Source of the DNA: Streptomyces minutiscleroticus
GTDB taxonomy: Bacteria > Actinomycetota > Actinomycetes > Streptomycetales > Streptomycetaceae
DNA: 64,000 bases
Reading direction: 5' to 3'
NCBI RefSeq assembly: GCF_014650875.1
Contig: NZ_BMVU01000004.1
Location: forward strand, 246,384-310,383
Under the pieces are notes generated by a model. That model saw only the letters and a list, made by a program, of their open reading frames with translations. It was not told the origin of the DNA and searched no databases. Both the position numbers and the translations under genes were made by a program. Every line of letters starts with the position of its first letter. Position 1 is the stretch's first letter. Of the stretch, positions 1 through 64,000 are shown piece after piece.

Positions 1-36
1 GGGGGGGGGGCCGCGGGCCGGTGCGGCCCCGCGGCC

Positions 37-1890
37 CTAGTGCCGGGGCTCCTGCACCACCGCCAGCAGGGCGCCGGGCTCCACCTGCTGTCCCGGCTCC
101 ACGTGCAGGGCGCTCAGCGTGCCGGTGACCGGAGCGGTGATCCTGTGCTCCATCTTCATCGCCTCCAGCCACAGCAGGGGGTCCCCCGCCCGTACGGCGG
201 TCCCGGGGGCGAGCCCGTCGGCGACGCGGACGACGGTCCCCGGCATGGGGGCCAGGAGGGAGCCCGGCGCCCGCTGCGCGGCCGGGTCGGGGAAGCGGGG
301 CAGCGCGGTGAGGGCGGTGGCGTTCACGTGGACGCGGTCGCCGTAGCGGCTCACCTCGTACGTCCGGCGCACGCCCGCCGCCTCGAGCACGACGCGGGAG
401 GCGTCGGCGCGCACCACGCGCACGCCGTCGGCGGCCAGGCCGTCGCGGGTGTGGCGGTAGCGGACCTCGTGCTCGGCGCCGTCGGGTTCGGTGCGGTAGC
501 GCTTGGTCTGCGGCAGGGAGGGGAGGTTGCGCCAGCCGCCGAAGCGGGACCGGCCGTGCGCGTCGGCCAGGGCGGCGGCCAGCGGAGCGTACGGGTCCGG
601 GTCCGGCGCGGTCAGCTCCGCCAGGTGCCGGTCGTAGAAGCCGGTGTCCATGCGCCCCGCGGCGAACTCCGGGTGGCGCAGCGAGCGGACGAGCAGGTCA
701 CGGTTGGTGGCGGGGCCGTGCACGGCGGCCCCGGCCAGGGCCCCGGAGAGCCTGCGCAGGGCCTCCGCGCGCGTGGGGGCGTGCGCGACCACCTTGGCGA
801 TCATGGGGTCGTAGTGGACGCCGATGTGGTCGCCGTCCGCGTACCCGGTGTCGAGCCGGACGCCGCCGGGGACGGCGAGCCGGTGCAGGGTGCCGGTCTG
901 CGGGGCCCAGCCGCGCGCCGGGTCCTCGGCGTACAGGCGGGCCTCGACCGCGTGCCCGCGCGGGGCCGGCGGCCCGCCCTCCAGGGGCGCGCCCTCGGCG
1001 ATCCGGATCTGCAGCGCCACGAGGTCGATCCCGAACACCGCCTCGGTGACGGGGTGCTCGACCTGGAGGCGGGTGTTCATCTCCAGGAAGTGCGCTCTGC
1101 CGCCGGCCACCAGGAACTCGACCGTGCCCGCGCCGACGTAGGAGGTCGCGCGGGCGGCCCGGACCGCCTCCGCGTACAAGGAGTCGGTGAGTCCGGGGGG
1201 CAGACCCGGTGCCGGCGCCTCCTCGACCACCTTCTGGTGGCGGCGCTGGAGCGAGCAGTCGCGGGTGCCGAGCGTCCACACCGTGCCGTGCGCGTCGGCG
1301 AGGACCTGCACCTCGACGTGGCGGCCGCCCTCCAGGTACGGCTCGACGAACACCTCGCCGTCCCCGAAGGCGCTCGCCGCCTCCGCGCGGGCGGCGGCCA
1401 GCTCCTCGTCCAGCCCGGCCAGGTCCCGTACGACGCGCATGCCGCGCCCGCCGCCGCCCGCCGCGGCCTTGACCAGCACCGGGAGGTCGGCGGCCGTGAC
1501 CTCGCGCAGCGGCGCGACCCCCATCAGCTCCTTGGCGCGCGTCTTGGAGGCCATCGCCTCGATCGCCTCCGGCGGCGGTCCGACCCAGACGAGGCCCGCG
1601 TCGAGGACCGCGCGTGCGAAGTCCGCGTTCTCGGACAGGAAGCCGTAGCCGGGGTGCACGGCGTCGGCGCCCGCGTCCAGGGCGGCCTTCACGACCAGGT
1701 CGCCGCGCAGGTAGGTCTCGGCGGGCGCCGCCCCGGGGAGGCGGACCGCCGCGTCGGCCTCGCGGACGTGCAGCGCGTCCTCGTCGGCGTCGGAGTGCAC
1801 GGCGACCGTCCGGACGCCCAGCTCGCGGCAGGTCCGCAAGACACGGCAGGCGATCTCGCCCCGGTTGGCGACCAGCAGCGCGGAAATCAT
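37..1890 (-). CDS. Acyl-CoA carboxylase alpha subunit (biotin carboxylase + BCCP)
   Basis: 617 aa. It carboxylates biotin with ATP and bicarbonate and carries the carboxybiotin to the neighbouring transferase. The N-terminus LLVANRGEIACRVLRT is the classic biotin-carboxylase start, followed by a glycine-rich ATP-grasp loop (KAAAGGGGRGM), the EMNTRLQVEHPVTE catalytic stretch and a C-terminal biotinyl domain with AMKM as the lysine attachment site. The start is the ATG at 1890, 8 bases after the carboxyltransferase stop, so the two are coupled. The linker before the ATP-grasp domain (KELMGVAPLREVTAADLP) is several residues shorter than I expect for the family. Context suggests a methylcrotonyl/geranyl-type or other branched acyl-CoA carboxylase; the true substrate cannot be read from sequence. 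Confidence 0.93.
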   Translation of the reverse strand: MISALLVANRGEIACRVLRTCRELGVRTVAVHSDADEDALHVREADAAVRLPGAAPAETYLRGDLVVKAALDAGADAVHPGYGFLSENADFARAVLDAGLVWVGPPPEAIEAMASKTRAKELMGVAPLREVTAADLPVLVKAAAGGGGRGMRVVRDLAGLDEELAAARAEAASAFGDGEVFVEPYLEGGRHVEVQVLADAHGTVWTLGTRDCSLQRRHQKVVEEAPAPGLPPGLTDSLYAEAVRAARATSYVGAGTVEFLVAGGRAHFLEMNTRLQVEHPVTEAVFGIDLVALQIRIAEGAPLEGGPPAPRGHAVEARLYAEDPARGWAPQTGTLHRLAVPGGVRLDTGYADGDHIGVHYDPMIAKVVAHAPTRAEALRRLSGALAGAAVHGPATNRDLLVRSLRHPEFAAGRMDTGFYDRHLAELTAPDPDPYAPLAAALADAHGRSRFGGWRNLPSLPQTKRYRTEPDGAEHEVRYRHTRDGLAADGVRVVRADASRVVLEAAGVRRTYEVSRYGDRVHVNATALTALPRFPDPAAQRAPGSLLAPMPGTVVRVADGLAPGTAVRAGDPLLWLEAMKMEHRITAPVTGTLSALHVEPGQQVEPGALLAVVQEPRH

Positions 1891-1898
1891 GCGACCCC

Positions 1899-3497
1899 TC
1901 ACATCCGGAAGACGCCGAAGCCGCCGCGCGCGCCCTCGAAGGGCGCCGTGTGGACGGCGGACAGGCACAGGCCGAGGACGGTGCGGGTGTCGCGCGGGTC
2001 GATGACCCCGTCGTCGTACAGCCGCCCGGACAGGAACATCGGCAGGGACTCGGACTCGATCTGCCGCTCGACCACGGCGCGCAGCGCCGCGTCGGCCTCC
2101 TCGTCGTACGGCTGCCCCTTCGCGGCGGCCGACTGCCGGGCGACGATCGACAGGACGCCCGCGAGCTGCTGCGGTCCCATGACGGCGGACTTGGCGCTGG
2201 GCCAGGTGAACAGGAAGCGCGGGTCGTACGCCCGCCCGCACATGCCGTAGTGCCCGGCCCCGTAGGAGGCGCCCATGAGCACGGACAGGTGCGGCACCCG
2301 GCTGTTGCTCACCGCGTTGATCATCATGGCGCCGTGCTTGACGATCCCGCCCTGCTCGTACTCCCTGCCGACCATGTAGCCGGTGGTGTTGTGCAGGAAG
2401 ACCAGCGGGACGTCGCGCTGGTCGGCGAGCTGGATGAACTGGGCCGCCTTCTGCGACTCCTGGCTGAACAGCACGCCCTGGGCGTTGGCCAGGATCCCCA
2501 CCGGATAGCCGTGCAGCTCCGCCCAGCCGGTCACCAGGCTCGGCCCGTACAGCGGCTTGAACTCGTCGAAGTCCGAGCCGTCGACGATCCGCGCGATCAC
2601 CTCCCGCGGGTCGAACGGCGTGCGCAGGTCGCCCGGCACGACGCCCAGCAGCTCCTCCGCGTCGTACTTCGGCGGCTCGGCCGGGCCCGGGTCGGGGTAC
2701 GCCTTGCGGTGGTTGAGGCGGGCGACCACCCGGCGGGCGCGGCGGATCGCGTCCCGCTCGTCGACGGCGAAGTGGTCGGCGAGGCCCGACACGCGCGCGT
2801 GCATCTCCGCTCCGCCCAGCGACTCGTCGTCGCTCTCCTCCCCGGTCGCCATCCGCACCAGCGGCGGCCCGCCCAGGAACACCTTCGCGCGCTCCTTGAC
2901 CATGATCACGTGGTCGGACATGCCGGGGACGTACGCGCCGCCGGCCGTGGAGTTGCCGAAGACGACCGCGACGGTCGGGACGCCGGCCGCCGACAGCCGC
3001 GTCAGGTCGCGGAAGAGGGCGCCCCCGGGGATGAAGATCTCCTTCTGCGAGGGCAGGTCGGCGCCGCCGGACTCGACGAGGCTGACGCACGGCAGCCGGT
3101 TGGCGTACGCGATCTCGTTGGCCCGCAGCGCCTTCTTCAGGGTCCAGGGGTTGCTGGCCCCGCCGCGCACGGTCGGGTCGTTGGCCGTGATCAGGCACTC
3201 CACGCCCTCGACGACGCCGATGCCGGTGACCAGCGAGGCGCCGACCGCGTAGTCGCTGCCCCAGGCGGCCAGCGGCGACAGCTCCAAGAAGGGCGTGTCG
3301 GGGTCCAGGAGCAGCTCGATCCGCTCGCGGGCGAGCAGCTTGCCGCGTCTCCTGTGCCGCTCGACGTACTTCTCGCCGCCGCCCGCCAGGGCCTTGGCGT
3401 GCTCGGCGTCGAGCTCGGCCAGCCTGGCGAGCATGGCGTCGCGGTTCGCGGCGAAGTCGGGGCCCCGGGTGTCCAGGGCCGACGCGAGGACGGTCAC
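1899..3497 (-). CDS. Acyl-CoA carboxylase beta subunit (carboxyltransferase)
   Basis: 532 aa. It transfers CO2 from carboxybiotin to an acyl-CoA. The N-terminal half has the crotonase-like carboxyltransferase fold (GGASNPWTLKKALRANEIA, SLVESGGADLP, GNSTAGGAYVPGMSDH). The C-terminal half carries GWAELHGYPVGILANAQGVL, VFLHNTTGYMVGR and GASYGAGHYGMCGRAY, the oxyanion-hole regions. The wording of these motifs is closest to the methylcrotonyl/geranyl-CoA carboxylase branch. The GTG start at 3497 overlaps the stop of the upstream AtuA gene (GTGA), which indicates translational coupling; MTVLASALDTRG is therefore the likely N-terminus. Confidence 0.93.
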   Translation of the reverse strand: MTVLASALDTRGPDFAANRDAMLARLAELDAEHAKALAGGGEKYVERHRRRGKLLARERIELLLDPDTPFLELSPLAAWGSDYAVGASLVTGIGVVEGVECLITANDPTVRGGASNPWTLKKALRANEIAYANRLPCVSLVESGGADLPSQKEIFIPGGALFRDLTRLSAAGVPTVAVVFGNSTAGGAYVPGMSDHVIMVKERAKVFLGGPPLVRMATGEESDDESLGGAEMHARVSGLADHFAVDERDAIRRARRVVARLNHRKAYPDPGPAEPPKYDAEELLGVVPGDLRTPFDPREVIARIVDGSDFDEFKPLYGPSLVTGWAELHGYPVGILANAQGVLFSQESQKAAQFIQLADQRDVPLVFLHNTTGYMVGREYEQGGIVKHGAMMINAVSNSRVPHLSVLMGASYGAGHYGMCGRAYDPRFLFTWPSAKSAVMGPQQLAGVLSIVARQSAAAKGQPYDEEADAALRAVVERQIESESLPMFLSGRLYDDGVIDPRDTRTVLGLCLSAVHTAPFEGARGGFGVFRM

Positions 3498-5221
3498 AGC
3501 AGTGCCTCCGGTATGTCCAGGTGGCGGGCGCGCAGCCACTCGCCGAGCCCCTTGGCCTGCGGGTCGAAGCGGGCCTGCGCGGCGACGCCCTCGCCCAGGA
3601 GCCCCTCGACGACGAAGTTCAGCGCGCGCAGGTTCGGCAGCACGTGGCGTACGACCCTGAGGCCGGCCGTCTCCGGGAGCAGCGCGCGCAGGCGGTCGGC
3701 GGTGAGGGTGTGCGCGAGCCACGGCCAGGCGTCCTCGGTACGGGCCCAGACGCCGACGTTGGCGTCGCCGCCCTTGTCGCCGCTGCGGGCCCCGGCGACC
3801 AGGCCGAGCGGCGCCCGGCGGACGGGGGCGCCGGGCGCGGGCGGCGGGGGCGGCGGCGGCCCGGGGACGTCCTCCAGGGCGCGGACGGCGCCCGGCGGGG
3901 GCACCGTGACCCGGCGCCCATCGGGCAGGACGGCCACGTGCCCGACGGCGTCCTGCGGGACGTACGCCGCCTCGAACACCCCGTACGGCGTGCCCCTCCC
4001 GGGCGGCGCGAGCACGTGGAAGCCGGGATAGCTGCCGAGGGCCAGTTCGACGGCGGCCCCGCTCAGCGCCCGCCCCACCGCCTCCTGGTCGCGGTCCCGC
4101 ACCACCAGCCGCAGCAGGGCGCTCGCGGTCTCCTCGCTCGCGGCGTCGGCGTGGTCGGTGCGCGCCAGGTCCCAGCGCACCTCGGCGGGCCGTGCCCCCG
4201 CCGTGTCCAGCGCGGCCTCCATCTGCTCCCGGACCAGGGCGGCCTTCTCCTCGACGCCGAGCCCGGTGAGCACGAAGACGACCTCGTTGCGGAAGCCGCC
4301 GAGCGCGTTGAGGCCGACCTTGAGCGTCGGGGGCGGGGGCTCGCCGCGCACGCCCTCGACCCGCACCCGGTCCGGCCCGTCCTGGCTCAGCCGTACGGTG
4401 TCCAGCCGGGCGGTGACGTCCGGTCCCGCGTACCGGGCGCCGCCCGTCTCGTACAGCAGCTGCGCGGTGACCGTGCCGGTGGTCACGACGCCGCCCGTGC
4501 CCTCGTGCTTGGTGACGACGCACGAGCCGTCCTCGTGGACCTCGGCGAGCGGGAAGCCGGGGCGGCGCAGCAGGCGCGGGTCGTGGTCGGTGAAGAGGGC
4601 GTAGTTGCCGCCGGTGGCCTGGGTGCCGCACTCCAGCACGTGCCCGGCGACGACGGCGCCCGCCAGCCGGTCGTGGTCCTCCCGTCCCCAGCCGAAGTGC
4701 GCGGCGGCGGGCCCGGTGACCAGCGCGGCGTCGGTGACGCGCCCGGTGACGACGATGTCGGCGCCCGCGCGCAGGCAGGCCGCGACGCCCTCGCCGCCGA
4801 GGTAGGCGTGCGCGGCGAGCGTGCCGGGGAAGCGCGCGGCGAGGTCGTCGCCCTCGACGTGGGCGACGCGCGCGGCCAGGCCGAGCCGCCCGGCCAGCTC
4901 CCGTACGGCGTCCGCGAGTCCGGCCGGGTTCAGGCCCCCGGCGTTGGCCACGATCCGCACGCCCCGGTCGAGCGCCGGGCCCAGGCACTCCTCCAGCTGC
5001 CGCAGGAAGGTCTTCGCGTAGCCGCGCGAGGGGTCCTTCAGACGGTCGCGGCCCAGGATGAGCATGGTGAGCTCGGCGAGGTAGTCGCCGGTGAGGACGT
5101 CGAGGGGGCCGCCGGTGAGCATCTCGCGCATCGCGTCGAAGCGGTCGCCGTAGAAGCCGGAGGCGTTGCCGATCCGCAAGGGGGCCGCGGGGGGCGTGGC
5201 CCCGGTGGGAGCCCCGGGCAT
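3494..5221 (-). CDS. AtuA family protein (DUF1446, acyclic terpene utilization)
   Basis: 575 aa. The N-terminal 450 residues match the AtuA/DUF1446 pattern (RIGNASGFYGDRFDAM, GDYLAELTMLILGR, ANAGGLNPAGLAD, ECGTQATGGNYA). A proline-rich linker follows, then a C-terminal domain of about 110 residues (LGLVAGARSGDKGGDANVGVW), as in longer actinobacterial members. AtuA is required for citronellol/geraniol catabolism in Pseudomonas, but its reaction is not established. The ATG at 5221 overlaps the preceding gene's TGA and its own stop overlaps the carboxyltransferase start, so it is the middle cistron of a coupled operon. Association with the carboxylase suggests a role in branched or terpenoid acyl-CoA metabolism. 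Confidence 0.85.
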   Translation of the reverse strand: MPGAPTGATPPAAPLRIGNASGFYGDRFDAMREMLTGGPLDVLTGDYLAELTMLILGRDRLKDPSRGYAKTFLRQLEECLGPALDRGVRIVANAGGLNPAGLADAVRELAGRLGLAARVAHVEGDDLAARFPGTLAAHAYLGGEGVAACLRAGADIVVTGRVTDAALVTGPAAAHFGWGREDHDRLAGAVVAGHVLECGTQATGGNYALFTDHDPRLLRRPGFPLAEVHEDGSCVVTKHEGTGGVVTTGTVTAQLLYETGGARYAGPDVTARLDTVRLSQDGPDRVRVEGVRGEPPPPTLKVGLNALGGFRNEVVFVLTGLGVEEKAALVREQMEAALDTAGARPAEVRWDLARTDHADAASEETASALLRLVVRDRDQEAVGRALSGAAVELALGSYPGFHVLAPPGRGTPYGVFEAAYVPQDAVGHVAVLPDGRRVTVPPPGAVRALEDVPGPPPPPPPAPGAPVRRAPLGLVAGARSGDKGGDANVGVWARTEDAWPWLAHTLTADRLRALLPETAGLRVVRHVLPNLRALNFVVEGLLGEGVAAQARFDPQAKGLGEWLRARHLDIPEALL

Positions 5222-6102
5222 CAGGCCCCGCCCTGCGACGCGCCGCCCTCCGGAGCACCGTCCCTCGGCACACCGTCCTCCGGCGCGCTGCCTTTCGGTG
5301 GGCCGCCCTCCGACGCGCCGCCCTTCGGCGGGCGCCCCGCTCCCGGCGGTCCCGCGAAGGCCTGCGCGATGTCCAGCCACCGGTCGGCGTCCGGCCCCTG
5401 CGCGCGCACGGCGAGGTCGGCCCGATGCGCACGTCGGGTGACCAGCAGGCAGAAGTCGAGCGCGGGCCCCGTGACGCGCTGGGCGGCGTCCTCGGGTCCG
5501 TACGCCCACACCTCCCCGGACGGCGCGACGAGTTCGACCCGGAACTCCTCCGCGGGCGCGCCGAGGCCGTGCACCGCGTACGCGAAGTCCCGCGCCCGCA
5601 CCCCGATGCGCGCCACGTGCCGCAGCCGCGCGGTGGGCTCGCGCACCACGCCCAGCACGTCGGCCACGTCCTGTCCGTGCGCCCAGGTCTCCATCAGCCG
5701 CGCGGTGGCCATGGAGGCGGCCGACATGGGCGGCCCGTACCAGGGGAAACGCGTCCCGGCGGGCGCCGCGCGCAGCGCCCGCTCCAGGGTTTCTCGTCCC
5801 GCCCGCCACCGGTCGAGCAGCTCGGCGGGCGGCAGGGCCGCGCCCTCCTCGGCCCCCTCGTCCACGAACCGGTCGGGCGCCGCCAGGGCCGCCTCGGCCA
5901 GTTCCGCGAAGGCGTCCGCGTCCGTCACCGCCAGCAGCGCGGAGCGGTCGGTCCAGGCGAGATGGGCGATCTGATGGGCGACGGTCCAGCCCTCGGCGGG
6001 CGTCGCGAGGGCCCACCGCTCCTCGCCCAGCCCGCTCACCAGGGCGTCGAGTTCCTCGCTCTCCCGCCGCAGATCGTCCACGACGGCCGACGGATCGGAC
6101 AC
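5221..6102 (-). CDS. TIGR03084-type DinB-like (mycothiol-dependent isomerase fold) protein
   Basis: 293 aa. The N-terminal four-helix bundle shows the DinB/maleylpyruvate isomerase signature, with metal-ligand histidines in [15 protein letters not shown] and AHGQDVAD. The middle segment ([37 protein letters not shown]) fits the TIGR03084 family. The last 45 or so residues are a low-complexity Gly/Ala/Pro tail built of near-repeats ([20 protein letters not shown]). It is the first gene of the four-gene carboxylase operon and its stop overlaps the next start. The family is thought to be metal- and mycothiol-associated; no reaction is assigned. Confidence 0.8.
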
Positions 6103-6160
6103 GGTGCGCTCCCCTCGGGGGACGACGACGTGTCCGGGAGCATCCCAGCCGGGCAGAAAA

Positions 6161-6180
6161 CAAGCAAGCGTGCTTGCATG
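6161..6180. promoter_or_regulatory. TetR-type palindrome upstream of the carboxylase/AtuA operon
   Basis: Inverted repeat GCAAGC-GT-GCTTGC (6164-6177), with CA/TG pairing again at the outer edges. It lies 60-80 bases upstream of the first gene of the minus-strand operon. GCAAGC/GCTTGC half-sites are typical of TetR-family regulators of fatty-acid or terpenoid degradation operons in actinobacteria. No regulator gene is present in the window; it may be encoded elsewhere. Confidence 0.6.
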
Positions 6181-6190
6181 ATTTTTCGGC

Positions 6191-6224
6191 CGTACGAGAT
6201 CCCGTCCCGTACGAGATCCCGTCC
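6191..6224. repeat. 17-bp perfect tandem duplication
   Basis: CGTACGAGATCCCGTCC occurs twice head-to-tail, at 6191-6207 and 6208-6224. It lies just beyond the TetR-type palindrome on the side away from the operon. It may be a duplicated activator or repressor site, or replication slippage. No gene is seen in 6103-6345. Confidence 0.7.
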
Positions 6225-6345
6225 CGTGCGAAGCACCCGTTCCGCACGGAGCCCCGTACGGAAGCCCGCGCGCCGGGGCCCGTACGGGCCGGGTCAGCCG
6301 GCCGGTCAGGCCGCCGGGTCGACCGAGTCGGCCCGGTCGGCCGGG

Positions 6346-7311
6346 TCAGCCGGTCTTCTTCGCCCCGCCGCCCGCGCCGCCGCGCGCCTGCGTCCGTACC
6401 GCCCCCATGCTCGCCGCGACGACCAGCACGATCGCCAGCGCCTCGACCGCGCTCAGGGCCTGGCCGAGCACCAGGAACCCGGCCGTCGCCGCGAGCGCGG
6501 GCTCCAGGCTCATCATGACCGCGAAGGTGGAGGCGGGCAGCCTGCGCAGGGCGAGCAGTTCGAGGGTGTACGGCAGCACGGACGACAGCAGGGCCACCGC
6601 GGCGCCCAGCGCGAGCGTGGCCGGGGACAGCAGGTCGGCGCCCGACTCCACGGCGCCCAGCGGCAGGATCACCACCGCCCCGACCGCCATCGCCAGGGCC
6701 AGGCCGTCGGCCTGCGGGAAGCGGCGCCCCGTCCGCGCGCTGAAGACGATGTACGCCGCCCACATCGCGCCCGCCCCGAGCGCGAAGGCGATGCCCACCG
6801 GGTCGAGGTCGCCGAGGCCGCCGCCGAGCAGGAAGACCCCGGCGAGGGCGAGCCCGGCCCACAGCAGGTTCACCAGGCGGCGCGAGGCGAGGACCGAGAG
6901 CGCCAGCGGGCCGAGCACCTCCAGGGTGACGGCGGGGCCGAGCGGGATGCGGGCCACGGACTGGTAGAAGAGGGCGTTCATGCCGGCCAGGGCGAGACCG
7001 AAGGCGATCACCGTGCCCCAGTCGGCGCGCGCGTGCCCGCGCAGCCGGGGGCGGCAGAACACCAGCAGCACGAGCGCCGCCACGACGAGCCGCAGCGTGA
7101 CGACGCCGAGGGCGCCGGCCCGCGGCATGAGGCTCACCGCGAGCGCGCCGCCGAACTGCACGGAGACCCCGCCGGCCAGCACGAGCCCGACGGGGCCGAG
7201 CGCGCCCGGGGTCCGGCCCCGGCCGGGCCGGGCCGCGACGGCCTCGGGCGACGCGACCGCCGCGGTCGCGGCGGTGGTGGCCGGTGAGGGGCGTTCGCTG
7301 GAGTGGTTCAC
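6346..7311 (-). CDS. EamA/DMT-family transporter (RhtA-like exporter)
   Basis: 321 aa with about ten hydrophobic segments arranged as two EamA repeats. The N-terminal 35 residues are polar and cytosolic; the first segment is VGLVLAGGVSVQFGGALAVSL. FYQSVARIPLGPAVTLEVLGPLAL and LALRRLPASTFAVMMSLEPALAATAGF are the characteristic DMT signatures of RhtA-type threonine/homoserine exporters, though the substrate is unproven. The tail (RTQARGGAGGGAKKTG) is basic. The gene stands alone on the minus strand, downstream of the FAD oxidoreductase. Confidence 0.85.
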   Translation of the reverse strand: MNHSSERPSPATTAATAAVASPEAVAARPGRGRTPGALGPVGLVLAGGVSVQFGGALAVSLMPRAGALGVVTLRLVVAALVLLVFCRPRLRGHARADWGTVIAFGLALAGMNALFYQSVARIPLGPAVTLEVLGPLALSVLASRRLVNLLWAGLALAGVFLLGGGLGDLDPVGIAFALGAGAMWAAYIVFSARTGRRFPQADGLALAMAVGAVVILPLGAVESGADLLSPATLALGAAVALLSSVLPYTLELLALRRLPASTFAVMMSLEPALAATAGFLVLGQALSAVEALAIVLVVAASMGAVRTQARGGAGGGAKKTG

Positions 7312-7452
7312 GGGGGTCCGTCCGGAGAGGGGGCGTGGTCGGCGGTGACGTCGGGGGCGCCACCGGGCGGACGGCCGATGCGGTGCGGTGCGAGGAGGTT
7401 CGGTGCGGCACCGCGTCCGGATCGTCGTCCACCAGGATGCACTCTACGGTAC

Positions 7453-7482
7453 GCAGTAATGGACCGTGACAGGTCTGTCCAA
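7453..7482 (-). promoter_or_regulatory. Candidate promoter of the EamA gene
   Basis: On the minus strand TTGGAC (7477-7482) is followed after 17-18 bases by TTACTG/TACTGC. An imperfect inverted repeat (ACGGT, 12 bases, ACCGT) overlaps it. This fits a regulated sigma-70-like promoter with a long leader, but the -10 is weak. Confidence 0.3.
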
Positions 7483-7566
7483 CTATGACGCGCCTGTACG
7501 CCTCCCCGCCTCCCGAACGCCGTTCCCGCTCGCCCTTCCTCTGCCCCGCCCCGGCCGCGGACCCGG

Positions 7567-10440
7567 CTACAGGTCCGGGGACGGGCCCGAGGACGGCGCG
7601 GAGGACGGCGCGGGCGACGGTTCCGGCAGCGCCTCCGCCAGGACCTCCGCCAGATGCCGGCCCCGCCGGTCCCCCAGCTGCTCCAGCTGCGTACGGCAGG
7701 AGAACCCGTCCGCCAGGACGACGGCCCCCTCCGGGGCGGAGCGCACCGCGGGCAGCAGCTGCTCCTGTGCGCAAGCGACCGAGACCTCGTAGTGGCCGCG
7801 CTCGAACCCGAAGTTACCCGCGAGGCCGCAGCAGCCGCCGGCCAGGTCGCCGGTGAGGCCGGCCCGCGCGCGCAGCCGGCGCTCGGCCGCGTCGCCCAGG
7901 ACCGCGTGCTGGTGGCAGTGGGTCTGCCCGACCGCCGGGCGGTCCAGGCGGGGCGGCTCCCAGTCCGGGGCGTGCTTCTCCAGCGCCTCGGCGAAGGTGA
8001 CCACGGCGTCGGCGAGGCGCCGGGCGCGGGGGTCGTCGTGCAGGAGCTCCGGCAGGTCGGCGCGCAGGGCCGCGGCGCAGCTCGGTTCGAGGACGACGAC
8101 CGGGCGGCCGAGGTGGGGCTCCATCAGGTCCAGCGTGCGGCGCAGGACCGCGCGGGCCCGGTCGAGCTGGCCGGTGGAGACGTACGTCAGGCCGCAGCAG
8201 ACGCCGTCCGGGGGCAGGCCGGGGCGCTGCCCGGCCGCTTCGAGGACGCGGACGGCCGCCCGGCCGACCGAGGGCGAGAAGTGGTCGGTGAACGTGTCCG
8301 GCCACAGCAGGAGCGCCGCCCGGTCCTGGCCGCCCGCCGCCCCGGCCGCCCCGGACCTGCGGGTGAACCACGTCCGGAACGTCCGCCGGGCCAGCTCCGG
8401 GAGCTCCCGCTCGGCCGCGACGCCGCCGAGGCGCTTGGCCCGGCGGGCGAGGGGCCGTACGGAGGCGAGGGCGTTGAGCGGGCGGGCGAGGCGCAGGCGC
8501 GCGGCCGTCCGCAGCCACAGCGGCAGCCACCCCATGGCGTAGTGCGCGGCCGGGCGCCTGCGGCCCGCGTAGTGGTGGTGCAGGAACTCCGCCTTGTACG
8601 TGGCCATGTCGACGCCGACCGGGCAGTCGGAGCGGCAGCCCCTGCAGGACAGGCACAGGTCCAGGGCGTCCCTGACCTCCTCCGAGCGCCAGCCGTCCGT
8701 CACGACCCCGCCCGCCAGCATCTCGTGCAGCAGCCGGGCCCTGCCGCGCGTGGAGTGCTCCTCCTCGCCGGTCGCGCGGAAGGAGGGGCACATGACGCCG
8801 CCGTCCGGTGCCGTCCGCGTACGGCACTTGGCGACGCCCACGCAGCGGCGCACCGCCGCCGCGAAGTCGCCGCCGTCCCGCGGGTAGCCGAAGGCCACGT
8901 CGACCGGCTCGCGGGGCAGGACGGCGAAGCGGAGGTTCGCGTCGAGCGGCGCGGGCCGCACCAGCATCCCGGGGTTGAGCAGGTCGTCCGGGTCCCAGAC
9001 GCCCTTCACCCGCTCGAAGAGGCCGGTCAGTTCGGGGCCGTACATCCGCGGCAGCAGCTCGGCGCGGGCCTGGCCGTCGCCGTGCTCGCCGGAGAGCGAG
9101 CCGCCGTGGGAGACGACCAGGTCGGCCAGTTCCTCGGAGAAGCGCCGGAAGCGGGCCACGCCCGCGTCCGTGACCAGGTCGAAGTCGATCCGCACGTGGA
9201 TGCAGCCGTCCCCGAAGTGCCCGTACGGGGTGCCGCGCAGGCCGTGGGCGGCGAGCAGCGCCCGGAAGTCCCGCAGGTAGGGGCCCAGCCGGGCGGGCGG
9301 CACCGCGCAGTCCTCCCAGCCGGGCCAGGCCTCCGCCCCGTCCCGCATCCGGGTCGCCGTACCGCCGGCGTCCTCGCGGACGCGCCACAGGGCGCGCTGC
9401 GCGGCCGGGTCGGTGACCACGAGCGCGTCGACGGCGTCGGCGGCGCGCACCAGCGCGTCGGCCCGCGCGCGGGCCTCGGCCGGCGTCCCCCCGCCCGTCT
9501 CGGCGAACAGCCAGGCCCCGCCGCGCGGCAGGCCGGCGGCGCCGCGCACCAGGTCGGCGGCCATGCCCTCGACCGTCAGGGGGCCGTGCGGCAGCAGGCC
9601 GGGCGCCGCCTCGGCCGCCGCGCCCTCGTCCGCGTACCCCAGCACGGCGAGCGCCTTCGCGCGCGGCGCCTCGACGAGCTGCACGACCGCCTCCGTCAGC
9701 AGGCCGAGCGTGCCCTCGGAGCCGCAGAAGGAGCGGGCCACGTCCGCGCCGTTCTCGGGGAGCAGGGCGTCGAGCGCGTAGCCGGAGATGCGTCGCGGGA
9801 GCGACGGGAAGCCCGTGCGCAGGGGCCCCAACGCCGTTTCCACGAGCGGGCGAAGACCTTCCGGGGCACCCGCCCAGTTCCGGCCGAGGCGCAGCGCGCG
9901 GCCCCCGCCGTCGATCACCGACAGCTCCGCCACGTTGTCGGCGGTCGTGCCCCAGGCCACCGAGTGGGAGCCGCAGGAGTTGTTGCCGATCATTCCGCCG
10001 AGCGTGCAGCGGCCGTGGGTGGACGGGTCGGGGCCGAAGCGCAGCCCGTGCGGGGCGGCGGCCTCCTGGAGGCGGTCCAGGACCAGGCCCGGCTGGACGA
10101 CGGCGCGGCGCCCGGCGGGGTCGAGCGAGAGGACCCGGTTCATGTGCCGGGTGAAGTCCAGGACGACGCCCGTGCCCGTGGCCTGGCCCGCGATCGACGT
10201 GCCCCCGCCGCGGGCCACCACCGGGACCCCGTGCTCCCGGCACACGGACAGGGCCGCCGCCACGTCGTCCGCGTCCGCGGGGGCGACCACGCCGAGCGGG
10301 ACCCGGCGGTAGTTGGAGGCGTCCATGGTCGTGAGCGCCCGCGCGGTCGGGCCGAAGTCGACCTCGCCCCGCACGGCCGCCCGCAGCGCGGCCCGCACCT
10401 CGGCCCGCGGTCCGGTCCGCGGTTCCCGGAGTTCCGTCAT
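7567..10440 (-). CDS. FAD-linked oxidase fused to Fe-S/CCG heterodisulfide-type domain (GlcD-GlpC fusion)
   Basis: 957 aa. Residues 1-500 or so are a PCMH-type FAD-binding domain (VPVVARGGGTSIAGQATG, GNNSCGSHSVAWGTTADNV) plus an FAD-oxidase C domain (GHFGDGCIHVRIDFDL, SGEHGDGQARAELL). Residues 540-650 hold a ferredoxin-like cluster region (CLSCRGCRSDCPVGVD, plus an upstream Cys set). The rest has two cysteine-rich CCG motifs (GVCCGLTYVSTGQLD and GGCCGLAGNFGFERGHYE). This is the layout of D-lactate or other D-2-hydroxyacid dehydrogenases that pass electrons to quinone (Dld/YdiJ type). The substrate is not determinable. It is single and divergent from the conservon. Confidence 0.9.
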   Translation of the reverse strand: MTELREPRTGPRAEVRAALRAAVRGEVDFGPTARALTTMDASNYRRVPLGVVAPADADDVAAALSVCREHGVPVVARGGGTSIAGQATGTGVVLDFTRHMNRVLSLDPAGRRAVVQPGLVLDRLQEAAAPHGLRFGPDPSTHGRCTLGGMIGNNSCGSHSVAWGTTADNVAELSVIDGGGRALRLGRNWAGAPEGLRPLVETALGPLRTGFPSLPRRISGYALDALLPENGADVARSFCGSEGTLGLLTEAVVQLVEAPRAKALAVLGYADEGAAAEAAPGLLPHGPLTVEGMAADLVRGAAGLPRGGAWLFAETGGGTPAEARARADALVRAADAVDALVVTDPAAQRALWRVREDAGGTATRMRDGAEAWPGWEDCAVPPARLGPYLRDFRALLAAHGLRGTPYGHFGDGCIHVRIDFDLVTDAGVARFRRFSEELADLVVSHGGSLSGEHGDGQARAELLPRMYGPELTGLFERVKGVWDPDDLLNPGMLVRPAPLDANLRFAVLPREPVDVAFGYPRDGGDFAAAVRRCVGVAKCRTRTAPDGGVMCPSFRATGEEEHSTRGRARLLHEMLAGGVVTDGWRSEEVRDALDLCLSCRGCRSDCPVGVDMATYKAEFLHHHYAGRRRPAAHYAMGWLPLWLRTAARLRLARPLNALASVRPLARRAKRLGGVAAERELPELARRTFRTWFTRRSGAAGAAGGQDRAALLLWPDTFTDHFSPSVGRAAVRVLEAAGQRPGLPPDGVCCGLTYVSTGQLDRARAVLRRTLDLMEPHLGRPVVVLEPSCAAALRADLPELLHDDPRARRLADAVVTFAEALEKHAPDWEPPRLDRPAVGQTHCHQHAVLGDAAERRLRARAGLTGDLAGGCCGLAGNFGFERGHYEVSVACAQEQLLPAVRSAPEGAVVLADGFSCRTQLEQLGDRRGRHLAEVLAEALPEPSPAPSSAPSSGPSPDL

Positions 10441-10711
10441 GCCCTCAGCATGCCTCGCCGCGGGAGGGGCCGCTTTCGGTCACTCCGCTCAACCCGGGTT
10501 CCTGTTCCAGTAGTTACATCTGTGCTCAGATATTAAGAAAGGTGACTGGGGTCTTCCCAACGCGATCGCAAAGTCTCATATAGTGACCGCCAGGTGCGCA
10601 AAGGTAACGGCTCTCGTCTGCAGAAGTGAGCCGGAAACAGACCAAGGACCCGCCCCGAGGGCCACCCCAGACCACGGTGAACGCCCGCGGAACCGACCGA
10701 GGACCTCATTG
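10441..10711. promoter_or_regulatory. Divergent intergenic region between the FAD oxidase and the conservon
   Basis: 271 bases including the lowest-GC stretch nearby (about 10505-10610). TATAGT at 10579-10584 on the plus strand is a plausible -10 for the conservon, giving a leader of about 120 bases; no convincing -35 was found. GAGG at 10700 or so precedes the conservon ATG. No ORF here is credible. Confidence 0.4.
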
Positions 10712-12532
10712 ATGACCTCCCCCACGCCTTCCGGCGAACGGCCTTCCCTGCGCGGCCTCCTGCCCGCCCTCGTCCTCACCGCGGTACCGGCGGCACTCGC
10801 GGTGGCCTGCGCGGTCGTCGTCGCGCCGGACTCCGTGCGCGTGCCCCTCGCCCTCGGCGGCAGCGCGGCCGGCCTGCTGCTGTGCGCGGCCGTCGCCGTG
10901 GCCGTGCACGGCGTCCTGTCGGCCCGGGCGGTCCGCCACCGGCTGGAGTCCGTCACCCAGGACCTGAGCCGCGCGCTGCAGGAACGGGCCCGGTTCGCGG
11001 AGGAGACGCGCCAGGAGCGCATCCGGCTCACCGGCGAACTGGACCGGGAGCGGACCCGCCTGACGGCCGAGCTGGACCACGAGCGCACCCGACTCGCCGA
11101 GTCCCTCGCCGCCGAACGCGCCCGCCTCACCGAGGAGCACGCCGCGGAAAGCGCCCGGCTGGCCGACGAGCACGCGGCGGAAAGCGCCCGCCTCGCCGAG
11201 GGGCACGCCGCGGAGCGCGCCCGGCTCACCGAGGAGAACGCCCGGCTGGCCGCGAGGCTGCGCGAGGCCGAGTCCCTGCGCTCCGCCGCCGTCTCCGCCA
11301 CCGCCAACGCGGCCGGGCGCATGCAGGCCCTGGCCACCGGGATGCTCGCGGACCTGCGCGCGATGGAGGAGCGGCACTCCGACGAGGACGTGCTCGCCGA
11401 CCTCCTCCACCTCGACCACCGCACCGCCCAGGCCGGCCGCCTCGCCGACTCCGTCGCCGTCCTGACGGGGGCCCGCTCGGGCCGCCGCTGGGCCCGGCCG
11501 ATCGGCATGGAGTCCATCCTGCGCGGCGCCATGGGCCGGATCAACGGCTACCAGCGCGTACGCGTCCACTCCACCAGCGGCGCCGCCGTCGCCGGGCACG
11601 CCGCCGAGGCCGTGATGCACGCGCTCGCCGAACTCCTCGACAACGCCGCCAACTTCTCCCCGCCGACCGCGGAGGTGCACGTCTACGTGGAGGAGGTGCC
11701 GGCCGGCGCCATCGTCTCCGTCGAGGACAGCGGTCTGGTGATGGGCGAGGCCCAGCTGCGCCGCGCCGAGCGGGCGGTCTCCGGCGAGGGCACCGGGTTC
11801 GGCGGCCTGACCGGCACCCGGCTCGGCCTCGCCGTGGTCGGCCGGCTGGCGCGGCGGTACGGCCTCAAGGTCTCCTTCCGCCCGTCGGCCCGCGGCGGCA
11901 CGGGCGTGCTGATGCTCGTCCCGCAGGACATCCTCGTCGCGCGGGACGGCTCGGCGGCCCCGGCCGGCCCCGCCGCCGTGCAGGCGGCCCCGGCCGCCCG
12001 CGCGCTCCCGTCCGCGGCGTCCCCGGCGCCGGAGCTCCCGCGCCGCCGCGGCGCCTCCCCGGCCGCGGCCCCGGAGCAGGCCGCCGGGACCGCCCGCGCC
12101 GCGGCGCCCGCCGGAACCGGCGCGGACCCCGGCCCCGAGCCCACGCACGAGTCCCCCGCCCCCTCCCCGGCCTCCCCGGACGCGGACGCGCTGCCCAGGC
12201 GCCGCCGCGGGCGCACCCTCGCCGAGGCCGAGCGCGCCCGTTCGGCGAACCGTTCCGCCCCGCAGCGCCCCGCGCCGACCCCCGAGGAGACGAGGACGCG
12301 CGCCGCCCGCTTCGGCAGCTTCCGGCAGGCCGTGCGCGGCACCCCCGAACCGTCCGGTACGGCCCGGGGCACGGCCGGGCCGGCTCCGGGCGGCGACGTG
12401 TCCGGCCCGGGACCGGCCTCCGGACCGGCTCCGGACGGCCACGCACCCGACTCCGGTGCGGCCGGCACCGCGCCGACAGCACCGGCCCCCTCGCACCCGC
12501 ACCCTCACCCGGAAGGCGACCCCACCTCATGA
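10712..12532 (+). CDS. cvnA: Conservon sensor-like ATPase (CvnA type)
   Basis: 606 aa. There are two membrane helices near residues 16-37 and 45-69, then a long charged coiled coil (about 75-190) built of RLTEEHAAESA-like repeats. A degenerate dimerisation helix (LLHLDHRTAQAGRL) and a GHKL ATPase domain follow, with N-box ELLDNAANFS near 307 and G-rich GTRLGLAVVGRLARRYG. The last 190 residues are Pro/Ala-rich and disordered. It resembles a histidine kinase without a partner response regulator, as in Streptomyces conservons, where CvnA-D form a membrane complex likened to eukaryotic G-protein signalling. I chose the ATG at 10712 over an upstream ATG because it has a Shine-Dalgarno and keeps the first helix near the N-terminus. 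Its stop overlaps the next ATG. Confidence 0.92.
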   Translation: MTSPTPSGERPSLRGLLPALVLTAVPAALAVACAVVVAPDSVRVPLALGGSAAGLLLCAAVAVAVHGVLSARAVRHRLESVTQDLSRALQERARFAEETRQERIRLTGELDRERTRLTAELDHERTRLAESLAAERARLTEEHAAESARLADEHAAESARLAEGHAAERARLTEENARLAARLREAESLRSAAVSATANAAGRMQALATGMLADLRAMEERHSDEDVLADLLHLDHRTAQAGRLADSVAVLTGARSGRRWARPIGMESILRGAMGRINGYQRVRVHSTSGAAVAGHAAEAVMHALAELLDNAANFSPPTAEVHVYVEEVPAGAIVSVEDSGLVMGEAQLRRAERAVSGEGTGFGGLTGTRLGLAVVGRLARRYGLKVSFRPSARGGTGVLMLVPQDILVARDGSAAPAGPAAVQAAPAARALPSAASPAPELPRRRGASPAAAPEQAAGTARAAAPAGTGADPGPEPTHESPAPSPASPDADALPRRRRGRTLAEAERARSANRSAPQRPAPTPEETRTRAARFGSFRQAVRGTPEPSGTARGTAGPAPGGDVSGPGPASGPAPDGHAPDSGAAGTAPTAPAPSHPHPHPEGDPTS

Positions 12533-12939
12533 CCGGCACGACGACCGCCGACGACAAGCTCACATGGCTCATAGAGAGCCTGCTGCAGCGCACCCCGGGC
12601 GCGCGGCACGCGCTCGTGCTGTCCCGTGACGGCCTGAAACTGTGCCGTACGCCGGAGCTCTCCGCGGACCAGGCCGACCAGCTCGCCGCGATCGCGGCCG
12701 GCATCCAGTCCCTCTCGCACGGCGCGTCGGTGGAGTTCGGCGACGGCACCGGCGGCGTCCGGTCGGCCATGACCGAGTTCTACGGCGGGGTGTTGTTCAT
12801 CGTCGAGGCGGGCGAGGGCGCCCACCTGGCCGTGGTCACCACCGAGGACGCGGACGCCGGACTCGTCGGCCACAACATGAGCGAACTCGTCGAGCAGCTC
12901 GGCGAGCATCTGACGGCCCGGCCCCGCACATCGTCATGA
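12529..12939 (+). CDS. cvnB: Conservon roadblock/LC7 protein (CvnB type)
   Basis: 136 aa. It shows the roadblock/LC7 pattern: an N-terminal helix (DKLTWLIESLLQRTPGARHALVLSRDG), DQLAAIAAGIQSLSHGAS, a strand pair and the C-terminal VGHNMSELVEQLGEHL helix. Family members act as GTPase-activating or scaffold subunits for the MglA/CvnD class of small GTPases. ATGA overlaps on both sides place it firmly in the operon. Confidence 0.93.
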   Translation: MTGTTTADDKLTWLIESLLQRTPGARHALVLSRDGLKLCRTPELSADQADQLAAIAAGIQSLSHGASVEFGDGTGGVRSAMTEFYGGVLFIVEAGEGAHLAVVTTEDADAGLVGHNMSELVEQLGEHLTARPRTSS

Positions 12940-13292
12940 GCGGGCCCGGCAGGCCCGGCAGGGACGACTCCCCGGACCGCCTCTACACCCTCACCGGAGG
13001 ACGCAGCCGCTCGGGGGAGAACAGCCCCTTCGACCTGGTGACCCTCGTCGTCGCCGAGTGCGACCCGGCCCCCGGCATGCAGTCGGAGCACGCGGCGATC
13101 CTGCGGATGACCGAACGTCCCACGGCGGTCGTGGAGATCGCCGCCGAACTGCGGCTGCCGGTCTCCATCACCAAGATCCTGCTGACCGACCTCCTCGACG
13201 CGGGCCGCGTCAGCGCCCGCCACCCACGCCGGGAAGCCGTACCCGACCTCGACATCTTGGAGCAGGTGCTCGTTGGACTCCGCAACCTCTAG
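12936..13292 (+). CDS. cvnC: Conservon DUF742 protein (CvnC type)
   Basis: 118 aa. A winged-helix-like DUF742 domain is recognisable from RLYTLTGGRSR near the start, SEHAAILRMT, VVEIAAELRLPVSITKILLTDLLDAG and DLDILEQVLVGLRNL at the C-terminus. It probably bridges the sensor and the GTPase rather than binding DNA; that is inference from family context. Its 3' end overlaps the start of the GTPase gene by 20 bases. Confidence 0.92.
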   Translation: MSGPGRPGRDDSPDRLYTLTGGRSRSGENSPFDLVTLVVAECDPAPGMQSEHAAILRMTERPTAVVEIAAELRLPVSITKILLTDLLDAGRVSARHPRREAVPDLDILEQVLVGLRNL

Positions 13293-13917
13293 AGCGAGCG
13301 CGCCGCTCGGCGCGTCGGCCGACAACGGCCTCAAGATCGTGGTCGTGGGCGGCTTCGGCGTCGGCAAGACCACGCTGGTCCGCTCGGTCAGCGAGATCCG
13401 TCCCCTCAACACCGAGGAGACGATGACCCAGGCCGGCGCGTCCGTCGACGATCTCACCGGCGTGGGCGCCAAGACCGCCACCACGGTCGCCTTCGACTTC
13501 GGCCGCATCACGCTCGACGCGCGCAACGTGCTGTACCTGTTCGGCGCGCCCGGCCAGCAGCGCTTCTGGTTCCTGTGGGACCGCCTGTTCTCCGGGACGC
13601 TGGGCGCGGTCGTGCTCGTCGACACCCGGCGGATCGACGACTCCTGGTACGCCATCGACCGCCTGGAGAAGCACGGCACGCCGTTCGTCGTCGCCTGCAA
13701 CGACTTCGGCGGCCCGGAGTTCGCCCCGGAGCAGATCCGCGAGGCCCTCGACCTGGACCCGCACGTCCCGCTCGTGCGCTGCGACGCACGCTCCCGCGAG
13801 TCCAGCAAGCTGGTCCTGATCACGCTCGTCGAGCACGTCGCGGCGCTGTACGCCGGTGCCGGTGCCGGTACCCGTCCCGCCGCCCCCGCCCGAGCCTCCC
13901 GTCAGGAGCTGGTGTGA
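13273..13917 (+). CDS. cvnD: Conservon small GTPase (CvnD type)
   Basis: 214 aa. Walker A/G1 is GGFGVGKTTL near residues 26-34; the switch II region reads FGAPGQQRFWFLWDRL and the G4 position reads ACNDFGG, the atypical forms usual in conservon ATP/GTP-binding proteins. The most likely start is TTG at 13273, inside cvnC with GGAGCAGG just upstream; no ATG or GTG fits the conserved N-terminus. The C-terminus is an Ala/Arg tail. The stop overlaps the first P450 gene (GTGA). Confidence 0.9.
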   Translation: MDSATSRASAPLGASADNGLKIVVVGGFGVGKTTLVRSVSEIRPLNTEETMTQAGASVDDLTGVGAKTATTVAFDFGRITLDARNVLYLFGAPGQQRFWFLWDRLFSGTLGAVVLVDTRRIDDSWYAIDRLEKHGTPFVVACNDFGGPEFAPEQIREALDLDPHVPLVRCDARSRESSKLVLITLVEHVAALYAGAGAGTRPAAPARASRQELV

Positions 13918-15133
13918 CCTCCGCCCCCGTACCTCTCAGCGGTACCCGGTTCCAGCAGGACCCGGCCCGGCTGTACCGGGAGCTGCGGCGCGAGCACGGC
14001 GCCGTGGTGCCGGTGCTGCTCGACGGCGACGTTCCCGCCTGGCTGGTGATCGGCTACCGCGAGCTGCACCAGGTGACCGGGGACCCGGCGCTGTTCAGCC
14101 GCGACTCCGACCTGTGGAACCAGTGGGTGAACATCCCCGAGGACTGGCCGCTGCGCCCGATGATCGGCCACAAGCAGCCGTCGATCCTGTACACCGTCGG
14201 GGAGCGGCACCGCGAGCGGGCCGCCATGCTCGGCAACGCGCTGAACGGCGTCGACCCGGCCGAACTGCGCGGGCACTCCGAGCGGTTCGCCGACGAACTG
14301 ATCGACAACATCAGCCTCAAGGGCGGCGCCGACCTCATCGCCGAGTACGCGATGCTGCTGCCGGTGCGCGTCCTGGCCCAGTTGTTCGGTTTCGCCGACG
14401 ACGAGGGCCCGGACCTGGTCACCGCCATGAACGACCTGGTCGACGGCCGGGAGCGGGCGATCGCGGGCCAGCAGCACCTGTTCGCCTCCATGACGCGGCT
14501 GGTGGCCGAGCGGAAGGCCGCGCCGGCCGACGACGTGGCGTCCCGGATGCTCGCCGACACCTCCGGGTTCACCGAGGACGAGATCGTCCAGGACCTGATG
14601 GTGATGATCACGGCGGGGCACCAGCCGACCGCCGACTGGATCGGCAACTCGCTGCGGCTGATGCTGACGGACGAGCGGTTCGCGGCCTCCCTGTTCGGTG
14701 GCCGCAACAGCATCGCCGAGGCCATGAACGAGGTGCTGTGGGAGGACACCCCCACCCGTAAGGTGGCGGGCCGCTGGGTCACCCGCGACACCCAGCTCGG
14801 CGGCCACCGCCTCCGCGCCGGCGACATGGTGGTGCTCGGCCTGCAGGGCGCCAACTCCGATCCCCTGGTGCGCACCGACTCCTCGGCCCTGACCGGTGGC
14901 AACGCCGCGCACTTCTCCTTCGGCCACGGGGAGCACCGGTGCCCGTTCCCGGCGCAGGAGATCGCCGAGGTCATCGCCCGTACGGGGATCGAGGTCGTTC
15001 TGGACCGGCTGCCCGACATCGACCTGGCGGTACCGGCCGAGTCCCTGACGCGGCGCCCGTCGCCGTGGCTGCGCGGCCTGACGGAGCTGCCGGTGACGTT
15101 CACCCCGACCCCCGTCCTTGGAGGCACGTTCGC

Positions 15134-15137
<4 letters not shown>
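13914..15137 (+). CDS. Cytochrome P450, CYP157-like, EXXR arginine replaced by Trp
   Basis: 407 aa. The I-helix oxygen-binding motif is present (AGHQPT, 234-239) and so is the haem-ligand loop (FSFGHGEHRCPFP, Cys343). The K-helix EXXR, nearly universal in P450s, reads EVLW (E273-W276). Loss of EXXR is the documented hallmark of CYP157 enzymes, which in Streptomyces sit in conservons beside a CYP154. The glycine two residues after Cys is Phe here. The GTG start at 13914 is coupled to the GTPase stop. No physiological substrate is known; a haem-sensor or non-catalytic signalling role is possible. Confidence 0.9.
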
Positions 15138-17738
<2,601 letters not shown>

Positions 17739-17753
17739 TCCCCTTCCGCGCAC

Positions 17754-17798
17754 GACGGCGCCCGGCATCCCCGTACGCGGGGGATGCCGGGCGCCGTC
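17754..17798. terminator. 19-bp perfect hairpin between serC and the convergent gene
   Basis: Arms 17754-17772 and 17780-17798 (starting GACGGCGCCCGGC) are fully complementary around a 7-base loop. There is no U-tract, as usual in Streptomyces. Its position between convergent genes suggests bidirectional termination. Confidence 0.85.
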
Positions 17799-17836
17799 GC
17801 GTACGGGCGGGAACCGGGCGGCCGTCCCCGTGCCGG

Positions 17837-18829
17837 TCAGTTCCGGCGCAGCAGGCGCCTGAGGCCGAAGACCGCGGCGAGGGCCGCGAGCAGGACGAGG
17901 GCGCCGGTCCCGAGGCGGGCGGTGGGGCCGTCGCCCGCGCCGTCGCCGTCCGCCGCCGACGTGCCGCCGTTCGAGGCCGGCCCGCCGTCCTCCTTCCCCT
18001 CCGCCCCCGGTGCCGCCTCGGGCCGCACCGAGCTGCGCTCGCCCTCGCTGCCGTACAGGAGCGTGGAGCCGTCCGGGGTGTAGGTGAGGGACTCGCCCTG
18101 CGGCTGGAGCGGCACGTTCAGCCGGCCCCGCCGCTTCGGACTCCCGTCGTTCCAGTCGTACGCGATGCCGCCGAAGTAGCCGCGCACCGCGAGCTGCCTG
18201 CCGTCAGGGGAGAACGCGGCGTCGGTGGCCCACAGGCCGATCTCCGCGACGCGCCGGAAGACGTTGGCGCCGGAGGCGGAGAGCTCGGCGGGGCCCTCGT
18301 AGAGGCCGCCGCCGTCCTCGTTCTTCGAGACGATGTACACCCGGCCAGTCTTCGGGTGCACCATCAGCGACTCGGCGTCGCGGGCGCCGTCCGCGTACCG
18401 CACGACGTACTGCGTGGCGCGGACCGTCTGGTCCTTCAGCTCCTCCGGCTCGGGCACCCGGTAGATCCAGACGTGGTCCCAGGAGCCGTTCAGGTTGTCG
18501 CCGATGTCGCCGACGTAGAGGGCGCCGTCCGGGCCGAGGGATATCGCCTCCACGTCCCGGGGGTCGCCGACGCCCGTCATCGTGACGGTGGCGACCGTCT
18601 TCCCGGTGCGGCCGTCGACGGCGTAGAGGTACGGGCCGTCGTCGCTGTCGTTGTGGGTCCAGTAGATACCCGGGTGGGCGCGGGAGGCGGCCAGGCCGCT
18701 GGACTCGGTGATCCGGGGGTCCTCGATCGTGAACCCGTCCGAGCCGTCGTCGGCGGCGACGGCGGTGGCGGGCGCGCTCAGCGCGACGGCGAGGGCGGCC
18801 CCGGCGAGGAACGGCAGCGAACGGCGCAT
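17837..18829 (-). CDS. Secreted beta-propeller-like protein with C-terminal membrane anchor
   Basis: 330 aa. Residues 1-26 are a signal peptide (MRRSLPFLAGAALAVALSAPATAVAADD). The body has SSGLAASRAHPGIYWTHNDSD, DPRDVEAISLGPDGALYVGDIGDN and AESLMVHPKTGRVYIVSKN, repeats that look like propeller blades and conserve Asp/Asn clusters. About 35 low-complexity residues follow, then a hydrophobic segment (LGTGALVLLAALAAVFGL) and RRLLRRN. This C-terminus resembles a sortase-type tail but has no clean LPXTG or LAXTG. Function unknown; probably cell-surface. It converges on serC. Confidence 0.75.
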   Translation of the reverse strand: MRRSLPFLAGAALAVALSAPATAVAADDGSDGFTIEDPRITESSGLAASRAHPGIYWTHNDSDDGPYLYAVDGRTGKTVATVTMTGVGDPRDVEAISLGPDGALYVGDIGDNLNGSWDHVWIYRVPEPEELKDQTVRATQYVVRYADGARDAESLMVHPKTGRVYIVSKNEDGGGLYEGPAELSASGANVFRRVAEIGLWATDAAFSPDGRQLAVRGYFGGIAYDWNDGSPKRRGRLNVPLQPQGESLTYTPDGSTLLYGSEGERSSVRPEAAPGAEGKEDGGPASNGGTSAADGDGAGDGPTARLGTGALVLLAALAAVFGLRRLLRRN

Positions 18830-18952
18830 GCCCCAAGCCTGCCATCCCCGCCGGGAGTTCCGGCCGGGGGCCGGGGCGGAGCAGGCGTCGGGGCCGGGGC
18901 GGGTGGCCGGTGTCACTTCGCGTCCGGGGCGGTGATCGAGGATGATGAGCGG

Positions 18953-19630
18953 ATGCTCAGATTCATGCCCGTCGGCGACTCCATGACCATCGGGAGCGCG
19001 GGTGAGCACACGTGGCGCCACCGGCTCTGGGAGCACCTGCGGGACACCTACGGCGGCCCGTTCACCTTCGTCGGACCGCGCGAGACGGTCTACGACAAGG
19101 TCGCCGAGGAGCCGTCCTCGTACGCGTACGCCGAGCCGGACTTCCCCCGCGGCCACCTCGCCGGCTGGGGCGAGGGCTGGCACCACCTGGCCCCGCTGGT
19201 CGCCGACGCGGTCCGCGCCACCCGCGCCGACGTGCTGCTGGTCTCCCTGGGCCTGATCGACCTGGGCTTCTACACCGACGCCCGGCAGACCGCGGACAAC
19301 GTGCGCCGTTTCGTCGCGTCCGCCCGCACGGCGAACCCCCGCGTCCACATGGTCCTGCTCCCCGTGATCCACAACGTCCGGGCCCGCTCGGAGCCGGCGT
19401 TCGCGGCGGAGGTGACGGCCTTCAACGAGCTCCTCGCCAAGGCCGCGACCGACCTGGACGACCCGGCCTCCCCGCTCCTGGTGGCCTCCGTCCCCGAGTC
19501 GTACGACATCGACCTCGACACCTACGACGGCACGCACCCGAACGCCTCCGGCGAGCACAAGCTGGCGGCGGCGTTCGCACAGGCCATGTACCAGGCATGG
19601 GACCTGGGCGGTCCGTACACCCGTCCGTGA
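18953..19630 (+). CDS. SGNH/GDSL-family hydrolase
   Basis: 225 aa. Block I RFMPVGDSMTIGSAGEHTWR carries the nucleophile serine in GDS. The catalytic Asp/His pair lies in DGTHPNASGEHKLA near the C-terminus, and a mid-protein block (LLVSLGLIDLGF) takes the position where typical members have GxND, here Leu-Ile-Asp. No signal peptide is visible, so it is probably cytosolic. It is an esterase/lipase-like hydrolase, substrate unknown. It is divergent from the propeller gene. Confidence 0.82.
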   Translation: MLRFMPVGDSMTIGSAGEHTWRHRLWEHLRDTYGGPFTFVGPRETVYDKVAEEPSSYAYAEPDFPRGHLAGWGEGWHHLAPLVADAVRATRADVLLVSLGLIDLGFYTDARQTADNVRRFVASARTANPRVHMVLLPVIHNVRARSEPAFAAEVTAFNELLAKAATDLDDPASPLLVASVPESYDIDLDTYDGTHPNASGEHKLAAAFAQAMYQAWDLGGPYTRP

Positions 19631-19722
19631 CCGGTCACCGTGCGTGTCGCTGTACCGCGCGGCCGCCTTCCCCCGCGGCTGAACCGCCCGCGCCCCGTAC
19701 GGGACGCGCGGGGCGCGGGGTG

Positions 19723-19752
19723 TTGCCTGGAGCGCACTCCAACGCGTTGGCT
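19723..19752 (+). promoter_or_regulatory. MerR-type promoter of the aldo/keto reductase gene
   Basis: TTGCCT (19723-19728) and TTGGCT (19747-19752) are separated by 18 bases. The spacer begins with the palindrome TGGAG-CGCA-CTCCA (19728-19741), the usual layout for MerR-family activation. The promoter ends 7 bases before the ATG, so the transcript would be nearly leaderless. No merR gene lies adjacent. Confidence 0.55.
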
Positions 19753-19759
19753 GTGGACC

Positions 19760-20752
19760 ATGAAGTACACGCAGCTCGGACGCACAGGACTCAAGGTCAG
19801 CCGGCTCGTCCTCGGGACGATGAACTTCGGACCGCAGACCGACGAGGCCGACAGCCACGCGATCATGGACGCGGCCCTCGACGCGGGCATCAACTACTTC
19901 GACACGGCCAACGTCTACGGCTGGGGCGAGAACAAGGGCCGCACCGAGAGCATCATCGGCGACTGGTTCGCCCAGGGCGGCGACCGGCGCGACAAGGTCG
20001 TCCTCGCCACCAAGGTGTACGGCAACATGGGCGCCGACGGCGAGGTCTGGCCCAACCACGACAAGCTCTCCGCCGTGAACATCCGGCGGGCCGTCGAGGC
20101 CAGCCTGAAGCGGCTGCGGACCGACTACATCGACGTCTACCAGTTCCACCACGTCGACCGGGACACTCCCTTCGAGGAGATCTGGCAGGCCATCGACGTG
20201 CTGGTGCAGCAGGGCAAGATCCTCTACGCCGGTTCGAGCAACTTCCCCGGCTACAAGATCGCCCAGGCCAACGAGATCGCCGCCCGGCGCGGCGGCACCA
20301 TCGGCCTCGTCAGCGAGCAGTGCCTGTACAACCTCGCCGAGCGCCACGCCGAGATGGAGGTCATCCCGGCCGCCCAGGAGTACGGCCTCGGCGTCATCCC
20401 CTGGTCGCCGCTGCACGGCGGGCTGCTCGGCGGCGTCCTCAAGAAGGAGGCCCAGGGCGGGCGCCGCGCGTCGGGCCGCGCCGCCGACACCCTCGCCGAC
20501 CCGGCGGGGCGCGCGCGGATCCAGGCGTACGAGGACCTGCTGGAGAAGCACGGGCTCGAGCCCGGCGAGGCCGCGCTGGCCTGGCTGCTGACCCGGCCGG
20601 GCGTCACCGGCCCGATCGTCGGCCCGCGCACCGCCGAGCAGCTCGCGTCCGCGCTGCGGGCGGTCGAGCTGGAGCTGTCGGAGGAGGTCCTGACCGGGCT
20701 CGACGAGATCTTCCCGGGTCCGGGGCCGTCCCCGGAGGCGTTCGCCTGGTGA
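19760..20752 (+). CDS. Aldo/keto reductase
   Basis: 330 aa TIM-barrel NADPH oxidoreductase of the YajO/potassium-channel-beta-like class. Motifs: YTQLGRTGLKVSRLVLGTMNFG at the start, NYFDTANVYGWGENKG with catalytic Asp and Tyr, the lysine in VLATKVYGNMG, and the histidine in VYQFHHVDRDTP. The cofactor-binding GPRTAEQLASAL is near the end. The MerR-type promoter upstream suggests induction by an electrophile or redox stress; the substrate is unknown. Confidence 0.92.
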   Translation: MKYTQLGRTGLKVSRLVLGTMNFGPQTDEADSHAIMDAALDAGINYFDTANVYGWGENKGRTESIIGDWFAQGGDRRDKVVLATKVYGNMGADGEVWPNHDKLSAVNIRRAVEASLKRLRTDYIDVYQFHHVDRDTPFEEIWQAIDVLVQQGKILYAGSSNFPGYKIAQANEIAARRGGTIGLVSEQCLYNLAERHAEMEVIPAAQEYGLGVIPWSPLHGGLLGGVLKKEAQGGRRASGRAADTLADPAGRARIQAYEDLLEKHGLEPGEAALAWLLTRPGVTGPIVGPRTAEQLASALRAVELELSEEVLTGLDEIFPGPGPSPEAFAW

Positions 20753-20878
20753 GGTGCGCGCCGTCCCCCGGCGCGCCGGGGGACGGCCGCCCGGTGACGT
20801 GACGGGCGTCCGGTGCCGCGCGGACACGAGAGGGTCCGGGCGGCACCCGGCACGGCGCGCGGCGGGGGCGGCAGGGGC

Positions 20879-20968
20879 CTACTTGCCGACCGCCGCCGCC
20901 AGCGCCACCACGACGAACATCAGCACGAGCACACCGGCCATGATCCGGTTACGGGTCTTCGGGTCCAC
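20879..20968 (-). CDS. 29-residue single-helix membrane microprotein
   Basis: GTG at 20968 to TAG at 20879. The translation has a charged N-terminus (MDPKTRNRIM) followed by one hydrophobic helix (AGVLVLMFVVVALAAAVGK). AGCCTA at 20976-20981 is TAGGCT on the minus strand, 7 bases from the GTG, the same leaderless promoter as serC. I do not recognise the family with certainty. The clean promoter, start and helix make a real gene more likely than chance. Confidence 0.6.
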   Translation of the reverse strand: MDPKTRNRIMAGVLVLMFVVVALAAAVGK

Positions 20969-20992
20969 GTCGTCGAGCCTAACCGGCCGCTC

Positions 20993-21571
20993 TCAGCCAC
21001 CGGTCCCGAGGGCCCGTTCGGCGAAGGTCTCGTAGCGCGGCCCCTCCCCCGGCACACCCGGGCCGGGCAGGTTGCTGCGCACCAGGGACAGCTCGCGCAC
21101 GGTCCAGGAGCGCCCGGCGAAGGCGTCCAGCGCGGCCGTGAACGGCGCGAGGTCCACCGCCCGGTCGCGGCCGCGGGCGCGGGCCAGCGTCAGGTGCGGC
21201 CGGTAGCGCCGGTGCTCCTCCATCGGCAGGCCCGCCCTGCGGGCCGCCGCCTCCGCCCGCCCGGCCAGCAGCCGCAGGGCCGGTACGTCGCCCGTGACGC
21301 CGGTCCACAGCGCGCGGCCGCCGAAGGCGCCGCCGCCGCGCAGGGCCAGCTCGAAGGGGTCCGTGCGCCGGGCGGCCCGGGCCAGCCGCTCCGCGAGCGG
21401 CGCGACGGCCTCCTCGCCGACCTCCCCGTAGAACGCGAGCGTGAGGTGCCAGCCGGGCCGGCCGGTCCAGCGCAGGCCGTCGGCGCCGGGCAGCCGCCGC
21501 GCCCGGGCCACCGCCGCGGCGAGCTCGTCCGTCACGTCCGGCGGCGGCAGCACGGCGGCGAAGAGTCTCAT
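20993..21571 (-). CDS. thpR: RNA 2',3'-cyclic phosphodiesterase
   Basis: 192 aa member of the 2H phosphoesterase superfamily. The two catalytic HxTx motifs are WHLTLAFYG (H42/T44) and PHLTLARARG (H126/T128), with MRLFAAVLPP at the N-terminus as in LigT/ThpR. It hydrolyses 2',3'-cyclic phosphates on RNA ends to 2'-phosphates. It lies 24 bases downstream of, and on the same strand as, the microprotein's 5' side but is probably transcribed alone. Confidence 0.92.
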   Translation of the reverse strand: MRLFAAVLPPPDVTDELAAAVARARRLPGADGLRWTGRPGWHLTLAFYGEVGEEAVAPLAERLARAARRTDPFELALRGGGAFGGRALWTGVTGDVPALRLLAGRAEAAARRAGLPMEEHRRYRPHLTLARARGRDRAVDLAPFTAALDAFAGRSWTVRELSLVRSNLPGPGVPGEGPRYETFAERALGTGG

Positions 21572-21694
21572 GCCGCCCAGCTTGGCAGAGCCGCCTCCGG
21601 CACCGGCACGACCACGACCGGCCCACGGGGCGGGACGGCCACGACTGATCCGTGCAGCCGGTCCACGAAGCCGGGCGGCCGTCGCTCCCGCGGG

Positions 21695-23341
21695 TCAGGC
21701 CGCCGTCGCCAGTCGTCGCTCGCGGGGGACGAACCGCACGTGCGGGTGGCCGTGGTTCCAGCCCACCGACAGCCGCAGGCCGCCGACGCGGGCCAGCACC
21801 AGGCCGACCACCACCGCGGCCAGCGTCGAGACGAGGCCGCCGACGGCGAAGCCCGCCCGGGCGCCGAAGGCGTCGGTGACCCAGCCGACCAGGGGCGCGC
21901 CCAGCGGCGTACCGCCCATGAAGACCATCATGAACAGCGCCATGACGCGGCCGCGCATGGCCGGGTCGGTGGCCATCTGGACCGAGGTGTTCGCGGTGAC
22001 GTTGATCGTCAGGCCGAAGACCCCGATCGGCACCATGAGCAGCGCGAACAGCCAGAAGGACGGCACCAGCGCGGCCACGACCTCCAGGACGCCGAAGGCG
22101 AGGGCGGCGACGACGAGCAGCCGCATGCGCGCCGTGCCGCGGCGGGCGGCCAGCAGCGCGCCGGCCACGGAGCCCACCGCCATCAGCGTGTTGAAGAGGC
22201 TGTACGCGCCGGCGCCCGCGTGGAAGACGTCGTCCGCGTAGGCCGAGAGCCAGACGGGGAAGTTGAAGCCGAAGGTGCCGATGAAGCCGACCAGGACGAT
22301 CGGCCAGACCAGTTCGGGGCGGCCGGCCACGTAGCGCAGGCCCTCGCGCAGCTGGCCCTTGCCGCGCGGGGTGCGCCGGGCCGGGTACAGCTCGCGGCCG
22401 CGCATCATCAGCAGGGCGGCGAGGGGCGCCACGAACGACAGGCCGTTCAGCAGGAACGCCCAGCCCGTGCCCACGCCCGTGATCAGCAGACCGGCCACCG
22501 CGGGGCCGACGAGCCGGGCGGACTGGAAGTTGGCGGAGTTCAGGCTGACCGCGTTCTGCAGCTGGTCGGGGCCGACCATCTCGGAGACGAAGGACTGCCG
22601 GGCCGGGTTGTCGACGACCGTGGCGAGGCCGACCGCGAAGGCGGCGACGTACACGTGCCAGACCTCGACGTGCCCGGTGAGGGTGAGGGCGGCCAGCGCG
22701 AGGCCGGTGAGGGCCATCGCGGACTGCGTGGCCAGCAGGGTCGGCCGCTTGGGCAGCCGGTCCACGAGCACGCCGCCGTACAGGCCGAACAGCAGCATCG
22801 GCAGGAACTGCAGCGCCGTGGTGACGCCGACGGCGGTGGAGGACCCGGTCAGGCTCAGCACCAGCCAGTCCTGGGCGATGCGCTGCATCCAGGTGCCGGT
22901 GTTGGAGACGACCTGGCCGAGGAAGAAGAGGCGGTAGTTGCGGACCCGCAGCGAGCGGAACATCGATGCCTTCTCGCGCTGCGCGGGGCCGGGCCCGGAG
23001 GCGGCCGGGCCCGCGGCGCGGGTCCCGCCGACGGCGGGGGACGCGGCGGAGGCACCGTCCCGCCCGGAGGCGGAGGAGTGCGCGGGAGCGGCGGGCTCGA
23101 CGGCGGCGGGGTACGCGGGAGCCGCGGGTGTCGCGGGCTCCTCGGCGGCGGAGGGGTGCGCGGCGGTGGAGGGCCGCGCGGAAGCGGTGGGCTCCTCGGC
23201 GGTGGCGTGCGGCGCACCGGTGGAGCGGTCCGCGGCGCCGGGGGCGACGGCGGTGTCGCGGACGGCGGCGGTCGAGGCGGCGGGCGGGGAGTCGTGGGTG
23301 GCTGGTGCGGGTGCGGAAGCTGCTCCGGTTCCCGTACTCAA
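21695..23341 (-). CDS. MFS transporter with long Ala/Pro-rich N-terminal extension
   Basis: 548 aa. About 125 residues of low-complexity Ala/Pro/Ser precede a 12-helix MFS_3 transporter beginning FRSLRVRNYRLFFLGQVVSNTGTWMQRIAQDWL. The A-loop motif is GLYGGVLVDRLPKRP, and FGLTINVTANTSVQMATDPAMRGRVMALFMMVF is the second-half signature. It is probably a drug or siderophore exporter. The start is TTG at 23341 behind a near-perfect AGGAGG at 9 bases, so the extension is real or translation begins internally at MFRSL. It follows the MarR gene by 73 bases, an apparent regulator-transporter operon. Confidence 0.87.
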   Translation of the reverse strand: MSTGTGAASAPAPATHDSPPAASTAAVRDTAVAPGAADRSTGAPHATAEEPTASARPSTAAHPSAAEEPATPAAPAYPAAVEPAAPAHSSASGRDGASAASPAVGGTRAAGPAASGPGPAQREKASMFRSLRVRNYRLFFLGQVVSNTGTWMQRIAQDWLVLSLTGSSTAVGVTTALQFLPMLLFGLYGGVLVDRLPKRPTLLATQSAMALTGLALAALTLTGHVEVWHVYVAAFAVGLATVVDNPARQSFVSEMVGPDQLQNAVSLNSANFQSARLVGPAVAGLLITGVGTGWAFLLNGLSFVAPLAALLMMRGRELYPARRTPRGKGQLREGLRYVAGRPELVWPIVLVGFIGTFGFNFPVWLSAYADDVFHAGAGAYSLFNTLMAVGSVAGALLAARRGTARMRLLVVAALAFGVLEVVAALVPSFWLFALLMVPIGVFGLTINVTANTSVQMATDPAMRGRVMALFMMVFMGGTPLGAPLVGWVTDAFGARAGFAVGGLVSTLAAVVVGLVLARVGGLRLSVGWNHGHPHVRFVPRERRLATAA

Positions 23342-23414
23342 AAGGGCTCGCCTCCTAGGCGGTCGGGGGACGTCGTCGTCCCCTGCGGATGTGGTGCGGT
23401 GCGCCGACCGCTGC

Positions 23415-23852
23415 TTACAGGTGAGCCAGCTTCTCCAGGACGGGCGCGGCCGCGCGCAGCTTGGCCCACTCGTCCTCGTCGAGCCCCTCGGCCAGGCCGG
23501 CCAGCCACGCGTTCCGCTTGCGGCGGCTCTCTTCCAGCATGGCCTCCGCCTGCTCGGTCTGCGTGACGACCTTCTGGCGCCGGTCCTCGGGGTGCGGCTC
23601 GAGGCGGACCAGGCCCTTGGACTCCAGCAGCGCGACGATGCGGGTCATCGAGGGCGGCTGCACGTGCTCCTTGCGGGCCAGCTCGCCCGGGGTGGCCGTG
23701 CCGCAGCGGGCGAGGGTGCCCAGCACCGAGATCTCGGTGGGGCTCAGGGACTCGTCGACCCGCTGGTGCTTGAGCCGACGGGACAACCGCATGACCGCGG
23801 AGCGCAGGGAGTTCACGGCGGCGGCGTCGTCGCCATGGGTGAGGTCCGGCAT
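23415..23852 (-). CDS. MarR-family transcriptional regulator
   Basis: 145 aa winged-helix repressor. The recognition region is SPTEISVLGTLARCGTATPGELARKEHVQPPSMTRIVALLESKGLVRLEPHPEDRRQKVV, the full MarR signature. I chose ATG 23852 because TACGCT sits 6 bases before it (leaderless); another in-frame ATG at 23870 would add six residues. A direct repeat TGAGTAA/TGAGTTA and flanking TTAG/CTAA (23856-23883) over the promoter is a likely autoregulatory site. It probably controls the downstream MFS gene. Confidence 0.9.
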   Translation of the reverse strand: MPDLTHGDDAAAVNSLRSAVMRLSRRLKHQRVDESLSPTEISVLGTLARCGTATPGELARKEHVQPPSMTRIVALLESKGLVRLEPHPEDRRQKVVTQTEQAEAMLEESRRKRNAWLAGLAEGLDEDEWAKLRAAAPVLEKLAHL

Positions 23853-23995
23853 GTCTTTAGCGTAACTCATTACTCAAACTAAGGACTACCGGGATGCCCG
23901 TGACTCCCGCCACTGACACCACTCGTCACCCGTACGAGTGAGTCATCGCCGAAAAGCGACCTCCGGTCCGGCCGGCGGCGGCGACCCTCGTGACC

Positions 23996-24274
23996 ATGGG
24001 GACCAGCGTGCTCAGCCTGCGCATCGACGGAGAGCTGCTCGACCGGCTCCGGGACCGGGCGGCGAAAAGAGGCATGAGCGTCCAGGACTACGTGGCCCGG
24101 ACGCTCATGCGGGACGACTTCGACGAACGGTTCAGGACCGCCGTCGAGGAGACGGAGAGGTTCTACGAGTCCGGCGGGCCGCGGCCGGACGGGGCGCGGC
24201 CGGCCGAGGCCCTCGACCGCCCCCCTCCCCCGGGACCGGGCCGGCCCCTCGGGACCGGCCGCGGGCGTCGGTGA
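23996..24274 (+). CDS. Small ribbon-helix-helix-like protein
   Basis: 92 aa. The first 45 residues (SVLSLRIDGELLDRLRDRAAKRGMSVQDYVARTL) have the beta-helix-helix pattern of CopG/Arc/ParD DNA-binding proteins, followed by a charged helix (RFRTAVEETERFY) and a Pro/Gly tail. A GTG two codons upstream (23990) is an alternative start. No toxin gene follows, so it is more likely an orphan regulator than half of a toxin-antitoxin pair. Confidence 0.65.
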   Translation: MGTSVLSLRIDGELLDRLRDRAAKRGMSVQDYVARTLMRDDFDERFRTAVEETERFYESGGPRPDGARPAEALDRPPPPGPGRPLGTGRGRR

Positions 24275-24280
24275 CCGGGA

Positions 24281-25732
24281 TCAGGTCAGGCCCAGCGCCG
24301 GCATCAGGTAGTAGAAGGCGAAGACCGCCGAGACGACGTACAGCGCGGCCGGGACCTCGCGGCCGCGGCCGGCCGCCAGGCGCAGCACCGCGAAGGTGAT
24401 GAAGCCCATGCCGATGCCGTTGGTGATCGAGTACGTGAACGGCATCATCAGCATCGTCACGAAGGCCGCGATCGCGATCGTGGGGTCCGCCCAGTCGATC
24501 TCCCGGATCGAGCCGGACAGGATCAGGAAGCCCACCGCGACCAGCGCGGGCGTGGCCGCCTGGGACGGCACCATCGTGGCGACCGGGGTGAGGAACAGCG
24601 CGACGGCGAAGAGCAGGCCGCTGACCACGTTCGCGAGGCCGGTGCGCGCACCCTCGCCGACGCCCGCCGTGGACTCCACGAAGCAGGTGGTCGCCGAGGA
24701 GGACGTGGCGCCGCCCGCGGCGACCGCGATGCCGTCGACGAAGAGGACCTTGTTCATGCCGGGCATCCGGCCGTCGGAGTCGGTCAGCTTGGCCTCGTCG
24801 CCGATGCCCATGATCGTGCCCATGGCGTCGAAGAAGCAGGACAGCAGCACGGTGAAGACGAACAGGACGCCGGTCAGGACGCCGACCTTGCCGAAGCCGC
24901 CGAACAGGCTGACCTGGCCGACCAGTCCGAAGTCGGGCGTCGAGAACGGGTTGCCCGGCCACGTCGGGGTGGTCAGGCCCCAGGACGGGACGTCCGCGAC
25001 CGCGTTGACGACCAGCGCGACGGCGGTCATGGCGACGATCGAGATCAGGATCGCGCCCGGCACCTTGCGGACGATCAGCGCCAGCGTGAGCAGCGTGCCG
25101 AGGACGAAGACCAGGACCGGCCAGCCGGTGAGGTGACCGGTGCCGCCGAGCTGGAGCGGCACGGTGGTCTGCGCGACGTCCGGGATGCGCGAGACGAAGC
25201 CGGAGTCGACGAGGCCGATCAGCATGATGAACAGGCCGATGCCGATGGCGATGCCCTTGCGCAGACCGAGCGGCACGGCGCTCATCACGCGCTCCCGCAG
25301 GCCCGTGGCGACCAGGAGCATCACGACGAAGCCCGCGAGCACGACCATGCCCATGGCGTCCGGCCAGGACATCCGGGGGGCGAGCTGGAGGGCGACGACC
25401 GTGTTCACGCCGAGGCCGGCGGCCAGGGCGATCGGCACGTTGCCGATGACGCCCATGAGGAGCGTGGTGAAGGCGGCGGTCAGCGCGGTGGCGGTGACCA
25501 GCTGGCCGTTGTCGAGCTGGTGCCCGTACATGTCCTTGGCGCTGCCGAGGATGATCGGGTTGAGCACGATGATGTAGGCCATCGCGAAGAACGTGGCGAA
25601 GCCGCCACGGATCTCGCGCCCGACCGTGGAGCCGCGCTCGGAGATCTTGAAGTAGCGGTCGAGCGCGCCGTACGCGGGCCGGGGTTCCGGCTGCTCGGGG
25701 ACGGGGGCCTTGGCGACGGCCGAGGTGGACAT
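24281..25732 (-). CDS. NCS2-family purine permease (AzgA-like)
   Basis: 483 aa with 12-14 hydrophobic segments. RYFKISERGSTVGREIRGGFATFFAMAYIIVLNP, AAFTTLLMGVIGNVPIALAAGLGVN and SSSATTCFVESTAGVGEGARTGLANVV are AzgA-type signatures for hypoxanthine/adenine/guanine uptake. The start is ATG 25732; longer in-frame starts lack the conserved N-terminus. The stop lies 6 bases from the convergent ribbon-helix-helix gene. The divergent upstream region carries an inverted repeat that may be its operator. Confidence 0.9.
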   Translation of the reverse strand: MSTSAVAKAPVPEQPEPRPAYGALDRYFKISERGSTVGREIRGGFATFFAMAYIIVLNPIILGSAKDMYGHQLDNGQLVTATALTAAFTTLLMGVIGNVPIALAAGLGVNTVVALQLAPRMSWPDAMGMVVLAGFVVMLLVATGLRERVMSAVPLGLRKGIAIGIGLFIMLIGLVDSGFVSRIPDVAQTTVPLQLGGTGHLTGWPVLVFVLGTLLTLALIVRKVPGAILISIVAMTAVALVVNAVADVPSWGLTTPTWPGNPFSTPDFGLVGQVSLFGGFGKVGVLTGVLFVFTVLLSCFFDAMGTIMGIGDEAKLTDSDGRMPGMNKVLFVDGIAVAAGGATSSSATTCFVESTAGVGEGARTGLANVVSGLLFAVALFLTPVATMVPSQAATPALVAVGFLILSGSIREIDWADPTIAIAAFVTMLMMPFTYSITNGIGMGFITFAVLRLAAGRGREVPAALYVVSAVFAFYYLMPALGLT

Positions 25733-25836
25733 GCGGGTCCTCAAACGGGTGCGGGTGCGGGGACGATCTGTGGTCCGGTACGGCCCGTGTCCGCCCACCG
25801 CCCAGGACTCCCCGGGTCACTGTTGGCGTTTCCTAC

Positions 25837-25878
25837 GAACATAAGCGGCCATACTCAGACTGTTTCAGTATGAACATA
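25837..25878. promoter_or_regulatory. Inverted and direct repeats upstream of the purine permease
   Basis: CATACT (25850-25855) and AGTATG (25867-25872) form a perfect inverted repeat with an 11-base spacer, framed by direct repeats GAACATA at 25837-25843 and 25872-25878. The block is unusually AT-rich for this genome and lies between the divergent permease and DUF2530 genes, about 105 bases from the permease ATG. It is likely an operator; the regulator is unknown. Confidence 0.5.
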
Positions 25879-25998
25879 TGAGGCGCAAAATGCCATCTCC
25901 GCGCGTAGACCTGGGAACCGGACAGGCGGCGTGATCGTTCACGCGCGTACGCGGACCGCGCGGACGGCCCGCGCGAAGGGCCCTCGTAAGCTGTGCGC

Positions 25999-26295
25999 AT
26001 GGCGAAGTGGACCCCGAAGCACGAGGCGCCGGAGCCCCTGGAGGGCCCCGTCGTCGCCACCATCACCGGCGGCACGATCCTCTGGTTCGTCCTCTTCCTG
26101 GTGCAGCTGCCCTTCTACGGCTGGTTCGACGACCACGGCCACCTGTGGTGGGTGTGGACCTGCCTGGCCGGCGGCGGGCTCGGGCTCGTCGGCGTCTGGT
26201 ACGTGCGCAAGCGGGACGCGGCCATCAAGCGCGACGCGGCGGCGCGGGCGGCCGCGCCCGCGGCGGACGCCGGCGATCCGTCGGCGAGGCGCTGA
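25999..26295 (+). CDS. DUF2530 two-helix membrane protein
   Basis: 98 aa. A polar N-terminus (MAKWTPKHEAPEPLEGP) is followed by two membrane helices (ATITGGTILWFVLFLVQLPFY and WWVWTCLAGGGLGLVGVWYV) and a basic tail (RKRDAAIKRDAA). This matches the actinobacterial DUF2530 family, function unknown. TAAGCT at 25987-25992 ends 6 bases before the ATG, so the mRNA is probably leaderless. Confidence 0.82.
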   Translation: MAKWTPKHEAPEPLEGPVVATITGGTILWFVLFLVQLPFYGWFDDHGHLWWVWTCLAGGGLGLVGVWYVRKRDAAIKRDAAARAAAPAADAGDPSARR

Positions 26296-26438
26296 GCCGA
26301 CCCGTACGGGGGATCGCCGTTCACCCGGCCGTCCTCGCCGGCGGATGTACAACCACGGCATCACGGCCGCTCCTCCGCAGGTCGGACTTCGGGCCGCTCG
26401 GCGGGTGAAGGCGCGGGTCCGCCCGTACCGTCGAATGC

Positions 26439-28919
26439 ATGACGCACATCGACGCGGGCGCCGAGCTCGACCCCGTGCACCCCGTGCCGCTGCCCGGGCG
26501 GGCGGCGGGGCTGACCGCGGCCGAGGTCGCGGAGCGGGTGTCCCGCGGCGAGGTCAACGACGTACCGGTGCGCAGCAGCCGCTCCACGCTGGACATCGTC
26601 CGGGGCAACGTCTTCACCCGGTTCAACGCGATCATCGGCGTGCTCTGGCTGGTCATGCTGGTCGTGGCGCCGATCCAGGACAGCCTGTTCGGCTTCGTGA
26701 TCCTCGCCAACACCGGCATCGGCATCATCCAGGAGTGGCGCGCCAAGAAGACCCTGGACTCCCTGGCGGTGATCGGGGAGGTCCGGCCGGCGGTGCGCAG
26801 GGACGGCGCGTCGGCCCGGGTCGGCACCTCGGAGATCGTGCTCGGCGACCTGCTGGAGATCGGGCCCGGCGACCGGATCGTCGTGGACGGGCGGATCGCC
26901 GAGGCCGACGGCCTGGAGGTCGACGAGTCGCTGCTCACCGGCGAGGCCGACCCGGTCGTCAAGCACCCCGGCGACGAGGTGATGTCGGGCAGCTTCGTGG
27001 TCGCGGGCAGCGGCGCCTTCACCGCCACCAAGGTCGGCCGGGAGGCGTACGCGGCGCAGCTCGCCGAGGAGGCATCCCGGTTCACCCTGGTCCACTCCGA
27101 GCTGCGCTCGGGCATCTCCACGATCCTCAAGTACGTGACGTGGATGATGGTCCCGACCGCGATCGGCCTGGTCGTCAGCCAGCTGGTGGTCGAGGACAAC
27201 GACATCCGGGACTCGGTCGCGCGCACGGTCGGCGGCATCGTGCCGATGGTCCCCGAGGGCCTGGTGCTGCTGACCTCGGTGGCCTTCGCCATCGGCGTCA
27301 TCAGGCTCGGCCGCAGGCAGTGCCTGGTGCAGGAGCTGCCGGCCATCGAGGGGCTGGCCCGCGTCGACGTCGTCTGCCTGGACAAGACGGGCACGCTGAC
27401 CGAGGGCGGCATGGCCGTCACGGAGCTGCGGGTGATGGCGGGGGCGGACGGGGCGAGCAGGCCGGACAGGACCGACGAGGCCGACGAGGCCGACGAGGCC
27501 GACGAGGCGTACGCGCGCAAGGTGCTCGGCGCCCTGGGCGAGTGCGACCCGCGGCCGAACGCCTCGCTCCAGGCGGTCGTCGACGCCTTCCCGGACAGCG
27601 AGGAGTGGCGGTGCGTGGAGTCGCTGCCGTTCTCCTCGGCGCGCAAGTACAGCGGGGCGACGTTCAGCGAGGGCGACGGCGAGCACAGCACCTGGCTGCT
27701 GGGCGCGCCCGACGTGCTGCTGCCCGCCGGCGACCCGGTGCTCGCCGAGACCGACCGGCTCAACGAGGAGGGCCTGCGGGTCCTGCTCCTGGCGCGGGCC
27801 GCGAAGGACCTGGACGACCCGGAGGTCGCACGGGACGTGCGGCCCGCCGCGCTGGTCGTCCTGGAGCAGCGGCTGCGCCCGGACGCGGCGGACACCCTGC
27901 GCTACTTCGCCGAGCAGGACGTGGACGCGAAGGTGATCTCCGGTGACAACGCCGTCTCGGTGGGCGCGGTGGCCGGCAAGCTCGGGCTGCCCGGCGCGGA
28001 GCACCCGGTCGACGCGCGCGAACTGCCCGCAGGGCGGGACGCGATGGCGACCGCCCTGGAGACGGGCACGGTCTTCGGCCGGGTCGCCCCGCAGCAGAAG
28101 CGCGACATCGTGGGCGCGCTCCAGTCGCGCGGGCACACGGTGGCGATGACCGGCGACGGCGTCAACGACGTACTGGCCCTGAAGGACGCGGACATCGGCG
28201 TCGCGATGGGCTCGGGCTCGGAGGCGACCCGGGCTGTGGCGCAGATCGTGCTGTTGGACAACAGCTTCGCGGCCCTGCCGTCGGTGGTCGCCGAGGGCCG
28301 CCGGGTGATCGGCAACATCACGCGCGTGGCGACGCTGTTCCTGGTCAAGACGGTGTACTCGGTACTGCTTGCGCTCCTGGTGGTGTGCTGGCAGGTGGAG
28401 TACCCGTTCCTGCCGCGCCATCTGACGCTGCTGTCGACGCTGACCATCGGCGTCCCGGCGTTCTTCCTGGCGCTGGCGCCCAACAAGGAGCGGGCGCAGC
28501 CGCACTTCGTGCGCCGGGTCATGCGGTACGCGATCCCGGGCGGGGTCGTCGCGGGCCTCGCCACCTTCGCGACGTACCTGCTGGCCCGGCACCACTACCG
28601 GGGCCCCGGCGCGCTGGACGCCGAGACGAGCGCGGCGACGCTGACGCTGTTCCTGGTCTCCATGTGGGTGCTGGCGATCATCGCCCGGCCGTACACCTGG
28701 TGGCGGATCTGCCTGGTCGCGGCGATGGCGGCCGGGTTCGTGCTCGTCCTGGCCGTGCCGTGGCTGCAGGACTTCTTCGCGCTGCGGCTGGTCGGCACGA
28801 CGATGCCGTGGGCCGCGGTGGGGGTCGCGGCGGTGGCGGCGGCCGCCCTGGAGCTCCTGTGGAGGTGGGTCGGCCGCCGCTTCTCCGCCTGGGCCCCGCC
28901 GCCGGGCGGCGAATTCTAG
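26439..28919 (+). CDS. P-type cation-transporting ATPase (CtpE-like)
   Basis: 826 aa. The actuator loop has SLLTGEADPV, the membrane ion-site helix reads PMVPEGLVLLTSVAFA (no CPx metal motif), the phosphorylation site is DKTGTLT (Asp near residue 315), and the hinge is MTGDGVNDVLALKDADIGVAMGSGS. About ten membrane helices. Sequence and length are closest to mycobacterial CtpE, a calcium pump; calcium is a reasonable but unproven guess here. TACCGT at 26426-26431 suggests leaderless expression. An in-frame repeat adds a DEADEADEADEA loop after the DKTGT motif. An insertion-sequence remnant begins right after the stop. Confidence 0.88.
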   Translation: MTHIDAGAELDPVHPVPLPGRAAGLTAAEVAERVSRGEVNDVPVRSSRSTLDIVRGNVFTRFNAIIGVLWLVMLVVAPIQDSLFGFVILANTGIGIIQEWRAKKTLDSLAVIGEVRPAVRRDGASARVGTSEIVLGDLLEIGPGDRIVVDGRIAEADGLEVDESLLTGEADPVVKHPGDEVMSGSFVVAGSGAFTATKVGREAYAAQLAEEASRFTLVHSELRSGISTILKYVTWMMVPTAIGLVVSQLVVEDNDIRDSVARTVGGIVPMVPEGLVLLTSVAFAIGVIRLGRRQCLVQELPAIEGLARVDVVCLDKTGTLTEGGMAVTELRVMAGADGASRPDRTDEADEADEADEAYARKVLGALGECDPRPNASLQAVVDAFPDSEEWRCVESLPFSSARKYSGATFSEGDGEHSTWLLGAPDVLLPAGDPVLAETDRLNEEGLRVLLLARAAKDLDDPEVARDVRPAALVVLEQRLRPDAADTLRYFAEQDVDAKVISGDNAVSVGAVAGKLGLPGAEHPVDARELPAGRDAMATALETGTVFGRVAPQQKRDIVGALQSRGHTVAMTGDGVNDVLALKDADIGVAMGSGSEATRAVAQIVLLDNSFAALPSVVAEGRRVIGNITRVATLFLVKTVYSVLLALLVVCWQVEYPFLPRHLTLLSTLTIGVPAFFLALAPNKERAQPHFVRRVMRYAIPGGVVAGLATFATYLLARHHYRGPGALDAETSAATLTLFLVSMWVLAIIARPYTWWRICLVAAMAAGFVLVLAVPWLQDFFALRLVGTTMPWAAVGVAAVAAAALELLWRWVGRRFSAWAPPPGGEF
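27474..27509 (+). repeat. In-frame 9-bp tandem repeat inside the P-type ATPase
   Basis: GACGAGGCC four times (last copy ends in G), encoding four Asp-Glu-Ala units in the nucleotide-binding domain loop. It is a slippage-prone acidic insertion. Confidence 0.85.
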
Positions 28920-28947
28920 GGATCGTCACAACACGTGATCGGTTGTG

Positions 28948-29337
28948 TCAGACGGCAAGCAGTTTATGCAGACGCTCGGCCGGGGTTTCCCAGCCGAGCG
29001 TTTTGCGTGGGCGGCCGTCGAGCTGGGCGGCGACGGCGTCCAGGTGTTCACGGCTGTGGACGGACAGGTCGGTTCCCTTCGGGACGTACTGCCGCAGCAG
29101 GCCGTTGGTGTTTTCGTTGGAGCCGCGCTGCCAGGGGCTTGCCGGGTCGCAGAAGTAGACCGGGACGTCCGTGGCGGTGGTGAAGCTGTGATGGGCGGCC
29201 ATTTCGGAGCCCTGGTCCCACGTCAGCGACTGCTTGAGGTGCGCCGGCAGCCTATGTGCGGCCTCCGTCAGGGCGTCGCGGACGCTGGCTGCGGTGTGGT
29301 CGGCGGGCAGGTGGAGGAGCATCACGTAGCGGGTGCT
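28948..29337 (-). pseudogene. IS30-family transposase, C-terminal remnant
   Basis: About 130 residues of the DDE catalytic half are preserved: STRYVMLLHLPADHT, SLTWDQGSEMAAH, VYFCDPASPWQRGSNENTN, GLLRQYVPKGTDLS and RPRKTLGWETPAERLHKLL. The N-terminal helix-turn-helix half is missing: identity stops abruptly near 29337 and what precedes is unrelated sequence. The element's right end starts within a few bases of the P-type ATPase stop codon. It is inactive and marks a past insertion followed by deletion. Confidence 0.85.
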
Positions 29338-29476
29338 GCGTATCCTGGTCCTGCTGCGGTATGTCATCAAGGGGTTCGCGAGCGGCCTGAAGGGCTGAGC
29401 GTTCTCCCTTGAGCTTTCTCCCGCCCCAGCGGCCTCGGCCCGGGTCACCCGAGGGGTGGCCCGCGCGAGAACGGCC

Positions 29477-29941
29477 TCAGGCCTTCGGCGGGCCGTCCAG
29501 GAGTGTCACGCCGTACTGGGCCAGCAGGTCGGTATGGTCCGTGTCGTGACGCGCGTCGGCGGAGCCGATCGACCGGAAGTAGCCCTCGATGGCCCCGGGA
29601 TTGTTGATCTGCAACACCTCGGCCGTCGAGGTGATCGGCTGGAAGGTGTGGGGAACCAGACGGGGGCCGAAGATATAGGCGCCCGGCCCGGCGTCATGGA
29701 CGTCACACTCGTCAAGCGAGGCCGATCCGACCCAGAACCGGACGCGGCCGGACAGGATCACCCAGCTTTCGTCCTCCCGGCTGTGGCTGTGCAGGGGCGG
29801 CGCGTCCGACGGGCGCATGGTCAGCCGCAGGACGGTGGCCACTCCTCGCGTCTCGGAGGTCGACACGACCTGCTCCTGGATGGTGTCGTAATAGTGGTAG
29901 AGGGTGCCTTCGCCAGGGTTGCGCACGAGCGGGAAGCTCAT
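29477..29941 (-). CDS. Cupin-domain protein
   Basis: 154 aa single-domain cupin. Metal ligands are in PLHSHSREDESWVILSGRVRF and the second motif in IFGPRLVPHTFQPI. It resembles small quercetinase-like or sugar-epimerase-like cupins; reaction unknown. ATG 29941 has a good Shine-Dalgarno (GAGGAGA) 6-7 bases upstream, chosen over an in-frame ATG 60 bases earlier. A TTGA-ACCG-TCAA palindrome about 80 bases upstream may be an operator. It sits next to the insertion-sequence scar, so it may be acquired. Confidence 0.82.
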   Translation of the reverse strand: MSFPLVRNPGEGTLYHYYDTIQEQVVSTSETRGVATVLRLTMRPSDAPPLHSHSREDESWVILSGRVRFWVGSASLDECDVHDAGPGAYIFGPRLVPHTFQPITSTAEVLQINNPGAIEGYFRSIGSADARHDTDHTDLLAQYGVTLLDGPPKA

Positions 29942-30302
29942 GTGAGTTCTCCTCTGCTGTGGGTCGAGCACGAGGGATGGCCAGGTCGCCGGGGCCACCA
30001 CCGGTCAGACCATTTGGTTGACGGTTCAATTATCGCCCGCGGCAAGGGGCGGGCGCCAGGGACGGGAGCCCCTTTGGCTCGATTTCGGCGCCCTCGTGCC
30101 GCGGGTGGCTGGAGGTGCCGGAGTCGACGGCTGTCGCTCCGGTCCATGACTCCCGCGTGGTCATGGCTGTTCCCAGATCGGCAAGCGACCGCTTAGTATG
30201 CGATGCAGCTCGGTCGGACGACACAGTCGGTGGAGGCCCCCATGCAGGCGGCGGGGGCCTTACGGCACGTCGACGGCGTCACCGGAGCCGGCGCCCGCCG
30301 CT
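29942..30302. other. Gene-free scar region between the cupin and sacsin-like genes
   Basis: 361 bases with no convincing ORF. It holds the cupin promoter side (TTGA...TCAA palindrome near 30010-30030, minus-strand orientation) and an orphan plus-strand promoter described separately. The flanking genes converge on it from the right. Confidence 0.5.
30183..30242 (+). promoter_or_regulatory. Orphan TetR-type promoter and ribosome site with no gene behind it
   Basis: AAGCG-AC-CGCTT (30183-30194) directly abuts TAGTAT (30194-30199). GGAGG at 30232-30236 lies 5 bases before an ATG at 30242. The reading frame from that ATG (MQAAGALRHVDGVTG) contains a TTA codon but runs within 60 bases into the end of the convergent sacsin-like gene and looks non-coding beyond. 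It is likely the 5' remnant of a deleted gene. Confidence 0.4.
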
Positions 30303-33300
30303 TCAGTCGAACCAGCGGTCCCGCGCCAGTTCCCCGGTGCGCGACGGGTCCTCCAGGAGCGCGGCCACCTCGAAGCGGCGCGGCCACTGGCCGGCGGCCC
30401 AGGCCAGGCCCGCCGCGACGCCCTCCAGGGTGGACGCGTGCAGCACGCCGTCGCGGGTACGGCGCCAGTCCAGTCCGACGCCGTCGACGACGAGTTCGTC
30501 GTGCTCGACGTACGAGGCCGGGGTCCCGGGGCCCAGCAGGACGCGTACGGACTCCGGTACGTCGTGCTCCGTGCCCTCGGACGTCACCTCGCCGGTCACC
30601 GACTCGCTCAGCCGCCGCACCTGGAACAGCTCGGCCAGCTCGGCCGCCCGCGCGGGGCGCACCGGCAGCAGCGGGACGCCCGCGGTGAAGGGCAGCAGGT
30701 CGGGCGAGTCCACGACGAGGGCGTCGGCCGCGTCGACGACCGCGACCTCGCCGTCGACCACGGCCCGCAGCTCGTCCGGCAGCGTCACCTGCTCGGGGTC
30801 GAGCTCGGCCAGCGCGCCGTAGAGGGCGTGCAGCTGGGCGGGCGAGACGGGGCGGTCGGGGTCGGCGAGCCGGTCGAGCAGCTCGGCGGCGCCGCCCGGC
30901 TCGTCGAGCAGCGCGGCCACCGAGGTGCGCACGCCGAGGGCCCGCAGCACCTGCTCGTCGTCGAAGCCGCTCGCGTCGGCCTCGTCGTACAGGCCCGCGA
31001 GCAGCGGGTCTCCCCCGGCGGCCCGCAGTCCGGCCGGGCGGCGGCCGTCGAGCACCGGGTGCCCGCGCAGCCACCAGGCGGTGTACGGGCGGACGATCTC
31101 GTGCGTGCCGTCGGGCAGCAGGACGCGCACGGGCTGGGTGAGCGCGTCCCTCAGCGGCGGCCGCGACAGCAGCGCGAGCGCCTGGGGCCAGCGGTCGTCG
31201 TCGACGAGGTCCAGGTCGCGGACGGCGACGAGTTCGGTGGCCACCGGCGGTACGGGCGCGTCGGGCAGCCGGTCGAGGACGTCCTCGCACCACACGTCGA
31301 CGGCGTCGAGCAGCCCGGCGTCGTCGGGCTCGGCGAAGTCGCCCTCGCGCGGTTCGAGCTCGTCCGGGTCGAGGACCACGTCGGTGGCCCTGACCAGGGC
31401 GAACGTGGTCAGCACACCGCAGGCGGCCAGCGGCTGCTCCCCCCAGCGCTCCGCCAGCCCGGCGTCCACGTGGGCGAGCTCGCCCTCGCGCATGACCCGC
31501 GCGAAGGGGCTGTCCGGCAGGACCAGCTCGCCGGCCGGGGCGAGTTCGCCGTCCTCGTCGGGCAGGGCGAGCGCGCCGAGCCACGGCTCGTCGCCCGGTT
31601 CGAGCCCGGCGTCGCGGACGAGCGCGAGCACGGTGTCGGCCAGTTCCTCGGCGTCCGGCGCGTCCTCGTCCCAGGCCGCGTCGTCGTCGAGCGAGGCGGC
31701 GACGGCGGCCCGCACCTGCGGGGTGGTCAGCACGGCGCGCGGGGTGGCGGGCAGCGCGCCCAGCTTCTCCAGCAGCGGGTGGGCGGCGTCCGGGTGGGCG
31801 ACCTTCAGGCCGAGCCGGGCGAGGACGTCGGGCGCGGCCTGCACTCCGTCCGGGGTGGGCAGCAGCACCTGCCGCGGCCCGATGGCCGTACGGCCTCCCC
31901 CGGTGCCGAAAGCCCGGGAGGTGCCCCCGGCCAGGGGTACGGGCAGCCCGGTCAGCCGGTCCGGGTCCACGCCCGCGAGGCTGTCGTACAGCCGCCACCA
32001 CCAGCCCGGCTCCTTCTCCAGGCCGGCCAGCCGGTCGACGGCCTCGGTCAGCGGGACGCGGGCGACGCCCAGCGTGCGCAGCTCGACGCGGCGTTCGAGC
32101 CCGGCGGGCAGCAGGCTGGGCAGCACCTCGGCGAGCACCCGTACGGTCTCGGCCCCCGCGCCCTCGACGACCTCGGCGTCGCGGGGGCGCAGCGCCTCGG
32201 GGACACCGTTGTCGCCGACCCCTCCGTCGAGGGCGACGTCCTGGCCGGGCTCGTAGGCGTCCGGTTCGGAGCGGGCGCCGGCCGGCCGCGGACGGGGCTC
32301 CCCGTGCCACCCGCCGGGGTCGTCCCCCGGGCCCCCGGCACCGGAGGCGGGCGGAAGGAACGCGGTGCGCGGCAGCCGCTCCAGGATCGCCCGGCGCAGG
32401 ACGCCGTCCAGTTCGCCCCTGCCGAGCGGGCCGGGGACGAGGTCGATGATCTCGGGGGTGACCGGCCGCCAGGCGGCGAGCAGCTCGGCGTACGCGTCGG
32501 CCGCGCGCTCCACGACGAAATCGGTCAGCGGGCCGGGGGCCGCGTGCCGGCGGGTGGGGTCGAGCGGCAGCGAGGCGATGAGCAGGGCGGGCACGCCGAG
32601 GGCCTCGTCGCTGGGGGTCGGCGCGTGCACGACGGGCGCGGTGCGGGGACGGGCCGGAGCGCCCTCGGCGTCGACCGGCACCGCCCAGGTCACCGACCAG
32701 TGCGGGCGCAGCCGCTCCTCGACGGGCCGGTCCGCGAGCAGGCCGGGGTCCAGGGCGCCGTGGCGGGAGGCGACGCGCCAGCGGGTGTCGCCGTCGCGGC
32801 TGTCGCGGACGAGGACCTCGTGCGGGCCGTCGTCCTCGCGCCGCAGCGTCCGCACGTCCCCGTCCCCGTCCCCGCTCCCGTCCCCGGTCTCGACGACGAT
32901 CTCCGCCAGGCCGGGCAGCGCGAGCAGCAGCGCGTCGTCGACGCCGGCGAGCAGCCGCTCGGCGAGGGCGGCCGCGGCGGCGTCGCGCAGCGGCAGGATC
33001 ACGACGGTGTCGTAGCCCTCCGGGGCGCTGCCCTCCGCGGCGAACGGCAGGCGCAGCAGCGGTACGTGGCCGTCGCGGCGGCGCAGCTCGTCGCCGAGGC
33101 CGGGGCTGTGGCGGGCGGTGTCGGCGGCCAGGTCGCGGGCCTCGGCCAGGGACCAGCGGACGCCGCCGTGGCGGCCGACGAGGGCGGGCTCGTCGGTGAC
33201 GGCGAGCACGGCGGCGAAGCCGACGCCGAAGCGGCCGACGGCGCCCTGCCCGGCGTCGTCGCGCTTGGCGGAGGCGCGCAGCGTGGACAGGGACTCGACG

Positions 33301-33590
33301 CCGGCCGCGTCCAGCGGGGCGCCGGTGTTGGCGGCGGCGAGGACGCCGTCGCGCAGGGTGAGCCGCAGCCGGCCGGGCACGCCCGCGCGGGCGGCGGCGT
33401 CGGCGGCGTTCTGGGCCAGCTCGACGACGAGGCGGTCGCGGTAGCCGCCGAGGACGAGCTCCTCCTCGGCGTTGGCGTCCTCCCGGAACCGGGCGGGACT
33501 GGTGGCCCAGGCGTCCAGCACCCCGCGCCGCAGACGCGCCGTCCCGAACGGGTCCGCGCCCTCGGCCGCCGGCCGCACGAACTTGCTCAC
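30303..33590 (-). CDS. Sacsin N-terminal/Hsp90-like ATPase-domain protein
   Basis: 1095 aa. The first 200 residues form a GHKL ATP-binding module related to sacsin and Hsp90: VVELAQNAADAAARAG is the N-box and GAVGRFGVGFAAVLAV the glycine-rich lid motif. The remaining 850 residues have no motif I can name; they are acidic, Leu/Asp-rich and probably helical, with a short palindromic-repeat insertion in the middle. The GTG start at 33590 has GGGAGA upstream. Proteins with this N-terminal domain occur widely in actinobacteria with unknown role, possibly chaperone-like. Confidence 0.8.
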   Translation of the reverse strand: MSKFVRPAAEGADPFGTARLRRGVLDAWATSPARFREDANAEEELVLGGYRDRLVVELAQNAADAAARAGVPGRLRLTLRDGVLAAANTGAPLDAAGVESLSTLRASAKRDDAGQGAVGRFGVGFAAVLAVTDEPALVGRHGGVRWSLAEARDLAADTARHSPGLGDELRRRDGHVPLLRLPFAAEGSAPEGYDTVVILPLRDAAAAALAERLLAGVDDALLLALPGLAEIVVETGDGSGDGDGDVRTLRREDDGPHEVLVRDSRDGDTRWRVASRHGALDPGLLADRPVEERLRPHWSVTWAVPVDAEGAPARPRTAPVVHAPTPSDEALGVPALLIASLPLDPTRRHAAPGPLTDFVVERAADAYAELLAAWRPVTPEIIDLVPGPLGRGELDGVLRRAILERLPRTAFLPPASGAGGPGDDPGGWHGEPRPRPAGARSEPDAYEPGQDVALDGGVGDNGVPEALRPRDAEVVEGAGAETVRVLAEVLPSLLPAGLERRVELRTLGVARVPLTEAVDRLAGLEKEPGWWWRLYDSLAGVDPDRLTGLPVPLAGGTSRAFGTGGGRTAIGPRQVLLPTPDGVQAAPDVLARLGLKVAHPDAAHPLLEKLGALPATPRAVLTTPQVRAAVAASLDDDAAWDEDAPDAEELADTVLALVRDAGLEPGDEPWLGALALPDEDGELAPAGELVLPDSPFARVMREGELAHVDAGLAERWGEQPLAACGVLTTFALVRATDVVLDPDELEPREGDFAEPDDAGLLDAVDVWCEDVLDRLPDAPVPPVATELVAVRDLDLVDDDRWPQALALLSRPPLRDALTQPVRVLLPDGTHEIVRPYTAWWLRGHPVLDGRRPAGLRAAGGDPLLAGLYDEADASGFDDEQVLRALGVRTSVAALLDEPGGAAELLDRLADPDRPVSPAQLHALYGALAELDPEQVTLPDELRAVVDGEVAVVDAADALVVDSPDLLPFTAGVPLLPVRPARAAELAELFQVRRLSESVTGEVTSEGTEHDVPESVRVLLGPGTPASYVEHDELVVDGVGLDWRRTRDGVLHASTLEGVAAGLAWAAGQWPRRFEVAALLEDPSRTGELARDRWFD
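31895..31932. repeat. Palindromic CTCCCCC...GGTGCCCCC element inside the sacsin-like gene
   Basis: Starts CTCCCCCGG, ends GGGAGGTGCCCCCGG. It is in frame and encodes a Gly-rich insertion (AGGTSRAFGTGGG). It is related to the elements at 47868 and 59265. Confidence 0.55.
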
Positions 33591-33954
33591 GGTTCACTCT
33601 CCCTCTCGCGGTGCGCGGCCGCGCGGTGGCCTGTCGCCGCACACGGCGGCCCGTCGCCGCACGAAGGTACCGCGCGCGGCGCGGTGCCCGGCGCGGACGG
33701 GTTCCCCGCACGCGGGCGCCCCGCCACGCTCTCGCGCCCGTGGCCGCCCGGGCCGGCGGCGCCGGGACGGCGGCCCGCTGCGGTGGCCGGGTGACTGCGC
33801 CGGGCGGCCGGGTCGGACGCGCCGGGCCACGAGCCGCGGGTTCGCGGACCTGTGGGCCGGACGCGACCGGTCGCCTGCGAGGCCGGCTGCGCCGCTTCGG
33901 GGGCGCCGGAGCCCGGGGCGGACCGGGCCGCCCTCCGCCCCGCTCGCTCGCCCG
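33591..33954. other. 364-base gene-free region
   Basis: GC-rich sequence between two minus-strand genes. A small hairpin GGGGCGGA...TCCGCCCC (33915-33941) just past the DUF3027 stop could be a terminator. The rest presumably holds the sacsin-like gene's promoter; no clear -10 was found. Confidence 0.35.
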
Positions 33955-34881
33955 CTACGAGTGCCCCAGCTCCGCGCTCGGCTCGTCCGTCGTCAGGGGG
34001 ACCGAGCCCGAGTCGGGGGACGGGCGCAGCGGGAAGGGGTCCACCCTCGTCTCGTCGATCACCGGGTCCGCGGGCCGCGGGGGCTTCGGGACGACGGCGG
34101 CCTCCGAGTGGCCGCCGCAGCCGTACGCCAGGGACACCACCCGGCCGTCGGCCGGCGCGAACTCGTTGGCGCAGACGCCGAAGGCCTGGCCCAGCGAGCC
34201 GCCGATGGGGCTGAGGAAGCCGCAGCTCACGCAGGTCGCGGGCGCCGCCTGCGCCATCGCCGTCTTGGGGCCGTACGCCTCCTCCCAGCGGTCGGCCGCG
34301 GTGTGCAGCCCGTAGCGGGACAGGACGCGGGCGCGGCGCATGCCGAGCTCCTCGGCGACCGCCGTGATCGAGCCGCGCTCCGGCGCGGCGGGCAGGTCCG
34401 CGGGCGGCCCGTCGGTGACCTCCAGGTCCTCCGCCTCGACGAGGTCCCGCATCTCCTCGCTCACGGCGGAGTTCGGCGGGGGCTCCTCCTCGCCGGTGAA
34501 GCCGGGCTCCAGGCGCAGGTCCTCGGCCTCGGTCGGCAGCAGGTCGCCGGGGCCCATGTCGCCCGGGCGCAGCCGCTCGCTCCACGGCACCCACTCCGGG
34601 GCGAGCAGCGCGTCGGGGCCGGGGAGCAGCACCGTTTCGTCCAGGGTGACGACCTTCGCGCGGGAGGCGCGGGCGACCGTGACGGCCCAGCGCCAGCCGC
34701 GGTAGCCGAACTCCTTGCACTCGAAGAAGTGCGTGACAACGCGGTCGCCCTCGGAGACCAGGCCGACGTGCTCCCCGACGACGCCGGGCGCGGCGGCCTC
34801 CTCGGCGGCGGTGCGGGCGAGGTCGACGGCCTCGGCGCACAGACGGTCGGGGGTGCGGCTTCGCGTTGTCGCTGCGCTCAC
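33955..34881 (-). CDS. DUF3027 protein with cysteine motifs
   Basis: 308 aa. The conserved N-terminal part (CAEAVDLARTAAEEAAAPGVVGEHVG, THFFECKEFGYRGWRWAVTVARA, TLDETVLLPGPDALLAPEWVPW) is the DUF3027 pattern of actinobacteria. The C-terminal region has CVSCGFLSPIGGSLGQAFG followed by VCANEFAPADGRVVSLAYGCGGH, four cysteines suited to bind zinc or a cluster. The GTG at 34881 is chosen for its GGAGAGAAG Shine-Dalgarno. Function unknown. Confidence 0.8.
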   Translation of the reverse strand: MSAATTRSRTPDRLCAEAVDLARTAAEEAAAPGVVGEHVGLVSEGDRVVTHFFECKEFGYRGWRWAVTVARASRAKVVTLDETVLLPGPDALLAPEWVPWSERLRPGDMGPGDLLPTEAEDLRLEPGFTGEEEPPPNSAVSEEMRDLVEAEDLEVTDGPPADLPAAPERGSITAVAEELGMRRARVLSRYGLHTAADRWEEAYGPKTAMAQAAPATCVSCGFLSPIGGSLGQAFGVCANEFAPADGRVVSLAYGCGGHSEAAVVPKPPRPADPVIDETRVDPFPLRPSPDSGSVPLTTDEPSAELGHS

Positions 34882-35238
34882 AGGTATCGCTTCTCTCCTA
34901 CGCCGTCTCACGAGTGCGCCGTCCCTCGGCGGTGGACTGCGGACGGAGCGGACCGGGGGGCCGCGTCGACGTCCGTGCCCGATAGCGCTCGGGCGCACCT
35001 ACTCCATCCATTCTGCGGGATGGCCGGAAGGCGCGCGGCCGAGAACAACCACCGCGGGCGCGTTACGCACGCTACCTCGTCCGGGCCCCTGGGCCCACAC
35101 CGGCGGGGACGCTTTGCCGCGCGGCGCTCCCGCCGGGCCCGTGACGAAGCCCCGCAGGCCACCGTTTTCGGCTCGCGCCACGCCGGTCACCCGGGCGCGC
35201 CACTCCCCCTACGGACGGTAACGGCACTATCACGGCCG
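34882..35238. other. 357-base divergent intergenic region
   Basis: Separates DUF3027 (minus) from the MFS gene (plus). CACTAT at 35225-35230, 8 bases before the MFS ATG, is the only promoter element I can support. No ORF here has credible codon use. Confidence 0.4.
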
Positions 35239-36684
35239 ATGGCGGGGCACTATGACGGAGTGGCAGCCGCGAGGTCGCCCCAGGGAACCACCGGAACCGG
35301 AGGTTCGCGGGGACACAGCCGTACCGGCGGGCCGCGTCCCGTGGGCGGCGCGGTCCGTTCCGTCGGGCGCGCCCTGCACCGGCCGTTCACGGGCACGGCC
35401 CGCGGCATCCGCCGGGTGACGCACGCGCACGGCGCGGGCGAGTCGGGCCTGGGCAAGCTGATCGAGCTGCACGCGGTGAACGGCGCGGGCGACGTCATGA
35501 TCACCGTCGCGCTCGCCTCGACCGTGTTCTTCTCCGTCCCCACCGACGAGGCCCGCGGCCGGGTCGCCCTCTACCTCGCCATCACGATGGCGCCCTTCAC
35601 GCTGCTCGCCCCGGTGATCGGGCCGCTCCTGGACCGGCTTCCGCACGGCCGCCGCGCGGCGATGGCGGGCGCGATGTCGGCCCGGGCGCTGCTGGCGCTG
35701 CTGCTGTCGGGCGCGGTGGTCACCGGAAGCCTGGAGCTGTACCCGGCCGCGCTGGGCGTGCTGGTCGCGTCCAAGGCGTACGGCGTGGTCAGAAGCGCCG
35801 TGGTGCCCCGGCTGCTGCCGCCGGGCTTCTCCCTGGTGAAGGCGAACTCCAGGGTGACCCTGGGCGGCCTGCTCGCCACGGGCGTGGCCGCCCCGGTCGG
35901 CGCGGGCCTGCAGGTCCTGGGGCCCCGCTGGCCGCTCTACGGCGCCTTCGTGATCTTCGCGGCGGGCACGTTCCTGTCGTTCTCGCTGCCCCACAAGGTC
36001 GACTCCGCCAAGGGCGAGGGCAAGGCGCTGCTGGCCGCCGACGAGGAGCACCTGCGCGGGCCGCGCCCGAAGGCGGGCCGGCGCCCGGGCCTGCGCACGG
36101 TCGGCACCGCCGTCACGCACGCGCTCGCCGTGAACGCCGCACAGCGGTGCCTGTCCGGCTTCCTGACCTTCTTCCTGGCCTTCCTGCTGCGCGAGCACCC
36201 GCTCGCCGGGCAGAACGCGGCGGTGTCGCTGGGCATCGTCGGCGTCGCGGCGGGCGCGGGCAACGCGCTGGGCACGGCGGTCGGGGCCTGGCTGAGGTCG
36301 CGGGCGCCCGAGCTGATCATCGTGACGGTGGTCGCGGCCGTCCTCGGCACGGCGGTCACCTCGGCGGTGTTCTTCAGCGCCTTCTTCGTCGCGGTGCTCG
36401 CCGCGATGGCCGGGTTCGCGCAGGCCCTGTCCAAGCTGTCGCTGGACGCGCTGATCCAGCGGGACGTGCCGGAGCAGGTGCGCACGTCGGCGTTCGCGCG
36501 CTCCGAGACGCTGCTGCAGATGGCGTGGGTGGTCGGCGGCGCCGTCGGGATCGCGCTGCCGCTCAACGGCGTACTGGGCCTCGCGGTGGCCGCCGCGATC
36601 GTCGCCGCCGGCTGGCTGACCACGGTGCGCGGCCTGCTGGCCTCGGCCCGGCACGGCGCCGCCTCCCGTCCCCGGGTGGTCTGA
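35239..36684 (+). CDS. MFS transporter
   Basis: 481 aa. A 65-residue basic cytosolic N-terminus precedes 12 predicted helices beginning ELHAVNGAGDVMITVALASTVFF. The motif VIGPLLDRLPHGRRAAM is the MFS loop 2-3 signature, and GFAQALSKLSLDALIQRDVPEQVRTSAFARSETLLQMAW is a strongly conserved-looking block in the second half. Substrate unknown. The ATG at 35239 is probably the first transcribed base region because CACTAT lies 8 bases upstream. Confidence 0.85.
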   Translation: MAGHYDGVAAARSPQGTTGTGGSRGHSRTGGPRPVGGAVRSVGRALHRPFTGTARGIRRVTHAHGAGESGLGKLIELHAVNGAGDVMITVALASTVFFSVPTDEARGRVALYLAITMAPFTLLAPVIGPLLDRLPHGRRAAMAGAMSARALLALLLSGAVVTGSLELYPAALGVLVASKAYGVVRSAVVPRLLPPGFSLVKANSRVTLGGLLATGVAAPVGAGLQVLGPRWPLYGAFVIFAAGTFLSFSLPHKVDSAKGEGKALLAADEEHLRGPRPKAGRRPGLRTVGTAVTHALAVNAAQRCLSGFLTFFLAFLLREHPLAGQNAAVSLGIVGVAAGAGNALGTAVGAWLRSRAPELIIVTVVAAVLGTAVTSAVFFSAFFVAVLAAMAGFAQALSKLSLDALIQRDVPEQVRTSAFARSETLLQMAWVVGGAVGIALPLNGVLGLAVAAAIVAAGWLTTVRGLLASARHGAASRPRVV

Positions 36685-36767
36685 CCCCGCGGCGCGGGAC
36701 GCGGAGCCCGGGGGACGGCCTCCGCCGGGCGGGGCCGGCGGCGCTCCGAGGCGCGGACGGTGCCCTC

Positions 36768-36905
36768 AGGCGGGTACCGGCGACGCTCCCGGGCGGGCTT
36801 CGGCAGCACTCACGGGCGGGTGCCGACGGCGCCCACGGGCGGACGCCGGCGGGGCTCCCGGACGGATGCCGGCAGCGCTCCCGGGTGGGGTACCGGCGGC
36901 ACGCC
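36768..36905. repeat. Six degenerate 23-bp tandem repeats
   Basis: Contiguous 23-base units starting at 36768, 36791, 36814, 36837, 36860 and 36883, each GGGCGG-N-GCCGGC-like and ending in CTCCC or CAC. The array fills most of the gap before the DUF2771 lipoprotein gene and ends 36 bases before its -10. Confidence 0.75.
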
Positions 36906-36952
36906 GCACCCCGCGTGGCATGGGCACGGGAGTCGCCCGATAGCCTTCGCGC

Positions 36953-37456
36953 ATGACCACCCTGCCCCGCCTCAGCGCCGTGCCCGGCATCCGCGCCGCA
37001 CGCCACCGCCGTGCCGTCGCCGCCGTCGGCGCCGTTTCCGCCGGACTCCTGGTGCTGTCCGCCTGTGACAAGCCGACGCCCGTGGCCACCCTCACGGTCG
37101 GCAAGGACTCGGTGAGCTCCGAGACCGAGAGCTACTGCTACGACGAGGACAAGGCGGTGTCGACCGACGACATCGCGAAGTGCCTCAAGAGCAAGGACAT
37201 CAAGTCCATCACGGTCGACCCGGACGAGACCGTGCGCTTCGGCGTGGACCCGGAGATCGCCGAGGACAGCTGGACGATCCTGCTGAACGGCAACCCGCTG
37301 ACCGACTCCAGCAAGAAGACGTACCGCACCATCCCCGGCAGCGTGTTCTTCAACGCCCAGTACGGCGCGCAGGGCGACTCCTCGCTGGTCTCCGTCCGGC
37401 AGGGCGACAAGACCGTCCACGGCGTGTGGTCGTTCAAGCTCGAGAAGGACGCCTGA
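36953..37456 (+). CDS. DUF2771 lipoprotein
   Basis: 167 aa. A basic N-terminus and hydrophobic helix lead to the lipobox LVLSAC, with the lipid-bearing Cys at 38. The extracytoplasmic domain (ATLTVGKDSVSSETESYCYDED) contains two further cysteines and matches actinobacterial DUF2771; function unknown. TAGCCT at 36941-36946 sits 6 bases before the ATG, so the mRNA is probably leaderless. The reading frame overlaps or abuts mqnB, so the lipoprotein leads the menaquinone genes in one transcript. Confidence 0.85.
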   Translation: MTTLPRLSAVPGIRAARHRRAVAAVGAVSAGLLVLSACDKPTPVATLTVGKDSVSSETESYCYDEDKAVSTDDIAKCLKSKDIKSITVDPDETVRFGVDPEIAEDSWTILLNGNPLTDSSKKTYRTIPGSVFFNAQYGAQGDSSLVSVRQGDKTVHGVWSFKLEKDA

Positions 37457-38175
37457 CCACGTCCGGCACGCCCTTCCTCGTCGCCACCGCGGTACCCGCC
37501 GAGCGGGACGCGGTGGCGAGGGCGTTTCCGGGACCGGCCCGCGAGGTGCCGCTGCCCGGAGCCGTCCTGCACCGCACCGGCGCGTTCGACCTGCTCGCCG
37601 TCGGCGTCGGCCCCGCGGCCGCCGCGGCGGGCACCGCGACCGCGCTGACCGCCGCCGCGCTCGCCGGCGCGCCGTACCGCCTGGTCGTCTCCGCCGGCAT
37701 CGGCGGCGGCTTCGCGCCCGCGGCCCCCGTCGGCTCCCTCGTCGTCGCCGACGAGATCACCGTCGCCGACCTCGGCGCCGAGACGCCCGACGGCTTCGTA
37801 CCGGTCACCGGCCTCGGCTTCGGCACCGTCACCCACCGTCCGCCGGAAGCACTCGTACGAGACATCGCCGACGTCACCGGGGCGCGCCCCGGCACGGTCC
37901 TCACCGTGTCGACCGTGACCGGGAGCGCCGAACGCTCCGCCGAGCTGCTCGCCCGGCATCCGCGCGCGCTCGCCGAGGCCATGGAGGGCTTCGGGGTCGC
38001 CGAGGCCGCCGCCCCGCACGGGACCCCCGTGCTGGAGATCCGCGCGGTCTCCAACCCCATCGGCCCCCGCGACCGCGCCGCCTGGCGCATCGGCGACGCC
38101 CTCGCGGCCCTGACCGGCGCCTTCGGGAAGCTGGCACCCGTACTGGAGAGGTGGAACACCCATGACCCCCGCTGA
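37426..38175 (+). CDS. mqnB: Futalosine hydrolase
   Basis: Up to 249 aa. It splits futalosine to hypoxanthine and dehypoxanthine futalosine in the alternative menaquinone route. The nucleosidase fold is shown by FLVATAVPAERDAVARAF, VGVGPAAAAAGTATAL, VVSAGIGGGFAP and the catalytic EAMEGFGVAEAA. No ATG exists near the conserved N-terminus: GTG 37426 lies inside the lipoprotein gene, while CTG 37453 overlaps its stop (CTGA) with AAGGA just upstream. Either could be the real start. The 3' end overlaps mqnD by 14 bases. Confidence 0.9.
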   Translation: MVVQAREGRLTTSGTPFLVATAVPAERDAVARAFPGPAREVPLPGAVLHRTGAFDLLAVGVGPAAAAAGTATALTAAALAGAPYRLVVSAGIGGGFAPAAPVGSLVVADEITVADLGAETPDGFVPVTGLGFGTVTHRPPEALVRDIADVTGARPGTVLTVSTVTGSAERSAELLARHPRALAEAMEGFGVAEAAAPHGTPVLEIRAVSNPIGPRDRAAWRIGDALAALTGAFGKLAPVLERWNTHDPR

Positions 38176-39019
38176 GACCGACACCCTGCGCATCGCGTAC
38201 TCGCCCTGCCCCAACGACACCTTCGTCTTCGACGCCCTCGCCCACGGCCGGGTGCCGGGCGCGCCCGCCCTCGACGTCACCTTCGCCGACATCGACATCA
38301 CCAACGGCATGGCCGAGCGCGGCGAGTCCGACGTACTGAAGGTGTCGTACGCCGTGCTGCCGTACGTCCTCGACGAGTACGCGCTGCTGCCCTGCGGCGG
38401 CGCGCTGGGCCGGGGCTGCGGGCCGCTGGTGCTGACCAGGGAGGAGGGCACGGACCTCACCGGGCGGACGGTGGCCGTGCCGAGCGAGAGGTCGACGGCG
38501 TACCTGCTGTTCCGCCTGTGGGCCGCCGACGTGGTCCCCGGCGGCGTGGGCGAGATCGTGGTCATGCCGTTCGACCAGATCATGCCCGCCGTGCGGGACG
38601 GGAAGGTCGACGCGGGGCTCGTCATCCACGAGGCCCGCTTCACCTACCAGAACTACGGCCTGCACCGCCTCGCCGACATGGGCGAGCACTGGGAGGCGAC
38701 GACCGGGCTGCCGATCCCGCTGGGCGCGATCATCGCCAAGCGGTCGCTGGGCGCCGAGCGCCTGGAGGCGCTCGCCGCTTCGGTCCGCGCCTCCGTCCGG
38801 GCAGCCTGGGACGACCCGGAGGCCTCCCGGCCGTACGTCCTGGAGCACGCCCAGGAGATGGACCCGGACGTCGCCGACCAGCACATCGGGCTGTACGTCA
38901 ACGAGTTCACGGCCGACCTCGGCGAGGACGGATACGCGGCGGTCCGCGGCCTGCTGACCCGCGCGGCGGCCGAGGGCCTGGTGCCGGCCCTGGGACCGGA
39001 CGCGCTGTCGTTCCCCTGA
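38162..39019 (+). CDS. mqnD: 1,4-dihydroxy-6-naphthoate synthase
   Basis: 285 aa periplasmic-binding-protein-like enzyme. It converts cyclic dehypoxanthine futalosine to 1,4-dihydroxy-6-naphthoate in the futalosine menaquinone pathway. Signature stretches: RIAYSPCPNDTFVFDALAHG, DVLKVSYAVLPYVLDEYALL, GRTVAVPSERSTAYLLFRL and AGLVIHEARFTYQNYGL with the catalytic histidine. It is translationally coupled to mqnB. mqnA, mqnC and the polar steps are not in the window. Confidence 0.96.
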   Translation: MTPAETDTLRIAYSPCPNDTFVFDALAHGRVPGAPALDVTFADIDITNGMAERGESDVLKVSYAVLPYVLDEYALLPCGGALGRGCGPLVLTREEGTDLTGRTVAVPSERSTAYLLFRLWAADVVPGGVGEIVVMPFDQIMPAVRDGKVDAGLVIHEARFTYQNYGLHRLADMGEHWEATTGLPIPLGAIIAKRSLGAERLEALAASVRASVRAAWDDPEASRPYVLEHAQEMDPDVADQHIGLYVNEFTADLGEDGYAAVRGLLTRAAAEGLVPALGPDALSFP

Positions 39020-39263
39020 GGCGACGCCGGTACGGTCCCGCGCGGCGGTGCTCCGGTCCCGGCCGGCCCCGACCCGCCCGTGCGGTCCCGGCCGGGCCTG
39101 ACGCGGTCCCCGGTGCGACGGGCGCGCCCTTCCGGTACGCAGGGGGCGCGTGGCGGGGACGCCCGCTTCCCGGCCACTCTTCCGAGGAGCGCGCGAGGGC
39201 CGGGAGCGACGCTTCCGCGCGCCCCGGCCCTCGTCGCCGGTCCGTGCCGCCGGCCGTACGCCG

Positions 39264-39647
39264 CTACACGTCGAGCTGGTCCGCCACCGCGCGCAGCAGG
39301 CCCGCGATCTTCTTGCCCGACGCCTTGTCGGGGTAGCGGCCCTTCTCCAGCATCGGGGTGATGTTCTCCAGCAGGGTCGTCAGATCCTGCACGATCGACG
39401 CCAGTTCGTCGGGCTTGCGGCGCTGCGCGGCCGCCACCGAGGGCGTCGGGTCCAGCAGCGTCACCGAGAGCGCCTGGTCACCGCGTTGGCCGGCGACGAC
39501 GCCGAACTCCACGCGCTGGCCCGGCTTGAGGGAGTCGACTCCGGCGGGCAGGACCGAGGAGTGGACGAAGACGTCGCCGCCGTCGTCGCGGGAGAGAAAG
39601 CCGAAGCCCTTCTCGCTGTTGAACCACTTGACCTTGCCGGTAGGCAC
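39264..39647 (-). CDS. Cold-shock-domain protein with C-terminal extension
   Basis: 127 aa. Residues 1-65 are a cold-shock OB fold (TGKVKWFNSEKGFGFLSRDDGGDVFVHSSVL) with RNP1 (KGFGFL) and RNP2 (VFVHSS). A 60-residue tail (ELASIVQDLTTLLENITPMLEKGRYPDKASGKKIAGLLRAVADQLDV) looks helical and is absent from ordinary CspA proteins. The GTG at 39647 gives the conserved MPTGKVKWF start; longer frames are not CSD-like. It is presumably an RNA chaperone. Confidence 0.88.
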   Translation of the reverse strand: MPTGKVKWFNSEKGFGFLSRDDGGDVFVHSSVLPAGVDSLKPGQRVEFGVVAGQRGDQALSVTLLDPTPSVAAAQRRKPDELASIVQDLTTLLENITPMLEKGRYPDKASGKKIAGLLRAVADQLDV

Positions 39648-39827
39648 GTCTGTCCTCGTCCTCGTACTCGTCGGATGATGCTCGGAAAAGTTCTGCACGG
39701 CGGGAAACCGCCCTGGATAGCAGTACAGCGGGTCGCCCGGACCCGCCGGTACCAAGGCTAATGGTCCGGCGCCCGCTGACAAGACGTCGCCGGAGTGTTC
39801 CTACGCGCTGGGAACTACCCTGGTCGG

Positions 39828-40088
39828 GTGCGTGACAAAACCCAACCGAATTCCGCCGAACCCGGGGACCGGCTGATCCGTGCCGGCGCCCTGGTGTTCT
39901 TCGCCGGCGCCGTCGCCACTCTGGTCACGGTCGCCCCGCTGCTGCTCGGCGCGACGCCGTTCCCGACCTACATGTTCGGCCTGAGCATGCTGATGGGCGT
40001 GGGGTTCCTGATCGCCGGGGCGGGAGTGCTCCGGTCGATCGCCGCGGGCCGCCGCGCGGCCCGCGCCGCCACGCAGCCCCAGACCTGA
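39828..40088 (+). CDS. Small two-helix membrane protein
   Basis: 86 aa. A polar start (MRDKTQPNSAEPGDRLIRAG) is followed by two hydrophobic helices (ALVFFAGAVATLVTVAPLLLG and FGLSMLMGVGFLIAGAGVL) and a basic Ala/Arg tail. TACCCT at 39816-39821 is 6 bases before the GTG, implying a leaderless mRNA. Family not recognised. Confidence 0.72.
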   Translation: MRDKTQPNSAEPGDRLIRAGALVFFAGAVATLVTVAPLLLGATPFPTYMFGLSMLMGVGFLIAGAGVLRSIAAGRRAARAATQPQT

Positions 40089-40115
40089 CGGCCGGTCCGT
40101 CCGCGGTCCCGCGGC

Positions 40116-40736
40116 TCAGGCGGACGCGACGTACCCGGCCAGCCAGGCCGGGAACTCCGTGAGGTCGCCGAGGACCACGTCCGCGCCGGCCCCGCGCAGC
40201 TCCTCCGCGTCGCACGGCCCGGTCGCGACCGCGACGGACAGCGCCCGCGCGGCCCGCGCGCCGCGCACGTCCCCGACGTGGTCGCCGACGTAGACGGTCG
40301 CCCCGTGCTCGCGCAGCGCCTCCGCCTTGCGCTCGGCCCACAGGTCGCCGATCACCGCGTCCGCCTCGATGCCGAGGTGCGCCAGGTGGAGCTTGGCGTT
40401 CGGCTCGTACTTGGCGGTGACCACGATCGCGCGCCCGCCGGCCGCCCGCACCGCCGCGATCGCCTCGCGGGCCCCGCGCATCGCGGGCGTCGCGGCGATG
40501 GCGTGCGTGGGGTACATCTCACGGTAGGCGTCGGCGGCCGCCGGGACCTCGGCGGCCGGGAACCAGTTCACCAGCTCCTCCTCCAGCGGCGGCCCGAGCC
40601 GGGTGACGACCAGGTCGGCGTCCACGTACGTGCCCGTCCGCTCGGAGAGGGCCAGGTAGTTGGCGCGGATGCCCGGCCGGGAGTCGATCAGGGTCATGTC
40701 GAGGTCGAAGCCGACGGTCGGCGCAGGAGAACTCAT
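40116..40736 (-). CDS. HAD-family phosphohydrolase
   Basis: 206 aa. HAD motif I is GFDLDMTLIDSRPGI with nucleophile Asp near 11, motif II is IVVTAK, and motif III/IV is VYVGDHVGDVRGARAARALSVAVATG; this is the phosphoglycolate-phosphatase-like subfamily with an alpha-helical cap. A -10-like CACAAT on the minus strand (40744-40749) lies 7 bases from ATG 40736, favouring this start over an ATG three codons upstream. Substrate unknown. Confidence 0.85.
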   Translation of the reverse strand: MSSPAPTVGFDLDMTLIDSRPGIRANYLALSERTGTYVDADLVVTRLGPPLEEELVNWFPAAEVPAAADAYREMYPTHAIAATPAMRGAREAIAAVRAAGGRAIVVTAKYEPNAKLHLAHLGIEADAVIGDLWAERKAEALREHGATVYVGDHVGDVRGARAARALSVAVATGPCDAEELRGAGADVVLGDLTEFPAWLAGYVASA

Positions 40737-40905
40737 GCGGGCCATTGTGCAAGGAGCGCGGGCCGGGCCCGTCCCCGCGTACTCCGTACACAGACCTCGT
40801 ACCTGCGGCGATCGCGGTGGTGCCGTGCCGCCGGGCCCGGTCGCCGCCGGATGTCCACCGGCTGTTCACCGGCTGCCCGTCGGCTGTCCGCCGGACGGGG
40901 TCGGG

Positions 40906-41955
40906 TCAGCCCCGGGCCCGCTGCGAGCGCCACAGCAGGTACAGGGCCGAGGCGACGGCCGCGCCGCGCAGGACCCAGGGCCAGGTGCCGGTGACCGCGT
41001 CGCCCATGCCTCCCTCGGCGACGGGGTCGCCCCAGCGGCCCTCCGTCCTGCCCCACAGCCAGACGACGCCCGCGGCGGCGACGAGTCCGGGCAGGCCGAG
41101 CACGGCCCACTTCGACTCGGCCGGGGTGAGCCGGCGCGAGGCGTACGCGATGAGCCAGCCCAGGACCATCGGCACGAGGTTGCCCATGGCCGCGCCCGCG
41201 ACGAGGAGCACGGCGGCGAACAGGAGCAGCGGGTTGGCCCAGCTCCCGGGCGCGGGCAGGCGCAGCAGACGGCGGCGGGCCGGCGCGGCGGCCTCGGCCG
41301 CGGCCGGGGCGGCGGCCTTCTCGACGGACTCCGCCGCGGCGGGCCGGGCCGCGGCCTGCGCGCCGGGCGGATGCTCCGGCGGCGGCTTCAGCATCTCGGG
41401 GATCTCGATGCCGCCCACGAACCCGGGCACGCTCTCCCCCGGCCCGAGCGGCGTGCTGTCCACGCGCCACCAGTCGGGCCGCGTGGCGCTCGACCCCAGT
41501 TCCTCGGTGCTGGCCAGGTGCGGCGGGGACGGCACGCCGCCGGCCGGGCCCGCGGGCTGTCCGGCGGCCGGCCCGGCGGGCCGCGGCCGGGGCACGATCC
41601 GGCGCAGCCCCCTGGACCGGGGCGACCGCTCCTCGTCCTGCTCGCGCGCGGACTGCGCCGGCTGCACCGGCACGGAGGCGCGGGGTCCGGGCGCGTCGCC
41701 CGCGCCGCCGGAAGCACCGCCCCCGGAGCCGCCGTTCGCCGCGTCGACCACCTCCTCGGGGGTGCCGAGGCGGGTGAGGATGCGGCGGACCGAGGCCGGG
41801 CTGTCGGGACCGGCCTTGGACCGCCGGCGGTCGATCTCGTTGCGCAGCTCGGAGACGAGCCGCATGCGCGCGCCGGACGGCAGGGCCCGCTGCTGGGCCA
41901 GGTCGCCGACCCGGCTCAGATAGTCGAAGACGAGCTGATCGCTCTCAATCCCCAC
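40906..41955 (-). CDS. Membrane protein with N-terminal HAAS-like domain
   Basis: 349 aa. The N-terminus (DQLVFDYLSRVGDLAQQRALPSG, VSELRNEIDRRR, ILTRLGTPEEVVDAA) resembles the HAAS/DUF1700 helical domain often linked to sigma-factor or PadR control. A 150-residue Pro/Ala-rich linker follows, then four or five membrane helices from NPLLLFAAVLLVAGAAMGNLVP onward. GTG 41955 with GGAGGGG upstream is the start. Function unknown; a membrane signalling role is an inference. Confidence 0.7.
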   Translation of the reverse strand: MGIESDQLVFDYLSRVGDLAQQRALPSGARMRLVSELRNEIDRRRSKAGPDSPASVRRILTRLGTPEEVVDAANGGSGGGASGGAGDAPGPRASVPVQPAQSAREQDEERSPRSRGLRRIVPRPRPAGPAAGQPAGPAGGVPSPPHLASTEELGSSATRPDWWRVDSTPLGPGESVPGFVGGIEIPEMLKPPPEHPPGAQAAARPAAAESVEKAAAPAAAEAAAPARRRLLRLPAPGSWANPLLLFAAVLLVAGAAMGNLVPMVLGWLIAYASRRLTPAESKWAVLGLPGLVAAAGVVWLWGRTEGRWGDPVAEGGMGDAVTGTWPWVLRGAAVASALYLLWRSQRARG

Positions 41956-42242
41956 GAAGTCCCCTCCGGGGCGCCCAGACTGTGACCCACCGCGACCGAC
42001 GGTACCGCGTCCTCCGCAGGGCTTCTGCCCCCGGAGAGGACACGCGGAAACGATCAGCCAGGTTCCCGTGCCGGAGACGGCCGGACCACGGACCCGCACA
42101 CGCCGTACGTGCCGTGCGCGTTCGTACGCGCCGTACGCGTTCGCGCGTGCCGTGAGCGCGCGGGGGCCGCCGGTCGCGCGCGGCGCCGTGCCAGCGTGCC
42201 GTCCCGCGCCGGGCGGCGGAGCCATTCGCTACCGTGGATCGG

Positions 42243-45035
42243 ATGAGCGCTCAGGAGCAGTCACCCGACGATGCGGGCGTCCCTGCAGGAACACACCCGC
42301 GTTCGCTCGCCGAGGACCTGCGGGCCCGCGACGACGACTCCCTGGCCGCGCTGCTGCGCGCCCGCCCCGACCTGATCACACCCGTGCCGACCGACCTCAC
42401 CCAGCTCGCCACCCGCGCCGGGACGCGGGCCTCGGTGATCCGGGCCCTGGAGCGGCTCGACCGGTTCGCGCTGCAGACGGCGGAGGCGCTGGCCGTGGCC
42501 CCGGACCCGGCCGCGTACGACACGCTGCTCGGGCTGCTGGCGGGCGACGACGGGGACCCGGAGACCGCCCGCGAACTGCCGCGCGCCCTCGGGACGCTGC
42601 GCGCGCAGGCCCTGGTGTGGGGCGGGGACGACCGGCTGCGCCTGGTCCGCACCGCCCGCGAACTGCTCGCGCCCTCCCCGCAGCACCCCTCGCCCACCGG
42701 CCTCGGGCCGACCGTCGCGGAGGCGGCCGCGGGCATGTCGCCGGGCCGCATCCAGGAGATCGTGACCACGGCGGGCCTGCCGTCCACGCACGACGCGGTC
42801 TCGGCGGTCGCCGCGCTCACCGGGCTGTTCACCGACCGGGAGCGGATGTCCGCGCTCCTCGACGACGCGCCCGCCGACTCCGTCGAGGTGCTGTCCCGGC
42901 TGGTCTGGGGCCCGCCGTACGGCCAGGTGACCGCCGACCCCGCGCCCCGGCTGCGCTGGCTGCTCGACCGGGGCCTGCTGCTGCCGACGGCGCCCGGCAC
43001 CGTCGTCCTGCCCCGCGAGGTGGCCCTCCACCTGCGGGCGGGCCGCGCCCACCGCACCGTGGAGCCGCTGCCGCCCGCCGTCGAACCGGGCGCGACGCAC
43101 CGTCCCCAGGTGGTGGACGCGACGGCGGCCGGGCAGGCGTTCACCGCGCTCACGACCGTCGAGGAGCTGCTGAAGGACTGGGACGAGGGCGGCCCCGCCG
43201 TGCTGCGCGCGGGCGGCCTGAGCGTGCGCGACCTGAAGCGGACGGCGACCGCCCTGGACGTCCCCGAACCGGTGGCCGCGTTCTGGGTGGAACTCGCCTA
43301 CGCGGCCGGTCTGCTGGCCTCCGACGGCGAGGCCGACGAGCGCTACGCGGCGACCCCCGCGTACGACGAGTGGCTCCAGCTGCCCACGGCCGAGCGCTGG
43401 GCGCGGCTGGTGGGCGCGTGGCTGCCCGCGACCCGTACGCCGGGGCTGGTCGGCGGCCGTGACGCCAAGGACCGCACGCTGTCCGCGCTGGGCCCTGGCC
43501 TGGACCGCTCCTCGACGCCCGAGGTGCGCCGGCGCGTGCTGGCCCTGCTGGCGGGGCTGCCCGAGGGCGCCTCGGCCGACGCCGCGTCGCTCACGGCCCG
43601 GCTGCGCTGGGAGCGGGCGCTGCGCGGCACCGCGCAGGCCGGCGACGACCTGCGCGCCCGGCTGGTCGAGTGGACGCTGTCCGAGGCGGAGCTGCTGGGC
43701 GTCACCGGGCGGGGCGCGCTGTCCGCGCACGGGCGGGCGCTGCTCGGCGACGGGCCGTCCGGCGCGGACGGCACTGCGGACGGCGCGGGAGCCGCGGCGA
43801 ACGGCACGGACGGAACGGGCCCCTCGGCGGACGAAGCGGCCGGAACGGGCGCCTCGGACGGTCCGGGCGCCTCGCAGGGGGCAGCCGGCACGGGCGGCCC
43901 GGTCGATCCGGAGGGGGCAGTCGGCACGGGCGGCCCGGAGAGGGCGGTCGGCCCGGACGGCCCGGCCGGTCCGGACCGCTCGGGTGCCGCGGGCGGTGCC
44001 GGGGTTCCCGGCGCGCGTCCGTCCTCCCCGCCTTCCCCGCCCTCCTCGCGCGGTCCCGCCTCCCGTACCCCCGCCGAGGCGGCCGTCGCCGCCGCGCGGG
44101 CCGCGCGGCTGCTCGCGCCGCTGCTGCCCGAGCCGCTCGACCACGTGCTGCTCCAGGCGGACCTGACCGCGGTCGCGCCGGGCCCGCTGCAGCGGCCGCT
44201 GGCCGAGACGCTCGGCGTGCTCGCGGACGTGGAGTCGAAGGGCGGCGCGACCGTGTACCGGTTCACGCCGGGTTCGGTGCGGCGCGCGCTCGACGCCGGG
44301 CGCACCGCCTCCGACCTGCACGCCTTCCTGACCGCACACTCCCGTACGCCGGTGCCGCAGCCGCTGGCGTACCTGATCGACGACGTGGCGCGGCGGCACG
44401 GGCAGCTCCGGATCGGCGCGGCGTCCGCGTACGTGCGCTGCGACGACGACGCGATGCTGAACGAGATCCTCGCCGACAAGCGCGCCGCGTCCCTGCGGCT
44501 GCGCCGCCTCGCGCCCACCGTCCTCGCGGCCCAGGCCGACCCGGCGTCGCTGCTGGAGGCCCTGCGCGCGATGGGCTTCGCGCCCGCGGCCGAGTCCCCG
44601 GAGGGCGACGTCCTGATCACCCGGGCGCACGCCCACCGCACCCCGCCGCGCACGGCGCCCGAGCCGGTCCCGGACGGCCCGCCCGTCCCGGACACCACGC
44701 TCCTGACCGCCGCGATCCGGGCCGTCCGGGCCGGCGACCTCGCCGCGACGGCCCCGCGCAGACAGGGCCCGGAGCGCACCGGGGAGGACAGCGGCTCCCT
44801 CCCGCGCACCTCCGCCGCCGAGACCCTCGCCACCATGCAGGCCGCCGTCCTGACCGGCGACTCCCTGTGGATCGGCTACGTCAACGCCGAGGGAGCCGCC
44901 AGCCAGCGCGTCATCGCCCCGGTCCGCGTCGAGGGCGGCTTCGTCACGGCGTACGACCACACCGCCGACGAGGTGCGCACCTACCCCCTGCACCGGGTGA
45001 CCGGGGTGGCGGAGCTGGCCGACGACCGCACGTGA
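42243..45035 (+). CDS. Helicase-associated protein (Helicase_C_3 / XPB-partner type) with WYL-like C-terminus
   Basis: 930 aa. The N-terminal half is helical repeats of winged-helix type (SLAALLRARPDLITPVPTDLTQLATRAG, ALERLDRFALQTAEALAV). A 120-residue Gly/Ala/Thr low-complexity linker (about 500-620) precedes the conserved Helicase_C_3 block (LPEPLDHVLLQADLTAVAPGPLQ, LADVESKGGATVYRFTPGSVRRALD). The last 60 residues (SLWIGYVNAEGAASQRVIAPVRVEGGFVTAYDHTADEVRTYPLHRV) follow the WYL-domain pattern. TACCGT at 42230-42235 makes ATG 42243 a leaderless start. It lies upstream of, and co-directional with, the XPB helicase and is probably its partner in DNA repair. Confidence 0.8.
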   Translation: MSAQEQSPDDAGVPAGTHPRSLAEDLRARDDDSLAALLRARPDLITPVPTDLTQLATRAGTRASVIRALERLDRFALQTAEALAVAPDPAAYDTLLGLLAGDDGDPETARELPRALGTLRAQALVWGGDDRLRLVRTARELLAPSPQHPSPTGLGPTVAEAAAGMSPGRIQEIVTTAGLPSTHDAVSAVAALTGLFTDRERMSALLDDAPADSVEVLSRLVWGPPYGQVTADPAPRLRWLLDRGLLLPTAPGTVVLPREVALHLRAGRAHRTVEPLPPAVEPGATHRPQVVDATAAGQAFTALTTVEELLKDWDEGGPAVLRAGGLSVRDLKRTATALDVPEPVAAFWVELAYAAGLLASDGEADERYAATPAYDEWLQLPTAERWARLVGAWLPATRTPGLVGGRDAKDRTLSALGPGLDRSSTPEVRRRVLALLAGLPEGASADAASLTARLRWERALRGTAQAGDDLRARLVEWTLSEAELLGVTGRGALSAHGRALLGDGPSGADGTADGAGAAANGTDGTGPSADEAAGTGASDGPGASQGAAGTGGPVDPEGAVGTGGPERAVGPDGPAGPDRSGAAGGAGVPGARPSSPPSPPSSRGPASRTPAEAAVAAARAARLLAPLLPEPLDHVLLQADLTAVAPGPLQRPLAETLGVLADVESKGGATVYRFTPGSVRRALDAGRTASDLHAFLTAHSRTPVPQPLAYLIDDVARRHGQLRIGAASAYVRCDDDAMLNEILADKRAASLRLRRLAPTVLAAQADPASLLEALRAMGFAPAAESPEGDVLITRAHAHRTPPRTAPEPVPDGPPVPDTTLLTAAIRAVRAGDLAATAPRRQGPERTGEDSGSLPRTSAAETLATMQAAVLTGDSLWIGYVNAEGAASQRVIAPVRVEGGFVTAYDHTADEVRTYPLHRVTGVAELADDRT

Positions 45036-45048
45036 CACCGGACCCGTC

Positions 45049-45123
45049 GGCGTACGGGCCGGGTTCCGGCGTACGGACCGGACGCGACGGCGTACGGACC
45101 GGGCCCTGCGGCGTACGGACCGG
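45049..45123. repeat. Four spaced copies of a 14-bp repeat
   Basis: GGCGTACGGACCGG (first copy with G for A) at 45049, 45068, 45089 and 45110, spaced 19-21 bases, in the gap before the XPB helicase gene. Each centre contains GTAC. Confidence 0.7.
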
Positions 45124-45259
45124 GTCCGGTTCCGGGCCGCGGGTGCGCGGAGGCGGGAGCGGGACCCCGGTGTGATCGTCGGCCGATGCGGCACACTGGA
45201 CGTTTGGCCGAGCACCCCTTTCTTCCGCCGGGGTGCCGCCGTGCAGAAAGGGACGCGCG

Positions 45260-46903
45260 TTGAACGGACCCCTCATCGTCCAGTCGGACAAGACCCTCCT
45301 CCTGGAGGTCGACCACGAGCAGGCCGACGCGTGCCGCCGGGCCGTCGCACCCTTCGCCGAGCTGGAGCGGGCACCGGAGCACATCCACACCTACCGCGTG
45401 ACGCCGCTGGGCCTGTGGAACGCCCGGGCCGCCGGGCACGACGCCGAGCAGGTCGTGGACGCGCTCGTGGAGTACAGCCGGTACCCGGTGCCGCACGCCC
45501 TCCTCGTGGACATCGCCGAGACCATGGACCGCTACGGGCGGCTGACGCTCACCAAGCACCCCGCCCACGGCCTGGTCCTCACCACCACCGACCGGCCGGT
45601 CCTGGAGGAGGTGCTGAAGTCGAAGCGGATCGCGCCGCTGGTCGGCGCGCGCATCGACCCCGACACCGTCGCCGTGCACCCCTCCGAGCGCGGCCAGATC
45701 AAGCAGACGCTGCTCAAGCTGGGCTGGCCCGCCGAGGACCTCGCCGGCTACGTCGACGGCGAGGCGCACCCCATCGAGCTGGCCGAGGACGGCTGGGCGC
45801 TGCGCCCGTACCAGAAGCAGGCGGTGGAGAACTTCTGGCACGGCGGGTCCGGCGTCGTCGTGCTGCCCTGCGGCGCGGGCAAGACCCTGGTCGGCGCCGG
45901 GTCCATGGCGCAGGCCAAGGCCACCACGCTGATCCTGGTCACCAACACCGTCTCCGCCCGGCAGTGGAAGCACGAGCTGGTGAAGCGGACCAGCCTCACC
46001 GAGGACGAGATCGGCGAGTACAGCGGGACGAAGAAGGAGATCCGCCCGGTCACCATCGCCACCTATCAGGTGCTGACGACCAGGCGGAAGGGCGTCTACC
46101 CGCACCTGGAGCTGTTCGACTCCCGCGACTGGGGGCTCATCGTCTACGACGAGGTGCACCTGCTGCCCGCGCCGGTCTTCAAGTTCACCGCCGACCTCCA
46201 GGCGCGGCGGCGGCTCGGCCTGACCGCGACGCTGGTGCGCGAGGACGGCCGCGAGTCGGACGTGTTCTCGCTGATCGGGCCGAAGCGCTTCGACGCCCCG
46301 TGGAAGGAGATCGAGGCGCAGGGCTACATCGCGCCCGCCGACTGCGTCGAGGTCCGCGTCAACCTGACCGAGTCCGAGCGGCTGGCGTACGCGACCGCCG
46401 AGGCGGAGGAGAAGTACCGCTTCTGCGCGACGACCGCGACGAAGCGCAAGGTCACCGAGGCGATCGTGAAGCGCTTCGCGGGCCAGCAGATCCTCGTCAT
46501 CGGCCAGTACATCGACCAGCTCGACGAGCTGGGCGAGCACCTGGGCGCGCCGGTCATCAAGGGCGAGACGTCCAACGCGCAGCGCGAGAAGCTCTTCGAC
46601 GCGTTCCGCGAGGGCGAGCTGAACGTCCTGGTGGTGTCGAAGGTCGCCAACTTCTCGATCGACCTGCCGGAGGCGACGGTCGCGATCCAGGTGTCGGGCA
46701 CGTTCGGCTCGCGCCAGGAGGAGGCCCAGCGGCTCGGCCGCGTGCTGCGCCCGAAGGCGGACGGCCACCAGGCGCACTTCTACTCGGTCGTCGCGCGCGA
46801 CACCATCGACCAGGACTTCGCCGCCCACCGCCAGCGCTTCCTGGCGGAACAGGGCTACGCGTACCGGATCATGGACGCGGACGAGCTGCTCGCGGAGAGC
46901 TGA
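45260..46903 (+). CDS. XPB-type DNA repair helicase
   Basis: 547 aa superfamily 2 helicase. An N-terminal damage-recognition-like region (PLIVQSDKTLLLEVDHEQAD) precedes Walker A LPCGAGKTLVGA, the DEVH box (LIVYDEVHLLPA), LGLTATLVREDGRESD with the XPB RED motif, and motif VI (QEEAQRLGRVLRPK). The start is TTG 45260 with AAAGGGA upstream. Bacterial XPB homologues open DNA, but their physiological role is unclear. The neighbouring Helicase_C_3/WYL protein is the likely cofactor. Confidence 0.94.
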   Translation: MNGPLIVQSDKTLLLEVDHEQADACRRAVAPFAELERAPEHIHTYRVTPLGLWNARAAGHDAEQVVDALVEYSRYPVPHALLVDIAETMDRYGRLTLTKHPAHGLVLTTTDRPVLEEVLKSKRIAPLVGARIDPDTVAVHPSERGQIKQTLLKLGWPAEDLAGYVDGEAHPIELAEDGWALRPYQKQAVENFWHGGSGVVVLPCGAGKTLVGAGSMAQAKATTLILVTNTVSARQWKHELVKRTSLTEDEIGEYSGTKKEIRPVTIATYQVLTTRRKGVYPHLELFDSRDWGLIVYDEVHLLPAPVFKFTADLQARRRLGLTATLVREDGRESDVFSLIGPKRFDAPWKEIEAQGYIAPADCVEVRVNLTESERLAYATAEAEEKYRFCATTATKRKVTEAIVKRFAGQQILVIGQYIDQLDELGEHLGAPVIKGETSNAQREKLFDAFREGELNVLVVSKVANFSIDLPEATVAIQVSGTFGSRQEEAQRLGRVLRPKADGHQAHFYSVVARDTIDQDFAAHRQRFLAEQGYAYRIMDADELLAES

Positions 46904-46962
46904 CGGGCCTCCCCGGGGCATCGGCCGACGGGCCTCGACGGGGAGTTCGACCGGGGCCCGGG

Positions 46963-47057
46963 GGCTCGGCAGGGACTCGGCGGCTCGGCAGGGACTCGGG
47001 GGCTCGGCAGGGACTCGGCGGCTCGGCAGGGACTCGGCGGCTCGGCAGGGACTCGGC
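46963..47057. repeat. Five 19-bp tandem repeats downstream of the XPB gene
   Basis: GGCTCGGCAGGGACTCGGC repeated at 46963, 46982, 47001, 47020 and 47039, nearly perfect (one copy ends GGG), with a partial sixth. It lies between convergent genes and is likely to vary in copy number between strains. Confidence 0.9.
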
Positions 47058-47070
47058 GGCTCGGCGGATC

Positions 47071-47268
47071 TCAGTGGAGCTTGCGGCGGACTCCCGCCTC
47101 CTCCTCGTACGCGCCGAGGACCACCACGTCGAAGGCGGCGCCCGCGAAGGCTCTGGCGGCGCGCAGGGCGTCGCCGAGGAGGCGGCGGCGGCCGGCGTCG
47201 AGGGCGGAGGTGCCGCCCGACGGATGGCCGGACCGGGAGGAGGCCGGGACGAAGGTTGCTGCGCTCAT
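47071..47268 (-). CDS. Small conserved-looking protein of unknown function
   Basis: 65 aa: MSAATFVPASSRSGHPSGG, a helical middle (LDAGRRRLLGDALRAARAFAGAAFDVVVLGAY) and EEEAGVRRKLH. The helix is amphipathic to weakly hydrophobic. CACCAT on the minus strand (47275-47280) lies 6 bases from the ATG, consistent with a leaderless mRNA. No family recognised. Confidence 0.55.
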   Translation of the reverse strand: MSAATFVPASSRSGHPSGGTSALDAGRRRLLGDALRAARAFAGAAFDVVVLGAYEEEAGVRRKLH

Positions 47269-47453
47269 GGCTCCATGGTGGGATCCGGCCGCCCCACCGG
47301 GCATCGGCCTTCCGGCCGAACCCGCGCGAACCCGGCGTACGCCTCAAGGGCGACCCGTCCCCCTACGGTTCCCCTAGGGACTCCCCCGGTCCGAAGGTCC
47401 GGCCGGTGGCGCGAGACCGGCGAACGGCACAGGGCGAGCCGCAGGAAAAACGG

Positions 47454-47484
47454 TTGGCCCCCGCCTGTCCCGCTCCCCTAGAAT
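47454..47484 (+). promoter_or_regulatory. Promoter of helD
   Basis: TTGGCC (47454-47459) and TAGAAT (47479-47484) with a 19-base spacer, giving a leader of about 120 bases before the GTG at 47612. Nothing else is identifiable in 47269-47611. Confidence 0.5.
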
Positions 47485-47611
47485 CTCGGCTCCTGTGCCT
47501 CCCCCGGCGGCCACCGGCGGAGGCCCCGCCCGCCTCCCACTCGTGGAGTGCCGCCGTCCGGACGGAAACCGGCCGGCTCACCGACCAGCAGGTTCTCCGG
47601 AGGCAATCCCC

Positions 47612-49714
47612 GTGTCCACCCTGTCCGACGACCCCCTCGGCACCACCGACCCCCTCGACCCGCTGTCCCGCGAACGCGGGCACCTCGCCGCGTCCCGCGC
47701 CGCCCTGCGCGCCATGCGCGCCGACGTCGAGTCCCTCGACATCCGCGACGTCACGGCGAACTGGGTCAACGCCGAGGTCCTCGCCCGTCAGATCGACGAG
47801 CGCATCAAGTCCCTCGCGGACCTGAGCCACACCCCGCTGTTCTTCGGCCGGCTCGACTACCTGCACGCTCCCCCGCTCTCGACTTCGCTCGAGCGGGGGG
47901 ACCCCCACGGCGCCGAGCGGGCCGAGGGCGCGGAGGGCGAGTCGTTCTACATCGGGCGGCGGCACGTCCACGACGCGGACGGCGACCCCATGGTCGTCGA
48001 CTGGCGCGCCCCGGTCTCGCAGCCGTTCTACCGGGCCTCCAAGAAGGACCCGATGGACGTCGGGCTGCGGCGCCGCTTCGGCTACACCGGCGGCGACCTC
48101 ACCGCGTACGAGGACGAGCACCTCTCCGACCCGGCCGAGGCGGCCACCGCGAGCAAGCTGCTCCAGCAGGAGATCGAGCGCCCGCGCGTGGGCCCGATGC
48201 GCGACATCGTCGCCACCATCCAGCCCGAGCAGGACGAGATCGTCCGCAGCGGACTCGGCGGCACGGTGTGCGTCCAGGGCGGCCCCGGCACCGGGAAGAC
48301 GGCCGTCGGCCTGCACCGTGTCGCGTACCTGCTCTACGCCCACCGCGAGCGGCTCGCCCGCACCGGCACCCTCGTCATCGGGCCCAACGCGTCGTTCCTG
48401 CACTACATCGAGCAGGTGCTGCCCGCCCTCGGCGAGCTCCAGGTCGCCCAGGCCACGGTCGACGACCTGGTGGCGCACGTCGAGGTGCGCGGCACGGACG
48501 ACGCGACGGCCGCGGTCGTCAAGGGCGACGCCCGGATGGCGGCGGTGCTGCGCCGCGCCCTGCGCTCCCACGTCACCCCGCCCACCGAGCCGGTCGTGGT
48601 CGTGCGCGGCTCCCGGCGCTGGCGCGTGCCCGCCCACGAACTGGAGGAGATCGTCCGGGAACTGCTGGACCGCGACATCCGGTACGGGGCCGCGCGCGAG
48701 GCGCTGCCGCAGCGGATCGCGCACGCCGTGCTGGTGCAGATGGAGCGGGCGGGCGAGGCCCCGGACGACCGTGTGCAGGACGCGGTCGCCCGCAACGCGG
48801 CGGTGAAGGCGGCCGTCAAGGCCGTCTGGCCGCCGGTCGACCCGGCCAAGCTGGTGCTGCGCCTGCTGTCCGACGCGGACTTCCTCGCCGAGCACGCGGC
48901 GGGGATCCTCGACGAGGACGAGCAGAAGGCGATCCTGTGGGAGCGCCCGGCGCGGTCGGTGAAGTCCGCCAAGTGGTCGGCCGCCGACGCCGTGCTGATC
49001 GACGAGGCGACGGACCTCGTGCAGCGCACGCACTCGCTCGGGCACGTGGTGCTCGACGAGGCGCAGGACCTGTCGCCGATGCAGTACCGGGCGGTGGGCC
49101 GACGCTGCTCCACGGGTTCCGCCACCGTCCTCGGCGACCTCGCCCAGGGCACCACGCCCTGGGCGACGCGCAGCTGGGAGGAGGCGCTGGGCCACCTCGG
49201 CAAGGACGACGCGGTGGTCGAGGAGCTGACGGCGGGCTTCCGCGTGCCGACGGACGTGATCACGTACGCGTCCCGGCTGCTGCCGCACATCGCGCCGGGC
49301 CTGACGCCGGTGGCCTCGGTCCGGGAGAACCCCGGCTTCTTCGCGGTGCGCGCCGCCTCGGGCGACGCCGACGTGGTGGCCGCGTGCGAGGAGCTGCTGC
49401 GCAACGAGGGCTCGACGGGCCTGATCGCCGCGGACGCCCGCGTTCCGGCGCTGGCCGCCGCGCTGGCGGAGGCCGGGCTGCCGTACCTGGGACCGGGCGA
49501 GGAGACGACCGGGCGGACCCGGCTGACCCTCGTCCCGGCCTCGCTGGCCAAGGGCCTGGAGTACGACTACGTGGTCCTGGACGAGCCGTCCGCCGTCGTC
49601 GCCGGCGAACCGGACGAGCGCACCGGCCTGCGCCGCCTGTACGTGGCGCTGACCCGCGCGGTGTCGGGCCTGATCGTCACGCACACGCGGCCGCTGCCGG
49701 CACAGCTCGGCTGA
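47612..49714 (+). CDS. helD: HelD-type RNA polymerase-recycling ATPase (UvrD-like)
   Basis: 700 aa superfamily 1 helicase-like protein. The N-terminal coiled-coil region (SRERGHLAASRAALRAMRADVESLD) would enter the RNA polymerase channel. Walker A is VQGGPGTGKTAVGLHR, motif II VVLDEAQDLSPMQYRAVG, and the C-terminus has LAKGLEYDYVVLDEP and YVALTRAVSGL. HelD removes stalled or antibiotic-bound RNA polymerase from DNA; class II actinobacterial forms contribute to rifamycin resistance. The GTG at 47612 follows GGAGG at 8 bases. A palindromic repeat is inserted in frame near residue 90. Confidence 0.88.
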   Translation: MSTLSDDPLGTTDPLDPLSRERGHLAASRAALRAMRADVESLDIRDVTANWVNAEVLARQIDERIKSLADLSHTPLFFGRLDYLHAPPLSTSLERGDPHGAERAEGAEGESFYIGRRHVHDADGDPMVVDWRAPVSQPFYRASKKDPMDVGLRRRFGYTGGDLTAYEDEHLSDPAEAATASKLLQQEIERPRVGPMRDIVATIQPEQDEIVRSGLGGTVCVQGGPGTGKTAVGLHRVAYLLYAHRERLARTGTLVIGPNASFLHYIEQVLPALGELQVAQATVDDLVAHVEVRGTDDATAAVVKGDARMAAVLRRALRSHVTPPTEPVVVVRGSRRWRVPAHELEEIVRELLDRDIRYGAAREALPQRIAHAVLVQMERAGEAPDDRVQDAVARNAAVKAAVKAVWPPVDPAKLVLRLLSDADFLAEHAAGILDEDEQKAILWERPARSVKSAKWSAADAVLIDEATDLVQRTHSLGHVVLDEAQDLSPMQYRAVGRRCSTGSATVLGDLAQGTTPWATRSWEEALGHLGKDDAVVEELTAGFRVPTDVITYASRLLPHIAPGLTPVASVRENPGFFAVRAASGDADVVAACEELLRNEGSTGLIAADARVPALAAALAEAGLPYLGPGEETTGRTRLTLVPASLAKGLEYDYVVLDEPSAVVAGEPDERTGLRRLYVALTRAVSGLIVTHTRPLPAQLG
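47868..47908. repeat. Palindromic element inserted in frame in helD
   Basis: Arms CCCCCGCTC (47870-47878) and GAGCGGGGG (47891-47899), followed by GACCCCCAC. It encodes APPLSTSLERGDPHG between otherwise conserved residues. It is the same family as the elements at 31895 and 59265. Confidence 0.7.
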
Positions 49715-50053
49715 GCCCCGGCGCCACCACCGGTGGCGGTCCGGCGCCGGGACCGCCGCCGGACCCGGCGAAGACATACGGCCCCGGGCCCGGCCCGCGC
49801 CCCGGCCGAGGCGTACGGCCGCCGGGCCCGGCGGCGGCTTCGGCCGATCCGAGGCGGCGGAACCCCGCGGCGGCTCCGACCCGCCGGTCGGTACCGACGT
49901 ACCGGGGCCGCCCAGTGAGCCGGCGCCCTGCGGGCCGGGCCCCTCCGACGGACCGGAGCCGTCACCGACGAGCCGGAACCTCCCGGCGGACCCGGACCAC
50001 CCTGCGGACCCGGACCACCCTGCGGACCCGGGCCGTCCGGCGGGCCGGGGGCG
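49715..50053. other. Gene-free low-complexity region between helD and cutC
   Basis: 339 bases of GC-rich sequence with short repeats, notably two and a half copies of GCGGACCCGGACCACCCT (49986-50039). The genes converge here. No strong hairpin terminator or ORF is visible. Confidence 0.5.
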
Positions 50054-50779
50054 TCAGCCCACCGGCACCGTCTGCGGGGCCGGTTCGTCCACCGCCGTGC
50101 GCCAGGCGCGGACCGCCGCCGCCGACACCGGGGAGGTCCAGCCCTCGGGACGGGCCGCCCCGCCGATGTGGAAGGCGTCGATCCCGGCGGCGCGCAGCCG
50201 CGGCACGTGGTCGAGGCGGAGGCCGCCGCCGACCATGAGGCACTGCGCGTACCCGGGTTCGCCCCGGCGCGCCGCCTCCGCCACGAGCGTGTCGAGACCG
50301 GCGTCCACCCCGGCCGCCGAACCCGCGGTGAGGTAGGTGTCGAGGCCGGGCGCGTCCGCGAGCAGCCCGCGCAGGGCGTCCCGGTCGGCGGCCCGGTCGA
50401 TCGCCCGGTGGAACGTCCACCGGCAGCCGTCCAGCTCCGCCACGATCCGCTCGACCGCCGCCAGGTCGGGACCGCCCGCCGGGTCCAGGAAGCCCAGCAC
50501 GAACTCGTCCGCCCCGGCGGCCCGCAGCTCCCGGGCGACCCGCACGAGCCGGGCGGACTGCTCGGCGTCCCCCGCCGCGAAGCCGTCGGCCAGCCGCAGC
50601 ATCACGCGCAGCGGGATGTCGACGGCCGCCCGGACCGCGGTGAACACGGCGGCGGACGGGGTCAGTCCGTCGGCCGCCATGTCGGTCACCAGCTCGAGGC
50701 GGTCGGCGCCTCCGGCCTGGGCCGCGACCGCGTCCTCCGCGTCGAGGGCGATCACCTCCAGCAGTGCACGCTCGTTCAT
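50054..50779 (-). CDS. cutC: CutC family protein
   Basis: 241 aa TIM barrel. LLEVIALDAEDAVAAQAGGADRLELVTDMAADGLTPS is the canonical CutC start, followed by RVMLRLADGFAAGDAE, EFVLGFLDPAGGPDLAAV, TFHRAIDRAADR and CLMVGGGLRLDHV. Named for copper homeostasis in E. coli, but a direct copper role is disputed. It is divergent from the HD-domain gene. Confidence 0.92.
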   Translation of the reverse strand: MNERALLEVIALDAEDAVAAQAGGADRLELVTDMAADGLTPSAAVFTAVRAAVDIPLRVMLRLADGFAAGDAEQSARLVRVARELRAAGADEFVLGFLDPAGGPDLAAVERIVAELDGCRWTFHRAIDRAADRDALRGLLADAPGLDTYLTAGSAAGVDAGLDTLVAEAARRGEPGYAQCLMVGGGLRLDHVPRLRAAGIDAFHIGGAARPEGWTSPVSAAAVRAWRTAVDEPAPQTVPVG

Positions 50780-50945
50780 GGGACCCCATTCCTCGGACGG
50801 TCGGGCGGCTACAGGTCTAGTCCAATCCGCCCCAGCCTACGCCCGCCCGCCCCCGCCCCGCGAGGTCGCCCCGTACGGGCCCGTACGGGGCGACCGGCAC
50901 CCAGGCGGTCCCGGCCGGGACGGGCCGGCCGGGACAATGGGCGCC

Positions 50946-51641
50946 ATGGCACCCGACCGGCACCCCGACCACGACGCCCTGCGCGAGCGCTGGGCCGCCG
51001 CCCTGCGCGCGGCCCGCGGCGCGTCCGCCCCCTCGCCCGGGACGCCGGCGCCCGACCCCGCGCCGTACGCCGACAACCTGCTCAAGCGCTGGTCGGAGCC
51101 GCAGCGCCGCTACCACACCGTCGAGCACCTCAGCGCGGTCCTCGACCACGTCGACACCCTCGCGGCACACGCCGGCGACCCGGACGTCGTCCGGCTCGCC
51201 GCATGGTTCCACGACGCGGTGTACCTGCCGGAGCGGTCCACGAACGAGGAGCGCTCGGCCCGCCTCGCCGAACGCGCCCTGCCCGAGGCCGGGGTGCCGC
51301 CGCGGAGGACGGCCGAGGTCGCCCGCCTGGTCCGGCTCACCGTCACCCACGACCCGGCGGACGACGACCGCGACGGGCAGGTGCTGTGCGACGCCGACCT
51401 GGCGGTCCTGGCGGCGGACGCGGAGACGTACGCGCGGTACGCGGCCGCCGTCCGCGAGGAGTACGCCTTCGTGCCCGACGACGCCTTCCGGCGGGGCCGC
51501 GCCGACGTCCTGCGGCAGCTGCTCGGCCTGCCCCGGCTCTTCCGCACCCCGCACGGGGCGGCCGCGTGGGAGGAGCCGGCCCGCCGCAACCTCGCCCGGG
51601 AGCTGGCGGAGCTGACGGGACCCGCGGCCCCGGCCGGCTGA
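50946..51641 (+). CDS. Predicted HD-superfamily metal-dependent phosphohydrolase
   Basis: 231 aa. The HD site is spread over RRYHTVEHLSAVLDHVD and RLAAWFHDAVYLPERSTNEERSA (His-Asp pair), with DADLAVLAADAETYARYAAAVREEYAFV as the family-specific C-terminal helix. GACAAT at 50933-50938 lies 7 bases before the ATG, so the mRNA is probably leaderless. The substrate, probably a nucleotide, is unknown. Confidence 0.87.
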   Translation: MAPDRHPDHDALRERWAAALRAARGASAPSPGTPAPDPAPYADNLLKRWSEPQRRYHTVEHLSAVLDHVDTLAAHAGDPDVVRLAAWFHDAVYLPERSTNEERSARLAERALPEAGVPPRRTAEVARLVRLTVTHDPADDDRDGQVLCDADLAVLAADAETYARYAAAVREEYAFVPDDAFRRGRADVLRQLLGLPRLFRTPHGAAAWEEPARRNLARELAELTGPAAPAG

Positions 51642-51717
51642 GCCACGCCTTCGCGCGGCGGGCCCGGCACCCGGTGAATCCCGGCCGCGCCGGAGGCCGA
51701 TCACCTATCCTCGCCGC

Positions 51718-52791
51718 ATGCGGACCATGGGCGGGGACCAGGTGGAGGAAGCCGTCGCGGGCGCCGTGGCGCTGCTGCGGCCCGTGACCGGGGAGGACTG
51801 GGGCGTCCGCGCGGGACGGCTGGAGTGGACCTGCCGGCGGACCGCCGAGCACATCGCGTCGGAACTCATCGGCTACGCCGGGCAGCTGGCGGGGCGCGCG
51901 ACCGAGGCGTACCTCCCCTTCGGCATCGCCCTGGCGGACGGCACCGGCAACGACGACGTCCTGGACGTGGTGGAGGCCGCCGGCGCGCTGCTCGCCGCCG
52001 CCGTCCGCACCACGCCGCGCGAGGTCCGCGCCTACCACCCGGCCCCCTTCCGGAGCGCGGGCCGCGAGGGCTTCGCCGCGATGGGCGTCACCGAGGCGCT
52101 GCTGCACACGCACGACATCGCCGTGGGGCTCGGTCTGGCGTACACGCCCCCGGAGCGGCTGTGCGAGGACGTGCTCACCCATATCTTCCCGCAGGTGCGG
52201 CCGGGGCCCGGGCACTGGCGGACGCTGCTGTGGGCGACGGGCCGCGGCGACCTGCCGGGCCGCCCGTCGGCCGACGGCTGGCGCTGGCACAACAACCTCG
52301 TGATCCGCGCGGAGCGGCTGACGCTCCAGGGCGTCACGCCCGCAGCCGCCGCCGACCTGCACACGGGCGGCACGGGCGGCTTCGACTGGCTCGGCGGCGC
52401 GCCCTACGAGGGCACGCAGTTCGCCGCCGGGATGCTCCTCAAGGCGTACGAGACCGGGGTGCACCGGCCGGAGTTCGGGATGTTCGCGCTGGTGCGCGAG
52501 GAGGACGGCCGGGCGGTCGGCGGCATGGGCTTCCACGGCGCCCCGGACGAGGAGGGCCGCGCCGAGGTCGGCTACGACCTGGTGGAGGAGGCCCGCGGCA
52601 ACGGCTACGCGACCGAGGCGCTGCGCGCGCTGTCCGACCGGGCGCTCGCCCGCGACGACGTGCGCACGCTCTTCGCGACCGTCGACCGGGACAACCTCCC
52701 CTCCCAGGGCGTGCTCTCCCGCGCGGGCTTCCACCGCCTCGCCGAGGAGGACGACGAGGTACGGCAGTACGCGTACGAACGCCACCGCTGA
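51718..52791 (+). CDS. DinB/maleylpyruvate-isomerase-like domain fused to a GNAT acetyltransferase
   Basis: 357 aa. Residues 1-150 are the mycothiol-type helical bundle (LEWTCRRTAEHIASELIGYAGQLA, ALLHTHDIAVGLGL, with metal-type histidines). Residues 235-357 are a GNAT fold (GMLLKAYETGVHRPEFGMFALV, GGMGFHGAPDEEGRAEVGYDLVEEARGNGYATEALRAL, DNLPSQGVLSRAGFHRL). The acetyl-CoA loop ARGNGYATE matches the R/Q-x-x-G-x-G/A rule. TATCCT at 51706-51711 implies leaderless expression. The fusion suggests acetylation coupled to a thiol or detoxification step; substrate unknown. Confidence 0.82.
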   Translation: MRTMGGDQVEEAVAGAVALLRPVTGEDWGVRAGRLEWTCRRTAEHIASELIGYAGQLAGRATEAYLPFGIALADGTGNDDVLDVVEAAGALLAAAVRTTPREVRAYHPAPFRSAGREGFAAMGVTEALLHTHDIAVGLGLAYTPPERLCEDVLTHIFPQVRPGPGHWRTLLWATGRGDLPGRPSADGWRWHNNLVIRAERLTLQGVTPAAAADLHTGGTGGFDWLGGAPYEGTQFAAGMLLKAYETGVHRPEFGMFALVREEDGRAVGGMGFHGAPDEEGRAEVGYDLVEEARGNGYATEALRALSDRALARDDVRTLFATVDRDNLPSQGVLSRAGFHRLAEEDDEVRQYAYERHR

Positions 52792-52813
52792 GCCGGACGG
52801 CGTCCGGCGCCGC

Positions 52814-53098
52814 TCACCCCCCGGCCGTCCGGCCCGCCCCGCGGTGCTTCGGCCGGCGCAGCCCCGCCTCCGTGAGCCTGCGCAGCAGCTCCTTGCTGCC
52901 GACCTCCACCGCGCCCGCGCCGACCGCGTCCGCGTACCGGTGCGAGGGGAGGTCGTAGTGGTCGCGCTCGAAGGCCCGCCGGGGCACTCCGAGTTCCGCG
53001 GCGAACGCGTGCAGCTCCTCGTACGAGACGTCGCTGACCAGGTGGGACCACATGCGGCCGTGTCCCGGCCAGGTGGGCGGGTCGATGTAGAGGGTCAC
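52814..53098 (-). CDS. DUF4031 domain protein
   Basis: 94 aa. TLYIDPPTWPGHGRMWSHLVSDVSYEELHAFAAELGVPRRAFERDHYDLP is the DUF4031 pattern; the HYD triad and WPGHGR look like ligands, and a basic C-terminus follows. The GTG at 53098 overlaps the upstream stop (GTGA), so it is translationally coupled to the preceding small gene. Function unknown. Confidence 0.8.
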   Translation of the reverse strand: MTLYIDPPTWPGHGRMWSHLVSDVSYEELHAFAAELGVPRRAFERDHYDLPSHRYADAVGAGAVEVGSKELLRRLTEAGLRRPKHRGAGRTAGG

Positions 53099-53499
53099 GA
53101 CGCGGCGGCCCCGCCCGCCGGGCCCCCGCCGGCCGAGCCCAGCGAGCCGACCGCCGCGACCTGCACCCCCGCCTTGTGGCACACCCAGTGCGGGTCGGGG
53201 CCCAGTTCCGGCTCCACCTCCAGGGCGTGCGGGTCGCCGCTGCCGCACACGGGGCACAGCGGCCACCGCCCGTACCGTTCCAGCAGTGCGTCCTGGACGT
53301 CCTGGGCGACCAGCCCGGCCACGTAGTCGGCGCCCTGCGGCCACTGCTCGACCCACCAGCGCCGCTGTGCGACCGACTCCTCGACGAGGGAGACGATGTC
53401 CGCCTCGGCCACCTGGCCCGCGACGAGGTCGGCGAGCACGAGGGCGCGCGCCGCGTGCAGCGCCTGTTCCAGGGGGCTGATGGGGGGAGTGGCGTCCAT
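53095..53499 (-). CDS. Small protein with zinc-ribbon-like cysteines
   Basis: 134 aa. A helical N-terminal half (LEQALHAARALVLADLVAGQVAEADIVSLVEESVAQ) is followed by WPLCPVCGSGDPHALEV and PHWVCHKAGVQVAAVG, three Cys and nearby His that could form a zinc site. CACAAT on the minus strand (53506-53511) ends 6 bases from ATG 53499. It forms a two-gene coupled operon with the DUF4031 gene. Function unknown. Confidence 0.72.
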   Translation of the reverse strand: MDATPPISPLEQALHAARALVLADLVAGQVAEADIVSLVEESVAQRRWWVEQWPQGADYVAGLVAQDVQDALLERYGRWPLCPVCGSGDPHALEVEPELGPDPHWVCHKAGVQVAAVGSLGSAGGGPAGGAAAS

Positions 53500-53607
53500 G
53501 ACACCATTGTGCGCCCCCGGGACGGCCCGGCGCGGGCCGCGCCCCCGGCCCCGCTCGCCGGCCGTCGCGCCCCCTGTTTCCGGGCCGTCACGTTCTCCGC
53601 CGGACCC

Positions 53608-53670
53608 TTGACCGCCCCCGCGTACGAAAATATCTTTCACCCGTGACCCATGACGTGAAGGAAATTTTCG
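53608..53670 (+). promoter_or_regulatory. Promoter and paired inverted operator of the RpiR/MurR regulator
   Basis: TTGACC (53608-53613), 17 bases, TATCTT (53631-53636), then 6 bases to the GTG: a textbook leaderless sigma-70 promoter. Two 16-base arms, CGAAAATATCTTTCAC (53625-53640) and GTGAAGGAAATTTTCG (53655-53670), match at 14 of 16 positions in inverted orientation around the start codon. The left arm covers the -10, which suggests autorepression. Confidence 0.8.
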
Positions 53671-54572
53671 CGGGTGACGCTCCCCCCGCCCCGGCCGCCC
53701 TCGCGGCCAAGGTGCGGACGCTCGCCCCGTCGATGACCCGCTCCATGCAGCGGGTCGCCGAGGCCGTCGCCGGTGACCCGGCCGGCTGCGCGGCCCTCAC
53801 GGTCACCGGCCTGGCCGAGCTCACCGGCACCAGCGAGGCCACGGTGGTCCGCACCGCCCGCCTCCTCGGCTACCCCGGCTACCGCGACCTGCGGCTGGCC
53901 CTCGCCGGCCTCGCCGCCCAGCAGCAGTCCGGCAGAGCGCCCGCCGTCACCGCCGACATAGCCGTCGACGACCCGCTCCCCGACGTCGTCGCCAAGCTCG
54001 CCTACGACGAGCAGCAGACCCTGGCCGACACCGCCGCCGCCCTGGACACCGTGCAGCTCGGCGCCGCCGTCACCGCGCTCGCCGCCGCCCGGCGCGTGGA
54101 CGTCTACGGCGTCGGCGCCTCCGGCCTGGTCGCCCAGGACCTCACCCAGAAGCTGCTGCGCATCGGCATCGTCTCCCACGCGCACAGCGACCCCCACCTC
54201 GCCGTCACCAACGCCGTGCAGCTGCGCGCCAAGGACGTGGCGATCGCCATCACCCACTCCGGTTCGACGGGCGACGTCATCGAACCGCTGCGCGTAGCCT
54301 TCGAGCACGGCGCGACCACGGTCGCGATCACCGGCCGCCCCGACGGCCCCGTCGCGCAGTACGCCGACCACGTCCTGACCACCTCCACCGCCCGCGAGAG
54401 CGAGCTGCGCCCCGCCGCGATGTCCTCCCGCACGAGCCAACTGCTCGTCGTGGACTGCCTGTTCGTAGGCGTGGCGCAGCGCACGTACGAGACGGCGGCG
54501 CCCGCCCTGTCCGCCTCGTACGAGGCGCTGGCGCACCGCCACAGCCCGCGCGGCGGCGGCGCCGCGCGCTGA
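53643..54572 (+). CDS. MurR/RpiR-family regulator
   Basis: 309 aa. The N-terminal helix-turn-helix (MTRSMQRVAEAVAGDPAGCAALTVTGLAELTGTSEATVVRTARLLGYPGY) precedes a SIS sugar-phosphate-binding domain (RRVDVYGVGASGLVAQDLTQKL, AIAITHSGSTGDVIEPL). Members respond to sugar phosphates; the gene order next to murQ and a PTS permease suggests MurNAc-6-phosphate. The GTG at 53643 has no leader and lies between the two arms of its own putative operator. Confidence 0.92.
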   Translation: MTHDVKEIFAGDAPPAPAALAAKVRTLAPSMTRSMQRVAEAVAGDPAGCAALTVTGLAELTGTSEATVVRTARLLGYPGYRDLRLALAGLAAQQQSGRAPAVTADIAVDDPLPDVVAKLAYDEQQTLADTAAALDTVQLGAAVTALAAARRVDVYGVGASGLVAQDLTQKLLRIGIVSHAHSDPHLAVTNAVQLRAKDVAIAITHSGSTGDVIEPLRVAFEHGATTVAITGRPDGPVAQYADHVLTTSTARESELRPAAMSSRTSQLLVVDCLFVGVAQRTYETAAPALSASYEALAHRHSPRGGGAAR

Positions 54573-54753
54573 CCGCCCGCCACCACGCCGTACGCCATCC
54601 GCCACCGCTCCGTACGCCACCCGCCCCCGTCAGCAGCCCTCCGTCACCCGTGGACCCGGCCCGCGTCCACGCACCGCTCCGGCGCCCGGCGTCCGACGCC
54701 CGGAACCGGAGCACACGCAGCAGCACGGACCGCACGGAAAGAGCCGCCCCGCC

Positions 54754-55710
54754 ATGACATCGACCGCCGACGCCTCCTCCCCCGACGCCTCCGCCCACCG
54801 CGACCTCCGCGCCCAGCTGGAGACCCTGACCACCGAGGCGTTCCGCCCCGAGCTCGCCGAGATCGACCGGCTGTCCACCCGGGAGATCGCCGAGATCATG
54901 AACGGCGAGGACGCCACCGTCCCGGCCGCCGTCGCGGCCCGGCTCCCGCAGATCGCCGCCGCCATCGACGCCACCGCCGAGCGCATGGCCCGCGGCGGCC
55001 GCCTGGTCTACGCGGGCGCCGGCACCGCGGGCCGCCTCGGCGTGCTCGACGCGTCCGAGTGCCCGCCCACCTTCAACACCGACCCCTCCGAGGTCGTCGG
55101 CCTGATCGCGGGCGGCCCCGACGCCATGGTCACCTCGGTCGAGGGCGCCGAGGACTCCGCGGAGCTGGCGGCCGCGGACCTGGACCGGCTGGGCATCGGC
55201 CCGGACGACGTGGTGGTCGGCGTCTCGGCCTCGGGCCGCACGCCGTACGCGGTCGGCGCCGTGGAGCACGCCCGCGCGGCCGGCGCCCTCACCATCGGCC
55301 TGTCCTGCAACGCCGGCAGCGCCCTCGCGGCCGCGGCCGACCACGGCATCGAGGTCGTCGTGGGCCCCGAGCTGCTCACCGGCTCCACCCGCCTGAAGGC
55401 GGGCACGGCCCAGAAGCTCGTCCTGAACATGCTGTCGACGGTCACGATGATCCGCCTCGGCAAGACGTACGGGAACCTGATGGTCGACGTACGGGCCTCG
55501 AACGACAAGCTCAGGGCGCGTTCCCGGCGCATCGTGGCCCTCGCCACCGGCGCCTGCGACGACGAGATCGAGGCGGCCCTGGAGGCGACCGGCGGCGAGG
55601 TGAAGAACGCGATCCTCGTCGTCCTCGGCGGCGTGGACGGCCCCACCGCCGCCGATCTGCTGGCCGCCTCCCGCGGCCATCTCCGCGCGGCCCTCGACCG
55701 CACCCGCTGA
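54754..55710 (+). CDS. murQ: N-acetylmuramic acid 6-phosphate etherase
   Basis: 318 aa. It removes the lactyl ether from MurNAc-6-phosphate to give GlcNAc-6-phosphate in cell-wall recycling. MurQ signatures: EIDRLSTREIAEIMNGEDATVPAAV, LVYAGAGTAGRLGVLDASECPPTF with the catalytic Glu region, GVSASGRTPYAVGAVEHARAAGA, STRLKAGTAQKLVLNMLSTVTMIRLG and YGNLMVDVRASNDKL. The 181-base gap after the regulator shows no clear promoter; co-transcription is likely. Confidence 0.96.
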   Translation: MTSTADASSPDASAHRDLRAQLETLTTEAFRPELAEIDRLSTREIAEIMNGEDATVPAAVAARLPQIAAAIDATAERMARGGRLVYAGAGTAGRLGVLDASECPPTFNTDPSEVVGLIAGGPDAMVTSVEGAEDSAELAAADLDRLGIGPDDVVVGVSASGRTPYAVGAVEHARAAGALTIGLSCNAGSALAAAADHGIEVVVGPELLTGSTRLKAGTAQKLVLNMLSTVTMIRLGKTYGNLMVDVRASNDKLRARSRRIVALATGACDDEIEAALEATGGEVKNAILVVLGGVDGPTAADLLAASRGHLRAALDRTR

Positions 55711-55882
55711 CCCGGCCCCCACCGCCGGCCTCGTCCTCCCGGTACTCCCCCGTTCTCCGTCCCCCTGTCCCCTTCCCTCTGCCCCTCCCGCGTCCCGGGC
55801 CTCCTCCGGTACGCCCGATCACGTACGGAACATCCAGGTAAGACCCTTACATCCACCCCCCTCCCCACAGCAAGGCGCCCTC

Positions 55883-57430
55883 ATGAACGTCGAGCACCAC
55901 AAGGTCGCCGCCGCGATCCTCCCCCTCGTCGGCGGCCCCTCGAACGTCACGTCCACCGCCCACTGCATGACCCGGCTGCGCCTCGGCCTGGCGGACCGCG
56001 GCCTCGTCGACGACGACGGCCTGAAGGCGCTGCCCGCGGTGCTGGGCGTGGTCGAGGACGGCGACACGTACCAGATCGTCCTCGGGCCCGGCGTGGTCGC
56101 GCGGGTCACGTCGGAGTTCGAGGCGCTGCTCGCGCGGGCGGCGGACGATCCGGAGGCGGAGGCAGGGACGGAGGCGGAGACGGCGCCCGCCACCGCGTCC
56201 ACCGCGCCCACCGCCGAGGAACTGGCCGCCCGCGGCGCCCGGTTGAGGGCGGCCCGCAAGCGGCGCAACGCCACGCCCGTCAAACTCCTCCTGCGCCGCG
56301 TGGCGAACATCTTCGTCCCGCTGATCCCCGCCCTGATCGGCTGCGGCGTCATCGCCGGTCTCAACGGCCTGCTGGTCAACGCCGGCTGGCTGCCCGGCCT
56401 CACCCCGGCCCTGGCCGCGATCTCCTCCGGCTTCATGTCCTTGATCGCCGTCTTCGTCGGCTTCAACACCGCCAAGGAGTTCGGCGGCACCCCGGTCCTG
56501 GGCGGCGCGGTCGCCGCGATCATCGTGTACGCCGGGGTCGCGAAGGTGACGGCGTTCGGCGTGACGCTCGCGCCGGGCCAGGGCGGCGTCCTGGGCGCGC
56601 TGGGCGCCGCGCTGCTGGCGGTGTACGTCGAGAAGTGGTGCCGCACCTGGGTGCCGGCCACGCTGGACGTGCTGGTGACGCCGACGCTGACGGTCCTGGT
56701 GTCCGGGCTGGCCACCCTCTTCGTCCTGATGTACGCGGCCGGCGAGGTGGCCGGCGCGATCGGCACGGCGGCGAACTGGCTGCTGTCCACGACCGGCGCC
56801 TTCGCGGGCCTGGTCCTGGGCGGGCTGTTCCTGCCGCTGGTGATGCTGGGCCTGCACCAGGCGCTCATCCCGATCCACACCACCCTCATCGAGCAGGAGG
56901 GCTACACCTCCCTGCTGCCGGTCCTGGCGATGGCGGGCGCGGGCCAGGTGGGCGCGGCCCTGGCGGTGCTGGCCCGGCTGAGCCGGACCCACTCCCTGCG
57001 CACCACCATCAGGTCCGCCCTCCCCGCCGGCCTGCTGGGCGTGGGCGAGCCCCTGATCTACGGCGTCTCGCTGCCGCTGGGGCGCCCGTTCGTCACGGCG
57101 TGCGCGGGCGGCGCGGCGGGCGGCGCCTTCGTGGGGCTGTTCTCGATGCTCGGCACGACGGTCGGCTCCACCGCCATCGGCCCCTCGGGCTGGGCCCTCT
57201 TCCCGCTCCTGCAGGGCACGCGGTCGCCGCTGCCCACGGTCCTGGTCTACGCGGGCGGCCTGCTCGTCGGCTACGCGGTGGGCTTCCTGGCCACGTACTT
57301 CTTCGGCCTGACCGCGGACCAGCGCCGCGAACTGGGCGCCGAGGAGCCCGGCCCGGACGGAGCCCCCGCGGACGGCGCCCCCGCCGGCCCGCCGACCGGG
57401 CCCCTGCCCGCGCAGCAGCCGGCCACGTAG
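55883..57430 (+). CDS. PTS EIIBC permease, MurNAc/GlcNAc type (MurP-like)
   Basis: 515 aa. The N-terminal EIIB domain has the phosphorylated cysteine in TSTAHCMTRLRLGLAD (Cys28). After an Ala/Glu linker, the EIIC domain starts at NIFVPLIPALIGCGVIAGLNGL and contains ALIPIHTTLIEQEGYTSLLPVLAMAG and LLGVGEPLIYGVSLPLGRPF. EIIA is absent and must be supplied elsewhere, as for E. coli MurP. Position after murQ argues for MurNAc uptake with phosphorylation. A GTAAG-ACC-CTTAC palindrome (55839-55851) precedes the start. Confidence 0.88.
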   Translation: MNVEHHKVAAAILPLVGGPSNVTSTAHCMTRLRLGLADRGLVDDDGLKALPAVLGVVEDGDTYQIVLGPGVVARVTSEFEALLARAADDPEAEAGTEAETAPATASTAPTAEELAARGARLRAARKRRNATPVKLLLRRVANIFVPLIPALIGCGVIAGLNGLLVNAGWLPGLTPALAAISSGFMSLIAVFVGFNTAKEFGGTPVLGGAVAAIIVYAGVAKVTAFGVTLAPGQGGVLGALGAALLAVYVEKWCRTWVPATLDVLVTPTLTVLVSGLATLFVLMYAAGEVAGAIGTAANWLLSTTGAFAGLVLGGLFLPLVMLGLHQALIPIHTTLIEQEGYTSLLPVLAMAGAGQVGAALAVLARLSRTHSLRTTIRSALPAGLLGVGEPLIYGVSLPLGRPFVTACAGGAAGGAFVGLFSMLGTTVGSTAIGPSGWALFPLLQGTRSPLPTVLVYAGGLLVGYAVGFLATYFFGLTADQRRELGAEEPGPDGAPADGAPAGPPTGPLPAQQPAT

Positions 57431-57520
57431 CCCCGGCCCCGCACGCGCGGGCGGCGGGCGCCCCGGCAGCCCGAAGGCCGCAGGGGGAACGCCCCGGAAA
57501 GCGGACGTTCCGGGGAACGC

Positions 57521-57561
57521 CCGAGGGCGGCACCCCTCGAAAGAAGGGGTGCCGCCCTCGG
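57521..57561. terminator. 17-bp perfect hairpin between the PTS gene and groEL
   Basis: Arms 57521-57537 and 57545-57561 (CCGAGGGCGGCACCCCT and its complement) with a 7-base loop; outer segments GGACGTTCC and GGAACGTCC can pair too. Both flanking genes end here, so it is probably bidirectional. Confidence 0.88.
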
Positions 57562-57617
57562 AACGTCCTGGACGCGTCCGGTCCGCCGGGACCGGCCGTC
57601 TCCGATCCGTCGCCGGA

Positions 57618-59387
<1,770 letters not shown>

Positions 59388-59406
59388 TCACCGACCCGGT
59401 CCTTCG

Positions 59407-59469
59407 TTGTCACTCTCACCTTCAGAGTGCTAACGCCAATAGTTAGCACTCGCCCCCCGAGAGTGCAAG
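59407..59469 (-). promoter_or_regulatory. groEL2 promoter with two tandem CIRCE (HrcA) operators
   Basis: CIRCE 2: TTAGCACTC-N9-GAGTGCAAG (59443-59469). CIRCE 1: TTGTCACTC-N9-GAGTGCTAA (59407-59433). Each has one perfect half and one degenerate half. On the minus strand TTGCAC (59463-59468), 17 bases, TAACTA (59440-59445) is the likely promoter, lying within CIRCE 2, with CIRCE 1 just downstream. Confidence 0.9.
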
Positions 59470-59684
59470 GTGCGCCCGCGGGGCGGGCCCGCCGGAAGGC
59501 GGCTGCCGGGTGACGGGTGGACGCAGGGCGCGCCCGCGGAGCGGGCTCGTCGAGGGACGGTGACCGGTGACGGGCGGGCGCCGTGCGGCGGTGCGCGACC
59601 GGCGCACGGGGCGCACGTCTCCGGCGCGCCGGAGACTCCCGCGCCCCGCTCCGCCGCGGCCGGCACGCACTCGCGCCCGGACAG

Positions 59685-59722
59685 CCCGAAGGGCCCGTAC
59701 CAGGAGGTACGAGCCCTTCGGG
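59685..59722 (-). terminator. Hairpin terminator of the cold-shock gene
   Basis: 17-base arms 59685-59701 and 59706-59722 (CCCGAAGGGCCCGTACC side) with one mismatch and a 4-base loop, 28 bases past the stop codon. No U-tract. Confidence 0.8.
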
Positions 59723-59750
59723 AAGAACGTCGCTGCAGTCAGTCGGCGCT

Positions 59751-59954
59751 TCAGCCGGCCACGCGGACCATGTCCGCCTGCGGTCCCTTCTGGCCCTGCG
59801 AGATCTCGAACTCGACCCGCTGGCCTTCCTCCAGGGTGCGGTAGCCGTCCATCTGGATCGCGCTGTAGTGGACGAATACATCCGCACCACCGTCGACCGC
59901 GATGAAGCCGTACCCCTTCTCCGCGTTGAACCACTTGACGGTGCCCTGAGCCAT
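59751..59954 (-). CDS. CspA-type cold-shock protein
   Basis: 67 aa canonical cold-shock domain: [70 protein letters not shown]1 is KGYGFI and RNP2 is VFVHYS. It is a nucleic-acid chaperone. A Shine-Dalgarno (GGGGAG) precedes ATG 59954, and the long, partly AT-rich leader is typical of this class. Confidence 0.95.
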
Positions 59955-60310
59955 GCCTAACTCCCCTATTACTGGCCCTTGCACAGGACCGCACTTCGCG
60001 GACCCGGGTCAGACCTCACCCCCCAACGGTTGGGGGTGTGCGCCGGAACGCGTCGACCGCGGCTGAATGTATCTGTCCAACTGCCCTCTGCAACAGGTCA
60101 ATCGGACGAGAATTCTGAGTACGCTCGATCCGGAATATGCGGAGAATTCGCGCAATGTCAGGGCAAGTCGGGCCACACGAAAGGCACTTAAGACGCAAAA
60201 GCCCTACACACTTTGGCTACTTCCTGTCGGGCTCCGGGCGGGAACTGATGTGCGCGGGACAGGAAAGAAGAAGCAGGTTCCCCAACTGTACCGCGCTCAA
60301 CCATGCAGAA
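59955..60310 (-). promoter_or_regulatory. Long leader/promoter region of the cold-shock gene
   Basis: No ORF is credible. On the minus strand TTGCAG, 16 bases, TACATT (about 60067-60094) is a possible promoter. It would give a leader of around 110 bases with a perfect hairpin CCCCCAAC-G-GTTGGGGG (60020-60036). The 60070-60300 part is unusually AT-rich for this genome. Confidence 0.45.
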
Positions 60311-60343
60311 TTGCCCCCTCCGCTTCTCTCGCGGAGGGGGCAA
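60311..60343 (-). terminator. Hairpin terminator after the MoaD-like gene
   Basis: Perfect 13-base arms TTGCCCCCTCCGC (60311-60323) and its complement (60331-60343) around TTCTCTC, 44 bases past the stop. It closes the thrC-moaD transcription unit. Confidence 0.85.
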
Positions 60344-60386
60344 TGAAGGTCACGCTCGGTGGCGGCCGGCGCGGCGGCCGCCGGGA

Positions 60387-60665
60387 TCAGCAGCCGCCGG
60401 CCACGGCGGGGATGATCGACACGCCCGCGCCGTCCGGCGTGGCGGTCTCCAGTCCCTGCTCGAAGCGGACGTCGTCGTCGTTCACGTAGACGTTGACGAA
60501 GCGGCGCAGCTTGCCCTGGTCGTCCAGGACGCGGGCGGCGATGCCCGTGTGGTTCTTCTCCAGGTCGGCGATGACGTCGGCGAGGGTCGCGCCCTCGGCG
60601 CTCACCTCGGCCTGTCCGCCGGTGTAGGTGCGCAGGATGGTGGGGATGCGGACGGTGACGCTCAT
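60387..60665 (-). CDS. MoaD/ThiS-family sulfur carrier (CysO-like) ending Gly-Gly-Cys
   Basis: 92 aa ubiquitin-like beta-grasp protein: SVTVRIPTILRTYTGGQAEV, LADVIADLEKNHTGIAARVLDD, RRFVNVYVNDDDVRF and the terminal SIIPAVAGGC. Actinobacterial CysO ends in PAVAGG and, as a thiocarboxylate, gives sulfur for cysteine synthesis. Here the active Gly-Gly is followed by one extra Cys (G90-G91-C92), so adenylation would need that residue removed. It follows thrC by 94 bases on the same strand. Confidence 0.9.
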   Translation of the reverse strand: MSVTVRIPTILRTYTGGQAEVSAEGATLADVIADLEKNHTGIAARVLDDQGKLRRFVNVYVNDDDVRFEQGLETATPDGAGVSIIPAVAGGC

Positions 60666-60759
60666 GGGGGTGTCTCCTCGGCTTCGCTGCTTCGCCCGGT
60701 GGCGCGGGCCGTCACGCACCACGCCACCGGCGGGGATTCCTTCGCTTCGCTTTACGCGA

Positions 60760-62067
60760 TCACGCGAGGCCGGCCTCTCGGAAGGAGTCCAGGTTCGGGC
60801 GGATCGTCGCGGTCAGGCCCGTGCCCGCCACCGCGTCGAGGGTCTTCAGGCCGTCGCCGGTGTTCAGCACGACGGTGGTGAGGGAGGGGTCGAGGACGCC
60901 GGCCTCGATCAGCTTCTTCGTCACGCCGACCGTCACGCCGCCCGCCGTCTCGGCGAAGATGCCCTCGGTCCGGGCGAGCAGCCTGATGGCGTCGACGATC
61001 TGCCCGTCGTCCACGTCCTCCACCGCGCCGCCGGTGCGCCGGGCGATGTCGAGCACGTACGGCCCGTCCGCCGGGTTGCCGATGGCCAGGGACTTGGCGA
61101 TGGTGTCCGGCTTCTGCGGCCGCACGACGTCGTGGCCCGCCTTGTAGGCGGTGGACACCGGGGAGCAGCCCTCGGCCTGGGCGCCGAAGATCTTGTACGG
61201 CCTGTCCTCGACCAGGCCGAGCTCGATCAGCTCCCGCAGACCCTTGTCGATCTTGGTGAGCTGGGAGCCCGAGGCGATCGGGACGACCAGCTGGTCGGGC
61301 AGCCGCCAGCCGAGCTGCTCGCAGATCTCGTACGCCAGGGTCTTGGAGCCCTCGGCGTAGTACGGCCGCAGGTTGACGTTGACGAAGCCCCAGCCCTCGC
61401 CCGCCGGGTCGCCGATGAGCTCGGAGCAGAAGCGGTTGACGTCGTCGTAGTTGCCCTCGATGCCGACGAGGTCGCCGCCGTAGACGGCGGCCATGACGAT
61501 CTTGCCCTGCTCCAGGTCGTGCGGGATGAAGACGCAGGAGCGGAAGCCCGCGCGGGCGGCGGCCGCGCCGACGGCGCCGGCGAGGTTGCCCGTGGAGGAG
61601 CAGGACAGGGTGGTGAAGCCGAAGGCGCGGGCGGCCTCCAGCGCCTGCGCGACGACGCGGTCCTTGAAGGAGTGCGTCGGGTTGCCGGAGTCGTCCTTCA
61701 CGTACAGGCCGCCGGTGACGCCCAGCTCGCGGGCGAGGTTGTCGGCCTTGACCAGCCGGGTCCAGCCGGGGTTGATGTTCGGCTTGTCCGCCACGTCGGC
61801 GGGGACGGGCAGCAGCGGCGCGTAGCGCCAGATGTTCGAGGGGCCCGCCTCGATCCGCTTGCGCAGTTCCTCGGCGTCGTGGCCGGAGAAGTCGTAAGCG
61901 ATCTCCAGCGGGCCGAAACACTCCTCGCAGGCGAAGACCGGGCCGAGCGGGACGCGGTGGCCGCACTCGCGGCAGGACAGCGCGGTGGCGGGGCCGAGGT
62001 CGACGGTGTTCCCGCCGTTCGCGGCGTTCCCGGAGTTCGTGGTGCTTGCAACGGTCTGCACAGCCAT
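60760..62067 (-). CDS. thrC: Threonine synthase
   Basis: 435 aa PLP enzyme converting O-phosphohomoserine to threonine. The N-terminal zinc-ribbon-like segment has CxxC-x11-CxxC (C32, C35, C47, C50), the PLP lysine is in NPTHSFKDRVV (K135), and the phosphate loop is TLSCSSTGNLAGAVGAAAARAG. ATG 62067 is chosen because it gives MAVQTVAS; two upstream in-frame ATGs lie in the riboswitch's 3' strand. Expression is probably controlled by the S-box-like RNA upstream. Confidence 0.95.
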   Translation of the reverse strand: MAVQTVASTTNSGNAANGGNTVDLGPATALSCRECGHRVPLGPVFACEECFGPLEIAYDFSGHDAEELRKRIEAGPSNIWRYAPLLPVPADVADKPNINPGWTRLVKADNLARELGVTGGLYVKDDSGNPTHSFKDRVVAQALEAARAFGFTTLSCSSTGNLAGAVGAAAARAGFRSCVFIPHDLEQGKIVMAAVYGGDLVGIEGNYDDVNRFCSELIGDPAGEGWGFVNVNLRPYYAEGSKTLAYEICEQLGWRLPDQLVVPIASGSQLTKIDKGLRELIELGLVEDRPYKIFGAQAEGCSPVSTAYKAGHDVVRPQKPDTIAKSLAIGNPADGPYVLDIARRTGGAVEDVDDGQIVDAIRLLARTEGIFAETAGGVTVGVTKKLIEAGVLDPSLTTVVLNTGDGLKTLDAVAGTGLTATIRPNLDSFREAGLA

Positions 62068-62086
62068 GGAGGCGAGGCCCTTTCTC

Positions 62087-62242
62087 CTCATCTTCCTCAC
62101 GACGCACCTCGCCGTGAGACGGATTTGGCACCTTCCCTAGCCGGGAGCCTCGCGGCGGCCGATCGGCACTGATCGGTACGAGAACCGGCTGGAGGGTTGC
62201 CGGGGCTTCAACGGGCCGTGTCCCTCTGCCCCTCTGGATGAG
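62087..62242 (-). promoter_or_regulatory. SAM-I (S-box)-like riboswitch in the thrC leader
   Basis: On the mRNA strand the core reads GAGGGACACGGCCCGTTGAA, then GCCCCGGCAACC, and later GGTGCCAAATCC, in S-box order. P1 closes by CTCATC (62242-62237) pairing with GATGAG (62092-62087). The 3' P1 strand runs straight into GAGAAAGG, the region of the thrC ribosome site, so control may act on translation. Recognised from consensus by eye; a covariance search would confirm the class. Confidence 0.85.
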
Positions 62243-62441
62243 CGGTATTCGGTTGTCACCGGGCGTCTCGGCGACGCCCCGATCTGATTTAACGTGCAAC
62301 GACCCTCGACATGCGATGGTCACCAACGTTGTTCAAGACTGTAACCGAAGGCCTGGATCGTTGAGGAAGACGTCCGAACCGCGAGATGGAGATCGCGCCG
62401 AAGCGTTTTGCACCCACAGGCAGACCGAGGGAGAGCCGCAC

Positions 62442-63386
62442 GTGCTGGAAGAGGTCGAGCGCTGGCTGAGCACGCGCTCCTGGTCCGTTGCCGACCGCCC
62501 GTTGCACCGGCTCGTCGCCGCCAAGCGCGGTACGGGCTCGTCGGTGAGCGTGGTACTGCCCGCGCTCAACGAGGAGGCGACGGTCGGCGACATCGTCACG
62601 GTCGTCCGTGAGGAACTGGTGGAGCGCGCGCCGCTCGTCGACGAGATCGTCGTGATCGACTCGGGCTCCACCGACCGCACGGGCGAGGTCGCGCGGGCCG
62701 CGGGCGCACGGGTCGTGCACCGCGACGCCATACTGCCGCGCATCCCCGCCGTCCCCGGCAAGGGCGAGGTGCTCTGGCGCTCGCTGCTGGCCGCGCGCGG
62801 GGACATCATCTGTTTCGTCGACGCCGACCTGAAGGAGTTCTCCGCGGACTTCGTCACCGGCATCGTCGGCCCGCTGCTCACCGAGCCGGGCGTCGACCTG
62901 GTCAAGGCGATGTACGACCGGCCGCTGGGCTCCGCCGCAGGCCAGGGCGGGCGGGTCACCGAGCTGATGGCCAGACCGCTGCTGAACATGCACTGGCCCC
63001 GGCTGGCCGGCTTCGTCCAGCCGCTGGGCGGCGAGTACGCGGCCCGCCGCTCACTGCTGGAGCGGCTGCCCTTCCCCGTGGGGTACGGCGTGGAGCTGGG
63101 GCTGCTGGTGGACGCCCTGCACACCGTGGGCCTGGACGCGCTCGCCCAGGTCGACGTCGGGGAGCGCAAGCACCGCCACCAGGACGGGCAGGCGCTGGGC
63201 CGCATGGCCGCCACGATCTACCGCACCGCGCAGGTCCGGCTCGCCCGCGGCCATCTGGTGCGGCCGGTGCTCACGCAGTTCGAGCGGGGCGAGAACGGCT
63301 TCGAGCCGCGCGTCCACAGTGTCGACACCGAGGAGCGGCCGCCGATGATCAGCGTCGCCGAGTACGCCGAGCGCGAGGCGGCGTAG
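62442..63386 (+). CDS. gpgS: Glucosyl-3-phosphoglycerate synthase
   Basis: 314 aa GT-A glycosyltransferase. SVVLPALNEEATVGDIV begins the nucleotide-sugar domain, IDSGSTDRTGEVARAAGARVVHRDAILP and ICFVDADLKEF (DxD, metal) follow, and QPLGGEYAARRSLLERLPFPVGYGVELGLLVD is the acceptor side. It makes glucosyl-3-phosphoglycerate for glucosylglycerate or methylglucose lipopolysaccharide synthesis. GTG 62442 has GGGAGAG upstream. It is divergent from thrC and followed by otsA, both acting on NDP-glucose. Confidence 0.9.
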   Translation: MLEEVERWLSTRSWSVADRPLHRLVAAKRGTGSSVSVVLPALNEEATVGDIVTVVREELVERAPLVDEIVVIDSGSTDRTGEVARAAGARVVHRDAILPRIPAVPGKGEVLWRSLLAARGDIICFVDADLKEFSADFVTGIVGPLLTEPGVDLVKAMYDRPLGSAAGQGGRVTELMARPLLNMHWPRLAGFVQPLGGEYAARRSLLERLPFPVGYGVELGLLVDALHTVGLDALAQVDVGERKHRHQDGQALGRMAATIYRTAQVRLARGHLVRPVLTQFERGENGFEPRVHSVDTEERPPMISVAEYAEREAA

Positions 63387-63555
63387 GCGGCGCGGGCCCC
63401 GCCCGCATCCGTCCGCGTCCGCCCGCACCCGTCCGCATCGCCCCGTACCGCCGCCGCTCCGACCGGACCGGTGGCGGTACGGGATGTTTGGTGACAGAAC
63501 GTATACGGCTGAGCCGTACGTTTGAGCGTTTCCAGGCCGGGCTAGGTTGAGACTC

Positions 63556-64000
63556 ATGGCTTCCACGCACGGTGTTCAGGGCTCACGTGTCCTCGTCGCC
63601 TCCAACCGCGGACCGGTGTCGTACGCGGTGGCCGAGGACGGTTCGCTGGTGTCGAAGCGCGGCGGCGGCGGGGTGGTGTCGGGGCTCTCGGCGATCGGGC
63701 CCGACGCGGACGCGCTGTGGGTGTGCTCGGCGCTCGGCGACGGCGACCGCGAGGCGGTGCGGCGCACGGACGGGCGCCTGGACCCCGCCGACTCGGGCGG
63801 CCAGCGCGTCAGAATGCTCGGCATCCCGCCCGAGGTGCACGCGGACGCGTACAACGGCATCGCCAACTCGGTGCTGTGGTTCGTGCACCACATGCTGTAC
63901 CAGACCCCGCTGGAACCCGCCTTCGACACGGAGTTCCGGCGCCAGTGGGCGGCGTACGAGGAGTACAACCGCGCCTTCGCGCAGGCGCTGGCCGACGAGG
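63556..64000 (+). CDS. otsA: Trehalose-6-phosphate synthase, 5' part (runs off the window)
   Basis: 148 codons present. It makes trehalose-6-phosphate from UDP-glucose and glucose-6-phosphate. RVLVASNRGPVSY and SKRGGGGVVSGLSAI are the N-terminal signature with the glycine loop; GIANSVLWFVHHMLYQTP and WAAYEEYNRAFAQAL match the GT20 family. TAGGTT at 63543-63548 lies 7 bases before ATG 63556, consistent with leaderless expression. The 3' end is beyond the window. Confidence 0.92.
   Translation, partial: MASTHGVQGSRVLVASNRGPVSYAVAEDGSLVSKRGGGGVVSGLSAIGPDADALWVCSALGDGDREAVRRTDGRLDPADSGGQRVRMLGIPPEVHADAYNGIANSVLWFVHHMLYQTPLEPAFDTEFRRQWAAYEEYNRAFAQALADE

Follow-up and report, generated by a model that had tools for sequence, protein, structure and literature searches.

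In a 64,000-nucleotide stretch of the Streptomyces minutiscleroticus genome (the window), a SAM-I riboswitch precedes a gene that is likely metM, encoding a homocysteine synthase of the O-phosphohomoserine route, and the riboswitch would very probably cut translation of this gene when SAM is plentiful. In the mechanism that we propose, SAM binding would close P1 on GAUGAG and hide or crowd the ribosome site. Without SAM, P1 would open and MetM would be made; in Streptomyces, this opening would be helped by a competing UGAGG/CCUCG hairpin, whose loop would display a ribosome site rich in purines. MetM would combine sulfur from thiocarboxylated MetO with O-phosphohomoserine to give homocysteine, and SAM would set the share of phosphohomoserine going to methionine versus threonine. 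The features concerned, all on the minus strand, are as follows.

62338 to 62343, minus strand: TACAGT, predicted -10 promoter hexamer (conservation of [CT]TACAGT)
62243 to 62256, minus strand: conserved 5' flank ACAACCGAATACCG, adjoining P1 (AACYNNA count against control windows)
62085 to 62244, minus strand: SAM-I riboswitch aptamer RF00162 with a long P3 insert (full-length covariance match)
62237 to 62242, minus strand: P1 5' strand, CUCAUC (Rfam alignment, letters checked)
62087 to 62092, minus strand: P1 3' strand, GAUGAG, overlapping the ribosome-site candidate GAGGAG (Rfam alignment, letters checked)
62073 to 62090, minus strand: hairpin that excludes P1, with UGAGG at 62090 to 62086, loop AGAAAGGG at 62085 to 62078, and CCUCG at 62077 to 62073 (letters checked)
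62078 to 62084, minus strand: predicted ribosome-site candidate GAAAGGG, rich in purines and 10 nt away from the AUG (sequence, conserved in Streptomyces loci)
60760 to 62067, minus strand: threonine-synthase-like PLP enzyme, likely metM, 435 amino acids from the ATG at 62067, stop codon included (family models, motifs, neighbors)
60387 to 60665, minus strand: ThiS-type sulfur-carrier gene ending in GGC, likely metO, stop codon included (PF02597, 62.9 bits)

The leader contains a full-length SAM-I aptamer

An Rfam covariance scan of the 64-kb window gave a single match above cutoff, to RF00162 (SAM-I), on the minus strand from 62244 to 62085 (75.1 bits, E value of 8.5e-16; the gathering score is 44.4 bits). 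The match spans positions 1 to 108 of the 108 in the model, from P1 to P4, and the genome gave no second match to RF00162. The SAM-I/S-box assignment made in the first-pass annotation was therefore upheld by the Infernal search, which placed the element over the SAM-I threshold along its full length. P1 consists of six Watson-Crick pairs, CUCAUC (62242 to 62237) with GAUGAG (62092 to 62087), whose outer limits are exactly the ends, 62087 and 62242, that had been given for the element, and the two outer pairs of the model are mismatched. The Rfam match ends 17 nt from the ATG at 62067. The P1 3' strand had also been described as abutting the ribosome site, and in fact it both abuts and overlaps purine-rich sequence, GAUGAG being followed directly by GAGAAAGGG, 10 nt, and the AUG at 62067. 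While the element matches the SAM-I family from P1 to P4, it is distinguished by the six standard pairs of P1, a long P3 insert, a platform of only a few nucleotides, and a ribosome site in or beside P1; the platform known from Bacillus is a terminator. A comparison of the leader with plasmid records gave four partial matches, none of which reached 80% coverage.

The gene behind the riboswitch most likely encodes MetM

The product of the riboswitch gene passes the thrC model TIGR00260 (260.7 bits; cutoff, 167.1 bits), so the label of threonine synthase is understandable, and among the best 120 of 7998 relatives those with a database name are called threonine synthase. The closest named relatives are from Streptomyces. 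Against PDB 2d1f, a chain named threonine synthase, the protein scored 153 bits, and its own best chain scored 180 bits. The genome has another ThrC (locus L003), which is 37% identical to the riboswitch gene product and is encoded between homoserine dehydrogenase and homoserine kinase (hom-thrC-thrB), as judged from open reading frames and family models. This ThrC scored 321.3 bits on the thrC model (cutoff, 167.1 bits) and 494 bits against 2d1f. The hom and thrB genes flank the ThrC at L003 instead of the riboswitch gene; no SAM-I element was found on the hom-thrC-thrB locus.

For comparisons among relatives, we collected 239 loci with the aptamer core, of which 206 were anchored by the pattern GATGAG (the S. 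minutiscleroticus locus is present three times among them); the 33 unanchored loci were left out of the sulfur-carrier, Shine-Dalgarno (SD), motif, flank, RNAalifold, and hairpin counts. Four PLP-fold motifs were chosen for this analysis from the ThrC at L003, namely, NPTGSFKD, STGNT, EGQKT, and EPAS. None of these is present in the window protein when the two proteins are aligned; it has NPTHSFKD, STGNL, EGSKT, and ETAGG in their place. In the 197 distinct relatives with 380 or more amino acids, the corresponding motifs were NPTHSFKD (196 relatives), STGNL (197), EGSKT (196), and ETAGG (197), whereas NPTGSFKD, EGQKT, and EPAS occurred in none and STGNT occurred in one. Every one of the 201 relatives with 380 or more amino acids (the S. 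minutiscleroticus locus being counted three times) has an N-terminal CxxC...CxxC; the alignment revealed no CxxC-CxxC near the N terminus of the ThrC at L003. The window gene resembles ThrC (TIGR00260; PDB 2d1f and 2zsj) in its PLP fold and likely substrate but differs in four motifs, in the additional CxxC-CxxC, and in its neighbors. Two in-frame starts upstream of the ATG at 62067 (GTG at 62100 and ATG at 62091) were considered and rejected, as the indels of relatives up to that ATG are not all multiples of three.

Downstream of the likely metM and on the same strand is the gene for the ThiS-type protein, whose start and stop codons were checked. The available sequence downstream of metM reaches 450 nt or more at 147 distinct loci, and at 124 of these a small open reading frame with a GG tail lies no more than 700 nt downstream of metM; one of the 124 (L081, with a GGDSA tail) is probably spurious. 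The other 23 have no sulfur carrier nearby, but a homologue was found at another site in each of the 23 genomes. Small ThiS-like proteins also give sulfur to PLP enzymes in the CysO-CysM system of Mycobacterium and the HcyS-MetY system of Wolinella, in which the acceptors are O-phosphoserine or O-acetylhomoserine. The window pair is like these systems in that a ThiS-like protein is the putative sulfur donor of a PLP enzyme, but it differs in its ThrC-like enzyme and in its acceptor, which is likely O-phosphohomoserine. Beyond the sulfur carrier, the minus strand of the window contains a cold-shock protein gene and groEL (57618 to 59984). Elsewhere in the genome (C1:526209-526325, plus strand; locus L271, 1501 to 1617), there is a SAM-IV riboswitch (RF00634, 108.8 bits), and the open reading frame behind it matches the SufS family of cysteine desulfurases at 246.7 bits, under the curated cutoff; that this SufS-like product could feed sulfur to MetO is a guess.

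Judged from its sequence and surroundings, the riboswitch gene most likely encodes MetM, the homocysteine-making enzyme of methionine synthesis, and not the main threonine synthase. The first-pass annotation had named it threonine synthase. The model score over the TIGR00260 cutoff and the database names speak for such an assignment, but there is a separate ThrC between hom and thrB, the motifs differ, the neighbor is a sulfur carrier, and the riboswitch is tied to the likely metM and not to the ThrC of the hom cluster; we therefore regard it as very improbable indeed that this gene is the cell's threonine synthase and that SAM switches threonine synthesis. A bifunctional enzyme, making homocysteine plus some threonine with both trimmed by the switch, would accord with excerpts of PMC12172450 on a relative from Microcystis (51.6% identity to S. 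albulus MetM), which reportedly had threonine synthase and deaminase activity and did not fully act as MetM in the cells of that study. The threonine synthase activity of that relative calls for caution about side activities. The genome has a dedicated ThrC, however, and the metM motif set is nearly invariant, and we consider bifunctionality unlikely. With the gene read as metM, the apparent oddity of a SAM sensor in front of a threonine gene probably arises because the gene name is misleading.

P1 and a predicted competing hairpin share the ribosome-site region

A start codon was present in 205 anchored leaders, and in 203 of these it lies 14 to 27 nt after the beginning of the P1 3' strand. 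After identical sequences were dropped, the best anti-SD match overlapped P1 by at least 2 nt in 153 of 183 distinct leaders (96 of 107 from Streptomyces and 57 of 76 from other genera). In Streptomyces, this best match lies mostly 15 to 16 nt from the AUG, which makes the site actually used by the ribosome unsure. In short platforms such as that of L191 (GAUGAG followed by GAGUUCCGC and AUG), the only clear ribosome site is AGGAG, which is partly within P1. The longer platform of Streptomyces adds GAAAGGG and CCUCGCC.

All 23 distinct Streptomyces platforms contain a P1-excluding hairpin of the form UGAGG-(AGAAAGGG)-CCUCG, or a similar one with the same minimum score, versus 4.1 expected from 200 shuffles (maximum, 11). 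In other genera, such a P1-excluding hairpin was found in 37 of 67 distinct platforms versus 8.8 expected from shuffles (maximum, 16). The pairing is kept with changed letters in L136 (AUGAGCC/GGCUUGU) and L143 (AGCGAGA/UUUCGCU). Two other partners for CCUCGCC, the GGCGAGG of P4 and the P3 insert, were also considered and were rejected by eye, in that relatives whose P4 reads GGCGAAAU keep CCUCGCC or CCUCCGCC.

Calculated folding energies favored P1 without ligand, too (median, -6.8 kcal/mol), and in the folding model the stretch from P1 to the AUG did not change between the two states (0.60 versus 0.60 in Streptomyces). The SD sequence opened upon breakage of P1 in 183 of 183 leaders, but P1 contains half of the SD window, so that this result partly follows from the design of the calculation and is not counted as evidence. 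RNAalifold preferred the hairpin over P1 in 59 Streptomyces leaders and preferred P1 in 76 other leaders. The folding model does not prove the OFF sense, although a switch that is OFF with SAM is the likely sign. Since the riboswitch gene is likely a methionine gene, an ordinary OFF switch explains the finding; in the SAM-bound leader, such a switch would be expected to show P1 closure with GAUGAGGAG protected.

For a riboswitch in front of thrC, the first-pass annotation had offered an ON sense or some other wiring; a third option, a likely methionine gene with the usual OFF sense, fits better. If SAM were to turn the gene ON, the ribosome site would be freed through disruption of the UGAGG/CCUCG hairpin by P1, and this would agree with a hairpin that excludes P1 and takes up GAGG and with its preference over P1 by RNAalifold in the 59 Streptomyces leaders. 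But GAAAGGG lies in the loop of that hairpin and not in its stem, the short platforms of other families have their sole ribosome site partly inside P1, and sulfur would presumably be wasted on homocysteine at high SAM, so we judge the ON sense to be very improbable. Control that is mainly transcriptional, for example, by Rho after blocked translation or at Rho sites, is rather unlikely. Untranslated RNA in high-GC actinomycetes is prone to Rho, and the folding model leaves ribosome access in Streptomyces unsettled, both of which favor such control; on the other hand, no intrinsic terminator match was found in 62000 to 62460, and the P1 3' strand, beginning 14 to 27 nt before the start codon in 203 of 205 leaders, leaves little room. 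Rho-type control may act together with the preferred mechanism, translational OFF switching through P1. The first-pass annotation had also invoked competition for phosphohomoserine. The idea is fair for this lineage, since phosphohomoserine would be a shared substrate of MetM and ThrC.

A conserved strand lies ahead of P1

In 134 of 201 loci, the sequence AACYNNA was found in the 18 nt ahead of P1, versus 3 of 800 control windows further upstream; because the loci are related, this is not a count of independent events. In 118 of the 134, its first A was 12 nt from P1. The conserved strand extends to ACAACYNNAUA, which precedes P1 in 134 of 201 leaders. We looked for pairing of this flank with the leader and rejected it, as no partner was conserved: the commonest 6-bp pairing, CUUCAU with AUGAGG, was found in a minority of loci (28 of 82 from other genera and 14 of 119 from Streptomyces), and RNAalifold gave P1 only in the 76 other leaders and weak, inconsistent flank partners in the 59 Streptomyces leaders. 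Further upstream, [CT]TACAGT was present no more than 130 nt before P1 in 150 of 200 loci. We take TACAGT to be a -10 hexamer by its consensus; a promoter scan found no sigma-70-type site there. The divergent gene at 62442 to 63386 (plus strand) encodes a family-2 glycosyltransferase (PF00535) and starts about 200 bases from the aptamer, and the promoters of both genes thus share the gap.

The riboswitch accompanies metM across the class

The occurrence of the element is more than chance: of 121 genomes of the genus, all have metM and 119 have RF00162; in the two genomes in which the riboswitch was missed, metM lies at a contig edge (G001:C148:1-810 and G073:C299:27-1292). In a class sample of 296 genomes, in which metM was called at an E value of ≤1e-90, 191 had both, 2 had metM only, 11 had RF00162 only, and 92 had neither. 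Fisher tests assume an independence that related genomes lack, and we therefore rely on the counts alone. Tallied by genus, the riboswitch was found in 84 of 114 and metM in 77 of 114. Two of the 11 riboswitch-only genomes are contig-edge cases: in L170 the start of metM follows the riboswitch, and in L180 a 50-base match lies at the contig end.

The aptamer core adjoins metM in 30 of 30 loci of the genus (best-scoring loci) and in 80 of 80 named Streptomyces loci (best 80 metM matches). At the class level, with loci taken from the stronger of the listed matches, a script found adjacency in 114 of 120, and the other six (G341, G392, G218, G368, G359, and G384) are adjacent by coordinates. In genomes without metM, the genes that follow riboswitches on the plus strand of the locus are one of the metB type (L171), three that resemble metF (L178), sulfite/nitrite reductase (L177), and, weakly, methionine synthase (L176), and two for an ABC permease (L183) and an ABC binding protein (L174). 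The riboswitch is on the minus strand of the locus in L172, L173, L175, L179, L180, L184, and L185, and those of L172 and L175 precede ABC-transporter ATPase genes. This list of targets leaves out L173, L179, L184, L185, and L187. Several SAM-I elements in metM-less genomes thus precede sulfur or methionine genes. Two Streptomyces genomes have a second SAM-I element (L263, 301 to 442, and L262, 2601 to 2742; 66.1 and 68.5 bits, respectively) on a locus without metM; the next long open reading frame on L263 encodes an IclR-type regulator, and a similar one is present on L262.

Most bacteria branch to methionine via acylated homoserine. MetX, called at an E value of <1e-70 (a threshold chosen for this analysis, with some of the genomes being drafts), was found in 178 of the 296 genomes: 86 had metM and MetX, 107 had metM without MetX, 92 had MetX without metM, and 11 had neither. 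None of the 296 genomes passed the cutoff of TIGR01392 itself; the MetX of S. minutiscleroticus passes NF047917. MetA (PF04204) was found in six of the 296 genomes, one of which (G160) is among the 107 with metM and without MetX. At the thresholds used, 106 of the 193 metM genomes therefore had neither MetX nor MetA. In S. minutiscleroticus, metY lies beside metX (contig C30; L268, 2861 to 5355), and no SAM-I element was found on that locus. As read from sequence, the genome likely holds two routes to homocysteine, metM and metY-metX, and MetM need not be the sole one.

Relation to published work and implications

Excerpts of PMC12172450 credit Hasebe et al. 2024 (doi 10.1128/aem.01247-24) with identifying MetM, a novel homocysteine synthase, in strains of Streptomyces, place a SAM riboswitch upstream of S. 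albulus metM, and name S. albulus metO as the parallel of a sulfur-carrier gene. By that description, the window arrangement is like S. albulus metM-metO in having a ThrC homologue in Streptomyces, a SAM riboswitch upstream, and a sulfur-carrier partner, with no difference known from those excerpts. Our analysis indicates that the arrangement is most likely the published one, metM under a SAM riboswitch, here extended across a class of genomes. Excerpts of a 2005 survey of Actinobacteria (PMC1262725) report that the regions ahead of methionine and threonine operons yielded no conserved RNA structure, and those of PMC12452182 and PMC3766115 do not mention the riboswitch-metM arrangement. We recognized no description of the metM expression platform in the open-license literature searched; the overlap of P1 with the SD sequence, the P1-excluding hairpin, and the ACAACYNNAUA strand may be new details.

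A broader proposal, to which we give somewhat less than an even chance, is that SAM-I in actinomycetes would be mainly a dedicated governor of the phosphohomoserine-to-methionine route. It would be a compact switch acting on translation, with P1 competing for the same few bases as a hairpin that shows the ribosome site, ACAACYNNAUA would be an undescribed third part, and SAM would set the threonine/methionine split via MetM alone. The compact platform and the conserved 5' strand are readily testable at the bench. Reading the gene as metM removes a false paradox, as a methionine sensor on a "threonine" gene is then not odd. Because the riboswitch and metM match closely across the class (191 genomes with both and 2 and 11 with one alone), the riboswitch offers a practical flag by which many "threonine synthases" could be relabeled likely homocysteine synthases, and the pair represents a likely methionine route for the actinomycetes in which neither MetX nor MetA was detected.
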